Assembly (NCBI GenBank): GCA_013214705.1 | Contig: JABSRZ010000004.1 | Span: 62,001 to 126,000 of the forward strand | DNA from: Hyphomicrobiales bacterium | GTDB taxonomy: Bacteria; Pseudomonadota; Alphaproteobacteria; Rhizobiales; OSC116 | DNA: 64,000 nucleotides | Direction of reading: 5' to 3' | Shown: positions 1 through 64,000 of the stretch, piece by piece | Layout: each line of letters begins with the position of its first letter | Position numbering within the stretch: position 1 is the first letter of the stretch | Notes under the pieces: model-generated | Database searches by the model: none | What the model was told of the DNA's origin: nothing | Seen by the model: the letters and a program-made list of their open reading frames with translations, nothing else | Made by a program: the position numbers and the translations under genes

Positions 1-171
1 TTTGGGCATATCGGTTACAATAGACCGGTCATTTGAGCCCGTAACTCGGCAGCGTAAGTCATCCTCCATAACCGCGACAAATGGCGGGCTGGTGCTTACC
101 GCCTCTTGCGGGTTATCATTCACATAGGCGATGACATCTTTAACAGAATTCTGAATATGTTTGACTGACAT
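1..171 (-). CDS. OsmC family protein, N-terminal part (cut by window edge)
   Basis: The reverse strand from 171 reads 57 open codons to the window edge, after a clear AAGGGAG ribosome site. The translation holds an LRCRVTG stretch followed by VTDMPK, which I recognise from the start of OsmC/Ohr-like proteins, a family that includes thiol-dependent peroxide-detoxifying enzymes. The catalytic cysteines lie beyond the edge, so activity cannot be judged. The gene is divergent from the LysR gene at 335, with about 160 bp between them, so that regulator may control it. Family assignment from 57 residues is fairly good; subfamily is open. Confidence 0.7.
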   Translation of the reverse strand, partial: MSVKHIQNSVKDVIAYVNDNPQEAVSTSPPFVAVMEDDLRCRVTGSNDRSIVTDMPK

Positions 172-334
172 TATAAACTCCCTTTTTTGGCCGCATGGGT
201 TCAGCATTGAGCCCAGCCGGTGGTTTTTTATCTTGCTAAAATTCTAGCACTTGTTAACGTTTATGAGAATTGGCCAAAAATCGACAATCGTTTTGCAAAA
301 ATGCACAATGCGGTGGACAGCGGAAGGAAACCGG

Positions 335-1204
335 ATGAAATGGGATGACGCGCGGATATTTTTAGCCGTGGCCCGCGAAGGCTCATTAAGTGGTGCCGCC
401 AAACGTTTAGGCGTACAGCATTCAACAGTTTCGCGCCGGATTCACGCGATGGAGAAAGACCTGGCCACGCCATTGGTTGAGCGCCATGCATCCGGCTATG
501 TGCTGACCGAGGCTGGCGAAGAGTTAAAGCATGCCGCCCGCAGAATTGAAAAAGAATTAATATCATTTGAAGGCGCGATAGGCGGGCAATCCGCAGACGC
601 GGCTGGCGAATTACGGGTGACCGCCATTGCCAACATAGCCTCGACCGTGCTGATGCCGTATTTTGCCCGTTTCAGCGCCGCTTACCCCAAAATCAAACTG
701 AGCATCGAGGTTACCAATAACTCTGTCAGCCTGTCTGACCGTGATGCCGATGTGGCCATTAGGCAGACCAATAAACCGTCTGATACCTTAATTGGCACGC
801 GGCTAACCACCGTGGCTTCGGCAGTCTATGGCGCGCGCGATTATTGCGCAGCGGTAAAATCTGGCAAAGCGGCAGAAAAATGGATTGGCGTGGATTGCTG
901 CGAATATCATCGGAATTGGACCAAGCAGGCGTGGCCACAAGCTGACCATGAGTTTTATGTCGATGAAACTTCACTGACCCTCGCCGCGCTAAAACAGGGG
1001 CTAGGCGTAGGTTTTTTGCCGTGTTTTTTGGGTGATAACGACCCAGAATTGGTGCGGTTTAAACCACCCGAAAAACAACATGAACTGGGGCTATGGCTGT
1101 TGTATCACCGGGATTTACGTGATACCAAACGCGTGGCGCTGTTTCGGCAGCATTTGCAGCGTGAGATAAAACAAGCCGCTGCGTTGTTTGAAGGCGTAAA
1201 ATAG
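335..1204 (+). CDS. LysR family transcriptional regulator
   Basis: A 289-residue regulator. The N-terminal winged helix-turn-helix (about residues 3-60, with GSLSGAAKRLGVQHSTVSRR) is typical of LysR proteins, and a LysR substrate-binding fold follows. An open frame extends upstream to 251, but the start at 335 has an AAGGAAA ribosome site and puts MKWDDARIFL in the usual place. The effector domain is on the short side. The gene is divergent from the OsmC-family gene, the classical layout for a LysR protein and its target. The inducer is unknown; an oxidative or electrophile signal would fit an OsmC target, but that is inference. Confidence 0.85.
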   Translation: MKWDDARIFLAVAREGSLSGAAKRLGVQHSTVSRRIHAMEKDLATPLVERHASGYVLTEAGEELKHAARRIEKELISFEGAIGGQSADAAGELRVTAIANIASTVLMPYFARFSAAYPKIKLSIEVTNNSVSLSDRDADVAIRQTNKPSDTLIGTRLTTVASAVYGARDYCAAVKSGKAAEKWIGVDCCEYHRNWTKQAWPQADHEFYVDETSLTLAALKQGLGVGFLPCFLGDNDPELVRFKPPEKQHELGLWLLYHRDLRDTKRVALFRQHLQREIKQAAALFEGVK

Positions 1205-1253
1205 CCCACCAAACAAAACAAACCTCCCTAAGACAGATAATGAGTGACGTAAA

Positions 1254-2603
1254 ATGCAATTAAAATTTAACAATGCGCGGGCAAAATTTAACAATGTGCA
1301 GGAATGGCTAGATTTTGACCGTGAGCATTTGTGGCATCCCTATACCTCGATGATCGACCCGTTGCCGTGCTACCCAATAGTGGGGGCGCAAGATGTTTAT
1401 TTGGAATTGGCCGATGGGCGCAAATTGGTTGACGGCACATCATCTTGGTGGAGCGCCTTGCACGGGTATAACCACCCCAAGCTAAATAACGCCTTGATTG
1501 AACAGTCAAAAAAAATGTCGCATGTGATGTTTGGCGGCATCGCCCACCAGCCAGCATCGGAACTTGGCGCGCGGTTATTGGCCATCACGCCAGATTGTTT
1601 TGAATATGTATTTTTGGCCGATTCAGGATCGATTTCGATAGAAGTGGCGCTTAAAATGGCGCTGCAATATTGGCAATCTATCAAGCGGTATGACAAAGCA
1701 AAATTTTTAACGGTGCGTGGCGGCTACCATGGCGACCCATTTACCTGCATGTCAGTTGGTGACCCAGAAGGTGGGCAGCATCATATGTTTAGAAGCGTAA
1801 TTGCCCAACATATTTATGTAGATAGACCGCAAGTTAAGTTTGATGAAGAGTGGCGGCAAGATGACATTGCCGAATTTGCCGAGGCCATAAAGGCCAATCA
1901 TCATAAAATTGCCGCCGTGATTATTGAGCCAATTATGCAAGGCACCGGCGGCATGCGCTTTTACCACCCCGAATATTTACGCCAAATGCGCGCGTTATGC
2001 GATGAATTAGATGTTTTGCTGATATTTGACGAAATTGCCACCGGTTTTGGCCGCACCGGCAAATTATTTGCCATGCAACATGCAGGCGTTGAGCCAGACA
2101 TATTATGCGTCGGCAAAGCCTTAACTGGCGGCATGATGACTTTGGCCGCCACCATAACCACCAAAAAAGTGGCCATGACCATTTCGGGCGGTGAAACGCC
2201 GATATTAATGCACGGCCCGACCTTTATGGCCAACCCGCTGGCCTGCGCGGTGGCATCTGCCAGTATCGACTTGTTGCTAGAGCCGGCAAATGCTGACGAG
2301 TTTGAATTTAAATGGCAACAAGATATCGCCAGATTAGAGACGCAATTGCAGCAATTACGAGCCATAGAAGGCCACCAAGCCGTGGCAGATGTGCGCATTT
2401 TAGGCGGCATAGGCGTGGTAGAAATGCACGCGCCGGTTGATGTGGAAAAATTGCAGGCCGAATTGGTAAAAAATGGCATCTGGGTACGCCCATTTGGCCG
2501 GCTAATCTACGTGATGCCACCCTATATAATGCAAGTGGAACAGCTAAAGATATTATGTGACGGCGTGATAAAAACCATCGAAACACTCTACGAAACGACC
2601 TGA
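1254..2603 (+). CDS. bioA: Adenosylmethionine-8-amino-7-oxononanoate aminotransferase
   Basis: This is the PLP enzyme of biotin synthesis that makes 7,8-diaminopelargonate from 7-keto-8-aminopelargonate, with S-adenosylmethionine as amino donor. The 449-residue protein follows E. coli BioA almost throughout: LWHPYTSM, DGTSSWWSALHGYNHP, HVMFGGIAHQPA, the DEIATGFGRTGKLFA cofactor region, and Lys288 in GKALTGG as the Schiff-base lysine. It starts 50 bp after the LysR gene on the same strand. No bioB, bioF or bioD lies nearby, so the biotin genes are scattered. The start may lie slightly downstream because the ribosome site is weak. Confidence 0.95.
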   Translation: MQLKFNNARAKFNNVQEWLDFDREHLWHPYTSMIDPLPCYPIVGAQDVYLELADGRKLVDGTSSWWSALHGYNHPKLNNALIEQSKKMSHVMFGGIAHQPASELGARLLAITPDCFEYVFLADSGSISIEVALKMALQYWQSIKRYDKAKFLTVRGGYHGDPFTCMSVGDPEGGQHHMFRSVIAQHIYVDRPQVKFDEEWRQDDIAEFAEAIKANHHKIAAVIIEPIMQGTGGMRFYHPEYLRQMRALCDELDVLLIFDEIATGFGRTGKLFAMQHAGVEPDILCVGKALTGGMMTLAATITTKKVAMTISGGETPILMHGPTFMANPLACAVASASIDLLLEPANADEFEFKWQQDIARLETQLQQLRAIEGHQAVADVRILGGIGVVEMHAPVDVEKLQAELVKNGIWVRPFGRLIYVMPPYIMQVEQLKILCDGVIKTIETLYETT

Positions 2604-2616
2604 AAACATACTCAGA

Positions 2617-2812
2617 ATTTCCATCTGCCCGCAAGAATCCCAGCGCTTCGACGAGTGCGCCCAGAAGCCGCAAGGCAAACCCTGCGGCCAACGCGCGGAG
2701 CCTAGCCGACACTTGCAAAGCAAGTGACTGCGCACGCAAGTGCCAACAGCGAGGCCACGCCGAGCGTATAAATGAGACTTCCAGAGTGCCGGCAGGCTGG
2801 TGGGGTGTCTTT
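2617..2812 (+). repeat. Intergenic repeat family, copy A
   Basis: This is a roughly 195-bp unit that recurs at 2843-3048 and 9071-9290 in the same orientation and, in part, inverted at 5922-6040 and 9449-9572. Shared blocks are GAGTGCGCCCAGAAGCCG, GGCCAACGCGCGGAG and a small hairpin built on CACTTGC...GCAAGTG (2710-2726). Short open frames through it are by-products of the repeat. It begins just after the bioA stop. Confidence 0.8.
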
Positions 2813-2842
2813 AATGTCTAATTGGCAGCCAATAATTCATAA

Positions 2843-3048
2843 ATTTCCGTCTACCCCCAAGAACCCCAGCGATTCGGCGAGTGCGCCCAGAAGCCGCAAG
2901 GCAAAATCTGAGGCCAACGCGCGGAGGCTAGCCGACACTTGCAAAGCAAGTGACTGCGCACGCAAGTGCCAACAGTGACAAGGCCGCCAGGCCGCAGGAA
3001 CGTATGAATGGGAGCACCCGTAAAGTCGGCAGGCTTGTGGTGTGCCTA
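2843..3048 (+). repeat. Intergenic repeat family, copy B
   Basis: This copy has the same orientation as copy A and lies only about 30 bp after it, so the two form a near-tandem pair. It contains the shared CCCAGAAGCCG and CCAACGCGCGGAGG blocks and the CACTTGC/GCAAGTG hairpin. Its tail, which includes CCGCAGGAACGTATGAATGG, also appears in copy D. Confidence 0.8.
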
Positions 3049-3094
3049 TACTGACGAACTGCCCCACACCAATGCCCAAGGGAGAGGTTCGTAT

Positions 3095-3370
3095 TTATTT
3101 ATCGTTATCATCCTGTTTAACAAGAAATTTCTCTATGTCCTGCATGGTCATGTTTCTGTTATAATAACGACCACCAATTTCAATGTCTTCACCCTCAAAC
3201 GCAGGGACTAATCCGTGATATTTCGACCCACCGATTTCATAAAGATGATATTCAGCACTTACTTCATCGGAAATTTCAAATTCCTTTTTGATGGTGTCAA
3301 CCAGCAATCTTTGGAGACTCCTATCCGATGACACCCCGGATATTCTTACTAAAAATATCCGGGGTGTCAT
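3095..3370 (-). CDS. Small protein overlapping the end of the HD-GHKL gene (possible detached C-terminus)
   Basis: An open frame of about 91 residues (99 if started at 3394), rich in charged residues, with no membrane segment and no family I recognise. Its first part overlaps the last codons of the HD-GHKL gene in another frame, inside a perfect 23-bp inverted repeat. Reading across the junction after a one-base change in the short T run of the coding strand would join the two frames into one protein, continuing DDTPDI into LVRISGVSSDRSLQRLL. It could therefore be the lost C-terminus of that protein or a separate overlapping partner. No convincing ribosome site is visible. Confidence 0.5.
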   Translation of the reverse strand: MTPRIFLVRISGVSSDRSLQRLLVDTIKKEFEISDEVSAEYHLYEIGGSKYHGLVPAFEGEDIEIGGRYYNRNMTMQDIEKFLVKQDDNDK

Positions 3371-5741
3371 CGGATACTTCAATGATATTGGCACACCTTT
3401 TTGGTTGTTTCAAATATGTTTCTGCGTGCGAGATTGAATAACCTTCAGCCAGCCAGATTCCATCGATAGATTTTAATAACTCTGCAAACTCCGTTAAGGA
3501 ATAGAATTCATCAACAATTTTGCAAATTTTTAATTCACCTAGTTCACCCTGTAATGCACTAACATATGACGCTATTCGCATTTGTTCGGCTGGCTGATCT
3601 CTCAACAGACCACGCCAAATGCTGGCTTGATTATTAGCCCATTTCAATATGTCTGTTTGACAAGCAACAGGTGTTGCTGAGTCTCTAGCCGCCTTGGTCG
3701 GCTGCCCCAAAAATACGCCTGCAAAATTTCCAGCCCCAACCGCTGCCCCACGAGAAACAAAACTGCCACTCACGGCTCGCCAATAATCAAAAGCTCTAGG
3801 AAGCAAAGAGGCCCGACCTACTACATTTCCATCAATATCTTTGATGATCTGTAATGCTTTTACAGCTTGTTCAATAACAATATTCCCTCGCCCGCCCCTC
3901 GCCAAGTCATGCTCCTTGAATCTGAATGTCCCCGCACCAGTCACTCTTTTATAAAATATTTCAGCAGGTTCCGTTTGCCAATTACTCCCATCAATTACAT
4001 GACTACTATAAGGAGTTTCAAGTTGAATTTTAATTTCACTACAGGGAAAACAAGATCCAAGTAAATGGTGGAGATCTTGCAATTGTTCTTCATCATCAAC
4101 CCAAAGACCAGTATGCTTCCAAAAAGAATCTTTAGATAATTTTTTAATATCACACTCAACCTCGATGCTGGTGCCACCTTGGGTTTGGCGGTCTTGCTTT
4201 TCGGCTTTGTACAGTATAGGGCGCTCGTTTAAACCGCGTTTGAATTCTAGGATGACTGTATCATCGGGCGACCTATCAAACCGTTTGGATTTGACTTTGA
4301 CTTTATTGCCTAACATGAAGATGGAGAAAAAACCTATGCCGTAGCGGCCTGAAACGCTGTCCTTGTTTGGTAAAATATCGGTATATTCGCCGATGGCTTG
4401 ATCGGCTAGCCAACCGCAATTGCCGAATGATAATAGTTTATTCATCATTTCATCCGCAGACATGCCGACGCCCATGTCAGACACTTTGAGTACTGGGTTC
4501 TTTCCTTTAAAACTTAGCTCCACTTTTACCGCTGAATCTTGTGCGTTTTTTTCGATCATTTTGCGCATTCTTGTGGCATCCATCGCGTTTTGAATAAGTT
4601 CCCGCACGGCCACAAAGCTATCGTTGCCGTAAAGCTCCGCGCCACCCAGCTTCTCGATAAGCCCGGGTATGTCGGAAATTGAAAATGCAGTGTTTACGGG
4701 ATGCCAATCTTCTGTGCCAATCAATTTTGCTAAGGCTATTGGATTTTCGATATTGGCCACTCTTTTGGCTTTTAATCGGTCTGATTTTGGTCGGTTTCGT
4801 TCTAAAATTGAATCTATTCCACGTAATTCAGTATCAATCATAGTTAAAGTATCAAACAACACCCACCAGTCAGCGGCTTCTTCCCGCGTGAATGAAGAGG
4901 TGGAGCCAAAATACAGCGCATCATCGCGGCATTGAGCTTGAGTTAACTTATTCTGAAAATTCCAATGGCTTTTTGATAGTCCCGATATCTTGTTTTGGCG
5001 CAACGCCCATAAAAACCCAGGGGAGCGACGGTCATCTATTTGCGAGGCATCTGCAGCTCTTAAAATACATGCGATTTTCAACAGATCAATTGACCAACCG
5101 CTCGGAAAAGGTGACGGCGCGGGAATGATTTTGTCCTTAAATTCATGCTCCAATTTCTCATGTCCCCACCAGTGGCTTGCGGCAACTTGACCAATAAACT
5201 GACCAAATTTATTCAGTAAATCTTCATTTTCGATGAGGGAATACTCGCGTCCATTGGTCGGGTGTGGCCATGTAACGAAAGGCAATTTTTCGGCCTTTAT
5301 GGCATGCTGTTCTCGTAAAAATATTTCTATGGCAAGTTTTTCATCAATTTCTTCCTTATCCGTGTCCATTTGAAGGCGAGCAACCACTTTTTTCCAAGCA
5401 TTTGTCTGCTTTATCTCTTCTAGCCCACCTGGGTAGGCGGCGCAGGTCATGGCCGCATCATGCAATAAAAATGCTCCGCCTAACACAAACCCTTCTGCCG
5501 GGTTTAAGACAATTTCGTCGTTTATAATCTGGCTGCCAACTTCCCATAGCGCATCCAAATGGCTGATATCATGCACCGTATAATTTGGTAATTCACTGGA
5601 TATCTCATTAACTAATATGCCAGCTTTGTCGCGCAACTTCTCGAACGCATCAACAAAATATTTGACATGTTCATGATGTTCAAAAGTATCACCGCTAGGA
5701 AATGCAACTTGCCACAGTTTAGTTTTTTTTATATTATTCAT
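3321..5741 (-). CDS. HD-domain plus GHKL (Hsp90-like) ATPase protein
   Basis: An 806-residue soluble protein. An N-terminal HD-type metal-dependent hydrolase region is suggested by HDISH (57-61), HD (94-95) and a later Asp in ILRAAD (about 230). From about 340 an Hsp90/GHKL ATPase fold follows: an N-box with Glu380 and Asn384 in RELIQNAMDA, DMGVGM at 421-426, and GRYGIGF at 464-470. The remaining 330 or so residues are unassigned. Such large GHKL ATPases are seen among bacterial stress and conflict genes, so a defence role is possible but unproven. It sits alone between repeat copies, unlike the housekeeping genes around it, which suggests transfer. The frame ends inside an inverted repeat and may be truncated. 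Confidence 0.75.
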   Translation of the reverse strand: MNNIKKTKLWQVAFPSGDTFEHHEHVKYFVDAFEKLRDKAGILVNEISSELPNYTVHDISHLDALWEVGSQIINDEIVLNPAEGFVLGGAFLLHDAAMTCAAYPGGLEEIKQTNAWKKVVARLQMDTDKEEIDEKLAIEIFLREQHAIKAEKLPFVTWPHPTNGREYSLIENEDLLNKFGQFIGQVAASHWWGHEKLEHEFKDKIIPAPSPFPSGWSIDLLKIACILRAADASQIDDRRSPGFLWALRQNKISGLSKSHWNFQNKLTQAQCRDDALYFGSTSSFTREEAADWWVLFDTLTMIDTELRGIDSILERNRPKSDRLKAKRVANIENPIALAKLIGTEDWHPVNTAFSISDIPGLIEKLGGAELYGNDSFVAVRELIQNAMDATRMRKMIEKNAQDSAVKVELSFKGKNPVLKVSDMGVGMSADEMMNKLLSFGNCGWLADQAIGEYTDILPNKDSVSGRYGIGFFSIFMLGNKVKVKSKRFDRSPDDTVILEFKRGLNERPILYKAEKQDRQTQGGTSIEVECDIKKLSKDSFWKHTGLWVDDEEQLQDLHHLLGSCFPCSEIKIQLETPYSSHVIDGSNWQTEPAEIFYKRVTGAGTFRFKEHDLARGGRGNIVIEQAVKALQIIKDIDGNVVGRASLLPRAFDYWRAVSGSFVSRGAAVGAGNFAGVFLGQPTKAARDSATPVACQTDILKWANNQASIWRGLLRDQPAEQMRIASYVSALQGELGELKICKIVDEFYSLTEFAELLKSIDGIWLAEGYSISHAETYLKQPKRCANIIEVSDDTPDIFSKNIRGVIG
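3322..3376. repeat. Perfect 23-bp inverted repeat with 9-bp loop
   Basis: The left arm 3322-3344 and right arm 3354-3376 are exact reverse complements, separated by CTTACTAAA. The hairpin covers the stop codon of the HD-GHKL gene and the first codons of the small overlapping ORF. There is no T tract beyond it, so it is not a plain terminator. It may be a fold-back duplication scar or an RNA structure at the gene junction. Confidence 0.9.
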
Positions 5742-6152
5742 ACTAACCTTTATTTCATTAACTCAAGAACAATCGAAATTTAAATTAACATAGCCGAATT
5801 CTTTATTCGTGACAATATAGTCAAAAACTAGATTTAAATATTGTGTTAAGTTGGTGTGGTATTATGTTTGTTACTAACTTCCCTAACTAATCAGTGTACA
5901 AGGTAAAGTTCCCACCCCGCAACCACCAGCCGGCCAATTCTACGGGTACTCCCATCCATACGTTCCCACGGCCTAACGGCCTCGTCACTGTTGACACTTG
6001 CTCCGCAAGTGTCAGCTAGCCACCGCGCGTTAGTTGGCAGCGGCTTCGATGCGCCGCTGTCGCGCTCTCTGATTGTCCCGTTATGTGGAAAGGAGGCACA
6101 ATTGCTGATGCAACGCACGGCAGCCTAGCGGCGTATCTTAAGTTTCACCACC
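5742..6152. other. Intergenic stretch upstream of the HD-GHKL gene
   Basis: The first 180 bp or so (5742-5921) are AT-rich and probably hold the HD-GHKL promoter; AAAGG lies just before its start at 5741. The rest is repeat copy C (5922-6040) followed by about 110 bp of GC-richer sequence that resembles no gene. No RNA gene was recognised. Confidence 0.5.
5922..6040 (-). repeat. Intergenic repeat family, copy C (inverted, partial)
   Basis: Read on the reverse strand it matches the right part of copies B and D: the ACGCGCGG block, a CACTTGC/GCAAGTG hairpin, CAACAGTGAC, then GGAACGTATGGATGGGAG and ACCCGTAGA. The left part, with the CCCAGAAGCCG block, is missing or diverged. It separates the HD-GHKL gene from the autotransporter gene. 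Confidence 0.7.
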
Positions 6153-8966
6153 CTAAAACCGCAACCGCATATTCACGCTGGCGACGGCTTCATAACCGCC
6201 ATTTAACGTGGCTCTTACCTCACCTGAAAGGCCATAAGCCAAGCCATCAATCAAAGAATTTCGCCTGAGTGATGCGCCGACAAACCCGGCAAACTCGGCC
6301 TCTAGGTTGGCGTTGAGGTTAATTGCCGTACCGCCGACGCTTGTGTTCACCATGTCAGATCCCAAATCAAATTGCGCATCTACACCCGCTCGTAACTTAA
6401 ATAGGGTGGTTGAACCATCATCATTTGCCGTGGTATGTGGCAGCATAATTTGCGCGCGGGTATTGAACTGGTGCACATTGCGGGCTGCCACCGTCAGTGG
6501 GTTGGCAACCGTTCCGGTCTCGGTATAGCCGTTTAAAAACAAGCCGGCATAATTAGCCCTTATTGAAACCACTGCCGGTGCGTTCAAAATCTCGAACGGC
6601 ATAGCAAGCGTCGCAGACGGCGCAACAAACCAGCTGTTGGCCTGCCCATTGGCTTGGGTGGCGCCGACATTGCGGGTGAATTGATGATCTGCCACACCGG
6701 CGATGAGCGCCAGATCGACGCTGTGAGTGCCATAATCTTGCTGCCAATAGGGTGCGGCTATGAGCGAATTCACGCTCACATTACCAGCGGCGGTAGCGAC
6801 TTTTATATGGCTGCCGCCATAGCCGGCCACCAAGCCAAATGTGCCATTGTTAAGGGCTGTTTCTGCGCCAAATAACAGGCCTGCATAGACATGGTTTAGG
6901 TTGGCATTATTGCCCGCCGCTTGCACTAGCTGCGTGCCGCCATAGCCCGATAGCCAATATTTTGCGCCATCACTATAATCACCATTGTCATCAGTATTAG
7001 TCGGCAAAAAGCCAAGTGCAGAACTGCCGTTTATCGGCGCTGCCACATCGGCAGCTATCATATTAAGCACCGAATTGGTTACCGAACCCAGAAAAACATC
7101 CGCAGCCGCAAAGCCTGTTGAGTCAACCACCACCAAGCTTGTGCCGCCATTAATCAACGCACTTCCGCCAACCACGTTGATAATTTCTGGGGCAGATTCT
7201 AGGTCGGTATCGCCTTGGCCAGTGCCGCCAGTATCGGCAAATGTCAGCTCACCATTGAAACCAGCGGCGATGTTTAAAGTATCGATGTCATTGGCGTTTG
7301 TACCGCCTAAACCATCATTGCCATTGCCAAAGTCAAGGCTGCCGACAATGACCGAACCGGAATTTAAGTTTAAAATATCATGACCATCGCCCTGAAAATC
7401 AATCGCTATGCCGCCAGTGCCTTTCACTTGGCCATAAGTGGTGATGGTCGTGGCCGCCATGTTGGTGCGGACTCTAATTCCAATGCCGATAGCCCCTTCT
7501 ATATCGCCGCGCGCTATAATGTTGGTGATACCTGTGCCTAGATTTTCGACTTCAATGCCCTCACCAACCGCGTTTCCATCTGCATCGCCAGTGACAGCGT
7601 TAACATCTATCATCACCCCGCCCGTGCCGCTTTGAAAGGCGCGAATGCCTTGCAAACCGCCACGAACAGCGCCAGCGGCTGTAATTGAGACATCGCCAGA
7701 TGCCGCGCCGCCACTATAGGCATCAATGCCGATGCCAAAGCCGTTGCCTTCTGAGTCGCCTATCACATCTATGACGTTTATCTTAAGCGCGCCCGTGCCG
7801 GTATTGTCGGCGGCGATCCCTGCAAAGCCGCCGCTAATTATTCCTGTTGCGGTAATCACAACATCTTGGGTGCTGAGGCTGTAATTGTTAATTTCAATAC
7901 CGCTGCTATTGCCGATGCCGCTGGCGTCACCCGTTACCGATGTAACCTGAATGGTGATGCCGCCAATGCCATCATTATCTGCCCTGATGCCATCACCGCC
8001 AGCGACAATAGCGCCGCTGGCGGTAATTAAAACATTGCCCGTGCTAGCGCTGTTGCTAATGTCGACATCAATTCCCAAGCCGATGCCATTGCCGTCGGTG
8101 TCTCCAGTAACCGTGTTAACATCGACCATAATATCGCCAGTGCCGAACTGGATAACGCGGATGCCTTGCAAACCACCGCGAACAGCGCCAGCCGCTATAA
8201 TTGAAATATCGCCAGCTGCTGGGCCGCCATAGGCGTCAATGCCGATGCCGAAACCGTCACCCTCTATATCACCCGTCACCGATTGGACATTGATTCTGAG
8301 CGCGCCTGGGCCGTGATTATCAGCGGCTATGCCAGCGAAACCGCCAACGACGTCGCCAGTGGCGGTGATGGTTAGGTCGCCAGTGCTGTTATTAAATGAG
8401 TCGATGCCAGAGCCGAGGCCGTCCCCGTCATTATCGCCAGTAACGCTAACGACATTAATGGTCAACCCGCCGCTGCCGCTATTGCTGGCTTCTATGCCGT
8501 CATCATCAGCCCAGATATAACCTTGGCTGATGATGGTCAAATCGCCAGTGCCGCTAATAATCCTTATATCAACACCGTCACCTGTACCTCCAACGGTGGA
8601 TGCGGCATCTAAAATGTTTACAGTTTGCGCGCCCGAACCAGACATGTTTACCCCATCGCCACTGGCGTTAAGCACAGTTGTTGGTGTGCCCGCAGCGCCA
8701 ATATTTATGCTGAAATCGTCAACAATGGTTGCAATGCCATCAATAGGCGTGGGCGGCGCAACGCAGGTTATGGAGCTGCCAGCCACAGGAGTGATGGGCG
8801 TGCAGCCAACAGGCGCGGCCTGTGCGGTGGAAATGCCGATGCCGATGCTCAAGCCCATGCCAAAAGCACTGGCCATGGCGCTGACTAAAATTACGCGGCT
8901 AATATTTAAAATATGGGTGGATGTGCGGAAGAAAATTAATTTGCAAATCGCCTTAGCATAAACCAT
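6153..8966 (-). CDS. Autotransporter (type V secretion) with tandem passenger modules
   Basis: A 937-residue outer-membrane protein. A long signal peptide ends near residue 50 at AQA-AP. The passenger (about 60-560) is Gly/Asp/Ile-rich and built from modules of about 55 residues carrying VTGDxxGxGxGxGID and GGxxGIxAxxxG motifs. The GFAGIAADN and AVRGGLQGIR modules recur as a pair, which implies an internal duplication. The last 270 residues or so form the autotransporter beta-barrel, with YWLSGYGG at its start and VNMRLRF ending in Phe. Beta-helical passengers of this type usually act in adhesion or aggregation; the ligand is unknown. Repeat copies lie on both sides. Confidence 0.88.
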   Translation of the reverse strand: MVYAKAICKLIFFRTSTHILNISRVILVSAMASAFGMGLSIGIGISTAQAAPVGCTPITPVAGSSITCVAPPTPIDGIATIVDDFSINIGAAGTPTTVLNASGDGVNMSGSGAQTVNILDAASTVGGTGDGVDIRIISGTGDLTIISQGYIWADDDGIEASNSGSGGLTINVVSVTGDNDGDGLGSGIDSFNNSTGDLTITATGDVVGGFAGIAADNHGPGALRINVQSVTGDIEGDGFGIGIDAYGGPAAGDISIIAAGAVRGGLQGIRVIQFGTGDIMVDVNTVTGDTDGNGIGLGIDVDISNSASTGNVLITASGAIVAGGDGIRADNDGIGGITIQVTSVTGDASGIGNSSGIEINNYSLSTQDVVITATGIISGGFAGIAADNTGTGALKINVIDVIGDSEGNGFGIGIDAYSGGAASGDVSITAAGAVRGGLQGIRAFQSGTGGVMIDVNAVTGDADGNAVGEGIEVENLGTGITNIIARGDIEGAIGIGIRVRTNMAATTITTYGQVKGTGGIAIDFQGDGHDILNLNSGSVIVGSLDFGNGNDGLGGTNANDIDTLNIAAGFNGELTFADTGGTGQGDTDLESAPEIINVVGGSALINGGTSLVVVDSTGFAAADVFLGSVTNSVLNMIAADVAAPINGSSALGFLPTNTDDNGDYSDGAKYWLSGYGGTQLVQAAGNNANLNHVYAGLLFGAETALNNGTFGLVAGYGGSHIKVATAAGNVSVNSLIAAPYWQQDYGTHSVDLALIAGVADHQFTRNVGATQANGQANSWFVAPSATLAMPFEILNAPAVVSIRANYAGLFLNGYTETGTVANPLTVAARNVHQFNTRAQIMLPHTTANDDGSTTLFKLRAGVDAQFDLGSDMVNTSVGGTAINLNANLEAEFAGFVGASLRRNSLIDGLAYGLSGEVRATLNGGYEAVASVNMRLRF

Positions 8967-9070
8967 CTATATATCACCCGAATCCAAATCAACATTAAGT
9001 ATAGTTTCAGAAATAACATCGAAACGCCACACACGCAAATATAAAACCACCCCTTTAACCAAAGTTGTGC

Positions 9071-9290
9071 ATTCCCGTCTGCCACCAAGAATCCCAGCGC
9101 TTCGGCGAGTGCGCCCAGAAGCCGAAAGGCAAACTTTGAGGCCAACGCGCGGAGGCTAGAGAGCGCAGCGAACGAGCGCGCCCGAGCGTAGCGACAAAGT
9201 GCCCCTGGGGTGCAAGTGCCAACAGTGACAAGGCCGACAGGCCGCAGGAACGTATGAATGGGAGTACCCGTAGAGTCGGCAGGAGTGCTA
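9071..9290 (+). repeat. Intergenic repeat family, copy D
   Basis: Full-length copy in the orientation of A and B: CCAAGAATCCCAGCGCTTCG, CCCAGAAGCCG, CCAACGCGCGGAGGCTAG, then CAACAGTGACAAGGC and GGAACGTATGAATGGGAG. In place of the small CACTTGC hairpin it carries a different GC-rich segment (about 9160-9208) with its own GAGCGC/GCGCTC-like symmetry, so the middle of the element appears exchangeable. Confidence 0.8.
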
Positions 9291-9448
9291 ACTGGCTATG
9301 GCTTTACAGCACCAACCGCTAGCTCAGTGTGTGGAACTCCTGCACAAACTTTCAATATCATTATTTTTCAGCAACTTCAGGGAGACGCTCCTGCAGATGT
9401 TCTGGAAGTTTGCATTTTCACGCCCACCTATCGGCGAGCTAGTAGCAC

Positions 9449-9572
9449 TTGCGTGCGCAGCCGCTTGCTCCGCAAGTGTCAGCTAGCCTCCGCGCGTTGG
9501 CCACAGAGTTTGCCTTTCGGCTTCTGGGCGCACTCACGGAATCGCAGGAATTTTGGTGGCAGACGGAAACTC
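9449..9572 (-). repeat. Intergenic repeat family, copy E (inverted, partial)
   Basis: Reverse-strand match to the left half of the family: CCGTCTGCCACCAA, GAGTGCGCCCAGAAGCCGAA, CCAACGCGCGGAGGCTAGC and a CACTTGC...GCAAG hairpin. It faces copy D across about 160 bp, so D and E form an imperfect large inverted pair downstream of the MFS gene. Open frames across 9258-9676 come from this structure. Confidence 0.75.
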
Positions 9573-9775
9573 AGCACAAACTTGCCGAATAACTCCCGTT
9601 CAAAAAACTCATGTGTTTTTTGAACCAGCCGGATTGGAGGCCGCCACTTATGTGGCGCACCCGCGTAGGCCAGCACGAAGTGCGGTATGGCCGTGAGCGA
9701 TATAGATGCACCGGCACCTTAGTGCTGTTAGAAACTCAACGCCAATGCCGGTGTTTGGTGTATATTTTTACAAAT
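9573..9775. other. Non-coding stretch between repeat copy E and the MFS gene
   Basis: Small dyads are visible (GCCAC-TTAT-GTGGC near 9645, GCAC-GAA-GTGC near 9675). I see no gene, tRNA or clear terminator. It may be a worn member of another repeat type. Confidence 0.4.
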
Positions 9776-11113
9776 TTAGCCGTGCGTTGGCCATATTCTG
9801 TGTTCATCATCTATCACAAACACATGGCTGTGGTGCTTGCCTTCACCTTGGTACCTCTCTAAATGCGGGTGATCTAGCGAAAGCTCTGGGTGGTCGTGAA
9901 AAACCTCTTTTGTATCATTGGCAGGCCAAACCAAGGTCGCAAAACCAGCGCTTATCAAAGCCATAATACCGAGTATCGCCATTGTAATAGGTAGGCCAAA
10001 TACCAAACCCGCCCAACCGGCAATAGGATATGTCACCAGCCAACAAACATGTGAAAGCGAAAATTGGGCGACAAAAATTGCTGGCCTATCGACTGTATGG
10101 GCTGAGTGTTTTAAAAGACGACCTGATGGCGTGAGAATGGCCGAATATAACACACCGCTAGCTGCCCAGACAAATAACAACATACCCCAAGGTGGCAAGC
10201 CGCCGAACACAATATAAACTGCATGCACAATTGTCAGGCTGGCAATGATAATTGCCGCCCAAATCATAACAATTCGGTCGGGCATTATTTCGAGCATGCG
10301 AGGCAATGCCAAAGCGGCAAGCATTGAGCCGCCACCAAATGCTGCAAGTGCATAAGCCACTTGGGTTTCTGTTGCGCCATAGCCAACCCGCACAATCATT
10401 ACAGTGTTGACCAGAATAAACGCACCCACCGCTGCAGCCGTAAAATTTAGAGCCAGCAAACCACGCAATCGTGGGGTTGCAAGGTAAATTCGTATACCGC
10501 GGGTTAACTTATCTATAAATGTCCGGTTTATATGGCTTTGCGTTGCTGCCGGGATGGAGGTAACAGACACAAGAACGGCCGATGCGATAAAGCCGACAAT
10601 GGTGCCACCGAATAGCCAATGAAAATTCATCAAAGTGAGCAGAATACCAGCCAACATCGGGCTAATGAGGTTTTCCAAATCATACGCCAACCGAGAAAGT
10701 GACAAGGCTTTTGTATAGTCTTTCTCATCGCTCAATATATCAGGAATTATAGACTGAAACGCCGGTGTAAAAGTTGCTGATGCCACCTGAAGAACAAAAA
10801 TCAGCACATAAATTTGCCAGATTGAACTAACGAAGGGTAGGAATATAACGATGCCAGCGCGAACCAAATCGGCGCAGATCAACACGGCTTTGCGCGGCAG
10901 CTTATCAACTATTGCCGCAGATATAGGAGCAAGCCCGACATAGGCGATCATTTTAATGGCAAACGCCGTTCCAAGAACAGCCCCTGCCTTGTCGCCAGCT
11001 AGATCAAAGGCAAGTAGGCCTAGCGCAACGGTCAATAAACCGGTACCAAGAAGAGCAATAACTTGCGCTCCAAACAGTCGTGCGAAAATGGTGTGCTTTA
11101 GGACATCAATCAT
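9776..11113 (-). CDS. MFS transporter with His-rich C-terminal tail (NreB-like metal exporter candidate)
   Basis: A 445-residue inner-membrane protein with about 12 hydrophobic segments and the cytoplasmic-loop motif DKLPRKAVL of major-facilitator transporters. The last 45 residues or so are hydrophilic and hold nine histidines, including HDH, HPH and HHSH. A His-rich tail on this MFS subfamily is a known feature of NreB-type nickel exporters, so efflux of nickel or another divalent metal is a reasonable guess. The substrate is not proved: no metal regulator is adjacent and other MFS exporters can carry His tails. It is the first conventional gene after the repeat-rich block. Confidence 0.7.
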   Translation of the reverse strand: MIDVLKHTIFARLFGAQVIALLGTGLLTVALGLLAFDLAGDKAGAVLGTAFAIKMIAYVGLAPISAAIVDKLPRKAVLICADLVRAGIVIFLPFVSSIWQIYVLIFVLQVASATFTPAFQSIIPDILSDEKDYTKALSLSRLAYDLENLISPMLAGILLTLMNFHWLFGGTIVGFIASAVLVSVTSIPAATQSHINRTFIDKLTRGIRIYLATPRLRGLLALNFTAAAVGAFILVNTVMIVRVGYGATETQVAYALAAFGGGSMLAALALPRMLEIMPDRIVMIWAAIIIASLTIVHAVYIVFGGLPPWGMLLFVWAASGVLYSAILTPSGRLLKHSAHTVDRPAIFVAQFSLSHVCWLVTYPIAGWAGLVFGLPITMAILGIMALISAGFATLVWPANDTKEVFHDHPELSLDHPHLERYQGEGKHHSHVFVIDDEHRIWPTHG

Positions 11114-11179
11114 AAGTTCATCTTAGCATAGCTTTAGAAAGTGTAAATTGTGGATTTAAAAATACTGTTGATATTTAGC

Positions 11180-11256
11180 TGGCAGGGGTGGAGGGATTCG
11201 AACCCCCGACACCCGGTTTTGGAGACCGGTGCTCTAGCCAACTGAGCTACACCCCT
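11180..11256 (-). tRNA. tRNA-Trp (CCA)
   Basis: The reverse strand folds as a full cloverleaf: acceptor AGGGGTG/CACCCCT, T-arm with GGTTCGAATCC, and anticodon loop CTCCAAA giving CCA. The 3' CCA is encoded. In many bacteria this tRNA precedes secE-nusG; here it stands alone between an MFS gene and a ThiF-like gene. Confidence 0.96.
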
Positions 11257-11383
11257 AATATCCGGCAGGCCTGCCGAAACAGCTAGGCATGTAAAACCAC
11301 ATTGCGCCCTTAAATACAACGAATTTTTTGACATATAGGCAGAAAATTACAATATTGCCAAAATCCATCGGCCTATTGGTTAT

Positions 11384-12385
11384 TCATTCAAAGCCTTCAT
11401 TTAGCAAGCTTAGATTTGCAAACCCTGCCCGTTGCAGCCGAATGGCCGCACTTTGCGCGCGTGCGCCAGAAGCACAATATAGGGCATATTCGGTGTTTTT
11501 GCGCAGGCCAAACTGGGCTGCCACGGCCACTATGTCACTCGAAGTTGCGAGTTTAGCCGCAGGCAGGTTAATGGCATGATTAAAATGCCCGGCGGAAAAC
11601 TCATCTGCCTCGCGCGCATCTAACAATTGTTGGCTGCCAATATCGGCAAGGCCGAGCATAGCAAACGGCCTAAAATTAGATACATAGTTTTGCGGCAAGG
11701 CAATTTTTTGCATCGAAAAATCGAACAGATCGAGCATTATTATTTTATCGTTAACTTCGCCAACACCAGATAGGATCTTAATCACTTCATGGGCTTGCAT
11801 CAGCCCAAACATACCAGCCACCGTGCCCAACACGCCGCTTTCGGCGCAATTTAGCGCGTTTAGCGACGGCTCGTTAAACAACGCCCGGTAATTGGCATAT
11901 TTATCGCCGCCAAAAATGCCAAAATAGCCAGACATGCCCTCTATCGAGGCCGAAACCATGGCTATATTTGCCGCCTCGCAGGCATCATTTATGGCATATT
12001 TGGCGTTATAATTATCAGTACAATCGACAATTAAATCGAATTCCATCGCCAATTTATTGGCATTATGGGCGGCTAGTTTTTGTATTTTATAATCGCAAAC
12101 AATCTGGCTGTTGAGCGCGCTAAGTTTTGTAGCCACCACTTTGGCTTTATACTGCCCAATGTCGGCCTCGTCATACAGCACTTGGCGGTGTAAATTAGAA
12201 AGCTCGACTTTATCGGCATCTAAAACGCAAATATGGCCAATGCCCGCACCGGCCAAATAGGGCAAACATGCCGCGCCTAAGCCGCCCGCACCAACCACCA
12301 AAATGCGCGATTGTGCCAGTTTTTCTTGGCCTGCAACGCCAAAACCGTCGACCAAAATTTGCCGACTATATCTTTCAAATTTCAT
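11384..12385 (-). CDS. ThiF/MoeB/HesA-family adenylyltransferase with C-terminal rhodanese domain
   Basis: A 333-residue E1-like enzyme. The nucleotide-binding motif VVGAGGLGAACLPYLAGAG (about 29-47) and LHRQVLYDEADIG are those of MoeB/ThiF proteins, which adenylate the C-terminus of a ubiquitin-like sulfur carrier (MoaD or ThiS). The rhodanese domain (about 250-330) keeps a Cys in YCASGARA for sulfur transfer. The conserved Cys in NCAESGVLG is present, but the two CxxC zinc pairs of MoeB are absent (NYRAL replaces CxxC; no second pair). No moaD, moaE or thiS lies nearby, so the partner carrier is unknown. Confidence 0.85.
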   Translation of the reverse strand: MKFERYSRQILVDGFGVAGQEKLAQSRILVVGAGGLGAACLPYLAGAGIGHICVLDADKVELSNLHRQVLYDEADIGQYKAKVVATKLSALNSQIVCDYKIQKLAAHNANKLAMEFDLIVDCTDNYNAKYAINDACEAANIAMVSASIEGMSGYFGIFGGDKYANYRALFNEPSLNALNCAESGVLGTVAGMFGLMQAHEVIKILSGVGEVNDKIIMLDLFDFSMQKIALPQNYVSNFRPFAMLGLADIGSQQLLDAREADEFSAGHFNHAINLPAAKLATSSDIVAVAAQFGLRKNTEYALYCASGARAQSAAIRLQRAGFANLSLLNEGFE

Positions 12386-12431
12386 AAATATTACAAATCG
12401 TTATAATCATAACATAATGTTTTGATTCAAG

Positions 12432-13358
12432 TTATTCTTGCGCATGTGCAGATTGCCAAATATGTGCCGAAATTCTGTGCGACATAATATTTTGCTTGGC
12501 GATGAGCCGATCATAAATATATATCGCCAAAATAACAAGCCAAAGCGCGATTATTCCGGCAACGCCCGCTAAGCCCACGGTGAGCGCTGTGCCACCGGCC
12601 AACCAAAATATGGCAATGCCAGCCGAGGCATTCAACACCCCGTGCAACATTGACATGGCCAATATAGAGTAGGTTTTGATCATCAAATAGTTGAAAATGG
12701 GCGATAAAGCCGTGGTAAATGCCACCATCATAAACACGCCTATAATGGGATTTGCCGGATAATTATGCCCCAATAAGATAAGCGGTGCATGCCACACGCC
12801 CCATATAATGCCGATATACAGCGAGGCACGCCAAAAGTTTAACTTTCGAAAACTATGTAACAAATACCCACGCCAGCCCAGCTCCTCGCCAAACGTGGCA
12901 AGCGCATTAATGGTTGCGCCTAGCACCACCGCCTGAATGCTGGCCAACAATATCGGGCTAAGCGGCAAATTGGCCATTTGGGTTTTCACCTCGGCTATTT
13001 CAGCTTCAGTCAATAGGTCGGCATATCTGGCAAATAAACCAGAAAGATCGTTAGTGATGCTGACACCCGGCATATAGCTGCCAATTTGCAACGCCAAAAA
13101 TGCCACTGTAATGGGCAGCAATAACACCATTAAATACCACAAGTTAAACCCATTAAAAAATTTAAATGCTTTTAATGTGGCGGTGGGTTTTTGTTTTCTG
13201 CCAAGGTAAAAAACCACCATCATCGGCACCAACATATAGGCAACGCCCATAATAAGCTGGGTTGTGCCGCTATAGGTAGCGCCAGATAAATAAAACCCCA
13301 AAGCCATTGCGTAATTGATCGCAAAGGTAAGGACTAGAAAATTTTTGGCTTGTCGCAT
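12432..13358 (-). CDS. CPBP family intramembrane metalloprotease
   Basis: A 308-residue multi-pass membrane protein with the three motifs of the CPBP/Abi (CaaX-type) protease family: EELGWRGYLL, the H-containing GVWHAPLILLGH, and the His of SMLHGVLNASAG. These supply the Glu and His metal and catalytic residues of type II CaaX-like proteases, so it should be active. Bacterial members act in peptide maturation, immunity or signalling; nothing nearby fixes its substrate. GGAG lies before the start. It is on the same strand as, and downstream of, the SH3b gene, behind a terminator. Confidence 0.85.
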   Translation of the reverse strand: MRQAKNFLVLTFAINYAMALGFYLSGATYSGTTQLIMGVAYMLVPMMVVFYLGRKQKPTATLKAFKFFNGFNLWYLMVLLLPITVAFLALQIGSYMPGVSITNDLSGLFARYADLLTEAEIAEVKTQMANLPLSPILLASIQAVVLGATINALATFGEELGWRGYLLHSFRKLNFWRASLYIGIIWGVWHAPLILLGHNYPANPIIGVFMMVAFTTALSPIFNYLMIKTYSILAMSMLHGVLNASAGIAIFWLAGGTALTVGLAGVAGIIALWLVILAIYIYDRLIAKQNIMSHRISAHIWQSAHAQE

Positions 13359-13436
13359 TGGTGCACTCCATTAATCTTATTTATTAATTCTTAATTCGCT
13401 AATTTACGAATAACCAAAACAAGCTAATTAGTCAAC

Positions 13437-13468
13437 AAAAAACCGCACCCAAATAAATGAATGCGGTT
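13437..13468 (-). terminator. Rho-independent terminator of the SH3b gene
   Basis: On the reverse strand the stem AACCGCA/TGCGGTT encloses a 14-nt loop and is followed by TTTTTTG, about 20 bp after the SH3b stop codon. Confidence 0.75.
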
Positions 13469-13489
13469 GATTATTAGCGTGGTTTAAAA

Positions 13490-14584
13490 TTAGTTTTTAT
13501 AGGTTCTAAAGTTAATTCTAATGCTGGTATTTGTGTAACCCAATACCCGATATTGCGAAATGCGGTTTTGGTTGGTTTTAACGCATATATATGAACCCAC
13601 CGGCGCTTGGCGCTTGGTCACCACTTGCGAGCTAAAGTTTGCCGCTTTACAGCCGTTATAGCCGCGGTTAGACAAGTTGCCGACCGAAATTTTAGCGCCA
13701 TTTATGCTTTTCATATATTGCACGCCATTTAACAGACTGCGGAACTGCAAATCGGCGCCCACAAATGTGGTAGAGCCATTGTCTAAATTAAGCTGTCTAA
13801 GCTCTCTTAAAGTGACTGTACGGGTAACTTTGGTTTGGGCAGCCGTAAGAACACCCGGTAGGATGGGCACAAAAGTTAAGCCAGGTGCAGCGCCGGTATA
13901 AACTTCCATAGACGAGGCTTTTTTGTAAATATTTGCGTGCAAACGAGCGCGGTTATTGCGATAAGTGCGGCAAGCGCCAGCAAAATTATTGTCCAAACAA
14001 ATGCGAACTTTTGCGCCGTCAAATAGTTTGAGCGAGGCAAATAAATCATTCAAACCCGCCAGCTGGTCATATTTGCGCACACCGGTGCAATATTCAGCTC
14101 CGGTATAATTTATCCCGGTATATAAACAAGCTTTTGGCTCTGCTGCTGGCACAGGTGTTGGCAATACGGGCGCAGGTTGTTGTGGGAATTGGGCACCATT
14201 GCCAGAATCACACACTGTGCGCACAGACGGCCCACTGGCGTCTATTTTAAATTCTATCGAACAATTTGGGTCGGTCGGGGTGTTGGCGATGGGTTGCACG
14301 GGCTCTGGCTCCACAACCGGCTCAATGGTGCGTAAATAATTCACACTCACCCAACCATTTGGCCCATCATGGCTGACATAACACCACTGGTCTTGATGGC
14401 ATTCGGTAACATCCACCACTTCATTTGCGTCTAGCTGATCGACAATATTGAAATTAGTGCCAGGGCCGGTGCGCACATTTAACGACACTGTCGATGTGGC
14501 CGGGCTGGCAAATGCCACAACGCTGGAAGTTAGAATGCCAATGATAGTGGTTGCGGCATAAATAGAATTTTTAACATTTAACAT
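13490..14584 (-). CDS. Secreted SH3b protein with beta/gamma-crystallin-like (I36-type) region
   Basis: A 364-residue exported protein. A signal peptide (about 1-28, ending near AFA) is followed by a bacterial SH3 domain (about 30-90, LNVRTGPGTNFNIVDQL and GWVSVNYL), a Pro-rich linker, and a Cys-containing region (about 150-230, CLYTGINYTGAEYC and ICLDNNFAGACRTY) that resembles the crystallin-like fold of peptidase-inhibitor I36 proteins. The last 120 residues or so are unassigned. SH3b domains usually bind cell-wall peptides. AAGGGA precedes the start. Function beyond envelope binding is unknown. Confidence 0.75.
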   Translation of the reverse strand: MLNVKNSIYAATTIIGILTSSVVAFASPATSTVSLNVRTGPGTNFNIVDQLDANEVVDVTECHQDQWCYVSHDGPNGWVSVNYLRTIEPVVEPEPVQPIANTPTDPNCSIEFKIDASGPSVRTVCDSGNGAQFPQQPAPVLPTPVPAAEPKACLYTGINYTGAEYCTGVRKYDQLAGLNDLFASLKLFDGAKVRICLDNNFAGACRTYRNNRARLHANIYKKASSMEVYTGAAPGLTFVPILPGVLTAAQTKVTRTVTLRELRQLNLDNGSTTFVGADLQFRSLLNGVQYMKSINGAKISVGNLSNRGYNGCKAANFSSQVVTKRQAPVGSYICVKTNQNRISQYRVLGYTNTSIRINFRTYKN

Positions 14585-14970
14585 TAGTTTTTCCCTTTTA
14601 TTGAATTGCTTACGATAATTGGCTATAAGAATTGCCCAGAATAATTGCCCAAAATAATTGCGATGAATATAAGTTATACGTTGCGGGCTGAATGAAAACT
14701 GAATGGCTTGTTATATTCTGTTCATATTCGTTAACATGAGCAGAAATGGCCTATATTATGAGAACCGCTTGCCCTTTTAAACGGCATATATAAATAAAAA
14801 ATACAAATTCAATATAATAAGCAATTTAATATATGGCAAATTAATCTCAAACCTAACCGAAATTACGGCTACAACTTAGGGTTCAAACAATATTTTCTGC
14901 CAACATATATTGGCCATTTACTTCGCTACCATACCAGTGTAAAAAGTGAAGAAAATTACGCGAGAACCCT
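14585..14970. other. Divergent AT-rich intergenic region between the SH3b gene and eda
   Basis: About 386 bp of strongly AT-rich DNA carrying both divergent promoters. The reverse-strand side gives the AAGGGA site of the SH3b gene; the forward side carries a weak site before eda. I see no RNA gene, repeat or small reading frame. Confidence 0.5.
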
Positions 14971-15603
14971 ATGCCCGATATCATTAGTCAATTACGCCAA
15001 GTTAAAGTTGTGCCGGTTATACGCACCAGCACCGCCCAAGCCGCCGAGCGCGCCGTCAACATTTTGGCCGAGGAAGGTTTTACCTGCTTCGAGCTAACCA
15101 TGACCACGCCAGACGCCGCCAAGCTGATTAAAAACCTGTCGCAAAAACCGGGTATTTTGGTGGGTGCAGGCACGGTATTGACCATAGCCGACCTGAATGC
15201 AGTGGCAGATGCTGGGGCTGAATTTATCGTATCACCCGCCATTGTTGCGGGCATGGCACAAGCCTGCCAACAGCGCAATTTGCCTTATTTGCCCGGCACA
15301 TCTACCGCATCCGAGGTTTTAGCCGCTCACTTAAGCGGTGTGCCGGTGGTAAAACTGTTTCCGGCTGGTCTACTAGGTGGCCCGGCATTTGTGAAAACCA
15401 TGTTGTCGGTTTTCCCCGACATAATATTTATGCCAACCGGCGGCGTAACGCCCGACAATATGCTGGACTATTTACAAGCAGGCGCATTATGTGTGGGCAT
15501 GGGTGGCAATTTGGTCAATGACCAAGCTTTACAAGCTGCCGATGATGATGTCATCCGCCAAGCTGCCCGCCAAGTGAAAGCCATATTGGCCGGAGGTGGA
15601 TGA
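14971..15603 (+). CDS. eda: 2-dehydro-3-deoxy-phosphogluconate aldolase
   Basis: This is the KDPG aldolase of the Entner-Doudoroff route, cleaving KDPG to pyruvate and glyceraldehyde 3-phosphate. The 210-residue TIM barrel has the catalytic Glu in CFELTMTTP, GAGTVLT, SPAI, the Schiff-base Lys in VVKLFPAG, and PTGGV near the end. Length is normal for the family. The stop codon directly abuts the start of kdgK, so the two are co-transcribed and probably co-translated. The pair turns keto-deoxygluconate into central metabolites. Confidence 0.95.
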   Translation: MPDIISQLRQVKVVPVIRTSTAQAAERAVNILAEEGFTCFELTMTTPDAAKLIKNLSQKPGILVGAGTVLTIADLNAVADAGAEFIVSPAIVAGMAQACQQRNLPYLPGTSTASEVLAAHLSGVPVVKLFPAGLLGGPAFVKTMLSVFPDIIFMPTGGVTPDNMLDYLQAGALCVGMGGNLVNDQALQAADDDVIRQAARQVKAILAGGG

Positions 15604-16560
15604 ATGACTAAGCGCCCCGAAATAATAGCAATTGGCGAGCCATTGGCCGAATTCGTCTATAGAGATGATGTCACCACAACAAATGGTGAAAGCTCCGAAA
15701 CTGCCGAATTTTACCAACAGGGTTTTGGCGGCGACACCTCCAATGCCATCATTGCCGCCTCTCGCCAAGGCGCAAAAACTGGCTACATAACCGCATTGGG
15801 TGATGACCCGTTTGCCAAAGGTTTGCTTAAACTTTGGCGGGCCGAAAATGTCGATACATCCACCATTACCTTGAGCGCCAACGCCCCTACCGGTATTTAT
15901 TTTGTCAACCCGGTGCCAGATGGGCACGAATATACCTATTTTAGAAAAAACAGTGCCGCAGCCTTGATGACGGCGGATGATTTACCGCTAGATTATATCG
16001 CCAACGCCAAAATTTTGCACATATCTGGCATTAGTTTGGCCATATCGCCCAGCGCGCGCGATGCAGTGTTTGCCGCCATAAACCATGCCAAAGCCAATGG
16101 CACTATGGTCAGTGTCGATACCAATTTACGCTTAAAATTATGGTCGATAGAGGATGCTAAAGCCGCCATTCATCAGGCTATGCAAAATATCGACATCGCC
16201 TTGCCAAGTTATGATGACGCCACCTTATTAACCGGGCTAACAAAAGCCGATGATATTGTGAGTTTTTACCATGATTTAGGCGCCAAAATCGTGGCGCTAA
16301 AATTAGGCGGCGATGGCTGTCGATTGTCATTTGATGGCCACAAATATGACATAGCGCCGCATAAAGTGGTTGCCGTGGATAGTACCGCCGCGGGAGACAC
16401 TTTTGCCGGTGCATTTTTGGCGCAAATGCTCAAAACCAATGACCCCATACAAGCCGCCAAATATGCCAACATTGCAGCCGCATTATGCGTTACCAGATAT
16501 GGTGCGGCCGCAGCCATACCGCACCGCACCGCGGTCGAAGCCATATTAAACCGCCAATAG
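15604..16560 (+). CDS. kdgK: 2-dehydro-3-deoxygluconokinase (PfkB family)
   Basis: A 318-residue PfkB sugar kinase predicted to phosphorylate KDG to KDPG, the substrate of Eda just upstream. Visible are the family start AIGEPLAEF, GGDTSNAIIAA, the YFRKNSAA substrate region and the C-terminal anion-hole/catalytic motif DSTAAGDTFAGAF with its conserved Asp. GGAGG at the end of eda is the ribosome site. The substrate is assigned from operon context and similarity to KdgK rather than to ribokinase-like paralogues. Confidence 0.88.
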   Translation: MTKRPEIIAIGEPLAEFVYRDDVTTTNGESSETAEFYQQGFGGDTSNAIIAASRQGAKTGYITALGDDPFAKGLLKLWRAENVDTSTITLSANAPTGIYFVNPVPDGHEYTYFRKNSAAALMTADDLPLDYIANAKILHISGISLAISPSARDAVFAAINHAKANGTMVSVDTNLRLKLWSIEDAKAAIHQAMQNIDIALPSYDDATLLTGLTKADDIVSFYHDLGAKIVALKLGGDGCRLSFDGHKYDIAPHKVVAVDSTAAGDTFAGAFLAQMLKTNDPIQAAKYANIAAALCVTRYGAAAAIPHRTAVEAILNRQ

Positions 16561-16610
16561 ACATTAAACTTAGTTTGATCGGACGAAAATCAGCCGTTTC
16601 TGGACTTGTC

Positions 16611-16661
16611 GCTGACTGGACATTATGGCTGACTGGACATTATCGCTGACTAGACAATGTG
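16611..16661 (+). repeat. Three tandem 17-bp units downstream of kdgK
   Basis: Units begin at 16611, 16628 and 16645. The first two differ only in the last base and the third has a few substitutions; all start GCTGACT. They lie in the gap between kdgK and the dioxygenase gene. Confidence 0.85.
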
Positions 16662-16708
16662 ACCGAAAAGCTGTTAGGCTTATGAAACTCAAATTAAAGG
16701 CGGAATTC

Positions 16709-17530
16709 ATGGCCAAAATGCCCACACTTTTCATCCCCCACGGCGGCGGCCCGTGCTTTTTTATGGACAGCGAGCCAGCTGACCTATGGGACAGTATGGA
16801 AAATTATTTGAAAAATTGCATTAGCGATTTGCCAGACAGGCCAAAAGCGATTTTGATGATTTCTGGCCATTGGGAAGCAGATATTCCCACCATCCAGACA
16901 GGTTTAGCGCCGCCAATGTTGTTCGATTATCATGGGTTTCCACCGCACACTTATGAGCTGAAATTCCCCGCTGCCGGCGCGCCAGATTTGGCCACCAGAG
17001 TGGCAGATTTATTGCAGCAAAATGGCATTAAAACCACAACAGATGCACAACATGGCTACGACCATGGCACATTTGTTCCACTTTTGGTGGCGTTGCCAAA
17101 TGCCGACATACCCGTGGTGCAACTTTCGATATATAGCCATATGGATGCCAAGGCGCATATTGAGCTTGGCCAGGCCTTAGAGCCATTGCGAGATGAAGGC
17201 ATACTCATCATCGGCAGTGGCATGAGCTACCATAATTTGCCAAAATTAATGGCGAATTTACGCAGCTCAAACCCAATGTCTACACCCAATGAAGGCGGCA
17301 TTTTGTTCGACAATTGGTTAACAGACACATGTACAAATCGCCAAGCGGATTTGCGCACTAAATTACTGATAGACTGGGCGAGTGCACCCGCTGCCCGCCA
17401 AGCTCACCCGCGTGAAGAGCATTTATTGCCCCTGCATGTGGCAGCAGGCGCTGCGGGCGCCGACCTTGGCAAACAAGTATATGCAGGCGACCTGTTTGGC
17501 ACGCCGATTTCGGCCTATCAATTTGGCTAA
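16709..17530 (+). CDS. LigB-type class III extradiol dioxygenase (DODA/YgiD-like)
   Basis: A 273-residue non-haem iron or zinc dioxygenase of the LigB superfamily, close to E. coli YgiD (4,5-DOPA dioxygenase). Metal-ligand motifs are visible: IPHGGGP near the start, SGHWE, DYHGFPP, YDHGTFVPL and HPREEHLLPLHVAAGAAG. The frame is open to 16625, but the start at 16709 has an AAAGGCGGA site and fits the family length. The next gene lies 12 bp downstream and is probably co-transcribed. The natural substrate is unknown; these enzymes open catechol-type rings. Confidence 0.88.
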   Translation: MAKMPTLFIPHGGGPCFFMDSEPADLWDSMENYLKNCISDLPDRPKAILMISGHWEADIPTIQTGLAPPMLFDYHGFPPHTYELKFPAAGAPDLATRVADLLQQNGIKTTTDAQHGYDHGTFVPLLVALPNADIPVVQLSIYSHMDAKAHIELGQALEPLRDEGILIIGSGMSYHNLPKLMANLRSSNPMSTPNEGGILFDNWLTDTCTNRQADLRTKLLIDWASAPAARQAHPREEHLLPLHVAAGAAGADLGKQVYAGDLFGTPISAYQFG

Positions 17531-17542
17531 AGAAAGTAAGGT

Positions 17543-18118
17543 ATGCAGCTCAGTGAATTTGAAAAAAAGTTAAACCAGCTTTACTTGCCTTCAGACCAAG
17601 ACTTCAGCATTATTGACGTGCCAAAAGCGCAATTCGCCATGGTTGACGGCACAGATCCACAAAGCCCGCAATTTAAACCAGCCATAGACTGGCTTTTTAA
17701 GCTCATCCAACCGATAAAACAAATTGCCAAGCAACGCATGGGCAAAGCTTTTAAACACCCGCCGCTTGAATGCCTTTTTTGGGGCGAGGATTTTGGCAAT
17801 TGGCGGCTGATGATTGTGTTGCCCGATTGGGCAGATGATGAATTGTTCAATAATTGTATCGCGCAGGCCAGTCAAAAGCTTGGCACTGCACCCGCTAGCT
17901 TGCGAAAACAGAGTTTCGAAGAAGGCAAATCTGTGCAAATTATGCATATTGGCGCGCCAAAAACCCAAGCTATAACTCTAGAGAAATTACATAGCCAGTT
18001 TTTACCGGCTAATAAGCTAACCGCGCGTGGCCACCACCACGAAATTTATTTGAATGATGCCAACCACACCGCGCCAGAACAACTGAAAACCGTGATGAGA
18101 CAACCGGTATGCCCGTAA
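17543..18118 (+). CDS. GyrI-like small-molecule-binding domain protein
   Basis: A 191-residue cytoplasmic protein matching the GyrI-like family (COG4832), a stand-alone SHS2/BTAD-type ligand-binding fold related to the effector half of BmrR-like regulators. Typical pieces are IIDVPKAQFAMVDGTDPQSP near residue 22, the KHPPLECLFW segment and a C-terminal GHHHEIYLND. There is no DNA-binding domain. It follows the dioxygenase gene by 12 bp. Some family members hydrolyse or bind aromatic toxins, which would suit that partner, but no function is established. Confidence 0.82.
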   Translation: MQLSEFEKKLNQLYLPSDQDFSIIDVPKAQFAMVDGTDPQSPQFKPAIDWLFKLIQPIKQIAKQRMGKAFKHPPLECLFWGEDFGNWRLMIVLPDWADDELFNNCIAQASQKLGTAPASLRKQSFEEGKSVQIMHIGAPKTQAITLEKLHSQFLPANKLTARGHHHEIYLNDANHTAPEQLKTVMRQPVCP

Positions 18119-18174
18119 CCGACACAATTCTCCGTATCGGTTTGAATTTCACAATCAAGCGATAAAATGTTAGT

Positions 18175-18885
18175 CTAATCGACAAAAATCTCGCTATTGT
18201 CGGCCACTATTTTAGGCAAGCTAATCACAATTTCTGCCAAATGCAACCTCATTGCCTCACCTGCAAGCTCCGGTGCGCGTTCGGCAACGGCGCTTACCAC
18301 CATTTCATGTTGCTCAATTAATGTTTTGAGCGGGGTTGCATTGTCCAAAGCAATAAACCGCACCCGGTCCATTTGGGCTTTTAAATTTTCTATGATGCGC
18401 CAAGCATGTTGGCAGCCAGCGGCTGTCGCAATGGCTAGATGAAACTCTTCATCATGTTGCATAAAAGATACTGGATCGCCGTTTTGATCATCGAATTGCT
18501 GGCGTTCAATCAACTGCCATAAGCCAGTAATATCCTCATCTGAGGCGCCAATTGCGGCTTTTTTAACGACAGCAACCTCAATCGCCTCGCGTATAAACCG
18601 CGCATTTTCGACCTCTTTACGCGATATATACATCACAAATGTGCCACGCTGCGGGCGAACTTCTACCAAACCAACATCGGCCAATTTAATAAACGCCTCG
18701 CGCACAGGCTGGCGAGATAAGCCAAGCTGTTTGGCAATTTCTGCTTCAGAAATTAAGTTTCCCGGGCGCAGCTGCAACTGTATAATGGCTTGTTTTAAAA
18801 CATCAAACACACGCTGCGCCATGGTATATCGGCGATGGCTTTCAAGGTTTTGCGGCATAGGTTTTAGTTTAAAGTCTAGTTTCAT
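18175..18885 (-). CDS. GntR family regulator, FadR/FCD subfamily
   Basis: A 236-residue repressor-type protein. The N-terminal winged helix (about 25-85) has PGNLISEAEIAKQLGLSRQP followed by VREAF, and the helical FCD ligand domain (about 95-220) carries the metal-ligand residues in HDEEFHLAIATAAG and the later H of EQHEMV. A GGGGG run precedes the start. It is divergent from uxuA with about 120 bp between, which makes it the likely regulator of uxuA and perhaps of the whole sugar-acid cluster, as UxuR/ExuR are in enterobacteria. Confidence 0.88.
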   Translation of the reverse strand: MKLDFKLKPMPQNLESHRRYTMAQRVFDVLKQAIIQLQLRPGNLISEAEIAKQLGLSRQPVREAFIKLADVGLVEVRPQRGTFVMYISRKEVENARFIREAIEVAVVKKAAIGASDEDITGLWQLIERQQFDDQNGDPVSFMQHDEEFHLAIATAAGCQHAWRIIENLKAQMDRVRFIALDNATPLKTLIEQHEMVVSAVAERAPELAGEAMRLHLAEIVISLPKIVADNSEIFVD

Positions 18886-19009
18886 GTTGACACCCCCCAG
18901 TTACCCAATATACTACCATACAAGTTAACAAATGGCTATTAAAACCGTTGATTGCCGCCTAATTCACGGATGTCGACCCAAGGGTTTGGACATTCTAGAA
19001 AGCATTTAT

Positions 19010-20236
19010 ATGAAACAAACATGGCGTTGGTTTGGCCCAGCAGATTTGACCTCCAAATCAGACATGAAAATGGCTGGGGTTGAAGCCGTAGTTTCGGCAC
19101 TGCACCACATTCCTAATGGCGAGATATGGAGCCAAGACGAGATTGCCCTGCGCCACCAACAAATTACCAAATTTAAAAATGGTGATGACACTGGCCTCAC
19201 ATGGGATGTGGTCGAAAGCGTGCCTGTATCTGAAGACATTAAAAAACAGAATAACCATTGGCGCGAACATATTGAAGCTTATAAAACCTCATTAGAAAAT
19301 ATTGCTGCCTCGGGCATTCAAACCGTTTGCTATAATTTCATGCCTGTACTGGATTGGACGCGAACCGATTTGGTTATGCCGCTCAATAATGGCGGCACTT
19401 GTATGCATTTCGACTATATCGATTTTGTGGTTTATGACATTTTCATCATCGCCAGAACCAATGCACAGCAAGATTTTCCTGAGCAAATTATAGATCAGGC
19501 GGCCAAGCGTTTCGCCACGATGAGCGATGAAACCATACAATTGCTAACCCGCAACATAACCTTTGGTTTGCCGGGTGCCAATGACACACTGTCACTTGAT
19601 GACGTGCGCGCGCATTTGGAAGAATATAAAAATATCGATGCCGATAGATTACGGGCAAATTTTATAGATTTTCTCGAGCAAATTATACCCACCGCCGAAA
19701 AACTTGGCCTGCGCATGTGTTGCCACCCCGATGACCCGCCATTTGGCCTGCTGGGTTTGCCGCGCATCATGTCTACCGAGCAAGATTATAAACATATTGT
19801 CGATGCCGTCCCCAGCCCCGCAAATGGCATCACTTTATGTTCTGGCTCGTTGGGCGCAAGAGCGGATAACGATTTGCCCGGCATGATGCAACGCCTTGGC
19901 GAACATGTGCATTTTTTACATTTGCGCAATGTCAAACGTACGGAACCACGCGACCCAGATGGCATACGCGGCTCATTTTATGAGGCTGAACATCTAGGTG
20001 GCGATACCGATATAGTCAGCCTCATCGCCGCCATATTACAACAAGAAACCAAACGCAAAAAATCTGGCCGTGCCGATTGGAATATACCCTTTAGACCCGA
20101 CCATGGGCAAGATTTGATGACCGATTTGAACCGAAGGGGCCAACCGGGTTACCCAACCATAGGCCGCATGCGCGGGCTTGCCGAATTGCGCGGTGTCATC
20201 AGAGCGCTTTCGCATTCTGAACATGGCGTGAGTTAG
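19010..20236 (+). CDS. uxuA: Mannonate dehydratase
   Basis: Converts D-mannonate to 2-keto-3-deoxygluconate in glucuronate breakdown. The 408-residue protein follows E. coli UxuA along its length: MKQTWRWFGP at the start, VSALHHIPNGEIWS, CYNFMPVLDWTRTDL, metal ligands in CCHPDDPP, and RPDHGQD near the end. The frame is open to 18932, but only the start at 19010 matches the family N-terminus. Its product feeds kdgK and eda 3 kb away. The C-terminus is a little longer than in E. coli. UxuB and UxaC are not in the window. Confidence 0.94.
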   Translation: MKQTWRWFGPADLTSKSDMKMAGVEAVVSALHHIPNGEIWSQDEIALRHQQITKFKNGDDTGLTWDVVESVPVSEDIKKQNNHWREHIEAYKTSLENIAASGIQTVCYNFMPVLDWTRTDLVMPLNNGGTCMHFDYIDFVVYDIFIIARTNAQQDFPEQIIDQAAKRFATMSDETIQLLTRNITFGLPGANDTLSLDDVRAHLEEYKNIDADRLRANFIDFLEQIIPTAEKLGLRMCCHPDDPPFGLLGLPRIMSTEQDYKHIVDAVPSPANGITLCSGSLGARADNDLPGMMQRLGEHVHFLHLRNVKRTEPRDPDGIRGSFYEAEHLGGDTDIVSLIAAILQQETKRKKSGRADWNIPFRPDHGQDLMTDLNRRGQPGYPTIGRMRGLAELRGVIRALSHSEHGVS

Positions 20237-20261
20237 CTAGGACTGAAAGTTCAAAACCCCT

Positions 20262-22067
20262 CTAATGGTTATCACGCGGGATGCCTTTGGTTTTGGCAAT
20301 TCTCTGATATTTAACCGCGTTTTTAAGCACCATGCCTTCGGACAATTGATCGACGATTCCGCGTTGAATCTCTTGCCACGGGGTTTGAGATTCAGGATAT
20401 TCATACCCACCAGCCGCTTCAAGCTCGGCATATCTTGTGGCTAACTCTTGATCAGAAATCAATATATTGGCCTCGCCTTTGTTCAAATCTATCCGAACTT
20501 TGTCACCATTTTTTAAGATTGCCAAACCGCCACCAATAGCCGCCTCCGGCGATGCATTTAAAATAGATGGCGAGCCAGATGTGCCCGATTGACGGCCATC
20601 ACCAATACATGGCAAGGTGGTAATGCCTTGTTTAAGCAGGTAATCTGGCACCAGCATATTCACCACTTCGGCCGCGCCGGGGTAGCCAATCGCGCCCGTG
20701 CCACGCATAAATAAAATCGATTTTGCGGTTATGCCCAGTGAAGGGTCATCAATTGTATTGTGATATTGCTCCGGCCCATCAAATACCACCGCCACGCCTT
20801 CAAACGCATTCGGGTCTTCGGGGTTTTCTAACAGACGCTGCCTAAATTCATCTGATACCACGCTTAGCTTGATAATCGCCACGTCAAACAAATTGCCTTT
20901 AATCACCTTAAAGCCAGCTTTGTCCATAATAGCATGCTCAAAATCACGTATCACATCTTGGTTGCGCGATGGCTCATTGCGGCAGTTATTGCCAAGGGTA
21001 TCACCCGAAACGGTCATACAATCTTCATGGATTAAATCATGCTTCATCAGCTCGGCAACCACCGCTTGCACGCCACCTGCCCGGTGAAAATCCTCGGCCA
21101 AATATTCGCCAGCTGGTTGTAAATTCACCAATAACGGCACATCTAAGCCATGTTTTTCCCAATCATCTACATTCATATCGACACCGATATGTTTGGCAAT
21201 GGCGGTAATGTGTATCGGCGCATTGGTCGAGCCGCCTAGGGCTGAGTTGACAACAATTACATTCTCAAAAGCTTTGCGGGTCATAATGTCAGATGGTTTC
21301 ACATCTTGATGCACCAATTCCACAATGCGTTTGCCGGTTTTATAGGCCAGTTGCGCCCGCTCGCGATAAGGCGCAGGAATGGCACCACCACCGGGCAATT
21401 GCATGCCCAGCGCCTCGGATAAGGAATTCATGGTCGATGCTGTGCCCATGGTGTTGCAATAGCCGGGGCTGGGGGCGGAGCTTTCGGCCAAATCCATAAA
21501 TTCTTCATAATCGATATTGCCCAAAGCTAACTGTTCACGCGAGCTCCAGATAATAGAGCCAGAACCGCACAAAGCGCCGCTGCGGGTATAGCCATTTAGC
21601 ATCGGCCCACTGCTGAATGATATGGCCGGAATGTCAACCGTGGCCGCCGCCATAAGCACGGCAGGCGTGGTTTTATCGCAACCAGTGGTCAGCACCACGC
21701 CATCTAACGGGTAACCGTATAAAATTTCGACCAAGCCCAAATAGGCTAAATTCCGGTCTAACGACGCGGTTGGGCGTTTGCCGGTTTCTTGAATGGGATG
21801 CACCGGAAATTCAAAAGCAATGCCCCCAGCCTCGCGGATGCCTTCTCTAATGCGTTTTGCCAGCTCTATATGCGGGCGATTGCAGGGTGAGAGGTCAGAA
21901 CCTGTCTGCGCGATGCCAATAATCGGCATGCCGGATTGCAGCTCCTCACGGGTCAAGCCATAGTTTAAATAACGTTCTAAATATAAGGCGGTCATCGCAG
22001 GGTTGCTGGGGTTATTAAACCAGCTGCGTGATCTCAATGTTTTTGAATTGTCTTTATCATCGCTCAT
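20262..22067 (-). CDS. IlvD/Edd-family sugar-acid dehydratase, xylonate-dehydratase (XylD) type
   Basis: A 601-residue iron-sulfur dehydratase. It resembles Caulobacter D-xylonate dehydratase XylD from start ([18 protein letters not shown]) to the C-terminal PRDNH. The three cluster cysteines of the family are visible in [14 protein letters not shown] and [10 protein letters not shown]. The enzyme should remove water from a C5 or C6 aldonate to give a 2-keto-3-deoxy acid. Whether the substrate is xylonate, gluconate or galactonate cannot be told here. It is convergent with uxuA; a GAGG site precedes its start. Grouping with uxuA, kdgK and eda suggests a shared KDG-type route. Confidence 0.85.
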
Positions 22068-22184
22068 TTTTATGCCTCAAATTTCATATAAACCAATTTA
22101 CACTTGATAATTCAGCACATTTTACCGCCAAACCACCGATTCCACCAGTGACAAATGTCAAAAATAGTTAGCAAAATGTCGTTA

Positions 22185-23616
22185 TTACTTCAATTCATAT
22201 TTCTCAATATCTGCGTTTTTATTTTCGTTATCGGTTTCTTGCTCAGCAGAGCTAATTGACAAGCCAATTAGTAATAACACAAGCATTAAGCCGCCTAGTA
22301 AATAATACAATGTTAGCCGTATAGTTGAGTTTAATTTCAAACCAAAATATTTAGCATTCTTACTTGCGTGAGAAATTGTAATACCAAGGCCAATTCCTGG
22401 AATTTTTCCATCATATTTTTGTTCAATTTTTGCAGCATGATTTACATCTCCTTTCAACAAAGAATGATACCCGAAATCAAAAATATAAAACGCAGCCCAC
22501 GCAAACAGTGAAGCAATTACAAATATAATTCCTGTGGGCATCGTAAAACCAAATATTACGGTTTCCATATTAAGCTTAAAAGTGAAGCCAATTGCAGCTA
22601 TCATTGCACCAATTAACACAATGGAATAATTTCTAACCCTTAATTGCAAATCATTAAAATGCTTTTGAACGTCTACAGTTTTTTTCCAAGTTTCCAAGGC
22701 AAATTGATTATCGACCAGCGACAAATCTGATTTATTTGAAGAAAAGGATTGAAAATCACAATGCATAAAAATTTCAGAAAATGATCCTTTCAATACAACG
22801 GATGGTTCAAAATTGTGACCTTTTGTGATGATTTCATTTTCTCTTTTTATATCTTGCTCAGTCCAGTGGGATACCCGTTGCAATAAACCGTATTCAGGGT
22901 TGACCTGACTTGCGCCATATTCAGCATGCACATCTAATACGCCTACATCTCGCGCCATAGCTACGTCTTTAAAAAGGCTATCACCGATATATAGCAATTA
23001 TTAACAATAGCGCCTTCGGAATTTATTATATCGAGTAGTATTTTGGGATTGGGTTTTAATTCTCCAGCGGGAGTGTTTTTATTTTTAGTAACTTGTAACT
23101 CATAATATTCATCTGGTAATCGTCTCAATTCGTCGAGAGATGTGTCAGCAGGAATAACGTGATCTTTGGGGCTGTACAGGACATCTATTACACCATCTAA
23201 CCCAAAGCGCTTTAATCTATATGCACTATAAAATGCCATGGATTCAGTATATGCAATAATTTTTGTTCCCTTTTTTTAATATCCCACAAACTCTTAAACA
23301 CACTCTCATACAGTTGCATATTTTCATCTCGCCCCTTTTGAGAAGCACGTAAAGCAGTTTTAAATTGCTTCCTTCTATCACCTTCTTTATCGATATTATT
23401 CAACACCTCCAATTTCTCAATTAGAAACGAATATTCCGAAGTACCATGTTTTCGATGAAACTTCCTAATATCTTCTTCCACCTCAGAAGTGTCTTTCTCG
23501 CTAATTTCCTTAATACGCTCATAAATTGGATTAAATGAAGCATACCAAAATGCAAACCAGTCGAAGATTGTATTATCCAAATCAATTATTAGCGTGTTAA
23601 CTTTTTTTAACGTCAT
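22185..23616 (-). pseudogene. HAD-family phosphatase fused to a membrane domain, broken by two frameshifts
   Basis: Three consecutive reverse-strand frames make one protein of about 475 residues if one base is restored at each of two places. The first break is at a run of seven T (23271-23277), the second near 22990-23005. The N-terminal part has the HAD nucleophile motif LIIDLDNTIFDW; the middle restores TESMAFYSAYRLKRFGL; the third frame starts in YIGDSLFKDVAMARDVG, the HAD acid motif, then continues into three or four membrane helices (about 115 residues before the end). The gene lies beside tRNA-Gly and tRNA-Tyr. It may be a decaying gene or carry sequencing indels. The HAD-plus-membrane fusion is unassigned. 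Confidence 0.75.
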
Positions 23617-23885
23617 TTCAATGTCTATCCAATTTGTTGTAATCAAATGCATCCAATTATCAATTATCATGCATTATTTAAAATTGATTTACAAAATAAA
23701 ACACAGGCCACAAATTGTGACTACGAAACTCAGATCCTTAGCTTCTTCTAATCATCGCCTACAATTATCCAATCACCATATAGCTGAGCGCCAATGCGCT
23801 GGAAAAAACTGTGGATTGCTGAAATCAAACAAGCGAGCCATCGCAACATTTAGTCGCAACAAACATGGGGTGGGGATGAATAAAT

Positions 23886-23959
23886 TGGAGCGGGTGAAGG
23901 GAATCGAACCCTCGTCATTAGCTTGGAAGGCTACGGCTCTACCATTGAGCTACACCCGC
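23886..23959 (-). tRNA. tRNA-Gly (UCC)
   Basis: The reverse strand gives acceptor GCGGGTG/CACCCGC, D-arm AGCTCAATGGTAGAGC, anticodon loop CTTCCAA (UCC), T-arm GGTTCGATTCC and encoded CCA. It is followed 46 bp upstream on the same strand by tRNA-Tyr, so the two are co-transcribed. Confidence 0.96.
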
Positions 23960-24005
23960 AATTGCCAAGCATTTTGAGACCAGATTTTTCTTAATAAATA
24001 AGAAA

Positions 24006-24090
24006 TGGTGGGGAGAGTTGGATTTGAACCAACGTAGGCGTAGCCAGCGGATTTACAGTCCGCCCCCTTTAACCACTCGGGCACCTCCCC
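24006..24090 (-). tRNA. tRNA-Tyr (GUA)
   Basis: An 85-nt class II tRNA on the reverse strand: acceptor GGGGAGG/CTCCCCA-CCA, anticodon GUA within GCGGACTGTAAATCCGC, a long variable arm and T-arm GGTTCAAATCC. It is divergent from rlmB. Tyr-Gly order beside a SpoU methyltransferase is common in alphaproteobacteria. Confidence 0.96.
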
Positions 24091-24320
24091 ATTCGGGTCT
24101 TAAAATATCACGGCCAGTTAAATCCGTGCGCTTGTTATCTAAATTTTAGCCTCATTAGTCAACCTAATATTGAAACAAAGCCAAATTATAATCATCTTTC
24201 TGGGTAAAACTATTTAAACCGCATTAGCAGCCGCTTAATTTACTTCAAAAACAAACCAACTTGCTCATTATATTTATTTGCCATATATGTAGCCTTAACA
24301 ATATTAACTTAGTTGGCCCC

Positions 24321-25187
24321 ATGCAAAATAAAAAATTCGACAAATCACGTTCTAAAAATTATCGGAGTAAAGACCGTTCAAAATCGGCTTCTTCGGGCGA
24401 CAAGCATTATTTATATGGCTTGCACAGCGTTGCCGCGGCGATAAATAACCCAGACCGGAAATTAATAGAATTGTTAGCCACACCAAACGCTTACAACCGT
24501 TTGGTTGATGAATTTAAAAAAGCCGATTTAGCATCTGCCTATGGTTTAGAGCGGCTAGAAGCACTTAGTGAACAAGGTAAAGTTACCGAATCAAAACCCA
24601 AAAATATAGATTATCTACTCGGTCAAGACATTGTGCATCAAGGCGTTATGCTTAAAACCACGCCGCTGCCTGAGCATAATGTCAACCAATTGATGAAACA
24701 GATAAAGGCCGACCCAGACATTAGCCGCCCGATCGTTATACTCGACCAAGTGACCGACCCGCATAATGTGGGCGCGATATTGCGCACCGCCACTGCGTTT
24801 AACGCCCGCGCGCTCATCACCACCCGCCGGCATTCGCCCACCGAAAGCGGCCTATTGGCCAAAATCGCCAGTGGCGGGCTAGAAATCACGCCGATCATTG
24901 CGGTTGGAAATCTATCTAGCGCCATAAATGAGCTGCAAGATAGCGGCATATTGTGTATTGGCCTAGACAGTGAGGCCACCCATAATTTCAGCAGCTTATT
25001 GGCCGAAAAATATGTCGACACCAGTCCCAAAGCCATAGTGTTAGGCGCAGAAGGCAAAGGTTTGCGCCAAAAAACCATAGAGACTTGCGCAGAATTGGTC
25101 AGATTAGATATGCCCGGCAGCATAAAAAGCCTTAATGTCTCAAACGCGGCGGCCATTGCGTTGTTCGCTTTGTCAGACCGCAGTTAA
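24321..25187 (+). CDS. rlmB: SpoU/TrmH family 23S rRNA (guanosine-2'-O) methyltransferase RlmB
   Basis: A 288-residue SPOUT enzyme predicted to methylate G2251 of 23S rRNA. A basic, Ser/Lys-rich leader precedes the L30e-like substrate-binding domain (YLYGLHSVAAAI, about 30-105). The knotted catalytic domain has motif 1 VTDPHNVGAILRTA, motif 2 VLGAEGKGL and motif 3 SLNVSNAAAIALF. The frame is open to 24261, but the start at 24321 removes an atypical hydrophobic leader. It is divergent from tRNA-Tyr and tRNA-Gly. Confidence 0.92.
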   Translation: MQNKKFDKSRSKNYRSKDRSKSASSGDKHYLYGLHSVAAAINNPDRKLIELLATPNAYNRLVDEFKKADLASAYGLERLEALSEQGKVTESKPKNIDYLLGQDIVHQGVMLKTTPLPEHNVNQLMKQIKADPDISRPIVILDQVTDPHNVGAILRTATAFNARALITTRRHSPTESGLLAKIASGGLEITPIIAVGNLSSAINELQDSGILCIGLDSEATHNFSSLLAEKYVDTSPKAIVLGAEGKGLRQKTIETCAELVRLDMPGSIKSLNVSNAAAIALFALSDRS

Positions 25188-25292
25188 GCCCCTAATTTAT
25201 TAGGCTATTTTGTAACAATATACTTTTTTAGCAAAATAGGTTAATATTGCTTGTAGGGCAATTGTTAGGGGTTAAATGGGTTGAGGGGTTAA

Positions 25293-26489
25293 ATGACCAA
25301 AATATTTAGTCAAATTGTCAACTTATTCGGCATTTCGAAATTGTTTCGCAGTGGCTCACGCCAGCGGCCAAAATTAAACATTTCCTATGCCGATTTAGAC
25401 TTAACCAAAAACCTATCTTCTACCGAGTTAGATTTGATTTTTGCGATCAACGAGGACTCGGTTATTCCGGCAAATAATTTGGCGCTCAAAACCCAAAGCC
25501 AAACCATAATCGACCTGCATTTAGAACCTAACGACCAAAATATGGGCAATGCGCGTTTCAGCCATGCCTTGTCATCTGCCGACATTGTGTTTTCGCCCAA
25601 CCGCAAACTTGCCACCATGTTGGAGAAAAAACTACAACGCCATATCGTAATTTCGCGCCACTTGACCAAACAGGCCTCGGTTGAAAAATACATCGATCTT
25701 AAAAAAGTATATCATCTGATTGAAGACACCCAGCTGATACTTTTTGATGCCAATATTTGCCATCCGTTTATTGCCAAACCGTATGATATGTTGAAACATA
25801 ATTTAATGTTTTTGGCGGCATTGCTCGGTGATTTGCCACGCCATATGCATGTGGTGGTAACCGGCGGCATAGAAGAAAATAATATATTCGACAAGCATAA
25901 ACAACTGTTCGAAAAGCATAATTGCCAGTCACGCATCCACTTTTATGTCGAAAATTTGGAAGCCATAAAATACCCGTTAGATTATAGCAATATAGACATT
26001 GCGTTGCTTTTGAGCGATCAGGAAAACCACCTTCCGAGCCAATATTTTAAATATCTGCACGAAGAAGTGCCCATATTTGCCACCAAATTTGCTGACGCAA
26101 ACCAGCTTATATTGTCGGCCGATATCGGCAAAATATTCGATCATCAAAATTCAGAAATATGGGCTAAAGAAATTTTGGAATTGATGAATCTAAGCCTCGT
26201 CAAACGTGATGAATTGTTAGAAAAAATCAAAACCCAAAAACAACATCTAAATTGGCAGGTCGAGGCAGATCATCTGATGAGCAGCATAATGAATGTGCTA
26301 GATGGCGACAATAGCGACAAGCTAACCGCCGCCATTGTCGATCTATCGGATGATCAGATTACTGACAGGGCGCAAAATATTGGCACTCTGCTGGTAGAGC
26401 AAGGGTTTGAAGTCAGCATATTAACCCCCCGGCTGCCCGTAACCCTGGCGCCGGTTGGCCACAATATAGAATATATCAAAGTCTCTTAG
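25293..26489 (+). CDS. GT-B-like glycosyltransferase-related protein, function unknown
   Basis: A 398-residue protein with alternating hydrophobic strands and no signal peptide or membrane helix. Segments such as SSADIVFSPNRKLATMLE, MHVVVTGGI and PSQYFKYLHEEVPIFAT look like the two Rossmann halves of GT-B glycosyltransferases, but I see no catalytic signature. The last 55 residues or so (TAAIVDLSDDQ onward) look like the start of a further Rossmann domain that stops abruptly. The stop codon falls in the first of three 22-bp repeat units, so the protein may be truncated. It converges with cysNC. Assignment is weak. Confidence 0.5.
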   Translation: MTKIFSQIVNLFGISKLFRSGSRQRPKLNISYADLDLTKNLSSTELDLIFAINEDSVIPANNLALKTQSQTIIDLHLEPNDQNMGNARFSHALSSADIVFSPNRKLATMLEKKLQRHIVISRHLTKQASVEKYIDLKKVYHLIEDTQLILFDANICHPFIAKPYDMLKHNLMFLAALLGDLPRHMHVVVTGGIEENNIFDKHKQLFEKHNCQSRIHFYVENLEAIKYPLDYSNIDIALLLSDQENHLPSQYFKYLHEEVPIFATKFADANQLILSADIGKIFDHQNSEIWAKEILELMNLSLVKRDELLEKIKTQKQHLNWQVEADHLMSSIMNVLDGDNSDKLTAAIVDLSDDQITDRAQNIGTLLVEQGFEVSILTPRLPVTLAPVGHNIEYIKVS

Positions 26490-26546
26490 GTCAAACGCCC
26501 GAGTCTCTTTAGTCTGAAATAGAAGTCTCTTAAATCGAATAATCAG
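26481..26546. repeat. Three degenerate 22-bp tandem units between convergent genes
   Basis: GTCTCTT recurs at 26481, 26503 and 26525, exactly 22 bp apart, with diverged spacers. The array covers the stop codons of both the GT-B-like gene and cysNC. Confidence 0.65.
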
Positions 26547-28485
26547 CCGTAAACTCATTATGAAATTGCTTGGTTGCAAATTCCAACAACATATTCGCCG
26601 CTTGTTCGACATCATGCTGCGCCGTATCGACCACAAGAGCCGGATTTTTTGGCACCTCATAAGGTGATGATATACCGGTAAAATCAGCAATCTCACCAGC
26701 CCGGGCTTTTTTATAAAGGCCTTTAGGGTCGCGCTTCTCGCAGGTTTCTAAATCAGCTTTCACATAAATTTCGTGAAATCCATCACCCTGCACCAAGCCA
26801 GCTTTTTCTCTATCGAGGGCAAATGGTGAAATAAGCGAAACGATGACCACAAAACCAGCCCGCGCCATCAAGGCGGCGGTTTCGCTAGCGCGGCGGATAT
26901 TTTCACCTCTATCTGCATCAGAAAAGCCCAAATTATTGTTCAGGCCGTGACGCAAATTGTCGCCATCCAACACATAAACCTGTAAGCCTTTGCGGAATAA
27001 TTTACGCTCTAAACTTATCGCCAAAGTCGATTTTCCCGAGCCAGAAAGGCCAGTGAGCCACAACACGCCGCCCTTATGGCCATTATAATTTTCGCGCTCA
27101 GCGAGGCTAACAGCATGGTCGACCCGGGTGATATTGGCCTGATGCGCCAACAGCTTAGCCCGTTCATTCTTATAACCATCAAGACTAATCACCCCACCGC
27201 CGGCAATGTCATATTTTTCTAGCAGCACAAAGCGCCCGGTTTTGGCAAACTGCCGATAATCATCTAATGCGATTGGTTGACGCGCTGTCAACACCACTTC
27301 GCCAAGCTGGTTACGTTGCAATTGTTGGGCCTGACTTTGGCTCAAATTTTCGGCATCTAACACATGATTAATTTGCTTCACCCGCACCTTGATTTCGGCT
27401 GTACCAACCTTCATTTTATAGTTTTTACCAACCTCAAATGCCACCGGGTCTAACCAAAATAATTTGGCCGTAAATTCGCTACCTAAATGTGGCGCCACCA
27501 AAATATCGGATAAATCATCTGCGGTTTCTATATGCGAAATCACATCGCCACGTTCAACAAATATTTGCTCGGTTAAGGTGATGCCGACCGATTGACCAGC
27601 GCCAACCACCAAATTTTGTTTTTCGGCCGCGCTACAGTCATGTGGCCAGCTTTCGATATTTTTAACCACCGCCTCTTTGCCACTTGGCGAAAAGGTAATT
27701 TTATCGCCAATGCGCAACGCACCAGACACAATTGTGCCGGCAATAATGCGCCTATCGTCAAATTTATATACATCTTGCACCGGCAAGCGTAATGGCAGAT
27801 CAACCGGTTTTGATAGGGTTTTAAAATCATCCAAACATTCCGTTACGCTCAAGCCATTATACCAGCTAAGCTTTTCTGATAGCGTGACGATATTGTCGCC
27901 CTCACGCGCAGAAATGGGTATAAAACGCGTCGGTGTAACCCCGATGGACTTAAGATATTGCCTATATTCAGCTTCGATTTCATTAAATCTTGCTTGCGAA
28001 TAATCCACCAAATCCATTTTATTGACCACCACGGCAATTTGGCTGACACCCAGTAAATTGAGCAAATAACCATGCCGACGAGATTGCTCTTGAACGCCCT
28101 CTAAGGCATCTATCATTAACAATGCCGCGTCAGATTGCGCCGCGCCAGTCACCATGTTTTTCAGAAATTCTTTATGCCCTGGCGCGTCAATAATTGTGTA
28201 ATCACGCTGCGTAGTGCTAAACCAAATTTGGCTGGTATCAATGGTAATGCCTTGGTCGCGCTCGGCTTGGAAGCTATCCATTAAAAACGCATATTCGAAA
28301 TCTACCCCACGTTTTTCACACATGGCGACAATGCTCTCATACTTACCATCGGGCAAGCTATCAGTATCATGAAACAGCCGCCCCACAAAGGTAGATTTAC
28401 CATGGTCTACATGGCCAACAATGGCCACTTTTAGCAATTCACGTTCAGCGTTTATATTTGGTTGAGCATTCATATTTCTATCCAT
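26530..28485 (-). CDS. cysN/cysC: Bifunctional sulfate adenylyltransferase subunit 1 / adenylylsulfate kinase
   Basis: A protein of about 651 residues joining CysN and CysC. The N-terminal GTPase has VGHVDHGKST (P-loop), DAPGHKEFLKNMVTGAAQ and NKMDLVDY, and drives ATP sulfurylase (CysD). From about residue 450 the APS kinase domain has a second P-loop, GLSGSGKST, plus DGDNLRHGLN and FTGISSPYEVP. Together with CysD it makes APS and then PAPS. The frame is open to 28599, but that would run into cysD; the chosen start lies one base after the cysD stop and has GAAGG upstream. ATG 28473 is an alternative. Confidence 0.94.
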   Translation of the reverse strand: MDRNMNAQPNINAERELLKVAIVGHVDHGKSTFVGRLFHDTDSLPDGKYESIVAMCEKRGVDFEYAFLMDSFQAERDQGITIDTSQIWFSTTQRDYTIIDAPGHKEFLKNMVTGAAQSDAALLMIDALEGVQEQSRRHGYLLNLLGVSQIAVVVNKMDLVDYSQARFNEIEAEYRQYLKSIGVTPTRFIPISAREGDNIVTLSEKLSWYNGLSVTECLDDFKTLSKPVDLPLRLPVQDVYKFDDRRIIAGTIVSGALRIGDKITFSPSGKEAVVKNIESWPHDCSAAEKQNLVVGAGQSVGITLTEQIFVERGDVISHIETADDLSDILVAPHLGSEFTAKLFWLDPVAFEVGKNYKMKVGTAEIKVRVKQINHVLDAENLSQSQAQQLQRNQLGEVVLTARQPIALDDYRQFAKTGRFVLLEKYDIAGGGVISLDGYKNERAKLLAHQANITRVDHAVSLAERENYNGHKGGVLWLTGLSGSGKSTLAISLERKLFRKGLQVYVLDGDNLRHGLNNNLGFSDADRGENIRRASETAALMARAGFVVIVSLISPFALDREKAGLVQGDGFHEIYVKADLETCEKRDPKGLYKKARAGEIADFTGISSPYEVPKNPALVVDTAQHDVEQAANMLLEFATKQFHNEFTADYSI

Positions 28486-28486
28486 A

Positions 28487-29281
28487 TTATAAATAACCTT
28501 CAGCCCGCAAACGCTCAAAAGCATCTTCGGTTTCGTGGTCCAAAGCCCGGCCACTACGTTCAGACACTTTGGTCTGGCTAAGTTCGGCAATAATTTCATC
28601 TATGGTATGGGCTTCACTTGCCACCGGGTTGGTGATGTCCTCATCGCCCAAGGAGCGGTAGCGCATGCCATTATGCGAACGATATAAATCTATAATGGGT
28701 ATGCCCTCGCGCTTGGTATAGTTCCAAATGTCCAATTCTGTCCATTGCAATAACGGATGAATGCGAATGTGCGTGCCCTCGGGAAATTCGGTTTTATATT
28801 GATCCCAAAATTCGGGTGGTTGGTGTCTAAAATCCCACTTGCCTTCGGCACTTCTGGGGCTAAACACCCGCTCTTTGGCGCGTATGGCTTCTTCATCGCG
28901 TCTAATGCCAGCAAACAGGCCATTAAAGCCATGTTTTTTGGTGGCGTTGCGCAACCCCACAGTTTTGCGCGCGGCACTGCGTGCGGCTGGCGGCAATGTA
29001 TCATCCATTTCTTCTATCGGTGGGCACAGCTCGCGGATGAAATTTAAATTCCATTCGACGGCATATTTATCGCGAAAATCGTACATTTCTTTAAACTTTT
29101 TTTCGGTATCCACATGCATAACCGGAAAAGGCACAGTGCCGAAAAACGCTTTTTTCGCTAGCCAAACCATGACATTGCTGTCTTTACCCAGCGACCACAA
29201 CAGAGCGATATTTTCAATTTTGTTAAAAGCTTCTCTGAAAATATAAATAGATTGGGCTTCTAAATCATCAAGTCGCGACAT
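28487..29281 (-). CDS. cysD: Sulfate adenylyltransferase subunit 2
   Basis: The catalytic PP-loop subunit of ATP sulfurylase, forming APS from sulfate and ATP with CysN. The 264-residue protein has the PP-motif SLGKDSNVM near residue 33, AGIRRDEEAIRAKERVFSPR and the conserved YRSLGDEDITNPV. Its size is that of other CysD proteins, which are about 300. A GTG at 29290 is possible, but ATG 29281 has GAAAGG at good spacing. It is directly upstream of cysNC in an operon. Confidence 0.95.
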   Translation of the reverse strand: MSRLDDLEAQSIYIFREAFNKIENIALLWSLGKDSNVMVWLAKKAFFGTVPFPVMHVDTEKKFKEMYDFRDKYAVEWNLNFIRELCPPIEEMDDTLPPAARSAARKTVGLRNATKKHGFNGLFAGIRRDEEAIRAKERVFSPRSAEGKWDFRHQPPEFWDQYKTEFPEGTHIRIHPLLQWTELDIWNYTKREGIPIIDLYRSHNGMRYRSLGDEDITNPVASEAHTIDEIIAELSQTKVSERSGRALDHETEDAFERLRAEGYL

Positions 29282-29488
29282 ATGGCGCACCTTTCAATAG
29301 ATTATTTTTCTCGTTTATTCACAATATTTGACGTAAAGTCAACTAAATACACGATACTTAATGTAATATATTATATTTCACATTTTAATTATGTTTAATA
29401 GGCGGTTTTTTCTGCATTTCTGGCTATTTTAATTGACAAGTTACAAACCGCGTCACTAGTGTATTTCTATATAAAAATGGGTAAATAT

Positions 29489-30256
29489 ATGAATTATAAC
29501 AAACTTACATTCGTGGCCAGTCAAACTGATGAAGCCCAACAAGCTTTGCAGGAATTGACTTCAACTTATGGCAACGTTGCCGCCGAAAATGCCGATGTGA
29601 TCATCGCTTTGGGCGGTGATGGTTTTATGCTGGAATGCCTGCACAAATTTAACAATTGCGACATACCTATTTATGGCCTAAACCGCGGCACAATTGGGTT
29701 TTTGATGAATGAATTTAGCCAAACCGACCTGTTGCAACGCCTAGATGTCGCCGAGCAGCATAGCGTGCACCCACTAAAAGCCGACATCATCACCATGTCG
29801 GGCGAAACCCACACCGTCATTGCCTTTAACGAAGTGTCCATGTTACGACAAACTCACCAAGCCGCTAAATTGCATATATCCATCAACCAAAAAGCCCGGC
29901 TAGAAGAGCTAATTTGTGATGGCATAATTGTCGCCACGCCTGTGGGCAGCACGGCCTATAACCTGTCGGCACAGGGGCCAATAATACCCATCAATACGCC
30001 GCTTATCGCCCTCACCCCCATTAGCCCGTTTCGGCCACGCAGTTGGCGCGGTGCTTTGCTACCCGATAGTGTGAGCATTTCGATAAAAATTTGTGACCCC
30101 GAAAAAAGACCGGTTTCAGCGGTTGCAGACCATCAAGAAATTAGAGACATCAGCCAAATTGTCATTCAACAGAATAAGCAAGATTGCGCGACCATGTTAT
30201 TTGACGCCAAACACGGGCTAGAAGAACGTATTTTACGCGAACAATTTGGCTATTGA
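29489..30256 (+). CDS. nadK: NAD kinase
   Basis: Phosphorylates NAD to NADP. The 255-residue protein has the catalytic GGDGFMLECLH near residue 45, NRGTIGFLMNEF, and the C-terminal DGIIVATPVGSTAYNLSAQGPI. The family length is 250-300. The frame starts at 29459, but ATG 29489 fits the family N-terminus; ATG 29477 is possible. It is followed by a strong terminator, so it is probably monocistronic. Confidence 0.94.
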   Translation: MNYNKLTFVASQTDEAQQALQELTSTYGNVAAENADVIIALGGDGFMLECLHKFNNCDIPIYGLNRGTIGFLMNEFSQTDLLQRLDVAEQHSVHPLKADIITMSGETHTVIAFNEVSMLRQTHQAAKLHISINQKARLEELICDGIIVATPVGSTAYNLSAQGPIIPINTPLIALTPISPFRPRSWRGALLPDSVSISIKICDPEKRPVSAVADHQEIRDISQIVIQQNKQDCATMLFDAKHGLEERILREQFGY

Positions 30257-30274
30257 GTTCATTATTTTAAACAA

Positions 30275-30312
30275 TAAAAAACCGCCACTTCAGAGGAAGC
30301 GGCGGTTTTTTT
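30275..30312 (+). terminator. Rho-independent terminator of nadK
   Basis: A GC-rich stem (ACCGCC.CTT pairing with AAG.CGGCGGT, one mismatch) has a six-base loop, is preceded by an A run and ends in a T7 run. It lies about 20 bp after the nadK stop. Confidence 0.92.
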
Positions 30313-30441
30313 GGGTTCAGACTAGATGATGGATGGTCTGATGGGGCGTCCGAACCCAAAATGCAGAAAAGCGCTTCCTGATTAATCCCAATTCATCGAC
30401 TTGTGTTATCAAGACAAGTCCATAATCAGAAAACGCTTTCC
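30309..30441. other. Structured intergenic region with nested inverted repeats
   Basis: TTTTGGGTTC (30309-30318) pairs with GAACCCAAAA (30352-30361). Then 30366-30384 pairs imperfectly with 30423-30441 over 19 positions, enclosing a second perfect stem GACTTGT/ACAAGTC (30398-30404 and 30414-30420). It lies between the nadK terminator and the end of the BTLCP gene. It could be a 3'-UTR structure, a small RNA or a worn mobile element. Confidence 0.55.
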
Positions 30442-30447
30442 GTAAAC

Positions 30448-31134
30448 TCAATCTACTGAGCTGAGAGACACCCATAATGCTGGATGTGATGTAGATTGTC
30501 GTTTAACATACGTGTATACCGTTTGCTGCCAAGGCAGAATGTCCGGCAATAAATTGTCTAGAATCAAATCTCCAATGCTGGTTTTAACCGTTAACACAGC
30601 GTGTCCACCGCCATATTCATCTATTGCCACGGTTATCAGCAGCGATTCTTTCGGCCAGCCCAAAGCAATGAGCCGCTTTTGTTTTTCCAATACATAATCT
30701 TCACAATCGCCTTGGGTTGTGGGGTAGTTCCACAATTCCGGTTGCTGATATAGATCTTGGTCCGAAATAGCTTCCACCGTTTCATTCACCACATCATTCA
30801 CATGGTTGAGCGCCACCCAACTGCCCGCATCTAGCTCGACAACCGCCGGCTGCACAGTGCCACCCATACAATCACTCGGAAATCGAGAGCAAAAATTCAT
30901 AAACCCTAATGGCGCACTGGTTTCGCCATAAATTTGCATATAGGAGGATAAACCAGAAGACCTTTGCCCACCTGCACCACCTGAGCTGGAATTCCCACCA
31001 ATGCTGTGGGTCACTAAGTCTTTTATATCTACCAAATTGCTGGTTTGGCTCTCTGCATTTACATATGCACTCATAGATAGAGATAGAGCCGTCGCGGCTA
31101 TACCTATCCTCGCCAAATATTTCATATTACTCAT
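30448..31134 (-). CDS. BTLCP-type transglutaminase-like cysteine peptidase (periplasmic)
   Basis: A 228-residue exported protein of the bacterial transglutaminase-like cysteine proteinase family (COG3672), which includes LapG. The signal peptide ends near residue 27 (VNA-ES). The Cys-His-Asp triad appears as GDCEDYVLEK, YGGGHAVLTV and DLILDNL. LapG removes surface adhesins when cyclic-di-GMP is low, but no lapD or large adhesin gene is nearby, so the substrate is open. The PilZ and PAS genes that follow are signalling proteins, which makes a link to surface attachment conceivable. A GAGGATGG site precedes the start. Confidence 0.87.
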   Translation of the reverse strand: MSNMKYLARIGIAATALSLSMSAYVNAESQTSNLVDIKDLVTHSIGGNSSSGGAGGQRSSGLSSYMQIYGETSAPLGFMNFCSRFPSDCMGGTVQPAVVELDAGSWVALNHVNDVVNETVEAISDQDLYQQPELWNYPTTQGDCEDYVLEKQKRLIALGWPKESLLITVAIDEYGGGHAVLTVKTSIGDLILDNLLPDILPWQQTVYTYVKRQSTSHPALWVSLSSVD

Positions 31135-31476
31135 CGTGCCATCCTCACTATTACATCATGGATCCGACTTTCACATATAGTTTTTTAGGAAGTTATAACC
31201 TTATAGGCGCAAATTGAATTACAATTTAGTCAAATTTAGATCAAATTTAGATCAAATTGAAAAGGTTTCCGGTAACCCGATAAGCTACTGAAATAATATA
31301 ATAAATGGAGATATTAATAGTTCAGTAATGCTGCTTCGTACCATATTAGCACAGGCAAATTGCTAAAATATTGCAAACATTGGTCGCAAACCTGTGCCAT
31401 TTTGGACAAGTGCAAACCAAGGGTAAAATTGAATGATAAAAATGACCAAGTGCCGTTAGGAAAAATTAAACCCTAT
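31135..31476. other. Intergenic region upstream of the BTLCP gene and downstream of the PilZ gene
   Basis: It contains AT-rich promoter-like DNA and a short direct repeat of AAATTTAGATC units (about 31218-31258, two near-perfect copies plus partial ones), which could be a regulator site for the BTLCP gene. I see no gene. Confidence 0.4.
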
Positions 31477-32097
31477 TTACAAAACGTCACGCATAAAATA
31501 CTTTTGGATGACATTTTTAGATGGCTTTTCCACAAATTCGAGGGCTATGCCACCCTGAAAATTACGCACAACCACACAAGAGGCATCTTCAAAAGTCACA
31601 ATAGAGCCGACCGGCACTTTTAAATCGACATTTACCGACATGCCGCCAGCCGACATATCAATTAACCGGCAATTATACAGCTCGCCAGTGATAACCGAAA
31701 TTTGGCATTTGTCATGTACCGGGCTAAACCTCTGCGCAGATCGATCATCTGCTATGCCGGATTTGTTTAAATTATGTAACCAAGTGAGTTTATCGGCCAA
31801 TTTATCGCGGTGTTTGCTCGGCGCAGCAATGGACATCACGAATTCGCCGCTGGATGCGCTGGTCACCTGCCCCGACACCCGGCCGACAGTTTCAAGATAA
31901 GCGACTATGCGCTCGCCAACGCCAATTGGAGTTGAACACTGCACCGAAACTTCGCCAGCCGACATTATATATGCCAAACAATCGTGCTCGGTGCGGTCAG
32001 CACGCATAAGCCTACCCGGCAAATTCACATCAACAGATCTAAATTTAAACGGATAATATGCCGATAGTCTGATTATCTTTCGTCTTAGCGGGTCCAT
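31477..32097 (-). CDS. Tandem PilZ domain protein
   Basis: A 206-residue cytoplasmic protein with two PilZ-like halves. The first (about 28-95) has GRLMRADRTEHDCLAYIMSA; the second (about 118-200) has SAQRFSPVHDKCQIS, LIDMSAGGMSV and GGIALEFVEKP. The RxxxR-type loop of c-di-GMP-binding PilZ domains is recognisable in the first and weaker in the second. Such proteins sense c-di-GMP and affect motility or the envelope. The start is ATG 32097. The gene stands alone between the BTLCP and PAS genes. Confidence 0.75.
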   Translation of the reverse strand: MDPLRRKIIRLSAYYPFKFRSVDVNLPGRLMRADRTEHDCLAYIMSAGEVSVQCSTPIGVGERIVAYLETVGRVSGQVTSASSGEFVMSIAAPSKHRDKLADKLTWLHNLNKSGIADDRSAQRFSPVHDKCQISVITGELYNCRLIDMSAGGMSVNVDLKVPVGSIVTFEDASCVVVRNFQGGIALEFVEKPSKNVIQKYFMRDVL

Positions 32098-32258
32098 ATG
32101 GTGCTCGAGTCATTATTTAGCCCAGCATAAAAAGTTATGGTTAACGCCTAATGAATGGCAAGACAATAAACAGCTTAATCCCATAAATTCTAGTTTATTT
32201 GACCAAATCTGTTCACAACCAGTTTATATGGTTGAAAACAGACCTATATATAAGTGGG

Positions 32259-32885
32259 TTAATTCTTGCCGCCATCGATAACCGTAAAGCTAGCTCTACG
32301 AGCCACAGGGTCGCCAGTTATGGGCTGAGCGGCCTCTAAGGCGATGGGGGTAGACACATTGACCACAGCCTTTGGTTTGCTGAGCTTCTTTTCAACTGGC
32401 CAAATTACCCGCAGGCTCACCATCTCAACATCTTCTAGCGGAAAAAATAGCTTACTCTCAACATCCTCATTAAATCCAAATGAGCCAATGATGCTAGAGC
32501 AATAGTCGCCTTGTGCATGAAACAATGGCAAGGCTAAAAATTCAAAACTAATAATCTCGTCACCGGCTTTGCCTTTTAAACCACATATAATGGCCGCGCC
32601 TTGTTCAGTCAAAGTATTAAACAACGACACAAAACTGCCTTTGTCATTCTCATTCCATAAGTCTAGAAAATTTCTATCGCGTAGCTCTTCGCCAAAAATG
32701 TTTGAGGTAAATGCGCCAGCTAACCTGAAATTATATTCATTTGAATTGACACGGTCCAAAAGAAATAAGTTCGGCAATATATTTTTCAATACATCAGGGT
32801 CTAATTCTTTGCGCACAGGGGCTATTCGTTTGCCGCGTAATTCATTCCAATATTCATATAGATATTTTGTGGTTTGCAGCTTCAT
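32259..32885 (-). CDS. PAS domain protein (alphaproteobacterial COG5388-like)
   Basis: A protein of about 208 residues whose first 150 follow the small single-PAS family common in alphaproteobacteria: YLYEYWNELRGKRIAPVR, LPNLFLLD, YNFRLAGA and FGEELRDRNFLDLW. No kinase or output domain follows; the tail is Ala/Thr/Val-rich and probably flexible. MopJ, a polarity/cell-cycle regulator in Caulobacter, has a comparable single-PAS form, but identity is not claimed. The frame is open to 32948; Met at 32885 matches the family start. Confidence 0.7.
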   Translation of the reverse strand: MKLQTTKYLYEYWNELRGKRIAPVRKELDPDVLKNILPNLFLLDRVNSNEYNFRLAGAFTSNIFGEELRDRNFLDLWNENDKGSFVSLFNTLTEQGAAIICGLKGKAGDEIISFEFLALPLFHAQGDYCSSIIGSFGFNEDVESKLFFPLEDVEMVSLRVIWPVEKKLSKPKAVVNVSTPIALEAAQPITGDPVARRASFTVIDGGKN

Positions 32886-33186
32886 AAATTCACCCAATTT
32901 TGGCACATAATAAGACTTTTTAAAATTCAGCGTCTTAATTTGGTACATTTTGTTTTAATTCAATACAAATAAGACAAATATTTGTGTGTTGAACCCCGAT
33001 ACCAATTATGATTGCAACCTCTATGCCAAACCAATTTGTTAGCAGATTATTAACCAAGTTTAGGCAAAAAAGGCAAGAAAATACCATAAAGTTTACGCTT
33101 TTGTTAAACTTTATATTCATAATGCCAGCAGCTCATTGTGTATTGTAAAATGAGCCAGTAATGCAAGAATTGCATGGGGTGTATAT
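32886..33186. other. AT-rich divergent intergenic region
   Basis: Separates the PAS gene from the Gln-rich secreted-protein gene and must hold both promoters. A GGGGTG site sits before 33187. I see no RNA gene or repeat. Confidence 0.45.
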
Positions 33187-34368
33187 ATGGATCGCTTAAA
33201 CATACTTAAAATTGGCACAGCTTTATTTTTATTGGCGACCATACTCATAGCTAATTCTGCCTTTGCCGACCATGCCAAAAACGGTGGCGGCTATGGCGGT
33301 CACGACAAAAATGGCGGTGGTGGTTATGACAATGGCGGCACCAATAAAAATGGTGGCTATAACGAATTTTCTATATTGTTTAACAAATCTAACAGTTACC
33401 GTTACAAGTTAAATGGCTATGTGGCCTTAAACATTGGTGCTAGTTTTCAAAGTCAATATCAAGCCCAAGTGCAACATCAAACACAATATCAGGCGCAAAT
33501 GCAGGCCCAATACCAAGCGCAAGCGCAGTACCAAGCCCAAATTCAATACCAAGCCCAGCGCCAATATAGCTTTAGCCAGCAACGAAAATGGCGGCGTGAA
33601 ATGTTCTATTGTTTGGGCACTGACTTCTTATCGCTTACTTTTGGCAAATATACCAATGGCGGCGTGACTTTTAACAATGGACAATTGTTAGAATGCTCCG
33701 AGGGCGAAGGGATTTTCTTAGATTCGGACGGTCAAATGTCTTGCGGCGGGCATCCACGGTCTATCACCCAAACAACCGGTATGCCATTATTATACATTCA
33801 TGCCACCCAAATTTTGGCCACAAGAGGTGAATGCACATCGCCAAAAGGTGATGTATCACCAGCTTTGACATTATTTACCGAAATTTCGGTATTTTTGCAA
33901 TCCAAACAAAAACAAGGCTTTTACCAAGGCCAAGGCCAACCACAAGGTCAATATCAAACGCAGGGTCAAGCTCAGGGTCAAGCACAGGGTAACTTCCAAA
34001 ATCAAGTTCCGAATTATGGCGCTTCATACCCGGTGCCATCGCAATATCCGACATACGGACAATATCCAACATTCCAGCAGCCACAGACCGGTGGACCATA
34101 TTTAGTGCCATCGCCACATCCAACCGGTGGCCAATATCCGACAAATGGCCAACCACAAACAGGCGGACCTTATCTTGCGCCATCGCCATATCCAACTGGT
34201 GGCCAATATCCAACTAGTGGCCAGCCGCAAACTGGTGGACCATATTTGATGCCATCGCAACATCCAACAGGTGGGCAATATCCGACTCCGAACCAATATC
34301 CAAACCCAAATCAATACCCCACAACTGGGCAGTTTCCCTCCGGCGGGCAAAATATAATATTGAATTGA
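33187..34368 (+). CDS. Secreted Gln/Tyr/Pro-rich repeat protein
   Basis: A 393-residue exported protein. The signal peptide ends near residue 27 (AFA-DH). A Gly/Asn-rich region with HDKNGGGG follows, then a Gln-rich tract (about 90-138) of repeating YQAQ units, a globular middle (about 140-235) with four Cys (FYCLG, LECSEG, MSCGGH, GECTSP), another Gln/Gly tract, and three 24-residue repeats (residues 302-373) of the form GGPYLxPSxxPTGGQYPT. I recognise no family. Gln-rich export plus tandem repeats is compatible with a matrix or functional-amyloid protein, which is inference. It is monocistronic, with a terminator after it. Confidence 0.75.
   Translation: MDRLNILKIGTALFLLATILIANSAFADHAKNGGGYGGHDKNGGGGYDNGGTNKNGGYNEFSILFNKSNSYRYKLNGYVALNIGASFQSQYQAQVQHQTQYQAQMQAQYQAQAQYQAQIQYQAQRQYSFSQQRKWRREMFYCLGTDFLSLTFGKYTNGGVTFNNGQLLECSEGEGIFLDSDGQMSCGGHPRSITQTTGMPLLYIHATQILATRGECTSPKGDVSPALTLFTEISVFLQSKQKQGFYQGQGQPQGQYQTQGQAQGQAQGNFQNQVPNYGASYPVPSQYPTYGQYPTFQQPQTGGPYLVPSPHPTGGQYPTNGQPQTGGPYLAPSPYPTGGQYPTSGQPQTGGPYLMPSQHPTGGQYPTPNQYPNPNQYPTTGQFPSGGQNIILN
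34090..34305 (+). repeat. Three 72-bp tandem repeats inside the Gln-rich protein gene
   Basis: Units at 34090, 34162 and 34234 encode the 24-residue GGPYL...QPQT repeats in frame. They differ at scattered positions, so the expansion is not very recent. Confidence 0.9.
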
Positions 34369-34387
34369 GTCTAGGTGTTTTATAGAC

Positions 34388-34418
34388 AAAAAAAGCTCAG
34401 CTAAGGCTGAGTTTTTTT
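34388..34418 (+). terminator. Rho-independent terminator of the Gln-rich protein gene
   Basis: A stem CTCAGC/GCTGAG lies within an A run before it and a T7 run after it, about 20 bp past the stop codon. Confidence 0.9.
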
Positions 34419-34938
34419 GTGCTAATTTTTGGCCACACACCGGGCAAAAAAAAGAGCGGGCAGCCATCAAATGCCCCCCACTCTAATACGCAATACTCTT
34501 TTTTACGCAAAACTAATTTCGAGATACGCGATACGCAAACAATCGCCGCCTAATTAAATAAGCAATCAATTTTACAACATGTTTTTGAAAATTACACTAA
34601 TGAATTCAAATTCATAAGGCATAGATGTTTCTTAACGTCCTGTTAAATGATCTAAACAATTCTTGTTTTTCAATCTCTACAAAGCCAAATTAGCCTAGAA
34701 TGGTTAACACTCTTTCACCAAACTGACAGAAATGAATTTAAAAGAATATATGCACAAATAAATTGTTTTTATGTAATTTTTTGATTTTTTTGAGCTCATT
34801 AATCATACAGTAAGACATCGTCAAATACGTGATTTTTATCAAAAATTATAAACCCACTTGCAACTTGTTTATTTTAAAGCGTAAACTCGTAATTATATAG
34901 AAATTACATTTGATTTGATAATAGCGGAGGAACGAGAA
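34419..34938. other. AT-rich intergenic region before the CBS gene
   Basis: About 520 bp without a credible gene. It includes several A/T homopolymers and the promoter of the CBS gene, whose GGAGGA site is at its end. No RNA gene was recognised. Confidence 0.45.
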
Positions 34939-35367
34939 ATGACAGTTTCAACTTTGATTAAAGGCAAAAGTCATGAAATTATGACGATATCTCAAAATGA
35001 CAGTTTACGAGATGTCTGCAAAATATTGGCTGATAAACGCATTGGTGTGCTCATCGTTTGTTCAAGTGCAGGCCATGTAGAAGGCATTATATCAGAGCGC
35101 GATATTGTAAGGTCTATTGGCACATCTGGCCCGCACATCTTAGATGAATTTGTCAAACAACATATGACCAAAGACCCTGTCACCTGCTCACCCATTGAGT
35201 CTATCGACAATGTAATGTCTAAAATGTCGCAAGGTCGTTTTCGCCACATGCCAGTGCTAGAAGACAAAAAGCTGGTCGCCATTATATCCATTGGTGACAT
35301 TGTCAAAGCCCGCATTGAAGCGATGGAGCAAGAAGCCCGGGCTATGCATGAATATATCGGCACTTAA
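34939..35367 (+). CDS. CBS-pair domain protein
   Basis: A 142-residue stand-alone protein with two CBS motifs: DSLRDVCKILADKRIGVLIV plus GIISERDIVR in the first half, and MSKMSQGRFRHMPVLED plus SIGDIVKARIE in the second. CBS pairs bind adenine nucleotides and sense energy state. Small proteins of this type are common in alphaproteobacteria and their partner is usually unknown. An upstream in-frame Met exists at 34915, but GGAGGA supports 34939. The gene stands alone and shares a bidirectional terminator with secG. Confidence 0.88.
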   Translation: MTVSTLIKGKSHEIMTISQNDSLRDVCKILADKRIGVLIVCSSAGHVEGIISERDIVRSIGTSGPHILDEFVKQHMTKDPVTCSPIESIDNVMSKMSQGRFRHMPVLEDKKLVAIISIGDIVKARIEAMEQEARAMHEYIGT

Positions 35368-35390
35368 CGTAAATTTGTAACTGACAAACA

Positions 35391-35422
35391 AAAGGCGCTG
35401 AACCAAAATTCAGCGCCTTTTT
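35391..35422. terminator. Bidirectional terminator between the CBS gene and secG
   Basis: A 12-bp stem (AAAGGCGCTGAA pairing with TTCAGCGCCTTT) has a six-base loop and T/A runs on both sides, between convergent genes. Confidence 0.92.
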
Positions 35423-35443
35423 AAAATTCAACTAATGGTTTAA

Positions 35444-35830
35444 TTATTCAGAAACGGGTACCGACGATTCGCCACCAATAGATTGTTGTAGCAAATTATC
35501 TAGGCTTTTTTCTGCCGCCGCTTTATCTGACTCGCTAACCGGAACAGCCGATGTAGCCTCGCCATTTGCATCTGTAAGAATAGATGAGCTACTGTTTTGC
35601 ACTTTAGATATATAAGCCAAAGACAGGCTGGTCAAAAAGAATAAAATGGCCAGAACAGTGGTTACTTTTGTCAACACGTTGCCAGCACTACGGCCAGACA
35701 TCATGGCATCGCCACCACCACCACCAATGCCCAAAGCACCACCTTCAGAGCGTTGCAACAAAATTGTTATCACCAATGCAATGACAATAATCAAATGAGA
35801 AGCCCATAAAGCGGTTTCAAACGTTTCCAT
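35444..35830 (-). CDS. secG: Preprotein translocase subunit SecG
   Basis: The accessory SecYEG subunit that aids protein export. The 128-residue protein has a first membrane helix (about 8-26), the signature LLQRSEGGALGIGGGGGDAM, and a second helix (about 53-73, TTVLAILFFLTSLSLAYI). The tail after residue 75 is acidic, Ser-rich and longer than in E. coli, as is common in alphaproteobacteria. Confidence 0.93.
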   Translation of the reverse strand: METFETALWASHLIIVIALVITILLQRSEGGALGIGGGGGDAMMSGRSAGNVLTKVTTVLAILFFLTSLSLAYISKVQNSSSSILTDANGEATSAVPVSESDKAAAEKSLDNLLQQSIGGESSVPVSE

Positions 35831-35923
35831 TATTTATCCATTCTTTTTGGTTCAGAAATCTAAACCGATAATCTAATTGAAATTCTTGTACACCAACAAC
35901 ATACAAAAAACAACCAACTTTGT

Positions 35924-37054
35924 TTATATGCGGTCTATATCCCCCAATTCCCAAGTTTCTACGGTTTTAAGGTAAAAAGCGTCAAATTTATCTTCGGCTA
36001 TTGCCTTGCGCATTCCGGCCATAAGCTCTTGATAATAAGCTAAATTATGCCAAGTTAGCAACATGGCTGCCAAATACTCATTGCATTTCATCAGATGGTG
36101 TAAATAGGCGCGGCTATAGCGGTTAGAGGCTTCACAAGGGCTGGCTGCATTAAGCGGTCTTGGGTCATCTGCATGGCGGGCATTTTTTAAATTCACTTTG
36201 CCGCGATGCGTATAACAAAGGCCGTGTCGCCCTGCCCGTGTTGGCATAACGCAATCAAACATATCCACCCCACGGCGGACAGACTCGATCAAATCACTAG
36301 GTGTGCCCACGCCCATAAGATAGCGAGGTTTGTCTGTTGGCAATAAATCTGGTGCATAATCTAGCACTTCGAGCATAATTTCTTGCCCTTCACCCACGGC
36401 CAACCCGCCAATTGAATAACCGTCAAAGTCCATATCCACTAAGCCTTTGGCGCTCTCCTCGCGTAGGTCTTTATAGGTCGAGCCTTGCATAATGCCAAAT
36501 AAAGCTTGGTTCGGCCGGTCGCCAAATTGCACTTTTGAGCGGTCTGCCCAGCGCAAGCTCATGCGCAAGCTATCCGCGGCTTGTTTTTCGGTCGCGGGGT
36601 GGGGTGTGCATTCGTCCAATTGCATCTGAATGTCGCTGCCCAATAAGCATTGAATTTCGATGCTGCGCTCCGGCGTTAAATGATGTTTACTGCCATCTAT
36701 ATGGCTCTGAAAGGTAACCCCCTCCTCGGTCATTTTGCGTAATTTCGATAGGCTCATCACCTGAAAACCGCCACTATCGGTCAATATAGGTTTGTCCCAT
36801 TGCATAAATTCATGCAGACCGCCAAGTTTGGCAATGCGTTCAGCCCCCGGCCGCAACATTAAATGATAAGTATTGCCCAACACAACTTCGGCACCCAGCT
36901 CTTTGACTTGGTCGGTATACATGGCCTTCACCGTGCCAGCTGTGCCTACTGGCATAAAGGCCGGCGTATGTATGTCACCACGCGGCGTATTGAGCACGCC
37001 CAGCCGGGCTTTGCCATTGGTATTTTTGAGGTTAAACTTAATATTCTTACCCAT
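35924..37054 (-). CDS. tgt: tRNA-guanine transglycosylase
   Basis: Exchanges guanine 34 for preQ1 in tRNAs with GUN anticodons. The 376-residue TIM barrel has the catalytic [18 protein letters not shown] and [12 protein letters not shown]. The zinc site is unusual: in the canonical enzyme three Cys and one His bind zinc, while here only Cys307 and His336 are at matching places, with Ser305 and Ser310 at the other two. This may be a lineage variant. The start overlaps the preceding kinase-like gene by 8 bp; queA is two genes upstream, so this is a queuosine operon. Confidence 0.94.
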
Positions 37055-37583
37055 AATTCTGTTTCATCTTTTCTACAAATGCATTTATTTCAGCATAATT
37101 TGTTAAGCGTATGGTTTGCTTTTCATGTTTATATTTTTCTAACAATGCCGCGATTGCCTTGCCGCGTTGATATTTGAAGGTCCAAATATAATGTAAAAAT
37201 TCAAAATCGACTTTTTCGGCGCAACCATCGGCCATATCCGGTCGGGTTTTGCCTCTATATTTCAACACCCGATAACAGACATTATATATACAGCGCCATC
37301 TGGCTATATCGACCCACACGATCATATCAGATTTTGCGACCCTTGCCTCATAAGATGTGCGGCTATTGCCATCAAACACCCAACCATCAGCTTTAATTTC
37401 GGCCAAAATCATTTCTGTAACGGTTTTTTTGTCACGCTCAACCCAATTGGGCAGCCAATATATTAAATCAATATGCACCGGCCGCAGTTTTAATATAGCG
37501 GCTAATTTTGCCGCCAAGGTAGATTTGCCACCACCCGAACAACCTAGTACCATTATGTTTTTTGGTTTGTTATGCTTGAAAAT
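37047..37583 (-). CDS. P-loop nucleotide-kinase-like protein (topology-modulation/FlaR type)
   Basis: A P-loop protein of about 178 residues with Walker [21 protein letters not shown], a DGNSRTSYE region and a C-terminal lid-like YQRGK segment, as in adenylate-kinase-like proteins annotated as topology modulation proteins. The first ATG is at 37553, but the nearest ribosome site (AAGGAG at about 37589-37594) points to an in-frame ATT at 37583. That adds [10 protein letters not shown] before MVLGCSGG and gives the N-terminal strand the fold needs. It is sandwiched between queA and tgt, overlapping tgt. The substrate is unknown. Confidence 0.75.
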
Positions 37584-37601
37584 ACATCTCCTTATAAAAT
37601 T

Positions 37602-38654
37602 TCAATCGCTAAGTTGGCTCATTTCCAATAGGCAGGAATCGCCATAGGAATAAAATCTATAGTCGGTTTCAATCGCCTTTTTATAGGCCTGTTGCATAAT
37701 CTGCAATGAGGTGAATGCGCTCACCAACATAAATAATGTCGATTTTGGCAGATGAAAATTGGTCAACAATACATCTACGGCCTTAAATCTATAGCCCGGG
37801 GTGATGAATATGTCGGTTTCTGCGGCAAATGGCAATATCTCGCCGCTGTCATTAGCCGCGCTTTCTAACAGCCGCAAACTGGTGGTGCCAACAGCCACAA
37901 TGCGGCGGCCCGCATTTTTGGCGGCGGTCAGTTTTTGGGCATTGTCCTTGGTTATCAGTCCATATTCGGCATGCATAACATGGTCCTCGGTATCATCCAC
38001 CACCATGGGCAAAAATGTGCCCGCACCGACATGCAGAGTTAAAAATATCAGCTCGATATTTTTGGCTTTAAGTTTGGCAAATAATTCATCAGTAAAATGT
38101 AGGCCAGCTGTGGGCGCGGCCACTGCGCCTTTTTCCTGCGCATATATAGTCTGGTAATCGTCTACATCTTTATCATCATAATCGCGTTTGCTGGCAATAT
38201 AAGGCGGCAAAGGCATTTCGCCCGCCAGCGCTATGGCGGCATCTAACTCTGCGTTAGACCGGTTGAATTTTAGGTGCAGTTCGCCGGCGTTTTTTGCCAA
38301 TATTTCGGCACTTAAGCCATTTTCAAAATCTAACATTTCGCCAACTTTAACCCGTTTGGCCGGTTTGGCAAACGCCACCCATTCATTTTGGCTTTTCTTC
38401 ATATGCAGCGTGACAGAAATTTTGGACTTAAATTCACCACGGGTGCGCACAGCTTGCATCCGCGCTGGTATAACCTTGGTATCATTAAGCACCAACACAT
38501 CACCATCACGCAGCAATTCTGGCAAATCATAATAATGATGGTCAGACATTTTGCCATTATTCACCCGCAATAATTTACTATTGTGCCGCGGCTCCACCGG
38601 CCGCAAGGCAATGTTTTTTTCTGGCAATGTAAAATCAAATTCGTCAACGCGCAT
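37602..38654 (-). CDS. queA: S-adenosylmethionine:tRNA ribosyltransferase-isomerase
   Basis: Transfers and rearranges the ribose of S-adenosylmethionine onto preQ1-tRNA, giving epoxyqueuosine. The 350-residue protein has the family blocks FDFTLPEKNIALRP, GDVLVLNDTKVIPAR, AAPTAGLHFT, LTLHVGAGTF and FHLPKSTLFMLV. Length is normal. The GGGG site lies before ATG 38654. It is the first gene of a queA / P-loop protein / tgt operon. Confidence 0.96.
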   Translation of the reverse strand: MRVDEFDFTLPEKNIALRPVEPRHNSKLLRVNNGKMSDHHYYDLPELLRDGDVLVLNDTKVIPARMQAVRTRGEFKSKISVTLHMKKSQNEWVAFAKPAKRVKVGEMLDFENGLSAEILAKNAGELHLKFNRSNAELDAAIALAGEMPLPPYIASKRDYDDKDVDDYQTIYAQEKGAVAAPTAGLHFTDELFAKLKAKNIELIFLTLHVGAGTFLPMVVDDTEDHVMHAEYGLITKDNAQKLTAAKNAGRRIVAVGTTSLRLLESAANDSGEILPFAAETDIFITPGYRFKAVDVLLTNFHLPKSTLFMLVSAFTSLQIMQQAYKKAIETDYRFYSYGDSCLLEMSQLSD

Positions 38655-38710
38655 AGTCTACCCCATAATCAGTTCTCGCTTTTACGCCCATTAGCTGAGC
38701 GAAGCAAGCC

Positions 38711-38741
38711 AAAAAAAAGCCACCTCACAAGAGATGGCTTT
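38711..38741 (-). terminator. Terminator of the aapJQMP operon
   Basis: On the reverse strand AAGCCATCTC pairs with GAGGTGGCTT (G-U pairs allowed) across a short loop and runs into a T8 tract, about 20 bp past the aapP stop. Confidence 0.88.
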
Positions 38742-38763
38742 AATTTAATATTCATTTCACTGA

Positions 38764-39507
38764 CTAGTGCAAAATTTGACTCAAAAAGAGTTTCGTACGT
38801 TCATTTTGTGGATTATCAAAGAATTCGTGCGGTGTATTTTCTTCGATAATTTGGCCCACATCCATAAAGATAACCCGGTCTGCAACTTGCTTGGCAAAGC
38901 CCATTTCATGTGTCACCACAATCATGGTCATGCCATCTTTTGCCAAATCGGTCATCACGTCTAGCACTTCTTTAATCATTTCTGGGTCAAGTGCCGATGT
39001 TGGTTCATCAAACAACATGATACGCGGCATCATACAAAGCGAGCGAGCAATCGCTACACGTTGCTGCTGACCGCCAGAAAGTTGACCAGGATATTTTGCC
39101 GCTTGCTCAGGAATTTTCACTTTTTCAAGGAAATTCATAGCGATTTCTTCAGCTTCAACTTTTGGCGTGCCACGCACCCAGATCGGCGCTAATGTGCAAT
39201 TTTCCAAAATTGTCAAATGCGGGAACAAGTTAAAATGTTGAAAGCACATGCCAACTTCGCGGCGCACTTCGTCAATTTTTTTCACGTCATTTGTCAGCTC
39301 AATCCCATCCACAATAATATCACCTTGTTGATGTTCTTCTAAGCGGTTAATGCAGCGAATCAATGTCGATTTGCCAGAGCCAGAAGGCCCACAAACCACA
39401 ATAATCTCACCTTTTTTAACGGTCAGGTCAATGTCACGCAACACGTGAAAATCGCCATACCATTTGTGCATTTTTTTTATTTCAATAGCATTTTTTTCTT
39501 CACTCAT
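38764..39507 (-). CDS. aapP: General L-amino acid ABC transporter, ATP-binding subunit
   Basis: A 247-residue polar-amino-acid ABC ATPase: Walker [10 protein letters not shown] (about 40-48), Q-loop, signature [15 protein letters not shown], Walker [14 protein letters not shown], and the H-loop in VVTHEMGFA. It powers import through AapQ and AapM. GGAG precedes the start. It is the last gene of the operon, 15 bp after aapM. Confidence 0.96.
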
Positions 39508-39522
39508 AATGAGCTCCTATCT

Positions 39523-40638
39523 CTAATGTCCAGTGTGCAATTTTCTTTCTAAATATAAGCTGTAACGCGACATGCTGAAACAGAATATAAAGAAGAAAAT
39601 GGCAATAAATACATATAATTCATTACTTAGCGCAATCCATTTCACGTCGGCAATCGCCGCTTGGCCAATACCAAGTGGGTCAAGCAAACCAATAATCAAC
39701 ACCAATGTGGTATCTTTAAACAAGCCAATAAAGCTGCTCACAATACCTGGAATTGAAATTTTCAACGCTTGTGGCAATATAACCAGCCGCATGCTTTTCC
39801 AATAAGACAGTCCCAAAGCATCAGCCGCTTCATATTGTCCTCTTGGTATCGCTGCCAAACCACCACGGATAACCTCTGCCAAATATGCAGCTGAGAATAA
39901 TGTCACCATTATCAACACACGCACAAGCAAGTCAAAATTCGTGCCTGGCGGCAAGAAATATGACAATAAGGTCGAAGCAATAAATAACAAAGTGATTAGC
40001 GGCACGCCCCTAATGAATTCGATAAATATTGTCGCGAAGATTGAAAAGATCGGCAATGTTGATAAGCGAGATAATGCCAATACAATGCCAATGGGCAGTG
40101 AAGCAAAAATACCGGTTAAGCCAATGATAAGGGTTAGCATAAAGCCGCCAAATTTATTTGTTGGCACTCTTTCTAAGCCAAAAAAACCAACGATGAGAAT
40201 AATACAAGCTACGACCAAAGCCAAAGCCACCCATATTATACCTTTTATCGCACGTAGTCTTTCGACCAATGCAATGGCGACAATTATCGCCACGAGTATA
40301 AAGGATATGTTGACACGCCATCTTTCATCTGCCGGGTAGAAACCATATACAAATTGGTCCCAACGTCGGTAGATAAACGCCCAACAGGCACCATCTGGGT
40401 TGATTGCATTACATTCTTGACGGCTTTCAGCCCCCAAAACCACACTGTCAATAAACGCCCATTGAATGAATGGCGGTATGACCATATACAGAAATGCCAG
40501 CCCTAAAATTGTCACGATGCCATTTGGAATGGATGAAAATAGATTTTCCATCACCCATTTAACCGCACCGGGTTGATGGTTTGGCGCAGGGAGTTCAGGA
40601 GATTCACCCACTGGATATTCACGAGTTTGTTCAGACAT
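39523..40638 (-). CDS. aapM: General L-amino acid ABC transporter, permease AapM
   Basis: A 371-residue inner-membrane permease of the HisMQ family. An N-terminal extension with extra helices and a periplasmic segment precedes the transport domain (about 165-365), which has IEFIRGVPLITLLF and the coupling motif EVIRGGLAAIPRGQYEAADALG. The size and extension are typical of AapM, not of shorter GlnP-type permeases. AAAGG precedes the start, and aapQ ends 5 bp upstream. Confidence 0.95.
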   Translation of the reverse strand: MSEQTREYPVGESPELPAPNHQPGAVKWVMENLFSSIPNGIVTILGLAFLYMVIPPFIQWAFIDSVVLGAESRQECNAINPDGACWAFIYRRWDQFVYGFYPADERWRVNISFILVAIIVAIALVERLRAIKGIIWVALALVVACIILIVGFFGLERVPTNKFGGFMLTLIIGLTGIFASLPIGIVLALSRLSTLPIFSIFATIFIEFIRGVPLITLLFIASTLLSYFLPPGTNFDLLVRVLIMVTLFSAAYLAEVIRGGLAAIPRGQYEAADALGLSYWKSMRLVILPQALKISIPGIVSSFIGLFKDTTLVLIIGLLDPLGIGQAAIADVKWIALSNELYVFIAIFFFIFCFSMSRYSLYLERKLHTGH

Positions 40639-40643
40639 ATCGA

Positions 40644-41846
40644 TTACCTTTCCACCAATTTAACGCGTTCATTATAGATATTCATTAAAAATGAAATCGA
40701 CAGCGAAATAAACAAATAAACCGACAAGATAATCAGCATAACTTCTAAGGCTCGGCCAGATTGGTTAAGCGTAATGCCGCCCAAAGTCGCCACCAGATCC
40801 ATATATCCGATCGCAATCGCTAAAGACGAGTTCTTTGTTAGGTTCAAATATTGGCTAATTAACGGTGGGATGATAACCCGCAAAGCTTGCGGAATGACCA
40901 CCAAACGCATGGTTAAATTGGGTCTGATACCCAAAGCATGCGCAGCTTCTGATTGACCATGGCTAACAGCTAAAATACCTGCCCGCACAATTTCGGCAAT
41001 AAAAGCACCGGTATAGATGGACAACGCTAACCACAAAGCCAAAAACTCTGGTTTAATAGCAAAGCCGCCCACATAATTAAAGCCTTTTAGTTCAGGCGTA
41101 CTCACACCAAGCGGTGAACCCATAATATAATAAGTGATAACCGGCAAAACAACGATCAAAGTCAAACTTGCTAACAAAACCGGCAATTGTTTACCCGTCG
41201 CGTCTAACACTTTTTTTGCATAGCGCCTGAACATGTAAGCCGCAATTAAGGCAACAAAAAATGCTATCCACACCCAGCCGAAACCATCTTGTGGCAAAGG
41301 TTGCGGCAAAAATAAACCGCGGTTGGTAACGATAACGCCTTCCATCAGTGGCACTGCCGCTTTCACCCTAGGGAAGGAATGTATTATAATGCCATACCAC
41401 AATAGAATTTGTAACAAAACTGGCACATTACGCACCGCTTCGACATAAACTTGCATCAATCGAGACAATACAAAGTTATTAGAAAGCCTAGCCACACCAG
41501 CCGTAAAGCCCAATATAGTGGCCAAAATTACGCCACAAAATGCCACCAATAGGGTGTTTAACAAACCAACAACACCAGCTTTAAAATGGGTGTCTGTTGC
41601 CTTATAATCTATCAGTGTTTGGTTAATATCATAACTTGCAGTATTCCAAAGGAAATCAAAACCCACACTAACACCGAGATTCTCAATATTCTTTACTGTA
41701 TTATTAACCAGCCAGCCAAAAAATAATAAAACACCAATCACCGCAAGTATTTGCATAATGATGGCGCGAGCTTTCTTATCTCTCCACAAAGCTCCTAATG
41801 AAAACGGTGGTTTCTCCTGAACATCTATAACGCTCATATTGCCCAT
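40644..41846 (-). CDS. aapQ: General L-amino acid ABC transporter, permease AapQ
   Basis: A 400-residue HisMQ-type permease. The transport domain begins near residue 90 (GVVGLLNTLLVAF), is interrupted by a long central section as in other AapQ proteins, and ends with YTGAFIAEIVRAGILAVSHG and the coupling region SEAAHALGI. It forms the channel with AapM. It is separated from aapJ by a partial terminator, which should lower its expression relative to the binding protein. Met at position 4 is an alternative start. Confidence 0.95.
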   Translation of the reverse strand: MGNMSVIDVQEKPPFSLGALWRDKKARAIIMQILAVIGVLLFFGWLVNNTVKNIENLGVSVGFDFLWNTASYDINQTLIDYKATDTHFKAGVVGLLNTLLVAFCGVILATILGFTAGVARLSNNFVLSRLMQVYVEAVRNVPVLLQILLWYGIIIHSFPRVKAAVPLMEGVIVTNRGLFLPQPLPQDGFGWVWIAFFVALIAAYMFRRYAKKVLDATGKQLPVLLASLTLIVVLPVITYYIMGSPLGVSTPELKGFNYVGGFAIKPEFLALWLALSIYTGAFIAEIVRAGILAVSHGQSEAAHALGIRPNLTMRLVVIPQALRVIIPPLISQYLNLTKNSSLAIAIGYMDLVATLGGITLNQSGRALEVMLIILSVYLFISLSISFLMNIYNERVKLVER

Positions 41847-41860
41847 CCAAATAAAAATTA

Positions 41861-41920
41861 AAAAAAAACGAACCCTCTATCTTAAGTAAACCTTAAGTTC
41901 GCCAGATGAGAGGATTCGTT
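41861..41920 (-). terminator. Attenuator-like hairpin between aapJ and aapQ
   Basis: On the reverse strand, AACGAATCCTCTCATCT pairs, with a few mismatches, with AGATAGAGGGTTCGTT, followed by a T8 run. It lies in the 100-bp gap after aapJ. It probably lets only part of transcription enter aapQMP, so binding protein exceeds permease. Confidence 0.75.
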
Positions 41921-41946
41921 AAACATGTTATAATAACATCAAGTTA

Positions 41947-42969
41947 TTATTTGATAGGTGGAGCATATTGAATGCCGCCATTTGTCCATAGAGCGTTAAG
42001 ACCACGTTCTAGTTTCAATGGAGTGTCTGCACCAACATTACGTTCGAATGACTCACCATAGTTACCAACTTGTGTGATGATGTTCATTGCCCAATCTTCA
42101 CTTAGACCAAGTTGTGCGCCAAGGCCAGCATCAGCAGTACCAAGAAGTTTTTGTACAGCTGGGTTGCTTGCGTCTTTGCTTCTTTCTACAGCGTTAGCAG
42201 ATGTAACACCTAGTTCTTCAGCATTCAACATTGCGTTATGAGACCATTTAACAATGTCTAACCATTGATCATCGCCATGACGAACTACAGGGCCAAGAGG
42301 CTCTTTAGAAATAATTTCAGGCAAAATCTTATGTGCTGATGGATCTTCAAGACCAGAACGTTGAGCAGCTAGTGCAGATGCGTCAGTTGTGTAAATGTCA
42401 CAACGACCAGCTGAATAAGCTGAGCGACCTTCGGCAGAAGTTTCAACTGGAACTGGCTCATAAGCCATGTTGTTCAAGCGGAAATATTCTGAAAGGTTAA
42501 GTTCTGTTGTTGTACCAGTTTGGATACAAACAGAAGCACCATCTAGGTCTAGAGCCGAATTAACACCTTCAAGTGATGTCGGTACCATGAAGCCTTGGCC
42601 GTCATAATAGTTAACACCAGCAAAGTTAAGACCTAGGCCAACGTCACGGGTAAGTGTCCATGTTGTGGTACGCACTAGAACGTCAATTTCACCAGATTTC
42701 AAAACTTCGAAGCGAACTTTTGATGTCAATGGTACAAATTCAACTGCAGTAGCGTCACCAAGAGTGGCAGCAGCAATAGCACGACATAGATCAACGTCTA
42801 GACCCTGCCAGTTACCAGCGTCATCCGGTGTGGCAAAGCCAGCAAGACCAGTTGATACACCACACTTAACAACACCAGCGTCTCGCACGTCAGACAGTGT
42901 GCTAGCTGATGCGGCAGATGTTGCAGCCAGAGCAGCAATACCTACAGCTAATGGTAATAATATTTTCAT
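41947..42969 (-). CDS. aapJ: General L-amino acid ABC transporter, substrate-binding protein
   Basis: A 340-residue periplasmic protein with a signal peptide ending near residue 22 (ASA-ST). The family-3 solute-binding signature is visible in GVVKCGVSTGLAGFATPD, WQGLDVDLCRAIAAA and SGEIDVLVRTTTWTLTRD. AapJ proteins bind a broad range of L-amino acids and deliver them to AapQMP. It heads the operon and has a long AT-rich upstream region. Confidence 0.95.
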   Translation of the reverse strand: MKILLPLAVGIAALAATSAASASTLSDVRDAGVVKCGVSTGLAGFATPDDAGNWQGLDVDLCRAIAAATLGDATAVEFVPLTSKVRFEVLKSGEIDVLVRTTTWTLTRDVGLGLNFAGVNYYDGQGFMVPTSLEGVNSALDLDGASVCIQTGTTTELNLSEYFRLNNMAYEPVPVETSAEGRSAYSAGRCDIYTTDASALAAQRSGLEDPSAHKILPEIISKEPLGPVVRHGDDQWLDIVKWSHNAMLNAEELGVTSANAVERSKDASNPAVQKLLGTADAGLGAQLGLSEDWAMNIITQVGNYGESFERNVGADTPLKLERGLNALWTNGGIQYAPPIK

Positions 42970-43867
42970 GTTAATTCCCTATTTTTGATTTTAAGCGCAA
43001 TCTGCTAATGCAGAAAGCTCTCCCCATGCGTATTTCAAATTTTCTGTTCACAATCAAATTTATACCATTTGATAATTTGCAAACATCAAATCCTGCATTC
43101 ACCCATCAAAAAACTTTACACACCATAAGTCAAGAAAGAATGTTCACTCTTCTACAAAGATTATTGTGAAAAAGCAAACCCTGCGCTTTTAGACCCCATT
43201 TACAGCAGAAAATATTGTTATAAATCAAATAGTCAGCATATAATCTCGAAAGCCAAAGTGAGTTGCCGTTTTTATCCAATAGTTATGGTTAATAGCGATG
43301 ACAATCATGCAACAACGTTGCGATTTCCATCAAATATTTTTATGCATTGATGCCAACCATCACAAATAATATCGATATATCGCAAATATTCAGAAATATT
43401 GCAGCAAACATAGCAAAGTAGCACAACTGGCGCATGCCGTAGGGGAATGCGAAAGCCGAAAAACCATCAATAATAGGCTTAGTTGCCGTCATAAATCAAA
43501 TTTTAAGTGTTTAATTTACCATATATCCGTTTAAAACTAGGCCAATGAGTTGGCCAATATTGCAGCAGAATCAGTGCCACTAACAAGTTGAAAAACCATG
43601 ACATATTTTGCCAATACATCCGCAAAACCGGTGGTTTTTCAAGGGCTAAAATGGTTAATTATCCCGCCTACAGCAATTCTTTATTGTACTCTTTTTCTAA
43701 ATCTATAGTATTAATCTATGGTTAACAAATATGTTGATTCGAATTCTTGCAAGTTGGTCCAGTTGAATTTCGAACTAATTTAAGCCATAAGAGTGGCAAC
43801 CACTCATAATATTTGGCTTAAAAAGCATATTTGCTTATATTTAAATGCGGTATATGGGGAGTTTTCA
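42970..43867. other. Long AT-rich intergenic region between aapJ and the cold-shock gene
   Basis: Nearly 900 bp without a credible gene on either strand. It must hold the aapJ promoter on the left and the cold-shock promoter on the right. A small dyad CGCAT/ATGCG encloses an 11-nt loop near 43431-43451, followed by AAAGCCGAAAAACC. I could not match this to a known riboswitch or RNA. Long 5' leaders are usual for cold-shock genes. The frame from 43793 has no support before 43868. Confidence 0.5.
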
Positions 43868-44431
43868 GTGCCTATATTAGAAGAATATCCATCTTCACAG
43901 GGGTCGGAACCTGTCGAAATATTTCAGGTGTCGGGTCGAGTTAAATGGTTTGACCCGGGCAAAGGTTTTGGGTTCCTGGTTGCCGATGACGATAGCGGAG
44001 ACATCCTAATTCATGTAAGTTGCTTGCGCAAAGGCGGTTTTGAAACCGCTCATGAAGGCGCGCATATTGTGTGTGAGGCCGTAAAGGGCAAGCGCGGCTG
44101 GCAAGCCCTTACTATATTAAGCGTCGATTTAAGCACCGCCACACCGCCAAATTCAAAAGAACCAGCCAACACCCATTTTGATGTCAAACCCAGTAGCGAT
44201 TATGAACTGGCCATCGTTAAATGGTTTAACCGTAAAAAAGGCTATGGCTTTGTAACCCGGCCTAATATGGATGAAGATATCTTCGTGCATATGGAAACCA
44301 TGCGCCGGTTTGGTTTTTCGGAATTACGCGCCGGGCAAGAATTATTGGTGCGGTTTGGCGATGGCCCCAAAGGCCTAATGGCTGCCGAGTTAAAACCGCT
44401 CAGCGAATCTGGGCAATTGAACACTCATTGA
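43868..44431 (+). CDS. Double cold-shock domain protein
   Basis: A 187-residue protein with two cold-shock domains joined by a linker. The first (about 22-90) has [16 protein letters not shown] and DILIHVS; the second (about 118-180) has [15 protein letters not shown] and DIFVHME. These RNP-like motifs bind single-stranded RNA or DNA. Two-domain forms are typical of alphaproteobacteria. I chose GTG 43868 because GGGGAG lies just upstream; the frame is open to 43793. A terminator follows. It probably acts as an RNA chaperone in cold or stationary phase. Confidence 0.87.
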
Positions 44432-44473
44432 GGTGAACACTCATTATATTGCTAGCTTAAAATAGACTGAAAG

Positions 44474-44499
44474 AGCCAAACTATTGTTTGGCTTTTATT
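44474..44499 (+). terminator. Terminator of the double cold-shock gene
   Basis: A perfect 8-bp stem AGCCAAAC/GTTTGGCT with loop TATT is followed by TTTATT, 43 bp after the stop codon. Confidence 0.85.
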
Positions 44500-44534
44500 A
44501 ATTTTACACTGGGTTTATTTGTTTCAGGCTTTGT

Positions 44535-45401
44535 TTATTTTTTAAATTGCACAATCGCATTGCCCAGTGCAATAAACAACACACCAATAATGGCGGCATT
44601 TGACCATAGATAATTCTCAAATATTGTCGACAATCCCAAGGCCACTAACGGCGTAATTACCAATATATAAGCCGCGCGGCTGGCGCCTAGGCGTTCGATC
44701 AAATTAAAATAGGCGGTGAAGCCAAAAATAGTGGCAATTAAGCTCAGAAATATCAGCGAGCCGAGATAAGTGAAGCTGAATTCTAGTTTAAATTCCAACC
44801 CCAAAGCTAGGCATATCAAAAATAACATGACACTGCCGTAAACCACGCCGTAACTGGTCGACGTTATCGCGCCAATGCCCCTTTTGTTATTGCGCACGGT
44901 GATCATATTACCGAGCGAGAAAAAATACACGCCGATAAAAGTTAACCCGACGCCCTTCAAAACATCTACATCTAGCTCAACACCCAAAATATCTTGCCAA
45001 AATATAAGCACTAAACCCATGGTGCCAAATAATATACCCCATTTAATCGACGCGGCGGGTAGCTCTTTATATATAATCAAGCTGTTTAATACGTTTAATA
45101 TGGTGGCCAGCGAGAATATAATGGCAATTAGACCGCTCACGATATAGTGGCTCGCATAATAGAAGCAAATAAAGTTGAAACTAAACAAACACCAGCCTTG
45201 AGCTGCAAAAAACAAATGATCAACCGCTACAGTTTTTTGAATTTTGCCCCATAATTTCATCATCGGAAACATGATTATGGCGGCAAGCGCAAAGCGATAA
45301 AACACCGAAACAATCGGCGATACGTCAGATATTTGCCATGCAATGGCCAGCCAACTGCTGCCCCAAGTAAAAACCATGGCTATATATAAAAATAAACTCA
45401 T
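44535..45401 (-). CDS. EamA family (DMT) transporter
   Basis: A 288-residue membrane protein with about ten hydrophobic segments arranged as two EamA repeats. The first starts with FTWGSSWLAIAWQIS; the second contains SLGNMITVRNN and SRAAYILVITPLVALGLS. Such drug/metabolite transporters export amino acids, nucleosides or toxins. The divergent AraC-type gene at 45583 is the likely regulator. The substrate cannot be predicted. Confidence 0.85.
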   Translation of the reverse strand: MSLFLYIAMVFTWGSSWLAIAWQISDVSPIVSVFYRFALAAIIMFPMMKLWGKIQKTVAVDHLFFAAQGWCLFSFNFICFYYASHYIVSGLIAIIFSLATILNVLNSLIIYKELPAASIKWGILFGTMGLVLIFWQDILGVELDVDVLKGVGLTFIGVYFFSLGNMITVRNNKRGIGAITSTSYGVVYGSVMLFLICLALGLEFKLEFSFTYLGSLIFLSLIATIFGFTAYFNLIERLGASRAAYILVITPLVALGLSTIFENYLWSNAAIIGVLFIALGNAIVQFKK

Positions 45402-45582
45402 TCATCATGCCTTTGTAGGATATTGCGCCACTACGCCACACCAATGCGCATCGCCAATATATTACGCCAGTTTTAGCCTAATAATTCTGGGAAATATGTC
45501 ACAAAACTCATGTTTTGATACAATCTTGCGGTTATATAAGCCAGATTTATTGATTCCACATTCATAGTGGCTATGATCGGGC

Positions 45583-46467
45583 ATGAATTTTGACCTGACA
45601 AATATACCGCCTGCATTGCAATCGATGTTTAAGGCCTCCAAGGCCGAGCTTTTAAAGCAGAAAAACCTCAATAAACACGTAGCATTGTCGATGTGGCGCA
45701 ACAAAAATGACCTTGTCGAAATTCAAAACACCAAACATCACACATTGTCTATATATTTAAAGGGCGGGCAGAATAACCACCGTTTAGACAAAGCAACCAG
45801 CAATATTTCGGGCGAAAATAAATTATGCCTAATGCCCAAAGATCAAAAATACATTTGGTCTATCGGCAGCCCGTTTCAACTTGGGCATTTTTACTTTACC
45901 GATGAATATTTAAAACAAATCGCTCTAGAGACCTTCGATAGAGACCCTCGCGACATACATTTACAAGAATTAACCTTTGAAGAAGACAATACCCTTGCCA
46001 GTTTAATGCGTTATGGCATATTCGAAAATGATTGGAAAAACCAACAAAATCACCATTTTATTGACCATGCTGTGCAAATGATATTGTTGAAATTATTGCA
46101 AAATAACACCCATAACCAATTTACCCTGCCCAAAGTCAAAGGCGGTCTATCATTTAAAAATAAAACCCTGATAAAAGATTATATTCATAGCCATTTTTCC
46201 GAGCCATTGTCGCTAATGCACTTGGCCAAACTGGTAGGGCTTAGCGAATACCATTTTGCGCATATGTTTAAAGCTAGTTTCGCCACCGCCCCACATCAAT
46301 ATATCCAAACTGTGCGGGTTAACAATGCCGCCAACCAAATAAAAGCTGGGATACCGCTTATAGACATTGCCGATAATTGCGGTTTTTCCAGCCAAAGCCA
46401 TTTAGGCCGTATATTCAAACAATTTAAAGGGCACACACCACGTAAGTTCAAAATGGCTCTACAATAA
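45583..46467 (+). CDS. AraC family transcriptional regulator
   Basis: A 294-residue regulator. The last 100 residues carry two helix-turn-helix motifs: LSLMHLAKLVGLSEYHFAHM and IDIADNCGFSSQSHLGRIF, followed by the family ending KGHTPRKF. The first 190 residues or so are an unassigned ligand domain without a clear cupin signature. It is divergent from the EamA gene with about 180 bp between, which suggests local control. The start is taken at the first Met. Confidence 0.88.
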   Translation: MNFDLTNIPPALQSMFKASKAELLKQKNLNKHVALSMWRNKNDLVEIQNTKHHTLSIYLKGGQNNHRLDKATSNISGENKLCLMPKDQKYIWSIGSPFQLGHFYFTDEYLKQIALETFDRDPRDIHLQELTFEEDNTLASLMRYGIFENDWKNQQNHHFIDHAVQMILLKLLQNNTHNQFTLPKVKGGLSFKNKTLIKDYIHSHFSEPLSLMHLAKLVGLSEYHFAHMFKASFATAPHQYIQTVRVNNAANQIKAGIPLIDIADNCGFSSQSHLGRIFKQFKGHTPRKFKMALQ

Positions 46468-46529
46468 ACAACTTGTCATTTATCGGCAGAATCTTTACAC
46501 ATAAATCTATATATTTACAAAGGTTAGCA

Positions 46530-47351
46530 ATGACATATATCAACGCCGATGACGCGCCCCTCGCCTATACTGGGCAAATAAAACTTTATGGCGCAAACGG
46601 GTTTGCCGGCATGCGCAAAGCTGGGCAAATCGCCGCTGCAGCGTTAGATATGATTGGCGAATATGTCAAAGTTGGGGTCACCACCGCCGCGCTAGACCAA
46701 AGAATTCTAGATTTTGGCATCGATCATAATGCCATTCCCGCGACGCTTAATTATAAAGGCTATACCCATAGCAGCTGCATATCCATAAACCACGTTATAT
46801 GCCATGGCATTCCATCGGATAAAAAGCTTAAAAATGGCGATATTTTGAACATTGACATCACTTATATTGTCGATGGTTGGCATGGCGATAGTAGCCGCAT
46901 GTATGTGGCTGGCACCCCCAAACGGTTGGCCGAACGGCTGATAAACGTCACTTACGAATCGCTCATGCGCGGGCTAGCAGCGGTAAAACCCGGCGCCACC
47001 ACCGGCGACATTGGCCACGCCATTCAAACCTATGTCGAAGCTGAGCGCATGTCAGTGGTGCGCGATTTTGTCGGCCATGGTTTAGGGCGGTTATTTCACG
47101 ATGCACCGAGCATTTTTCATTTTGGAGAGCCGGGCGAAGGCGAAACCTTGGCCGAAGGTATGATTTTTACCATTGAACCCATGGTCAATATCGGCAAACC
47201 CAATTCTAAAATTTTGAAAGATGGCTGGACGGCCGTCACCCGCGACCGCTCCTTAAGCGCCCAATATGAGCATTCCATTGGCGTCACAAAAGATGGATAT
47301 GAGATTTTCACTGGCTCACCAAAAGGCTATAAATGTTGGCCCTATGAGTAG
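46530..47351 (+). CDS. map: Methionine aminopeptidase, type I
   Basis: Removes the N-terminal Met from new proteins. The 273-residue protein has the five metal ligands in place: two Asp in NIDITYIVDGWHGDSSRM, His in FVGHGLGRLFHD, Glu in IFTIEPMVN, and Glu in QYEHSIGV. HSSCISINHVICHG is the family signature. The frame is open to 46473, but AAAGG before 46530 fixes the start. radC begins 11 bp after the stop, so the two are co-transcribed, an order found in many alphaproteobacteria. Confidence 0.96.
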   Translation: MTYINADDAPLAYTGQIKLYGANGFAGMRKAGQIAAAALDMIGEYVKVGVTTAALDQRILDFGIDHNAIPATLNYKGYTHSSCISINHVICHGIPSDKKLKNGDILNIDITYIVDGWHGDSSRMYVAGTPKRLAERLINVTYESLMRGLAAVKPGATTGDIGHAIQTYVEAERMSVVRDFVGHGLGRLFHDAPSIFHFGEPGEGETLAEGMIFTIEPMVNIGKPNSKILKDGWTAVTRDRSLSAQYEHSIGVTKDGYEIFTGSPKGYKCWPYE

Positions 47352-47362
47352 AATTTTAAATA

Positions 47363-48046
47363 ATGAGTGATGATAAACCACATTATTTAGGCCATCGAGA
47401 TCGGCTTAAAACCAAATTCAAAACCAAAGGTGCCAACGCGCTTGAAGATTATGAACTGCTAGAATTATACCTTTTTCGTTCCATCCCCCGCCGTGATACC
47501 AAGCCAATTGCCAAAGACCTTATTAGCAAATTTGGCAATTTTGCCGCGGTTATCTCGGCCGAATATACCCGCTTGATAGAAGTTAAAGGCGTGGGTGATG
47601 CGGTTGCCAAAGACATCATGTTAATTAATGCTGCTTCATTGCGGATGATGCAAAATGATTTAACTGACAAACCTATATTATCTAGTTGGTCGGCCTTGGT
47701 GCAATATTGCCAAGCCGCCATGGCTTATAAAACCGTCGAAGAGTTTCGCATCATCTTCTTAAACAAGCATAACCGCATCATTTTAGACGAAGTGCAACAA
47801 CGGGGCACCATAGACCACACCCCGGTTTACCCGCGTGAGGTTATCAAACGCGCGCTAGAACTGGCTGCCAGCGCCATTGTATTGGTGCACAACCACCCCA
47901 GTGGCGACTCAACCCCTAGCCCCGGTGATATAAAAATGACCAATCAAATTATCGAAGCCGGCAAGCCCATCGGCATAAGTGTGCATGATCATTTGATAAT
48001 CAGTAAAGATGGACATACCAGCTTTAAAGCTCATGGGTTGATTTAA
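47363..48046 (+). CDS. radC: RadC family JAB-domain protein
   Basis: A 227-residue protein with an N-terminal helix-hairpin-helix region (about 15-90, [12 protein letters not shown] and [14 protein letters not shown]) and a C-terminal JAB/MPN metallopeptidase-like domain with [15 protein letters not shown] and a later Asp. The RadC name is historical; a role in DNA repair is doubtful and its true activity is not established. It is the second gene after map. Confidence 0.93.
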
Positions 48047-48221
48047 TCTATTTAACATTAAATTTATGTTGTTTAAATCAATTCACATTAAAATAAAGTT
48101 TTATATTGCATTTTACGTCAATGTCGTTATTAATAGGCTGAGATTTAGACATTGCAGATTCTGGTTTTTTATTTTACCTATATATGTTCACTAACCCCAT
48201 AAGCAATTTAATGAGGAAATC

Positions 48222-48551
48222 ATGGGCGAAATAATTGTTACTGACCAAACCGGCAAAACACAAACCATTGAGGCTGTCGAAGGCTGGCGTGTTATGGAGA
48301 TTATCCGCGAACACGGCCTGCCGATAAAAGCCGAATGCGGCGGCGCGTGCGCCTGTGCCACTTGCCATGTCTATGTAGCTGATGGTTGGCAAGGCAAACT
48401 TGGCGACATGCGTGAAGAAGAAGAAGACATGTTAGACGAAGCCATGGACGTTGCGGACAATAGCCGCCTTTCATGTCAACTCATCTACAACCCAGAATTA
48501 GATGGGCTGAGCGTAACCTTAGCCCCCGGCACAGAGCCAGAACCAGTATAA
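48222..48551 (+). CDS. 2Fe-2S ferredoxin (adrenodoxin type)
   Basis: A 109-residue electron carrier. The cluster Cys are in ECGGACACATCHVY (CxxxxxCxxC arrangement) and a fourth in RLSCQLIYNPELDG. The sequence belongs to the adrenodoxin/FdxB group, used in Fe-S assembly or for P450-type reactions. GAGGAAA precedes the start. It lies 35 bp upstream of the CysG-like gene, so it may be co-transcribed with the sulfite operon and could supply electrons to CysI, which is inference. Confidence 0.92.
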   Translation: MGEIIVTDQTGKTQTIEAVEGWRVMEIIREHGLPIKAECGGACACATCHVYVADGWQGKLGDMREEEEDMLDEAMDVADNSRLSCQLIYNPELDGLSVTLAPGTEPEPV

Positions 48552-48586
48552 AGAAGCGTGAACCGCTTCAACCCATGGAGCGGAAA

Positions 48587-49621
48587 ATGCATTATTTGCC
48601 AATTTCCTTGAAAACTAAAGATGCCCACATCGCCCTGATCGGCAATGGCGAAGCTGCGCTTAACAAATTGCGTTTATTGGTAAAAACCTCTGCCCAAATA
48701 AACCTATTTGCACCCGCACCCAGCCTAGAGTTGGCGGCATTCCTCATCCAAAATGAGCTTGGTCATATAAACCACATTAAGCACAACCCAACCAAAACCG
48801 ATTTCAACAACATAGTGGCTATATTTGCCTGTCATGCAGCTTTGGCCGATAATGAGGCGCTAGCCAAACTTGCTAACGCCCAAAACATTCCGTTTAACAG
48901 CCCCGACAACCCACAAATTTGTAGCTTTATTGTCCCGTCAATTGTCGATAGATCGCCCGTTACCATTGCCATATCTACCGAAGGCGCAGCCCCAGTGTTG
49001 GCCAAGCAAGTGCGCGCGCATTTAGAGCATTATTTGCCGCAAAACACTGGCAAATTGGCCATTTTTGCTCAATCTGTCCGTCAACAAGTCCAAAACAAGC
49101 TATCTAGCGCCAAAGCCAAGCGCCATTTTTGGGAAAATTTCTTCCATGGTAAAATAGCTACAAGCTTTTTAAATGGCCAAACCGCGGCGGCAAAAAAACT
49201 GGTCGAACAAAACCTATCCAACCCCAGCGAAATAGCCGGTAAATTATATGTCATTCACACCACCAACCCCGATTTGCTAACCATTAAATCGGCGCGTATT
49301 TTGCAATTAGCCGACACCATCTACCAGCTCGAAAGTGATATAAGCGACATCGAGGCCTTTACCCATTTGGCCCGCCGCGATGCCAAATTTGTAAAAATCA
49401 GCACCAACCCCGACAAGCCACAAGATGGCGAAATTATCATGCAGATTGCCAACCAGGTTAGGCAAGGCGAAATATCGGTAGTGATTGGCGATGAGAGCAG
49501 CCAAAAACGCAAAGATAAAATATCCAATCATCTGTTGGGCAAACAAATAGATGTCGAACATTTAAATTCTGTATTGCCTGATACCAAACCACAAAATCAA
49601 TTTTCTCAAGCCATTTTTTGA
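48587..49621 (+). CDS. CysG-like siroheme synthase with degenerate, truncated methyltransferase half
   Basis: A 344-residue protein. The first 200 residues or so are the precorrin-2 dehydrogenase/ferrochelatase module: IALIGNGEAALNKLRLL for NAD, the conserved Asp in NSPDNP, and SIVDRSPVTIAIST. From about residue 218 the sequence aligns with the start of the uroporphyrinogen methyltransferase domain (DLLTIKSARILQLADTIY), but the Gly-rich GAGPGD motif is replaced by IHTTNPD and the domain stops after about 100 residues instead of 240. Methylation must come from another gene if siroheme is made. GGAGCGG fixes the start. It leads the DUF2849-cysI-DUF934-cysH cluster. Confidence 0.82.
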   Translation: MHYLPISLKTKDAHIALIGNGEAALNKLRLLVKTSAQINLFAPAPSLELAAFLIQNELGHINHIKHNPTKTDFNNIVAIFACHAALADNEALAKLANAQNIPFNSPDNPQICSFIVPSIVDRSPVTIAISTEGAAPVLAKQVRAHLEHYLPQNTGKLAIFAQSVRQQVQNKLSSAKAKRHFWENFFHGKIATSFLNGQTAAAKKLVEQNLSNPSEIAGKLYVIHTTNPDLLTIKSARILQLADTIYQLESDISDIEAFTHLARRDAKFVKISTNPDKPQDGEIIMQIANQVRQGEISVVIGDESSQKRKDKISNHLLGKQIDVEHLNSVLPDTKPQNQFSQAIF

Positions 49622-49642
49622 GACTAGGAAAGTTAAACCTTT

Positions 49643-50071
49643 ATGGCGCATGTCAAACCAATAAAGCCGCTTAAAACCCCTGTATCGGTAACCGCAAACC
49701 TGTTGCTTAAAGGCCTCACAGTATATCTTGCGCCCGATGGCACATGGTCGGCGAATATAGCCGATGCCGCCATCGCCGAGGATCTAGCCCAAGAAGCCGT
49801 ACTTTTGGCTTTGGCGAATGTCACGGTAAAAACCCAATATGTCGTTGGCGCTTATTCCTTTGCGGTAGAACTGGTAAATGGCAAAGCCACACCCATTGGC
49901 ATGCGCGAGATTATCCGCGCCAAACGCCTCCCCACCATCGTGCCAGACGGGCTCACGCCAAAACCGGAGTGGGAAAATCAGTTCACCGCTGCCAATGCAG
50001 ATAGTGACAATTCGGCCAGCAGTGACAATGTGGCCAAAAGCAATGAGTCTAAAAGGAGCGAAAATGTATAA
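49643..50071 (+). CDS. DUF2849 domain protein of the sulfite-reduction operon
   Basis: A 142-residue protein. The first 95 residues or so match the small alphaproteobacterial family DUF2849, regularly found just upstream of cysI: VTANLLLKGLTVYL, WSANIADAAIAED and PIGMREIIRAKRLPTIVPDG. The tail is Ser/Asn-rich and disordered. No activity is known; genetic linkage suggests it assists sulfite reductase. Its end overlaps the cysI start by 8 bp, so translation is coupled. Confidence 0.85.
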   Translation: MAHVKPIKPLKTPVSVTANLLLKGLTVYLAPDGTWSANIADAAIAEDLAQEAVLLALANVTVKTQYVVGAYSFAVELVNGKATPIGMREIIRAKRLPTIVPDGLTPKPEWENQFTAANADSDNSASSDNVAKSNESKRSENV

Positions 50072-51779
50072 AGAAAATTTCTCGCCACTTGCACCGGCCA
50101 GCGCGCCGCAAGATGTTAAAATGTACAAATATGACCAATTTGATGATGAGTTTATCACCCAGCGCATCGAACAATTGCGCTCGCAAATTAGCCGCCGCCT
50201 CGCGGGTGAACTAACCGAGGATGAGTTTAAACCGTTGCGCCTGCAAAATGGAGTTTATTTGCAATTGCATGCCTATATGCTGCGCCTCGCCATCCCCTAT
50301 GGCCAGCTAAATAGCACCCAAATGCGCACTTTGGCGCATATTGCCCGCAAATATGACAAAGGCTTCGGCCACTTTACCACCCGCCAAAACATTCAATATA
50401 ACTGGCCGGCGCTTAGTGACATACCCGAAATTCTGGAAGATTTGCAAAAAGTCGAAATGCACGCCATCCAAACCAGCGGCAATTGCATACGCAACACCAC
50501 ATCCGACCCTTTTGCCGGCGTCGCAGCCGATGAATTAACCGACCCGCGCCCATGGTGCGAAATCATTCGTCAATGGTCGACATTGCACCCCGAATTTGCA
50601 TTTTTGCCGCGTAAATTCAAAATTGCAGTTAACGCCGCCGAAGATGACCGCGCCGCCATTTTATACCATGATGTGGCGCTGCAAATTGTCAAAAACGACG
50701 CTGGCGAAATTGGTTTTAAAGTTTATGTCGGTGGCGGCCAAGGCCGCACGCCGGTCATCGCTAAATTGGTGCGTGAATTTTTAGAGCCACAATATTTACT
50801 GTCATATTTAGATGCCATTTTGCGCACCTATAACATGATAGGCCGACGCGACAACATGTATAAAGCCCGCATAAAAATAACCGTTAACGAAACCGGGGTT
50901 AAAGAATTCACCCGCCTTGTCGAGCTAGAATGGCAGCGCATTAAAGACACTGGCTTTAATTTACCAGACGACCAAAAGCAAACCATTTTTGAACATTTTA
51001 TATTGCCAAAATTTGAGTCTTATCAATATGATGATGCCAAGTTTGAAACTAACATTGCCGACAATAATGGGTTTGATTATTTTGTTAAAAACAACACATT
51101 TGGCCACAAAGCCGATGGCTATACCATTGTGTCTATATCGTTAAAACCGCATGGCGGCATACCCGGCGACATCAGCGCCGATCAGATGGATTTGGTGGCA
51201 CAATTGGCCGATGATTATTCGCTAAGCGAAATTCGCGCCACCCACCGACAGAACCTTGTGCTCCCGCATGTGAAATTGGATGATTTATTCACGCTTTGGC
51301 AAAAGCTGTCCAAAGCCAATTTGGCGGCTGGCAATATCGGCCTGTTAACCGACATCATCGCCTGCCCGGGCCTAGATTATTGCGCATTGGCCAACGCCCG
51401 CTCTATTCCCATCGCGCAAATGATTGCCGAACATTTTGATGACCTTAAAAAATTAAATGATTTGGGCGACATTACGCTCAATATATCTGGCTGCATCAAT
51501 GCCTGTGCGCATCATCATGTGGCCAATATCGGCATTTTGGGTGTCGATAAAAAAGGCGAAGAAAGTTACCAAGTCACGCTTGGCGGCTCTTCGCGTAAGG
51601 ATGCCGACATCGGCAATATTATTGGCCGTGGTTTCTCTGGCGATGAAATTGTCGGCGCTATAGACACCATCACCAAAGTTTACTTAGCCGGCCGCAAAAA
51701 CCAGGCAGAAAACTTCCTCGCCTATTACCGCCGTGCTGGCCAAACACCGTTTAAGGAGGCGTTATATAATGTTACTTAA
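50064..51779 (+). CDS. cysI: Sulfite reductase hemoprotein (nitrite/sulfite reductase family)
   Basis: Reduces sulfite to sulfide. The 571-residue protein has both halves of the family: FTTRQNIQYNWPAL and RNTTSDPFAG in the first, and the siroheme/4Fe-4S ligand cysteines in IIACPGLDYCALA and SGCINACAHHHVANIGI in the second. AAGGAGCG precedes ATG 50064; the frame is open further up but overlaps DUF2849. No flavoprotein CysJ is adjacent; ferredoxin could be the donor. It is translationally coupled on both sides. Confidence 0.94.
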   Translation: MYKENFSPLAPASAPQDVKMYKYDQFDDEFITQRIEQLRSQISRRLAGELTEDEFKPLRLQNGVYLQLHAYMLRLAIPYGQLNSTQMRTLAHIARKYDKGFGHFTTRQNIQYNWPALSDIPEILEDLQKVEMHAIQTSGNCIRNTTSDPFAGVAADELTDPRPWCEIIRQWSTLHPEFAFLPRKFKIAVNAAEDDRAAILYHDVALQIVKNDAGEIGFKVYVGGGQGRTPVIAKLVREFLEPQYLLSYLDAILRTYNMIGRRDNMYKARIKITVNETGVKEFTRLVELEWQRIKDTGFNLPDDQKQTIFEHFILPKFESYQYDDAKFETNIADNNGFDYFVKNNTFGHKADGYTIVSISLKPHGGIPGDISADQMDLVAQLADDYSLSEIRATHRQNLVLPHVKLDDLFTLWQKLSKANLAAGNIGLLTDIIACPGLDYCALANARSIPIAQMIAEHFDDLKKLNDLGDITLNISGCINACAHHHVANIGILGVDKKGEESYQVTLGGSSRKDADIGNIIGRGFSGDEIVGAIDTITKVYLAGRKNQAENFLAYYRRAGQTPFKEALYNVT

Positions 51780-52248
51780 TGACCAAGGCGCGCTAGCCGA
51801 AAACCAAAACATCATCATCACCAATACCGATTCGCTAACTTTGCATGAAGACCAGATTTTGCCTTTTGACTATTGGTTAGACCAAAAAGAACCTATAAAA
51901 CAAAATCTTAAGAGCATATCTATTTGGCTCAATAGTGATGACGATATTGACGCGTTGGCAAATGATTTATCTTCTATCAGCTTGATTGCACTTAATTTTC
52001 CGAAATTTGGCGATGGCCGGGCATTTACTATGGCGCATTTGCTGCAAGAAAAATATGGCTTTAAAGGCGAAATTCGCGCCATCGGCCACCCGATTGCTGA
52101 CCAAGCTCAATTTTTGTTCCGTTGCGGGGTTGATAGCATCGACATACCCGAAGGCCAAGACCCCAATATCTGGGTAAAAGAAGCCACCCGAATGTCGCGT
52201 TTTTATCAACGCAGCGTCGAAAATATAGCTGCAAATTCAAAATATTAA
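51769..52248 (+). CDS. DUF934 family protein of the sulfite-reduction operon
   Basis: A 159-residue cytoplasmic protein of family DUF934, almost always linked to cysI and cysH in proteobacteria. Typical blocks are LPFDYWLDQKE, FPKFGDGRAFTMAHLLQEKY and GHPIADQAQFLFRCGVD. No catalytic residues are known; some annotations call it an oxidoreductase, without proof. AAGGAGG inside the cysI end is its ribosome site; the genes overlap by 11 bp. Confidence 0.88.
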   Translation: MLLNDQGALAENQNIIITNTDSLTLHEDQILPFDYWLDQKEPIKQNLKSISIWLNSDDDIDALANDLSSISLIALNFPKFGDGRAFTMAHLLQEKYGFKGEIRAIGHPIADQAQFLFRCGVDSIDIPEGQDPNIWVKEATRMSRFYQRSVENIAANSKY

Positions 52249-52282
52249 ATCCAATTCTACTGCCTCGTTTAAGGAGACAGAT

Positions 52283-52975
52283 ATGACCCAGATTTCGCAA
52301 CAAGATTTGTCGGCTCTAAATGCCAAATTCGCCACTTCAACCCCACTAGAAGTGCTTCAATATGCGGTAAAACAACAATTTATCGACAATATTGCCTTGG
52401 TTTCATCTTATGGCGCGGAAGCGGTTATCCTGCTACATCTGGTGTCACAAGTCGATGCCAATTTGCCGGTTATTTTCATTGATACTGGCAAATTATTTGG
52501 CGAAACAAAGCGTTATCGCGACAAGGTGAATCAGCTACTTAACCTCACCAACATCATTAGTTTTAAAGGCGATGAGGACGAGATTAAAGCTGCCGACCCC
52601 AAGGGCATTTTATGGGCAAAAGACACAACTGCATGTTGCCTTGTGCGCAAGGTGTTGCCTTACGCTCGTGCCACCGAGCCATATGCCGCGCTCATCACTG
52701 GTCGCAAACGTTTTCAGGGCAATAGCCGCAGCCAATTGGATATTTTTGAGCTGGCAAATGGCCAAGTTAAGATTAACCCACTGGCCAATTGGGGCTTAGA
52801 TGAGCTTAAAAATTACATTTTAGACAATGACCTCCCGCGCCACCCCTTGGTTGCCGACGGCTATCTGTCTATCGGCTGCATGCCGTGTACTGACAAAGTC
52901 GAAACCGATGGTGAATATCGCGATGGCCGCTGGCAAGGCCAAGAAAAAACCGAATGCGGCATACATATGTTGTAG
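52283..52975 (+). CDS. cysH: Adenylylsulfate/phosphoadenylylsulfate reductase, 4Fe-4S type
   Basis: Reduces activated sulfate to sulfite with thioredoxin. The 230-residue protein has the PP-loop-like SSYGAEAVILLHL, FIDTGKLFGET, and the C-terminal catalytic ECGIH. Both Cys pairs of the iron-sulfur form are present (ACCLVRK and GCMPCTDK), which usually marks APS-using enzymes. Because CysNC can also make PAPS, the in vivo substrate is open. AAGGAG precedes the start. It is the last gene of the sulfite operon, ahead of the ECF sigma gene by 80 bp. Confidence 0.94.
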   Translation: MTQISQQDLSALNAKFATSTPLEVLQYAVKQQFIDNIALVSSYGAEAVILLHLVSQVDANLPVIFIDTGKLFGETKRYRDKVNQLLNLTNIISFKGDEDEIKAADPKGILWAKDTTACCLVRKVLPYARATEPYAALITGRKRFQGNSRSQLDIFELANGQVKINPLANWGLDELKNYILDNDLPRHPLVADGYLSIGCMPCTDKVETDGEYRDGRWQGQEKTECGIHML

Positions 52976-53054
52976 ATGGGCATATGTTATAAAATATTGC
53001 ATCTTTTTGCTGCTTTTCGCGTCTATGATATAAGCAAATCAAATAGGAGCGAAA

Positions 53055-53582
53055 ATGCAGCCAGAATGGACATATTTTAGCCAACAAATTGGCCGTTTCA
53101 TTCATTCGCGGGTGCAAAATTCAGCCGATGCCGATGACATAACCCAAAACACCCTGTTGAAAATCCACCAAAATATCGATAGTTTGAACGACAAAACCAA
53201 ACTCGAAAGTTGGATATACGCCATTGCGCGCAACCATATAAACAGCCATTTTCGCCAGCATAAAACTGACCCGATTGCCAACGGATCAGCCACAAAATTG
53301 GACTTTTTACCGATGCAAGATGAAGATGAGGCCGCCATATTTGAGCTGGCATGTTGTTTAGAACCATTCATCAAAAACTTGAACCCATCTGCCCAAGAGG
53401 CACTTAACGCCACAAGTTTTAATGGCCAAAGCCAAGTCGATTATGCCAAAGGCGCCAACATCCCCCTACCCACCGCCAAAGCCCGGGTGCAGCGGGCACG
53501 CAAACAACTGGCCAAAGAAATTAGCAAATGCTGCAAATACCAACAGGGCGAGATTATTTCGCAAAATAAATGCATCCTTTAA
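53055..53582 (+). CDS. ECF RNA polymerase sigma factor, SigZ-like
   Basis: A 175-residue sigma factor. Region 2 (about 10-75) has DADDITQNTLLKIHQNI and WIYAIARNHINSHFR; region 4 (about 115-160) has FNGQSQVDYAKGANIP and AKARVQRARKQL. The C-terminus carries KCCKY plus a last-but-two Cys, a CC pair also seen in SigZ proteins and perhaps a metal or redox sensor. No anti-sigma gene is adjacent. A gene for a 31-residue Cys-rich peptide starts 45 bp downstream on the same strand. GGAGCG precedes the start. Confidence 0.88.
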   Translation: MQPEWTYFSQQIGRFIHSRVQNSADADDITQNTLLKIHQNIDSLNDKTKLESWIYAIARNHINSHFRQHKTDPIANGSATKLDFLPMQDEDEAAIFELACCLEPFIKNLNPSAQEALNATSFNGQSQVDYAKGANIPLPTAKARVQRARKQLAKEISKCCKYQQGEIISQNKCIL

Positions 53583-53627
53583 CCCCGCAGCGCGTCTCAC
53601 TTATGTAACCAATAACCGGAGATAAAT

Positions 53628-53723
53628 ATGCCAGATAAAGATAAAAATACAACATCATGCGATTGTAATTGCGTATCAGACGATAAATGCAGTTGTAAAT
53701 GCTCATGCAGCTGCAATTGCTAG
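53628..53723 (+). CDS. 31-residue CxC-rich peptide, metallothionein-like
   Basis: A very short gene after CCGGAG at good spacing. The peptide starts MPDKDKNTTS and then has nine Cys, at 11, 13, 15, 21, 23, 25, 27, 29 and 31, nearly all as C-x-C with Asp, Asn, Ser or Lys between. There is no signal peptide or hydrophobic stretch. The pattern suits metal-thiolate binding, as in small metallothioneins, but no known family is matched. It follows the ECF sigma gene by 45 bp and probably shares its transcript. A modified-peptide precursor is an alternative, though no modifying enzyme is near. Confidence 0.7.
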   Translation: MPDKDKNTTSCDCNCVSDDKCSCKCSCSCNC

Positions 53724-53730
53724 CCATTTT

Positions 53731-53765
53731 TGAGAGTTAGGTTTTAAAACTGAGCCTAACTCTCA
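53731..53765. other. Perfect 11-bp inverted repeat after the CxC peptide gene
   Basis: TGAGAGTTAGG (53731-53741) pairs exactly with CCTAACTCTCA (53755-53765) across 13 bp. No T run follows on either strand, so it is at best a weak terminator. It overlaps the stop codon of the convergent EamA gene and could protect mRNA 3' ends. Confidence 0.7.
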
Positions 53766-54602
53766 CATCCGCAACAAGACCATGCCCGCCAATGTGGCCA
53801 ATGTGGCAACCAGTTTTAACGCGCCAAACTTTTCTTTAAAAAATACCACGCCAATGAGCATGGCAAACATAATGCTGCTTTCACGCAGCGCCGTTACTAA
53901 GGCTATCGGCGCTTGGGTAAACGCCCACATGGCGATGGCAAATGCCCCAAATGAGGCCAAGCCGCCAAACACCATTATGAATTTTTGGGTTTTAAATACC
54001 AAAGCCAAATTTACCGGTTTGACCAAAGCAATAAACGCCGCAAAGCCAAACCCATTGGCAATGGTCAAACACGCGTAAAAACCCAAACTATCGCCAGATA
54101 GCCGAGCGCCGGTGCCATCTACCAAGCTATAAGCCGCAATAAAACATGCGGTAACCAAGGCAAAAACAATGGCTTTGCCATCGCGCCCACCACGGCTATT
54201 TTTGGTAAATGCCAGACAAAATACCGCAAATATAATGGCCGCCAAACCCAATATAGTGGTAAATTCAAACTCTATATTCCATACTATTACCGAAAATATC
54301 GTCACAATTAAGGGCGCAGTGCCGCGTGATATCGGGTAGACAAGCGACAAATCGCCTAATTTATAAGCGCTTTGCAGCACAATTTGATAACCGATATGCA
54401 ACAAGATTCCAATGGCCAAATATACCAAACTGGCTGGGTTGGGCCATTGCGCAAATGGCAATGCGACCATGCCCCATAACGAGCTGCCAAACACCAAGGC
54501 GGTCATGGTTAGCAATTTATCGGTTTGAGATTTTGCCACCGCGTTCCACGTTGCGTGCAACAAAGCGGCAAAAATAACCGCCGCAAATACAAATAAACTC
54601 AT
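53763..54602 (-). CDS. EamA family (DMT) transporter
   Basis: A 279-residue membrane protein of about ten helices in two repeats: ALLHATWNAVAKSQTDK at the start of the first, and the second ending with ALVTALRESSIMFAMLIGVVFFKEK. It belongs to the drug/metabolite exporter superfamily; the substrate is unknown. It is divergent from the LysR gene at 54756, its probable regulator. Confidence 0.85.
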   Translation of the reverse strand: MSLFVFAAVIFAALLHATWNAVAKSQTDKLLTMTALVFGSSLWGMVALPFAQWPNPASLVYLAIGILLHIGYQIVLQSAYKLGDLSLVYPISRGTAPLIVTIFSVIVWNIEFEFTTILGLAAIIFAVFCLAFTKNSRGGRDGKAIVFALVTACFIAAYSLVDGTGARLSGDSLGFYACLTIANGFGFAAFIALVKPVNLALVFKTQKFIMVFGGLASFGAFAIAMWAFTQAPIALVTALRESSIMFAMLIGVVFFKEKFGALKLVATLATLAGMVLLRM

Positions 54603-54755
54603 GGTTTCACAAACACTCCGTTTGAATTTATCAGATGAATCGCGAACCGAAAAATATTCTGCATATCCACTCCATTTTTGTTGATTAAGCCTTTATAACT
54701 CATTATCTTCGAAACTATTAACATTTAATTTTCACTATAAGCATAAGATAATATT

Positions 54756-55628
54756 ATGGACATTAGATTTTTAGAAAGCCTAATTGCCGTCGTCGAGACC
54801 GGCTCAATTGCCGCTGCCGCGCGCAAGCAAGGCCTTACCGCCGCCGCACTTAGTGGCCGTATAAAAACTCTTGAAGTGCAATTAGATGCAAAATTGTTAT
54901 CGCGTAGTGCGCATGCGGCCAAACCCACCGCCGCCTGCTTAAATCTGTTACCGCGCGCGCAAAAACTCATCAAACAAGCGCATTTGTTAAAATTTGATAT
55001 TGATGATACAGGCCTTTCTTCGCGCCTACATATCGGCTGCATTGCCACCGCCCTCACCCAATTTGTACCATCGGTTATCGAAGCCATTCAAACCAAAGCA
55101 CCGCGTGCAGAATTGCTGATAAAGCCCGGCGCTTCTAGCCAATTATACAATCTGTTAGTGGCGCAAAAAATAGACGCTGCCATCACCACGGCTCCGCATT
55201 TTGAACTGCCCAAATCCATTCATGCCACCATATTGAGCAACCAACAACTAGTGTTAGTTCGCAAATATCCCAGCCAAGCCAGCCTCAAAAATCAATTGTT
55301 GCAAAGCCCGTTCATCGCCTATGACAAAACCAGTTGGGGCGGCAGTCGGGTGTATCAATCCATTAGCCAATTGAATTTTAAAAAAAATATATTATGTGAA
55401 TTGGATTCGCTCGAAACCATAACCGAACTTGTAGATGAAAATTTAGGCATTGCCATTTTGCCCGAATGGCCGGGGCTTTACAAACATTTCAAACATCTAG
55501 ACATAACCCCGCTTAACGAGTTGGGCCACAACTTACCCCATAGGCAAATTGTATTTTTAAGCCACACCTTGTCAGAACCGCAAAAATTGTTGGAAATAGC
55601 CAAAAATTCAATTATAGCTAGCCTATGA
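54756..55628 (+). CDS. LysR family transcriptional regulator
   Basis: A 290-residue regulator with the LysR helix-turn-helix (about 3-60, ETGSIAAAARKQGLTAAALS) and a substrate-binding domain with the usual SRLHIGCIATALTQFVPSVI start and ENLGIAILPEWP. Its stop codon overlaps the start of the DUF6506 gene (ATGA), so the two are coupled. It is divergent from an EamA exporter. Linkage suggests one small regulon; the ligand is unknown. Confidence 0.87.
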   Translation: MDIRFLESLIAVVETGSIAAAARKQGLTAAALSGRIKTLEVQLDAKLLSRSAHAAKPTAACLNLLPRAQKLIKQAHLLKFDIDDTGLSSRLHIGCIATALTQFVPSVIEAIQTKAPRAELLIKPGASSQLYNLLVAQKIDAAITTAPHFELPKSIHATILSNQQLVLVRKYPSQASLKNQLLQSPFIAYDKTSWGGSRVYQSISQLNFKKNILCELDSLETITELVDENLGIAILPEWPGLYKHFKHLDITPLNELGHNLPHRQIVFLSHTLSEPQKLLEIAKNSIIASL

Positions 55629-55993
55629 CTCAATTAACAAAATATGGTTATATAATTTTAGGCAATGGTTATGCGCCAGCGCAACATAATGCCAACATAA
55701 ATTCGCCGCAATTCTCATCCACCATCATATGCGTTGACACCATTAAGGCCGCCATTAAAGTGGCCAAAAAAATGGTCGCCGATGGCATCCAAGTCATCGA
55801 ATTATGCGGTGGCTTTGGCCAGTCCGGCGCGTTTGAAATTATCAACGCTATCAATTGCAAAGTGCCCGTCGGTTGTGTTAGTTTTTCTGGTTATGAGCAC
55901 GATAAATTGACCGATTTTTTGAGCCAAGCAAGTTCTCCGGAGTTAGGCCAAGCAAGCTCAGCCGAATTAGATCAACCAAGCTCTATTGAATAA
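55625..55993 (+). CDS. DUF6506 family protein
   Basis: A 122-residue protein. The first 90 residues match small proteins of DUF6506: YIILGNGYAPAQHNA, VIELCGGFGQSGAFEIINAI and CKVPVGCVSFSG. The tail is a degenerate repeat around QASSPEL and is likely flexible. No function is known for the family. Its start codon overlaps the LysR stop, so it is translated with the regulator, unusual for a housekeeping gene. Confidence 0.78.
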   Translation: MTQLTKYGYIILGNGYAPAQHNANINSPQFSSTIICVDTIKAAIKVAKKMVADGIQVIELCGGFGQSGAFEIINAINCKVPVGCVSFSGYEHDKLTDFLSQASSPELGQASSAELDQPSSIE

Positions 55994-56034
55994 TGAAAGG
56001 TGACTAATCTTTTAAAAAATGTCATGCTAAGCCT

Positions 56035-56766
56035 ATGTTCAGAATCATTAGAATCATCATCATTTTTGTCACATTAATAATGGCGCAGACCATTGCCCAA
56101 GCCGGCGATGCGGCGCTCAAACGCATAATGGGTTTTTCGCCAGATGGTGTATATTTCACCTTCGAGCAATATGGCATTCAAGATGGTTCGGGCTTTCCTT
56201 ATTCGGAAATATTTTTCATCAACGCCAAAAACAACACTTGGGTGGTCGGCACCGAGCCAATTCGCGTGGTTTTGCAAGATGAAACCGCAAGTTTAGCCCA
56301 AGCCCGCGCTGTGGCCATTGCCAACGCCACGCCCACCATAAAACGCCTAAACACCACATTGCATGGCTTCACCTTGGTTTCCAACCCCATCACCCAACTC
56401 GATACCGACAAATATAACGCTCGTTTTGGCATTCATCCGAGCGCGCCGACAAATAACCAATATAAAATTAAACTCACCACCAAAAACGCCAACAGCTCAA
56501 AATGCAATGATTTTGCACCCGATGCCAAAATTTTCGAGCTAGAATTAACTTCATTATCGGCACAATATACCTTTGAGACTTATGTCGATACCAATTTGCC
56601 AACCAGCCGCGGTTGCCCGATAGATTATTCCATCTCCGATGTGCATTTTTTCGAGGCCGTCAACGGCGATTTGGTATTTATGACCTTTATAAATGTCATG
56701 AGGTATGGCTTTGAAGGGCCGGACCGGCGCTTTATGGTCATTCCTTTTTATGTCAGCAATCAATAG
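56035..56766 (+). CDS. Secreted DUF2259 family protein
   Basis: A 243-residue exported protein. The signal peptide (about 1-23) ends IAQA-GD. The family blocks GFSPDGVYFTFEQYGIQDGSG and FPYSEIFFINAKNNTWV are typical of DUF2259 proteins predicted in the periplasm. It has two Cys (one in SKCNDF, one in RGCPIDY) that could form a disulfide. Function is unknown. The following membrane-protein gene starts 12 bp after its stop. Confidence 0.82.
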   Translation: MFRIIRIIIIFVTLIMAQTIAQAGDAALKRIMGFSPDGVYFTFEQYGIQDGSGFPYSEIFFINAKNNTWVVGTEPIRVVLQDETASLAQARAVAIANATPTIKRLNTTLHGFTLVSNPITQLDTDKYNARFGIHPSAPTNNQYKIKLTTKNANSSKCNDFAPDAKIFELELTSLSAQYTFETYVDTNLPTSRGCPIDYSISDVHFFEAVNGDLVFMTFINVMRYGFEGPDRRFMVIPFYVSNQ

Positions 56767-56778
56767 GAGCTGGCCTTT

Positions 56779-57255
56779 ATGTCGGCAATAAAAATTCAAT
56801 TATATAACTGGGTTGGTTATAACCGCGCTAAAATGGCGACGTTAATCGGCGCAATTTCGTTAATCAGCACTAGTTTTAGCGAATATATTTACACCGGCAA
56901 CCTTGTCACCAATTTCACTTTAGGGCTTGGCAATGGCATTTGTGCTTTCATACTGGTTTTTGCCATGCATTATCTGCTGTTTTCTAAACTAAAATTTGCG
57001 TGGCAAAAATATCTAATAATCGCTTTGTTGCCGCTGGTTTTCATGCTGATGTTAATCACCAGTTTTGCCGCCATTTCGACTATGGTTAGCTATTCGGCGT
57101 TTGACGTTACATTCACTCATCAACTGTTTTTATTGGGCTATTTTATATTGGGGCAAGGCTATTTTTACCTTATTTTTAGCCCTAAAATCCCTTTCGCCTT
57201 CACCTGTTTGTTGGCCATGTGGTTATTTGTTGGCGGCATTAAATCTGCTCGATAA
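56779..57255 (+). CDS. Hypothetical four-helix membrane protein
   Basis: A 158-residue protein with four strong hydrophobic segments (about 20-38, 47-68, 78-102 and 115-155, the last possibly two). I recognise no family or catalytic motif. GGAGCTGG at good spacing before the start supports expression. It is the likely second gene of a unit with the DUF2259 gene, which hints at a joint envelope role but no more. Confidence 0.6.
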   Translation: MSAIKIQLYNWVGYNRAKMATLIGAISLISTSFSEYIYTGNLVTNFTLGLGNGICAFILVFAMHYLLFSKLKFAWQKYLIIALLPLVFMLMLITSFAAISTMVSYSAFDVTFTHQLFLLGYFILGQGYFYLIFSPKIPFAFTCLLAMWLFVGGIKSAR

Positions 57256-57364
57256 AAGCCCGCTATACGCCGCCTCTATTGCGCCGTTTTCCACCCTTGT
57301 TTTTTAGCGGTTTAGCTGTTAAACAAAGCCAACATTCAACCACCCTCTCCTATAAGGTTTTAAT

Positions 57365-58660
57365 ATGATACCTCGTTATACCCGTCCTGAAATGGCCGCC
57401 ATTTGGGAACCTGAAAGTAAATTCCAAATTTGGTTCGAAATCGAAGCCCATGCATGTGATGCCCAAGCCGAACTTGGTGTTATCCCTAAATCTGCGGCAA
57501 AAACAGTGTGGGAAAAAGGCGGGTTTAATGTTGCCAGAATTGATGAAATAGAACGCGCGGTAAAGCATGATGTGATCGCATTCTTAACCTCACTCGCCGA
57601 ACATGTTGGCGATGATGCCCGCTTTATCCACCAAGGTATGACCAGCTCAGATGTGCTAGACACTTGCTTCAGCGTGCAACTTGTACGCGCAACAGATTTG
57701 CTAATGGTCGGTATGGATAGGCTGTTAGCCGCGCTTAAAAAGTTGGCTTATGAGCATAAAGACACCGTATGTGTTGGCCGCAGCCATGCCATACATGCCG
57801 AACCGGTTACTTTTGGCCTAAAAATGGCCCAAGCCTATGCCGAATTTGACCGCAACAAAGCCCGCTTAACGGCCGCGCGTAAAGATATTGCCACTTGTGC
57901 CATTTCTGGCGCTGTCGGCACATTTGCCAATATCGACCCACGGGTGGAGGAACATGTTGCCAAAAAACTTGGCCTGGAGTTCGAACCCATTTCAACCCAA
58001 GTCATCCCGCGCGATCGCCATGCGATGTATTTTGCCACCTTAGGCGTCATCGGCTCATCCATCGAGCGTTTGGCAGTCGAAATTCGCCATTTGCAACGCA
58101 CCGAAGTGTTAGAGGTCGAGGAATATTTCTCTAAAGACCAAAAAGGCTCGAGCGCGATGCCGCACAAGCGCAACCCCATTTTAACCGAAAACCTAACCGG
58201 CCAAGCCCGGCTTATCCGCATGGCGGTAACCCCGGCGATGGAAAATGTAGCTTTATGGCACGAACGAGATATTTCTCATTCCTCTGTCGAGCGCCAAATA
58301 GGCCCCGACACCACCGTGACATTAGATTTCTCGCTCCACCGCATGGCATTGGTTATTGAAAAACTATTGGTCTACCCAGAAAACATGATGGCTAATATGA
58401 ATAAATTGGGCGGGCTTATACATTCACAACGGGTTTTGTTGGCGCTGACCCAAGCCGGTGTTTCGCGTGAAGATTCGTACCGTTTAGTGCAGCGCAACGC
58501 CATGCCAGTTTGGCGCGGCGAAGGCGATTTCTTGGAGCTGTTAAAAGCCGATAAAGAAGTGACAGCTGCACTTTCAGATGCCGAAATTGAAGCTTTGTTT
58601 AACCTAGATTATCATACCAAAAATGTTGGGGTTATTTTTAAACGGGTGTTTGGTGAGTAA
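57365..58660 (+). CDS. purB: Adenylosuccinate lyase
   Basis: Catalyses two fumarate-releasing steps of purine synthesis (SAICAR to AICAR and adenylosuccinate to AMP). The 431-residue protein is of the short bacterial type: MIPRYTRPEMAAIWEPESKF at the start, GMTSSDVLDTCF, VGRSHAIHAEP, and the family signature SSAMPHKRNPI. AAGG precedes the start. It is followed by a strong terminator and by convergent DUF1476; purC begins 0.7 kb further on. Confidence 0.96.
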   Translation: MIPRYTRPEMAAIWEPESKFQIWFEIEAHACDAQAELGVIPKSAAKTVWEKGGFNVARIDEIERAVKHDVIAFLTSLAEHVGDDARFIHQGMTSSDVLDTCFSVQLVRATDLLMVGMDRLLAALKKLAYEHKDTVCVGRSHAIHAEPVTFGLKMAQAYAEFDRNKARLTAARKDIATCAISGAVGTFANIDPRVEEHVAKKLGLEFEPISTQVIPRDRHAMYFATLGVIGSSIERLAVEIRHLQRTEVLEVEEYFSKDQKGSSAMPHKRNPILTENLTGQARLIRMAVTPAMENVALWHERDISHSSVERQIGPDTTVTLDFSLHRMALVIEKLLVYPENMMANMNKLGGLIHSQRVLLALTQAGVSREDSYRLVQRNAMPVWRGEGDFLELLKADKEVTAALSDAEIEALFNLDYHTKNVGVIFKRVFGE

Positions 58661-58704
58661 CCAATAACATTATGGCGAATAGCCAACAATGTTATGGCGA
58701 ATAA
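58661..58704 (+). repeat. Two tandem 22-bp units directly after purB
   Basis: Units at 58661 and 58683 share most of their bases, with a common core TTATGGCGAATA. They begin at the first base after the purB stop codon. Confidence 0.8.
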
Positions 58705-58722
58705 CCAAATTCAAGCCAAACA

Positions 58723-58754
58723 AAAACCCGCTTCAACTCATTGAAGCGGGTTTT
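58723..58754. terminator. Bidirectional terminator between purB and the DUF1476 gene
   Basis: A perfect 14-bp stem (AAAACCCGCTTCAA with TTGAAGCGGGTTTT) has loop CTCA, and A and T runs flank it on both sides. Confidence 0.93.
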
Positions 58755-58794
58755 ATAATTCTGGCTAGTTTATTTGCCCAGCCAATATTATGGC

Positions 58795-59118
58795 TCAATC
58801 GCCTAACAATTGGCCTTCGGCCACGGCTAAAAACTCAGCCAGTTTCTCGACCAATTCAGCTTCTGGTATCAGGTGGTTAGCGGCATCCAAATCGCCAATC
58901 ACTTTGCGTAAAATATCGGCATCACCGGGTTCTTCAAGGTCAGATATAATCACTTCTTTTGCATAGGCGTCAGCATCTGCACCCTCTTTTTCCAAAATCT
59001 CAGCCACCCACAAACCAAATAATTTATCTCGGCGGGCAAGAATTTTGAATTTCATTTCTGCATCATGCGCAAATTTATTTTCGAACGCTGTTTCGCGGTC
59101 TTTAAAATTGTCAGCCAT
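58795..59118 (-). CDS. DUF1476 family protein (F1-ATPase inhibitor zeta-like)
   Basis: A 107-residue acidic helical protein. DRETAFENKFAHDAEMKFK and RRDKLFGLWVAE are the family start, and members include the zeta subunit that inhibits ATP hydrolysis by alphaproteobacterial F1-ATPase, as shown in Paracoccus. Position beside purB/purC is conserved in alphaproteobacteria. The frame is open to 59163, but GGAGG before 59118 fixes the start. Confidence 0.9.
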   Translation of the reverse strand: MADNFKDRETAFENKFAHDAEMKFKILARRDKLFGLWVAEILEKEGADADAYAKEVIISDLEEPGDADILRKVIGDLDAANHLIPEAELVEKLAEFLAVAEGQLLGD

Positions 59119-59398
59119 GTTTAATTTCCTCCACTTTAAATCAGAATCAATATTCTGAATCATACTATATAATTTAAATAGACATTGGCATGGCTAAAAT
59201 CAATGTTCAAGATCAAAATTAATCTGTATTTCTTTGCATAAGTGCAAACTTATACCCAAATCTAGGCGCCATTTAAGCAATTTCGCATTTCCGACCAATA
59301 GAATGAATAATCGGGTTTGAATCACCAAAAAAACAGGCTATAGAAGCCCCATCAGTCCATATAATATTGGTGGTGAAATTCCCCTATGGAGATAGCAG

Positions 59399-60184
59399 AT
59401 GATGAAAAAACGTCGCAAAATTCATGAAGGCAAAGCCAAAATACTTTATGAAGGCCCAACAACGGGTACGATCATTCAACATTTTAAAGATGATGCCACC
59501 GCATTCAATGGCGAGCGCCACGAAGTGATAGATGGCAAAGGGGTTTTAAACAACCGCATAACCGAATATATATTTTTAGCGATGGAAGAAATTGGCGTCG
59601 CCACGCATTTCATCAAACGCCTAAATATGCGTGAGCAGCTTATCAAAAAAGTTGACATTATACCGCTCGAAGTGGTGGTGCGTAACGTAATCGCCGGCTC
59701 GCTCGCCAAACGGTTAGGCATGCAAGAAGGCATAAAATTAAGCCGCTCAATTGTCGAATATTATTATAAAGATGATGCCTTAAACGACCCCATGGTTACC
59801 GATGAACACATCACCGCGTTCGAGTGGGCAACCGCCACTGAATTAGAAGATATGGTCGCCACCGCGCTTAGGGTTAACGATTTTCTGACCGGTCTATTTC
59901 GCGGCATTGGCATTCAATTGGTCGACTTTAAACTCGAATTTGGCCGCCATTTTGAAAATGGCAATTTACGCATTTTACTGGCCGATGAGTTCAGCCCAGA
60001 TAATTGCCGCCTGTGGGACATAAAAACTGGTGAAAAGTTAGATAAAGACCGTTTTCGCCAAAATCTTGGTGGTTTGGTTGATGCTTATCAAGAAGTCGCC
60101 AGACGTTTAGGTATATTAAACGAAAATGGCGACATTATCGACAGCGATGATGCCAAAAATGACAAACCAACCTTAGTTAAATAA
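59399..60184 (+). CDS. purC: Phosphoribosylaminoimidazole-succinocarboxamide synthase
   Basis: Joins aspartate to CAIR with ATP in purine synthesis. The 261-residue protein has the N-terminal [12 protein letters not shown] nucleotide loop, [17 protein letters not shown], and [12 protein letters not shown]. Length matches the family. GGAGA precedes ATG 59399; ATG 59402 is equally possible. It begins the purC-purS-purQ-purL run. Confidence 0.96.
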
Positions 60185-60258
60185 AGCCCGAACTATTGTA
60201 AAATAATCACATATTTGATGCAACCCACTGTAGTCACAACACAGAAATGGAACACCCC

Positions 60259-60501
60259 ATGAAAGCACGCATAACCGTCACTTTAAAATCCGGCGTATTA
60301 GACCCGCAGGGCAAAGCCATATTACATACGTTTGAAGATTTAGATTTTGAAGGCATTTCAAAAGTCCGCCAAGGTAAAATTTTTGATGTCGAAATTGCCG
60401 AAACAGACAAGGCCAAAGCCGAAGCCCAATTAAAAAACATGAGCGAGAAATTACTCGCCAACATGGTTATGGAAAATTACTCATTTGAAATTTTAGATTG
60501 A
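60259..60501 (+). CDS. purS: FGAM synthase subunit PurS
   Basis: Small structural subunit that couples PurQ to PurL in the three-part phosphoribosylformylglycinamidine synthase. The 80-residue protein begins KARITVTLKSGVLDPQGKAI and contains VRQGKIFDVEI, as in other PurS proteins. The frame is open to 60247; Met 60259 fits the family start. It lies 10 bp before purQ. Confidence 0.94.
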   Translation: MKARITVTLKSGVLDPQGKAILHTFEDLDFEGISKVRQGKIFDVEIAETDKAKAEAQLKNMSEKLLANMVMENYSFEILD

Positions 60502-60511
60502 GGTCAAATAA

Positions 60512-61201
60512 ATGCAAGCAAGTGTCATTGTTTTCCCCGGGTCAAATTGCGATAGAGACGTAAAAGTTAGCCTGCAACATGCCACCAAAAAACCAGTTCA
60601 TATGGTTTGGCATGGCGATAGTGAAATTCCGAAGTCAGACCTCATTGTGCTGCCGGGGGGTTTTTCTTATGGCGATTATTTACGTTGCGGTGCCATTAGC
60701 GCCAAAAGCCGCATTATGAAAGCGGTTATAGCCGCCGCCCATAAAGGCACGCCAATATTAGGCATCTGCAATGGCTTTCAAATTCTCATTGAAGCTGGGC
60801 TTTTGCCGGGCGCGCTTACCCGCAATGCCGGGTTAAAATTTATCTGTAAAGATGTGTTTTTAAGAGTCGAGAATAACGAAACCATATTTACCAATAAATA
60901 TAATGCTGGCGCGGTTATTCGCATACCCGTCGCCCATCATGATGGCAATTATTTTGCCGATGAAGCCACACTTAATAGGCTCGAAAGCAACAACCAAATT
61001 GCCTTTAGATATTGTGCAGAACAAGGCGAAGTGACCGAAACATCCAATATAAATGGCTCGCAACGTAACATTGCCGGCATTTATAACGAAAGCAAAAATA
61101 TATTAGGCATGATGCCCCACCCCGAACGGTTAGACCAAGCCATGCTTGGCGGCACAGACGGCGCGCATCTATTTAATAGCCTCGTCGATAGTTTAGCTTA
61201 A
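60512..61201 (+). CDS. purQ: FGAM synthase glutaminase subunit PurQ
   Basis: Class I glutamine amidotransferase that feeds ammonia to PurL. The 229-residue protein has VIVFPGSNCDRD at the start, the catalytic Cys in GICNGFQIL, GGFSYGDYLRCGA, and the His/Glu pair in MPHPERL. GAGG precedes the start. purL starts 11 bp after its stop. Confidence 0.96.
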   Translation: MQASVIVFPGSNCDRDVKVSLQHATKKPVHMVWHGDSEIPKSDLIVLPGGFSYGDYLRCGAISAKSRIMKAVIAAAHKGTPILGICNGFQILIEAGLLPGALTRNAGLKFICKDVFLRVENNETIFTNKYNAGAVIRIPVAHHDGNYFADEATLNRLESNNQIAFRYCAEQGEVTETSNINGSQRNIAGIYNESKNILGMMPHPERLDQAMLGGTDGAHLFNSLVDSLA

Positions 61202-61212
61202 GGTAACCCAAT

Positions 61213-63417
61213 ATGACATATAACGACATTATCACCAAAAAAGTGGTCAAAGACCATGGCCTGACCAAAGATGAATATAGCACTATTGTCAAACGCCTAA
61301 ACCGCGCCCCAAACCTTACCGAATTGGGTATATTTTCGGTCATGTGGTCAGAGCATTGCTCCTATAAATCTAGCAAGTTTTGGCTTAAAAAACTGCCCAC
61401 AACTGGCGAATGTGTCATTTGCGGCCCCGGCGAAAATGCCGGCATCATCGACATTGGCGACAACCAAGCGGTGGTGTTTAAAATGGAAAGCCACAATCAC
61501 CCGTCATTTATCGAGCCATATCAAGGCGCTGCCACTGGTGTTGGCGGCATAATGCGCGATGTATTTACCATGGGCGCGCGGCCGATGGCCAATATGAACG
61601 CTTTGCGGTTTGGCGAGCCCTCAAACAAAAAAACCCGTATGCTGGTTAATGGCGTGGTCGAAGGCGTTGGCGGTTATGGCAATTGCATGGGCGTGCCGAC
61701 CGTTGGTGGTGAGCTGCATTTTGACAAAAGCTACGATAGCAATAACCTGGTGAATGCTATGTGTGTCGGCATTGCCGATGCCGATAAAATATTTTACTCC
61801 GCCGCAACTGGCGTTGGCAACCCCGTGGTATATGTCGGTTCAAAAACGGGACGCGATGGCATCCATGGCGCCACCATGGCCTCTGCCGAGTTTGACGAAA
61901 ATACCGATCAAAAACGCCCAACCGTGCAAGTTGGCGACCCGTTTACCGAAAAACTATTACTCGAAGCTTGCCTTGAGCTTATGGCGACAGATAGCATCAT
62001 CGCCATTCAAGATATGGGCGCAGCTGGCCTCACATCTTCATCGGTCGAAATGGCCGACAAAGGCAATGTCGGCTTTTACATGAATTTAGATTATGTACCC
62101 CAGCGCGAAGAAAATATGACCGCCTACGAAATGCTGTTGTCCGAAAGCCAAGAGCGTATGCTAATGGTCATCAAACCCGGCCATGAAGATAGCGCAAAAG
62201 CTATTTTTGTAAAATGGGGCTTAGATTTCGCAGTCATTGGCGAAACCACCGATACCAACCGCCTCATCATCACCCATAAAGGCGAGTCCGTGGTCGATAT
62301 ACCGGTCGCGCCGTTGGCCGATGATTCCCCAGAATATGAACGCCCGTGGATAAAAACCGTGCCACCGGCTGCCATAACCGCGGACGAAGTTGCCACCCCA
62401 TTGTCGATGAATAATGCCTTGCTAAAACTTTTAGGTTCGGCAAATTATTGTTCGCGCAAATGGGTATGGGAGCAATATGACCATATGGTTATGGGCGACA
62501 CCATTGCCCGCCCGGGTGGCGATGCCGCAGTTGTGCGGGTGCACGATACCGACAAAGCCTTAGCCATATCGACCGATGTAACCCCGCGTTATGTATATGC
62601 CGACCCGGTAGAAGGCGGCAAACAAGCCGTTGCCGAAACATGGCGCAACATAACCGCGGTGGGCGCACAGCCATTGGCCATTACCGATTGCATGAATTTT
62701 GGCAACCCAGAACGACCAGAAATTATGGGGCAGTTTGTCGGCGCCATCGAAGGCATGATAGAAGCCTGCACCAAGCTTAACTACCCAGTGGTTTCTGGCA
62801 ATGTGTCATTATATAACGAAACCAGCGGCGCTGGCATATTGCCAACCCCAGCCATTGGCGGCGTGGGTCTGCTGGCAGACATCAATAAAATGGCCACGTT
62901 AAACTTTAAAGAAGAAGGCGACATTATTCTGCTGATCGGCAAGGAAAATGGCCATTTGGGCTGTACCGCTTATGTCGAAGAAATTTTAGGCAAGTCTATC
63001 GGCCAAGCGCCAAGAGTAGATTTGGATGAAGAACTTAAAAACGGCAATTTTGTCCGCAATATCATTGACAATGAATATGTAAATGCTGTGCATGACGTAT
63101 CAGATGGCGGGCTATATATGGCATTGGCCGAAATGGCCATGGCATCTGGCTTAGGCGCAGATATAAAAATGGCCGATTGCAAATTGCCCATTCATGCGGC
63201 TTTGTTTGGCGAAGATCAAGCCAGATATGTCATCACCGTGCCACCGGGCGGCGTTGCCACGGTGTTAAAAGCCGCCAATGAATTGGCGGTAACCGTTAGA
63301 TTATTGGGCACAGTTATCGGATCACGCCTTACAATTGACAACGCAAACCCCATATCTGTATCAAAACTTAAAAAAGCTCATGATCAATGGTTGCCAAACT
63401 TCATGAATAAGAATTAA
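61213..63417 (+). CDS. purL: FGAM synthase large subunit PurL (small type)
   Basis: ATP-dependent synthetase that makes FGAM from FGAR with ammonia from PurQ. At 734 residues it is the small PurL that needs PurS and PurQ. Visible are [48 protein letters not shown] and [16 protein letters not shown] in the first half, and a second AIRS-like half with [10 protein letters not shown] and [13 protein letters not shown] precedes the start. Confidence 0.96.
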
Positions 63418-63456
63418 GATAGACAATAGAATTTTTGACTGAATTGAGGTGTTGAT

Positions 63457-63690
63457 ATGGCAATGGAAGCAAAAGAAATTAAAGATATGATTATCGAAGC
63501 TCTGCCAGATGCGGAAGTTACGATAACCGATATGGCGGGTGATGGTGACCATTATATGGCGCGTGTTGTGTCTAAAGAATTTATTGGCAAAAGTCGCGTT
63601 AGCCAACATCAACTAATTTACAAAGCCCTAAAAGGCAATATGGGCGGTGCGTTGCACGCATTATCATTACAAACCGAAGTGCCTAAATAA
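63457..63690 (+). CDS. BolA family protein
   Basis: A 77-residue protein of the BolA/IbaG type: MIIEALPDAEVTITDMAGDGDHYMARVVS, followed by RVSQHQLIYKAL with the conserved His. BolA proteins work with CGFS monothiol glutaredoxins in iron-sulfur handling and iron sensing; the CGFS glutaredoxin gene follows 18 bp downstream, so they are partners. GAGG precedes the start. Confidence 0.92.
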   Translation: MAMEAKEIKDMIIEALPDAEVTITDMAGDGDHYMARVVSKEFIGKSRVSQHQLIYKALKGNMGGALHALSLQTEVPK

Positions 63691-63708
63691 GACAATGAAG
63701 GAAATAAA

Positions 63709-64000
63709 ATGAGTGAAGCTCAAACAATCATAGCTGATACCGTAAAAAATAACGATGTGGTTTTGTTTATGAAAGGCACGAGAGATTTTCCACAATGTGG
63801 TTTTTCTGGTCTGGCCACCCAAATTCTTGGCTATTTGAACATCGAATATACCGATGTCAATGTGCTGGATAATGATGACATTCGCCAAGGCATTAAAGAT
63901 TTTTCTGACTGGCCAACCATTCCACAAGTTTACATTAAAGGTGAATTTATTGGTGGTGCAGATATTTTGCGCGATATGTTCGAAACCGGCGAAATCCGCA
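63709..64000 (+). CDS. grxD: Monothiol glutaredoxin, CGFS type (3' end beyond the window)
   Basis: The first 97 codons are present and open to the edge; the full protein is usually 105-115 residues. VLFMKGTRDFPQCGFSG gives the CGFS active site near residue 30, and WPTIPQVYIKGEFIGGADI the glutathione-binding region. It carries 2Fe-2S clusters with BolA, whose gene precedes it. AAGG lies 10 bp before ATG 63709. Confidence 0.95.
   Translation, partial: MSEAQTIIADTVKNNDVVLFMKGTRDFPQCGFSGLATQILGYLNIEYTDVNVLDNDDIRQGIKDFSDWPTIPQVYIKGEFIGGADILRDMFETGEIR

Follow-up and report, generated by a model that had tools for sequence, protein, structure and literature searches.

A SigZ-like ECF sigma gene and a very small CxC-rich gene as a conserved pair: a candidate metal(loid)-stress circuit

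What could a 31-residue peptide with nine cysteines do directly behind the gene of an ECF sigma factor, and to which signal would such a sigma factor answer? The question arises from one locus of the window, i.e. the whole 64-kb stretch of DNA analysed here (64,000 nucleotides), which belongs to a genome of 3.5 Mb in 45 contigs. An earlier note had described a sigma gene followed after 45 bp by a tiny Cys-rich gene with a good ribosome site and nine Cys in 31 residues, and all of these were recovered at the same places. The features are as follows:

53055-53582, + strand: SigZ-like ECF sigma factor, 175 aa (sigma-2 about 2-68, sigma-4 about 89-159, Cys-bearing tail 159-175)
53618-53621, + strand: ribosome-site-like GGAG upstream of the peptide ATG, read from the sequence
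53628-53723, + strand: CxC peptide gene (31 aa, 9 Cys), proposed metal(loid)-binding effector
53731-53765, no strand assigned: hairpin 3' of the peptide gene, overlapping the final bases of a convergent EamA gene

The sigma protein matches Pfam Sigma70_r2 (4.6e-12), and its nearest family is SigZ (Bacillus subtilis type). The name "SigZ-like" was well chosen: the best NCBIfam matches are two SigZ models (4.5e-44 and 7.6e-39), yet the protein stays under both curated cut-offs, with 150.6 of 212 bits for one and 133.3 of 168.65 bits for the other model of the pair TIGR02959 / NF007215. SigZ was reportedly described in Bacillus subtilis in 1997. The available text of the literature searched assigns it neither a signal nor a regulon. 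Two further SigZ-type genes were met close to the source organism: a genome of the same genus carries a second SigZ, above the family cut-off and without peptide (L033, G004:C87), and a genome of the same order has a SigZ-like gene with an in-frame TGA (L005/L172, G038:C3), with no Cys-rich peptide found at L005.

The peptide itself (MPDKDKNTTSCDCNCVSDDKCSCKCSCSCNC) has its cysteines at positions 11, 13, 15, 21, 23, 25, 27, 29 and 31, i.e. seven overlapping CxC, and contains neither aromatic residues nor His. In a scan of both strands of the window for ORFs of 18-60 aa beginning with ATG, no other ORF reaches 7 Cys together with 20% Cys; two further ones qualify when the threshold is lowered to 5 Cys. 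A chance ORF was rejected as an explanation, since no other of this kind exists in 64 kb and shuffles near sigma genes give an expectation of 0.0. Among the properties by which metallothioneins are recognized, small size, Cys richness, CxC motifs and few aromatic residues are all present, and a match to a described profile is lacking: neither Pfam nor NCBIfam gives a match for the window peptide up to E 0.1, or for 8 related peptides up to E 10. The hairpin downstream is unusually stable (fold z -5.33, with 0/200 equally stable shuffles); on the + strand a T-run lies before it and none after it, so that it is not a textbook terminator. An RNA element was also considered and rejected, with no Rfam match in 52900-53900.

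Lack of the peptide beside sigma genes in relatives would have counted against the earlier proposal, and the peptide proved to be conserved there. An orthologous sigma factor (64-74% identity) is present in 3 of 5 same-genus genomes, and in 3/3 the CxC peptide gene follows directly; G003, of the same genus and 95% complete, gives no sigma match, and G002 (71% complete) a weak one (4.8e-4). Outside the phylum, Gillisia limnaea carries a 14-Cys peptide immediately upstream of the sigma gene. A strict peptide was defined as having at least 8 Cys and at least 25% Cys, on the sigma strand and within 250 bp. The SigZ model identified 45 places in 44 of 296 Bacteroidota genomes, and among the 44 usable ones a strict peptide is present at 17 and absent from 27. 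The survey of 398 Pseudomonadota genomes gave 37 places in 36 genomes; 36 of these 37 places lack a strict peptide, the only one that has it being the window's own. Two loci were left out: L115, where a contig end cuts the sigma gene, and L172, with its in-frame stop.

A search for small Cys-rich ORFs beside SigZ-like genes was run on 84 loci besides the window (44 from the Bacteroidota survey, 36 from the Pseudomonadota survey and 4 from the genus) and yielded 20 strict peptides on the strand of the sigma gene; the same-genus loci, which had been chosen deliberately, account for 3 of these. None was found on the opposite strand within 250 bp at the same 84 loci, none in 500 strand-kb of farther flanks, none at 34 control ECF loci, and shuffled flanks gave an expectation of 0.0. 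When the limits are relaxed to 20% and 5 or 7 Cys, 4 or 2 ORFs, respectively, turn up in the 500 strand-kb of farther flanks. Most of the control loci are from Alphaproteobacteria, and the set includes L005, the interrupted SigZ-like gene, and L007, which scores 149 bits to the SigZ-like profile. Thirteen extra SigZ-like loci from outside the first surveys added 2 strict peptides (G915 and G965), with none at the 4 alphaproteobacterial loci among them. At another of these thirteen loci a different kind of ORF, with 26 aa and 6 Cys in CC pairs, lies upstream of the SigZ-like gene (G746; L198, 1288-1368). The apparent 7-Cys peptide of L092 was discarded, as it lies inside the following ArsP-type gene.

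The peptides are of several kinds which share little except Cys, for example MSDENKCNCTCNSDNKCNCSCTCNCDC, MNNCKCTNCDCTKCNCKNCLESNCPCTKCECDKCTCC and MKNLTECTCTECDCVVTPCNCDCCGGS. In 6 of the 7 related pairs compared, third-position changes are at least twice as frequent as those at either other codon position, and in the same 6 pairs 3 to 8 Cys codons swap between TGC and TGT with the Cys retained; the seventh pair (L034 and L035) has three base differences in total. These biases indicate that the peptides behave as coding genes selected for Cys. One might still regard the small ORF as a non-protein by-product of conserved DNA or RNA behind the sigma promoter, for it is very short, matches no family and has a translation that is predicted only; with the codon biases just described, the same Cys-rich character in differing sequences across several branches, and shuffles that yield none, we hold this to be very improbable.

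A tree of the sigma factors places the window's genus in a clade of its own (100/100). A single origin of the pairing was rejected, as peptide-linked sigmas fall in several subclades; deep forks of this tree are open and bootstrap values unsettled. Among plasmid relatives (52 annotated records, four regions opened) the best was Hymenobacter, with arsC/ACR3 genes about 2 kb on; it was not retained as a pair, for an element-like sequence one letter off does precede its sigma gene but the small neighbouring ORF is not Cys-rich. The Priestia, Vibrio and Rhodococcus regions contain, judging by names in the annotation, no peptide of this kind.

We then have to ask what ties the two genes together. 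Each of them is preceded by a copy of the same promoter-like element:

52998-53024, + strand: promoter-like element 1, TGCATCTTTT-N12-CGTCT, before the sigma gene, 30 nt to the ATG
53571-53597, + strand: promoter-like element 2, TGCATCCTTT-N12-CGTCT, before the peptide gene, 30 nt to the ATG

Both copies read TGCATCYTTT-N12-CGTCT, and the second overlaps the sigma stop, its first three bases being the Cys173 codon. A motif shared by the window and Gillisia, TG(C/T)ATCTTTTTG-N10-(C/G)GTC, had been noted before other loci were inspected. Element 1 agrees with a 15-position consensus at 15/15 positions, a score reached by 0/100 shuffles; at L074, 1/100 shuffles matched equally well. In the same-genus loci the element lies between sigma and peptide genes in 3/3 cases (14-15 of 15 positions). 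It precedes the first gene in 23/23 peptide loci with 13-15 of 15 positions, a score to be read knowing that the consensus was derived from most of the loci scored, L180 and L182 having been found after it was drawn up. Where the peptide gene is downstream, a further copy stands before it in 8/8 loci. The pair is a unit, and with a copy of the element before each gene the sigma factor very probably controls the peptide, as the earlier note had suggested.

How specific is the element? In each of 4 genomes of 3-4 Mb a strict pattern matches a single site, in every case the one at the pair, and the reversed control has 0 matches; the window's genome contains the strict form once. This pattern was written after more loci had been seen, so that its informative part is the absence of other matching sites. 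A relaxed pattern, which brought out element 2 in the window, has 35 matches on the sigma strand of the 84 loci, 1 on the other strand and 0 when reversed. Genome-wide, in 80 genomes, it has 60 matches vs 42 for the reversed control, 2 of the 60 being in 14 Bacteroidota genomes without a SigZ match; given this background, a lone relaxed match means little. Specificity lies only in the strict form and in the placement next to sigma genes. As to a wider regulon in the window genome, the sole relaxed match beyond the locus, the third in number (contig C41), lies inside an ORF of the other strand and was taken as chance, so the circuit appears to serve itself. The sigma factor would be the protein that recognizes the element.

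The nature of the signal was approached through the genes near SigZ-like sigmas. Eighteen loci have the element and no real peptide, and 17 of these were looked at (L049 was not passed on). At 10 of the 17, the gene behind the element reads as an arsenite methyltransferase ArsM (3), an ArsI/CadI lyase (3) or an ArsP-type permease (4), these names being given by reading plus family scans. After 14 of 164 predicted ORFs had been dropped, 150 neighbours of SigZ-like genes were scanned at E 1e-10, with matches not all above curated cut-offs: ArsI/CadI 9, SO_0444 8, ArsR-type 6, ACR3 5, ArsM 3, ArsJ 3 and metal P-type ATPase 3; in Pfam at 1e-5, 8 ORFs also match ArsP_1. For 64 neighbours of 33 control ECF genes, the 25 families listed (out of 148 and out of 54) include no such metal gene, and NepR, ChrR, PhyR and anti-sigma factors appear instead. 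At L112 and L113, peptide and sigma genes follow ArsR and ACR3 genes, the ACR3 of L113 being recognized by 94% identity to that of L112; as these loci are close kin, the direct link between peptide and arsenic rests on one lineage. Only one arsenic gene, the ACR3 of L112, was found among 10 scanned ORFs beside Bacteroidota pairs, most of which are not metal genes, and the window's scanned neighbours include none.

The arsenic-type genes near SigZ-like sigmas, together with the context of L112 and L113, point to As(III) or another thiophilic metal(loid) as the likeliest inducer, with Cd, Zn, Cu or Hg as remaining candidates. The earlier suggestion was that the sigma factor may sense metal or thiol stress; a metal/thiol link is supported by the genes for arsenic and soft metals that surround SigZ-like genes elsewhere. 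The same circuit could well be induced by Cd, Zn, Cu, Hg or disulfide stress, in which case the arsenic genes would be part of different branches of the family. A range of d10 metals is bound by CxC peptides, the neighbours include models for Cu/Zn exporters of the SO_0444 type and for Cu/Zn/Cd P-type ATPases, and the ORFs scanned beside Bacteroidota pairs are mostly not of arsenic type. In the available part of PMC8999054, moreover, the sigma factor CorE responds to Cu(II) and CorE2 to Cd/Zn. Against this, no other metal families near SigZ-like genes are as numerous as the arsenic-type models, and one lineage of pairs follows ArsR and ACR3 genes. We give the alternative a substantial chance, somewhat short of even.

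Other neighbours recur. In three Bacteroidota loci (L072, L192 and L196) a gene that reads as PhzF-like and is not obviously metal-related directly follows a peptide-less SigZ-like gene, with the element right before it at L072. ORFs for HtpX protease (6) and glutathione S-transferase (7-8) are repeatedly found near SigZ-like genes and might be further targets. The earlier note proposed that the sulfate-assimilation genes just upstream might supply cysteine. In the window, cysH (52283-52975) is located upstream of the sigma gene; it is directly upstream in 3/3 same-genus relatives too (77-86% identity), and no sulfate-type gene of its kind was seen among the 10 scanned neighbour ORFs of Bacteroidota pairs.

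If the sigma factor binds a metal(loid), its own cysteines are the candidate ligands:

53352-53357, + strand: Cys100-Cys101, on the first sigma-4 helix as modelled (helix 89-107)
53529-53534, + strand: Cys159-Cys160 of the tail, present in 21/21 peptide-linked sigmas

The AlphaFold2 model of the sigma factor (pLDDT 81, pTM 0.45) shows two helical domains, predicted with confidence, and after them a short tail. Matches of 20 solved ECF sequences stop at profile position 154 or earlier, i.e. before this tail, which is therefore an addition; the part beyond the solved ECFs carries only 3 Cys. The C-terminal Cys mentioned in the earlier note are indeed in conserved Cys columns (Cys159/160 and Cys173), as is Cys100/101. 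In the alignment, from which L094 was left out for the Cys table, Cys101 is kept in 21/21 peptide-linked sigmas and in 46/63 sigmas without peptide. One more tail Cys beyond the CC pair, C173 in the window, is also kept in 21/21; a final tail Cys is present in 19/21 and absent from the window sigma.

A Cys-rich partner next to a Cys-bearing sigma factor suggests another role for the peptide, i.e. chiefly that of a regulator, as a Cys-rich anti-sigma factor or a metal donor acting on the sigma Cys tail, and not of a bulk chelator. Both partners are Cys-rich and tightly linked, and no anti-sigma family is among the 25 families listed (of 451 and of 135) for neighbours of SigZ-like genes. The peptide sequences diverge strongly between branches, little but Cys being kept, unlike what a specific binding partner would show, and the second Cys of the tail pair persists in 58/63 aligned sigmas that have no strict peptide. 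A profile of the flavobacterial kind of peptide, run on 296 Bacteroidota genomes, found 8 places: the 7 source sequences and one orphan in G138, a Cys-rich peptide after a TfoX-like gene (L167, 1495-1614), like L074/L108. The 3.1 kb examined there contain no SigZ-like gene and, by reading, no clear element; the SigZ-like profile has its top matches in G138 at other places, and they are weak (no better than 6.8e-31). Sigma gene and element seem to have been lost and the peptide retained, so that the peptide seems useful alone. This orphan speaks against the sigma-sequestering role that the earlier note had considered, and we regard a mainly regulatory peptide as unlikely.

The pair is real and conserved, and it probably forms a metal(loid)-stress circuit that has been overlooked. 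What the data establish is the genes, their conservation, the element and the linkage. Our preferred reading, which we judge fairly probable on genomic grounds, is that of a CorE-like sensor that would work without an anti-sigma factor, detect As(III) or some other thiophilic metal, and induce itself and a metallothionein-like sequestering peptide. The locus would act as a one-component stress switch without anti-sigma factor: the sigma factor would use Cys101 and the CC...C tail to bind As(III) or some other thiophilic metal(loid) and become active, and the active form would bring RNA polymerase to TGCRTCYTTT-N11/12-CGTCT promoters, a motif observed in the right position whose recognition is predicted. 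Since clear sites in the genome occur only before the sigma and CxC peptide genes, the output would be more sigma factor and much peptide. The metallothionein-like peptide, taken as cytosolic because it has no hydrophobic stretch, would chelate the metal(loid) and protect thiols; by removing the inducer it would also turn the sigma factor off again. The broader proposal is that SigZ-like sigmas are widespread anti-sigma-free direct sensors of As(III) or soft metals, with one promoter conserved across phyla and, in several branches, with metallothionein-like CxC peptides, a class not described so far, as main or sole output; we see this as an even bet.

If this reading is true, two small genes are enough for a complete metal-buffering circuit. 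The shared element, the arsenic neighbours and the peptides would give SigZ-like sigmas a concrete signal and output, and, since neither Pfam nor NCBIfam recognizes the peptides, annotation may lack a class of bacterial genes for metal buffering. A sigma factor with essentially one natural target locus might also serve as a compact part for biosensors.

A sigma/CxC-peptide pair is not described in the literature searched, and an earlier mention in the ECF classification (10.1093/nar/gkaa1229) is possible. With SigZ, most aligned SigZ-like proteins and the window sigma have the CC...C tail in common, and they differ in that 64 of 84 SigZ-like loci have no strict peptide. The bacterial metallothioneins such as SmtA/BmtA and MymT are likewise small and Cys-rich, and the window peptide is without aromatics; the peptide would presumably also be under a metal-responsive regulator. 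The peptides described here (26-48 aa) differ by having no Pfam or NCBIfam match and by being placed under a sigma factor instead of a repressor. MymT is named as being under RicR in the available part of PMC10141476. The heavy-metal regulon of Caulobacter sigma-F, as described in the available part of PMC3511200, is comparable as an alphaproteobacterial ECF sigma factor in heavy-metal response. The closest analogues are CorE and CorE2 of Myxococcus xanthus (ECF44, now ECF238), for which the available parts of PMC8999054, PMC3107203 and PMC10141476 describe ECF sigma factors with their own Cys in place of an anti-sigma factor, a Cys-bearing C-terminal tail and control over metal-handling genes. 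CorE reportedly answers to Cu(II) and CorE2 to Cd/Zn, both require Cys in the linker and in the C-terminal domain, and ECF287 and ECF288 are further groups with Cys-rich extensions (available part of PMC8999054). CorE has a linker CxC and a Cys-rich domain, whereas the window sigma lacks this CxC motif and carries a CC at 100-101 in the first sigma-4 helix of the model. As CorE targets the available part of PMC10141476 names a multicopper oxidase and a Cu ATPase, and the word "metallothionein" is absent from the CorE paper in its available part (PMC3107203). According to the same part of PMC3107203 the CorE -35 contains AAC, whereas the element shared by the sigma and peptide genes reads TGCRTCYTTT.
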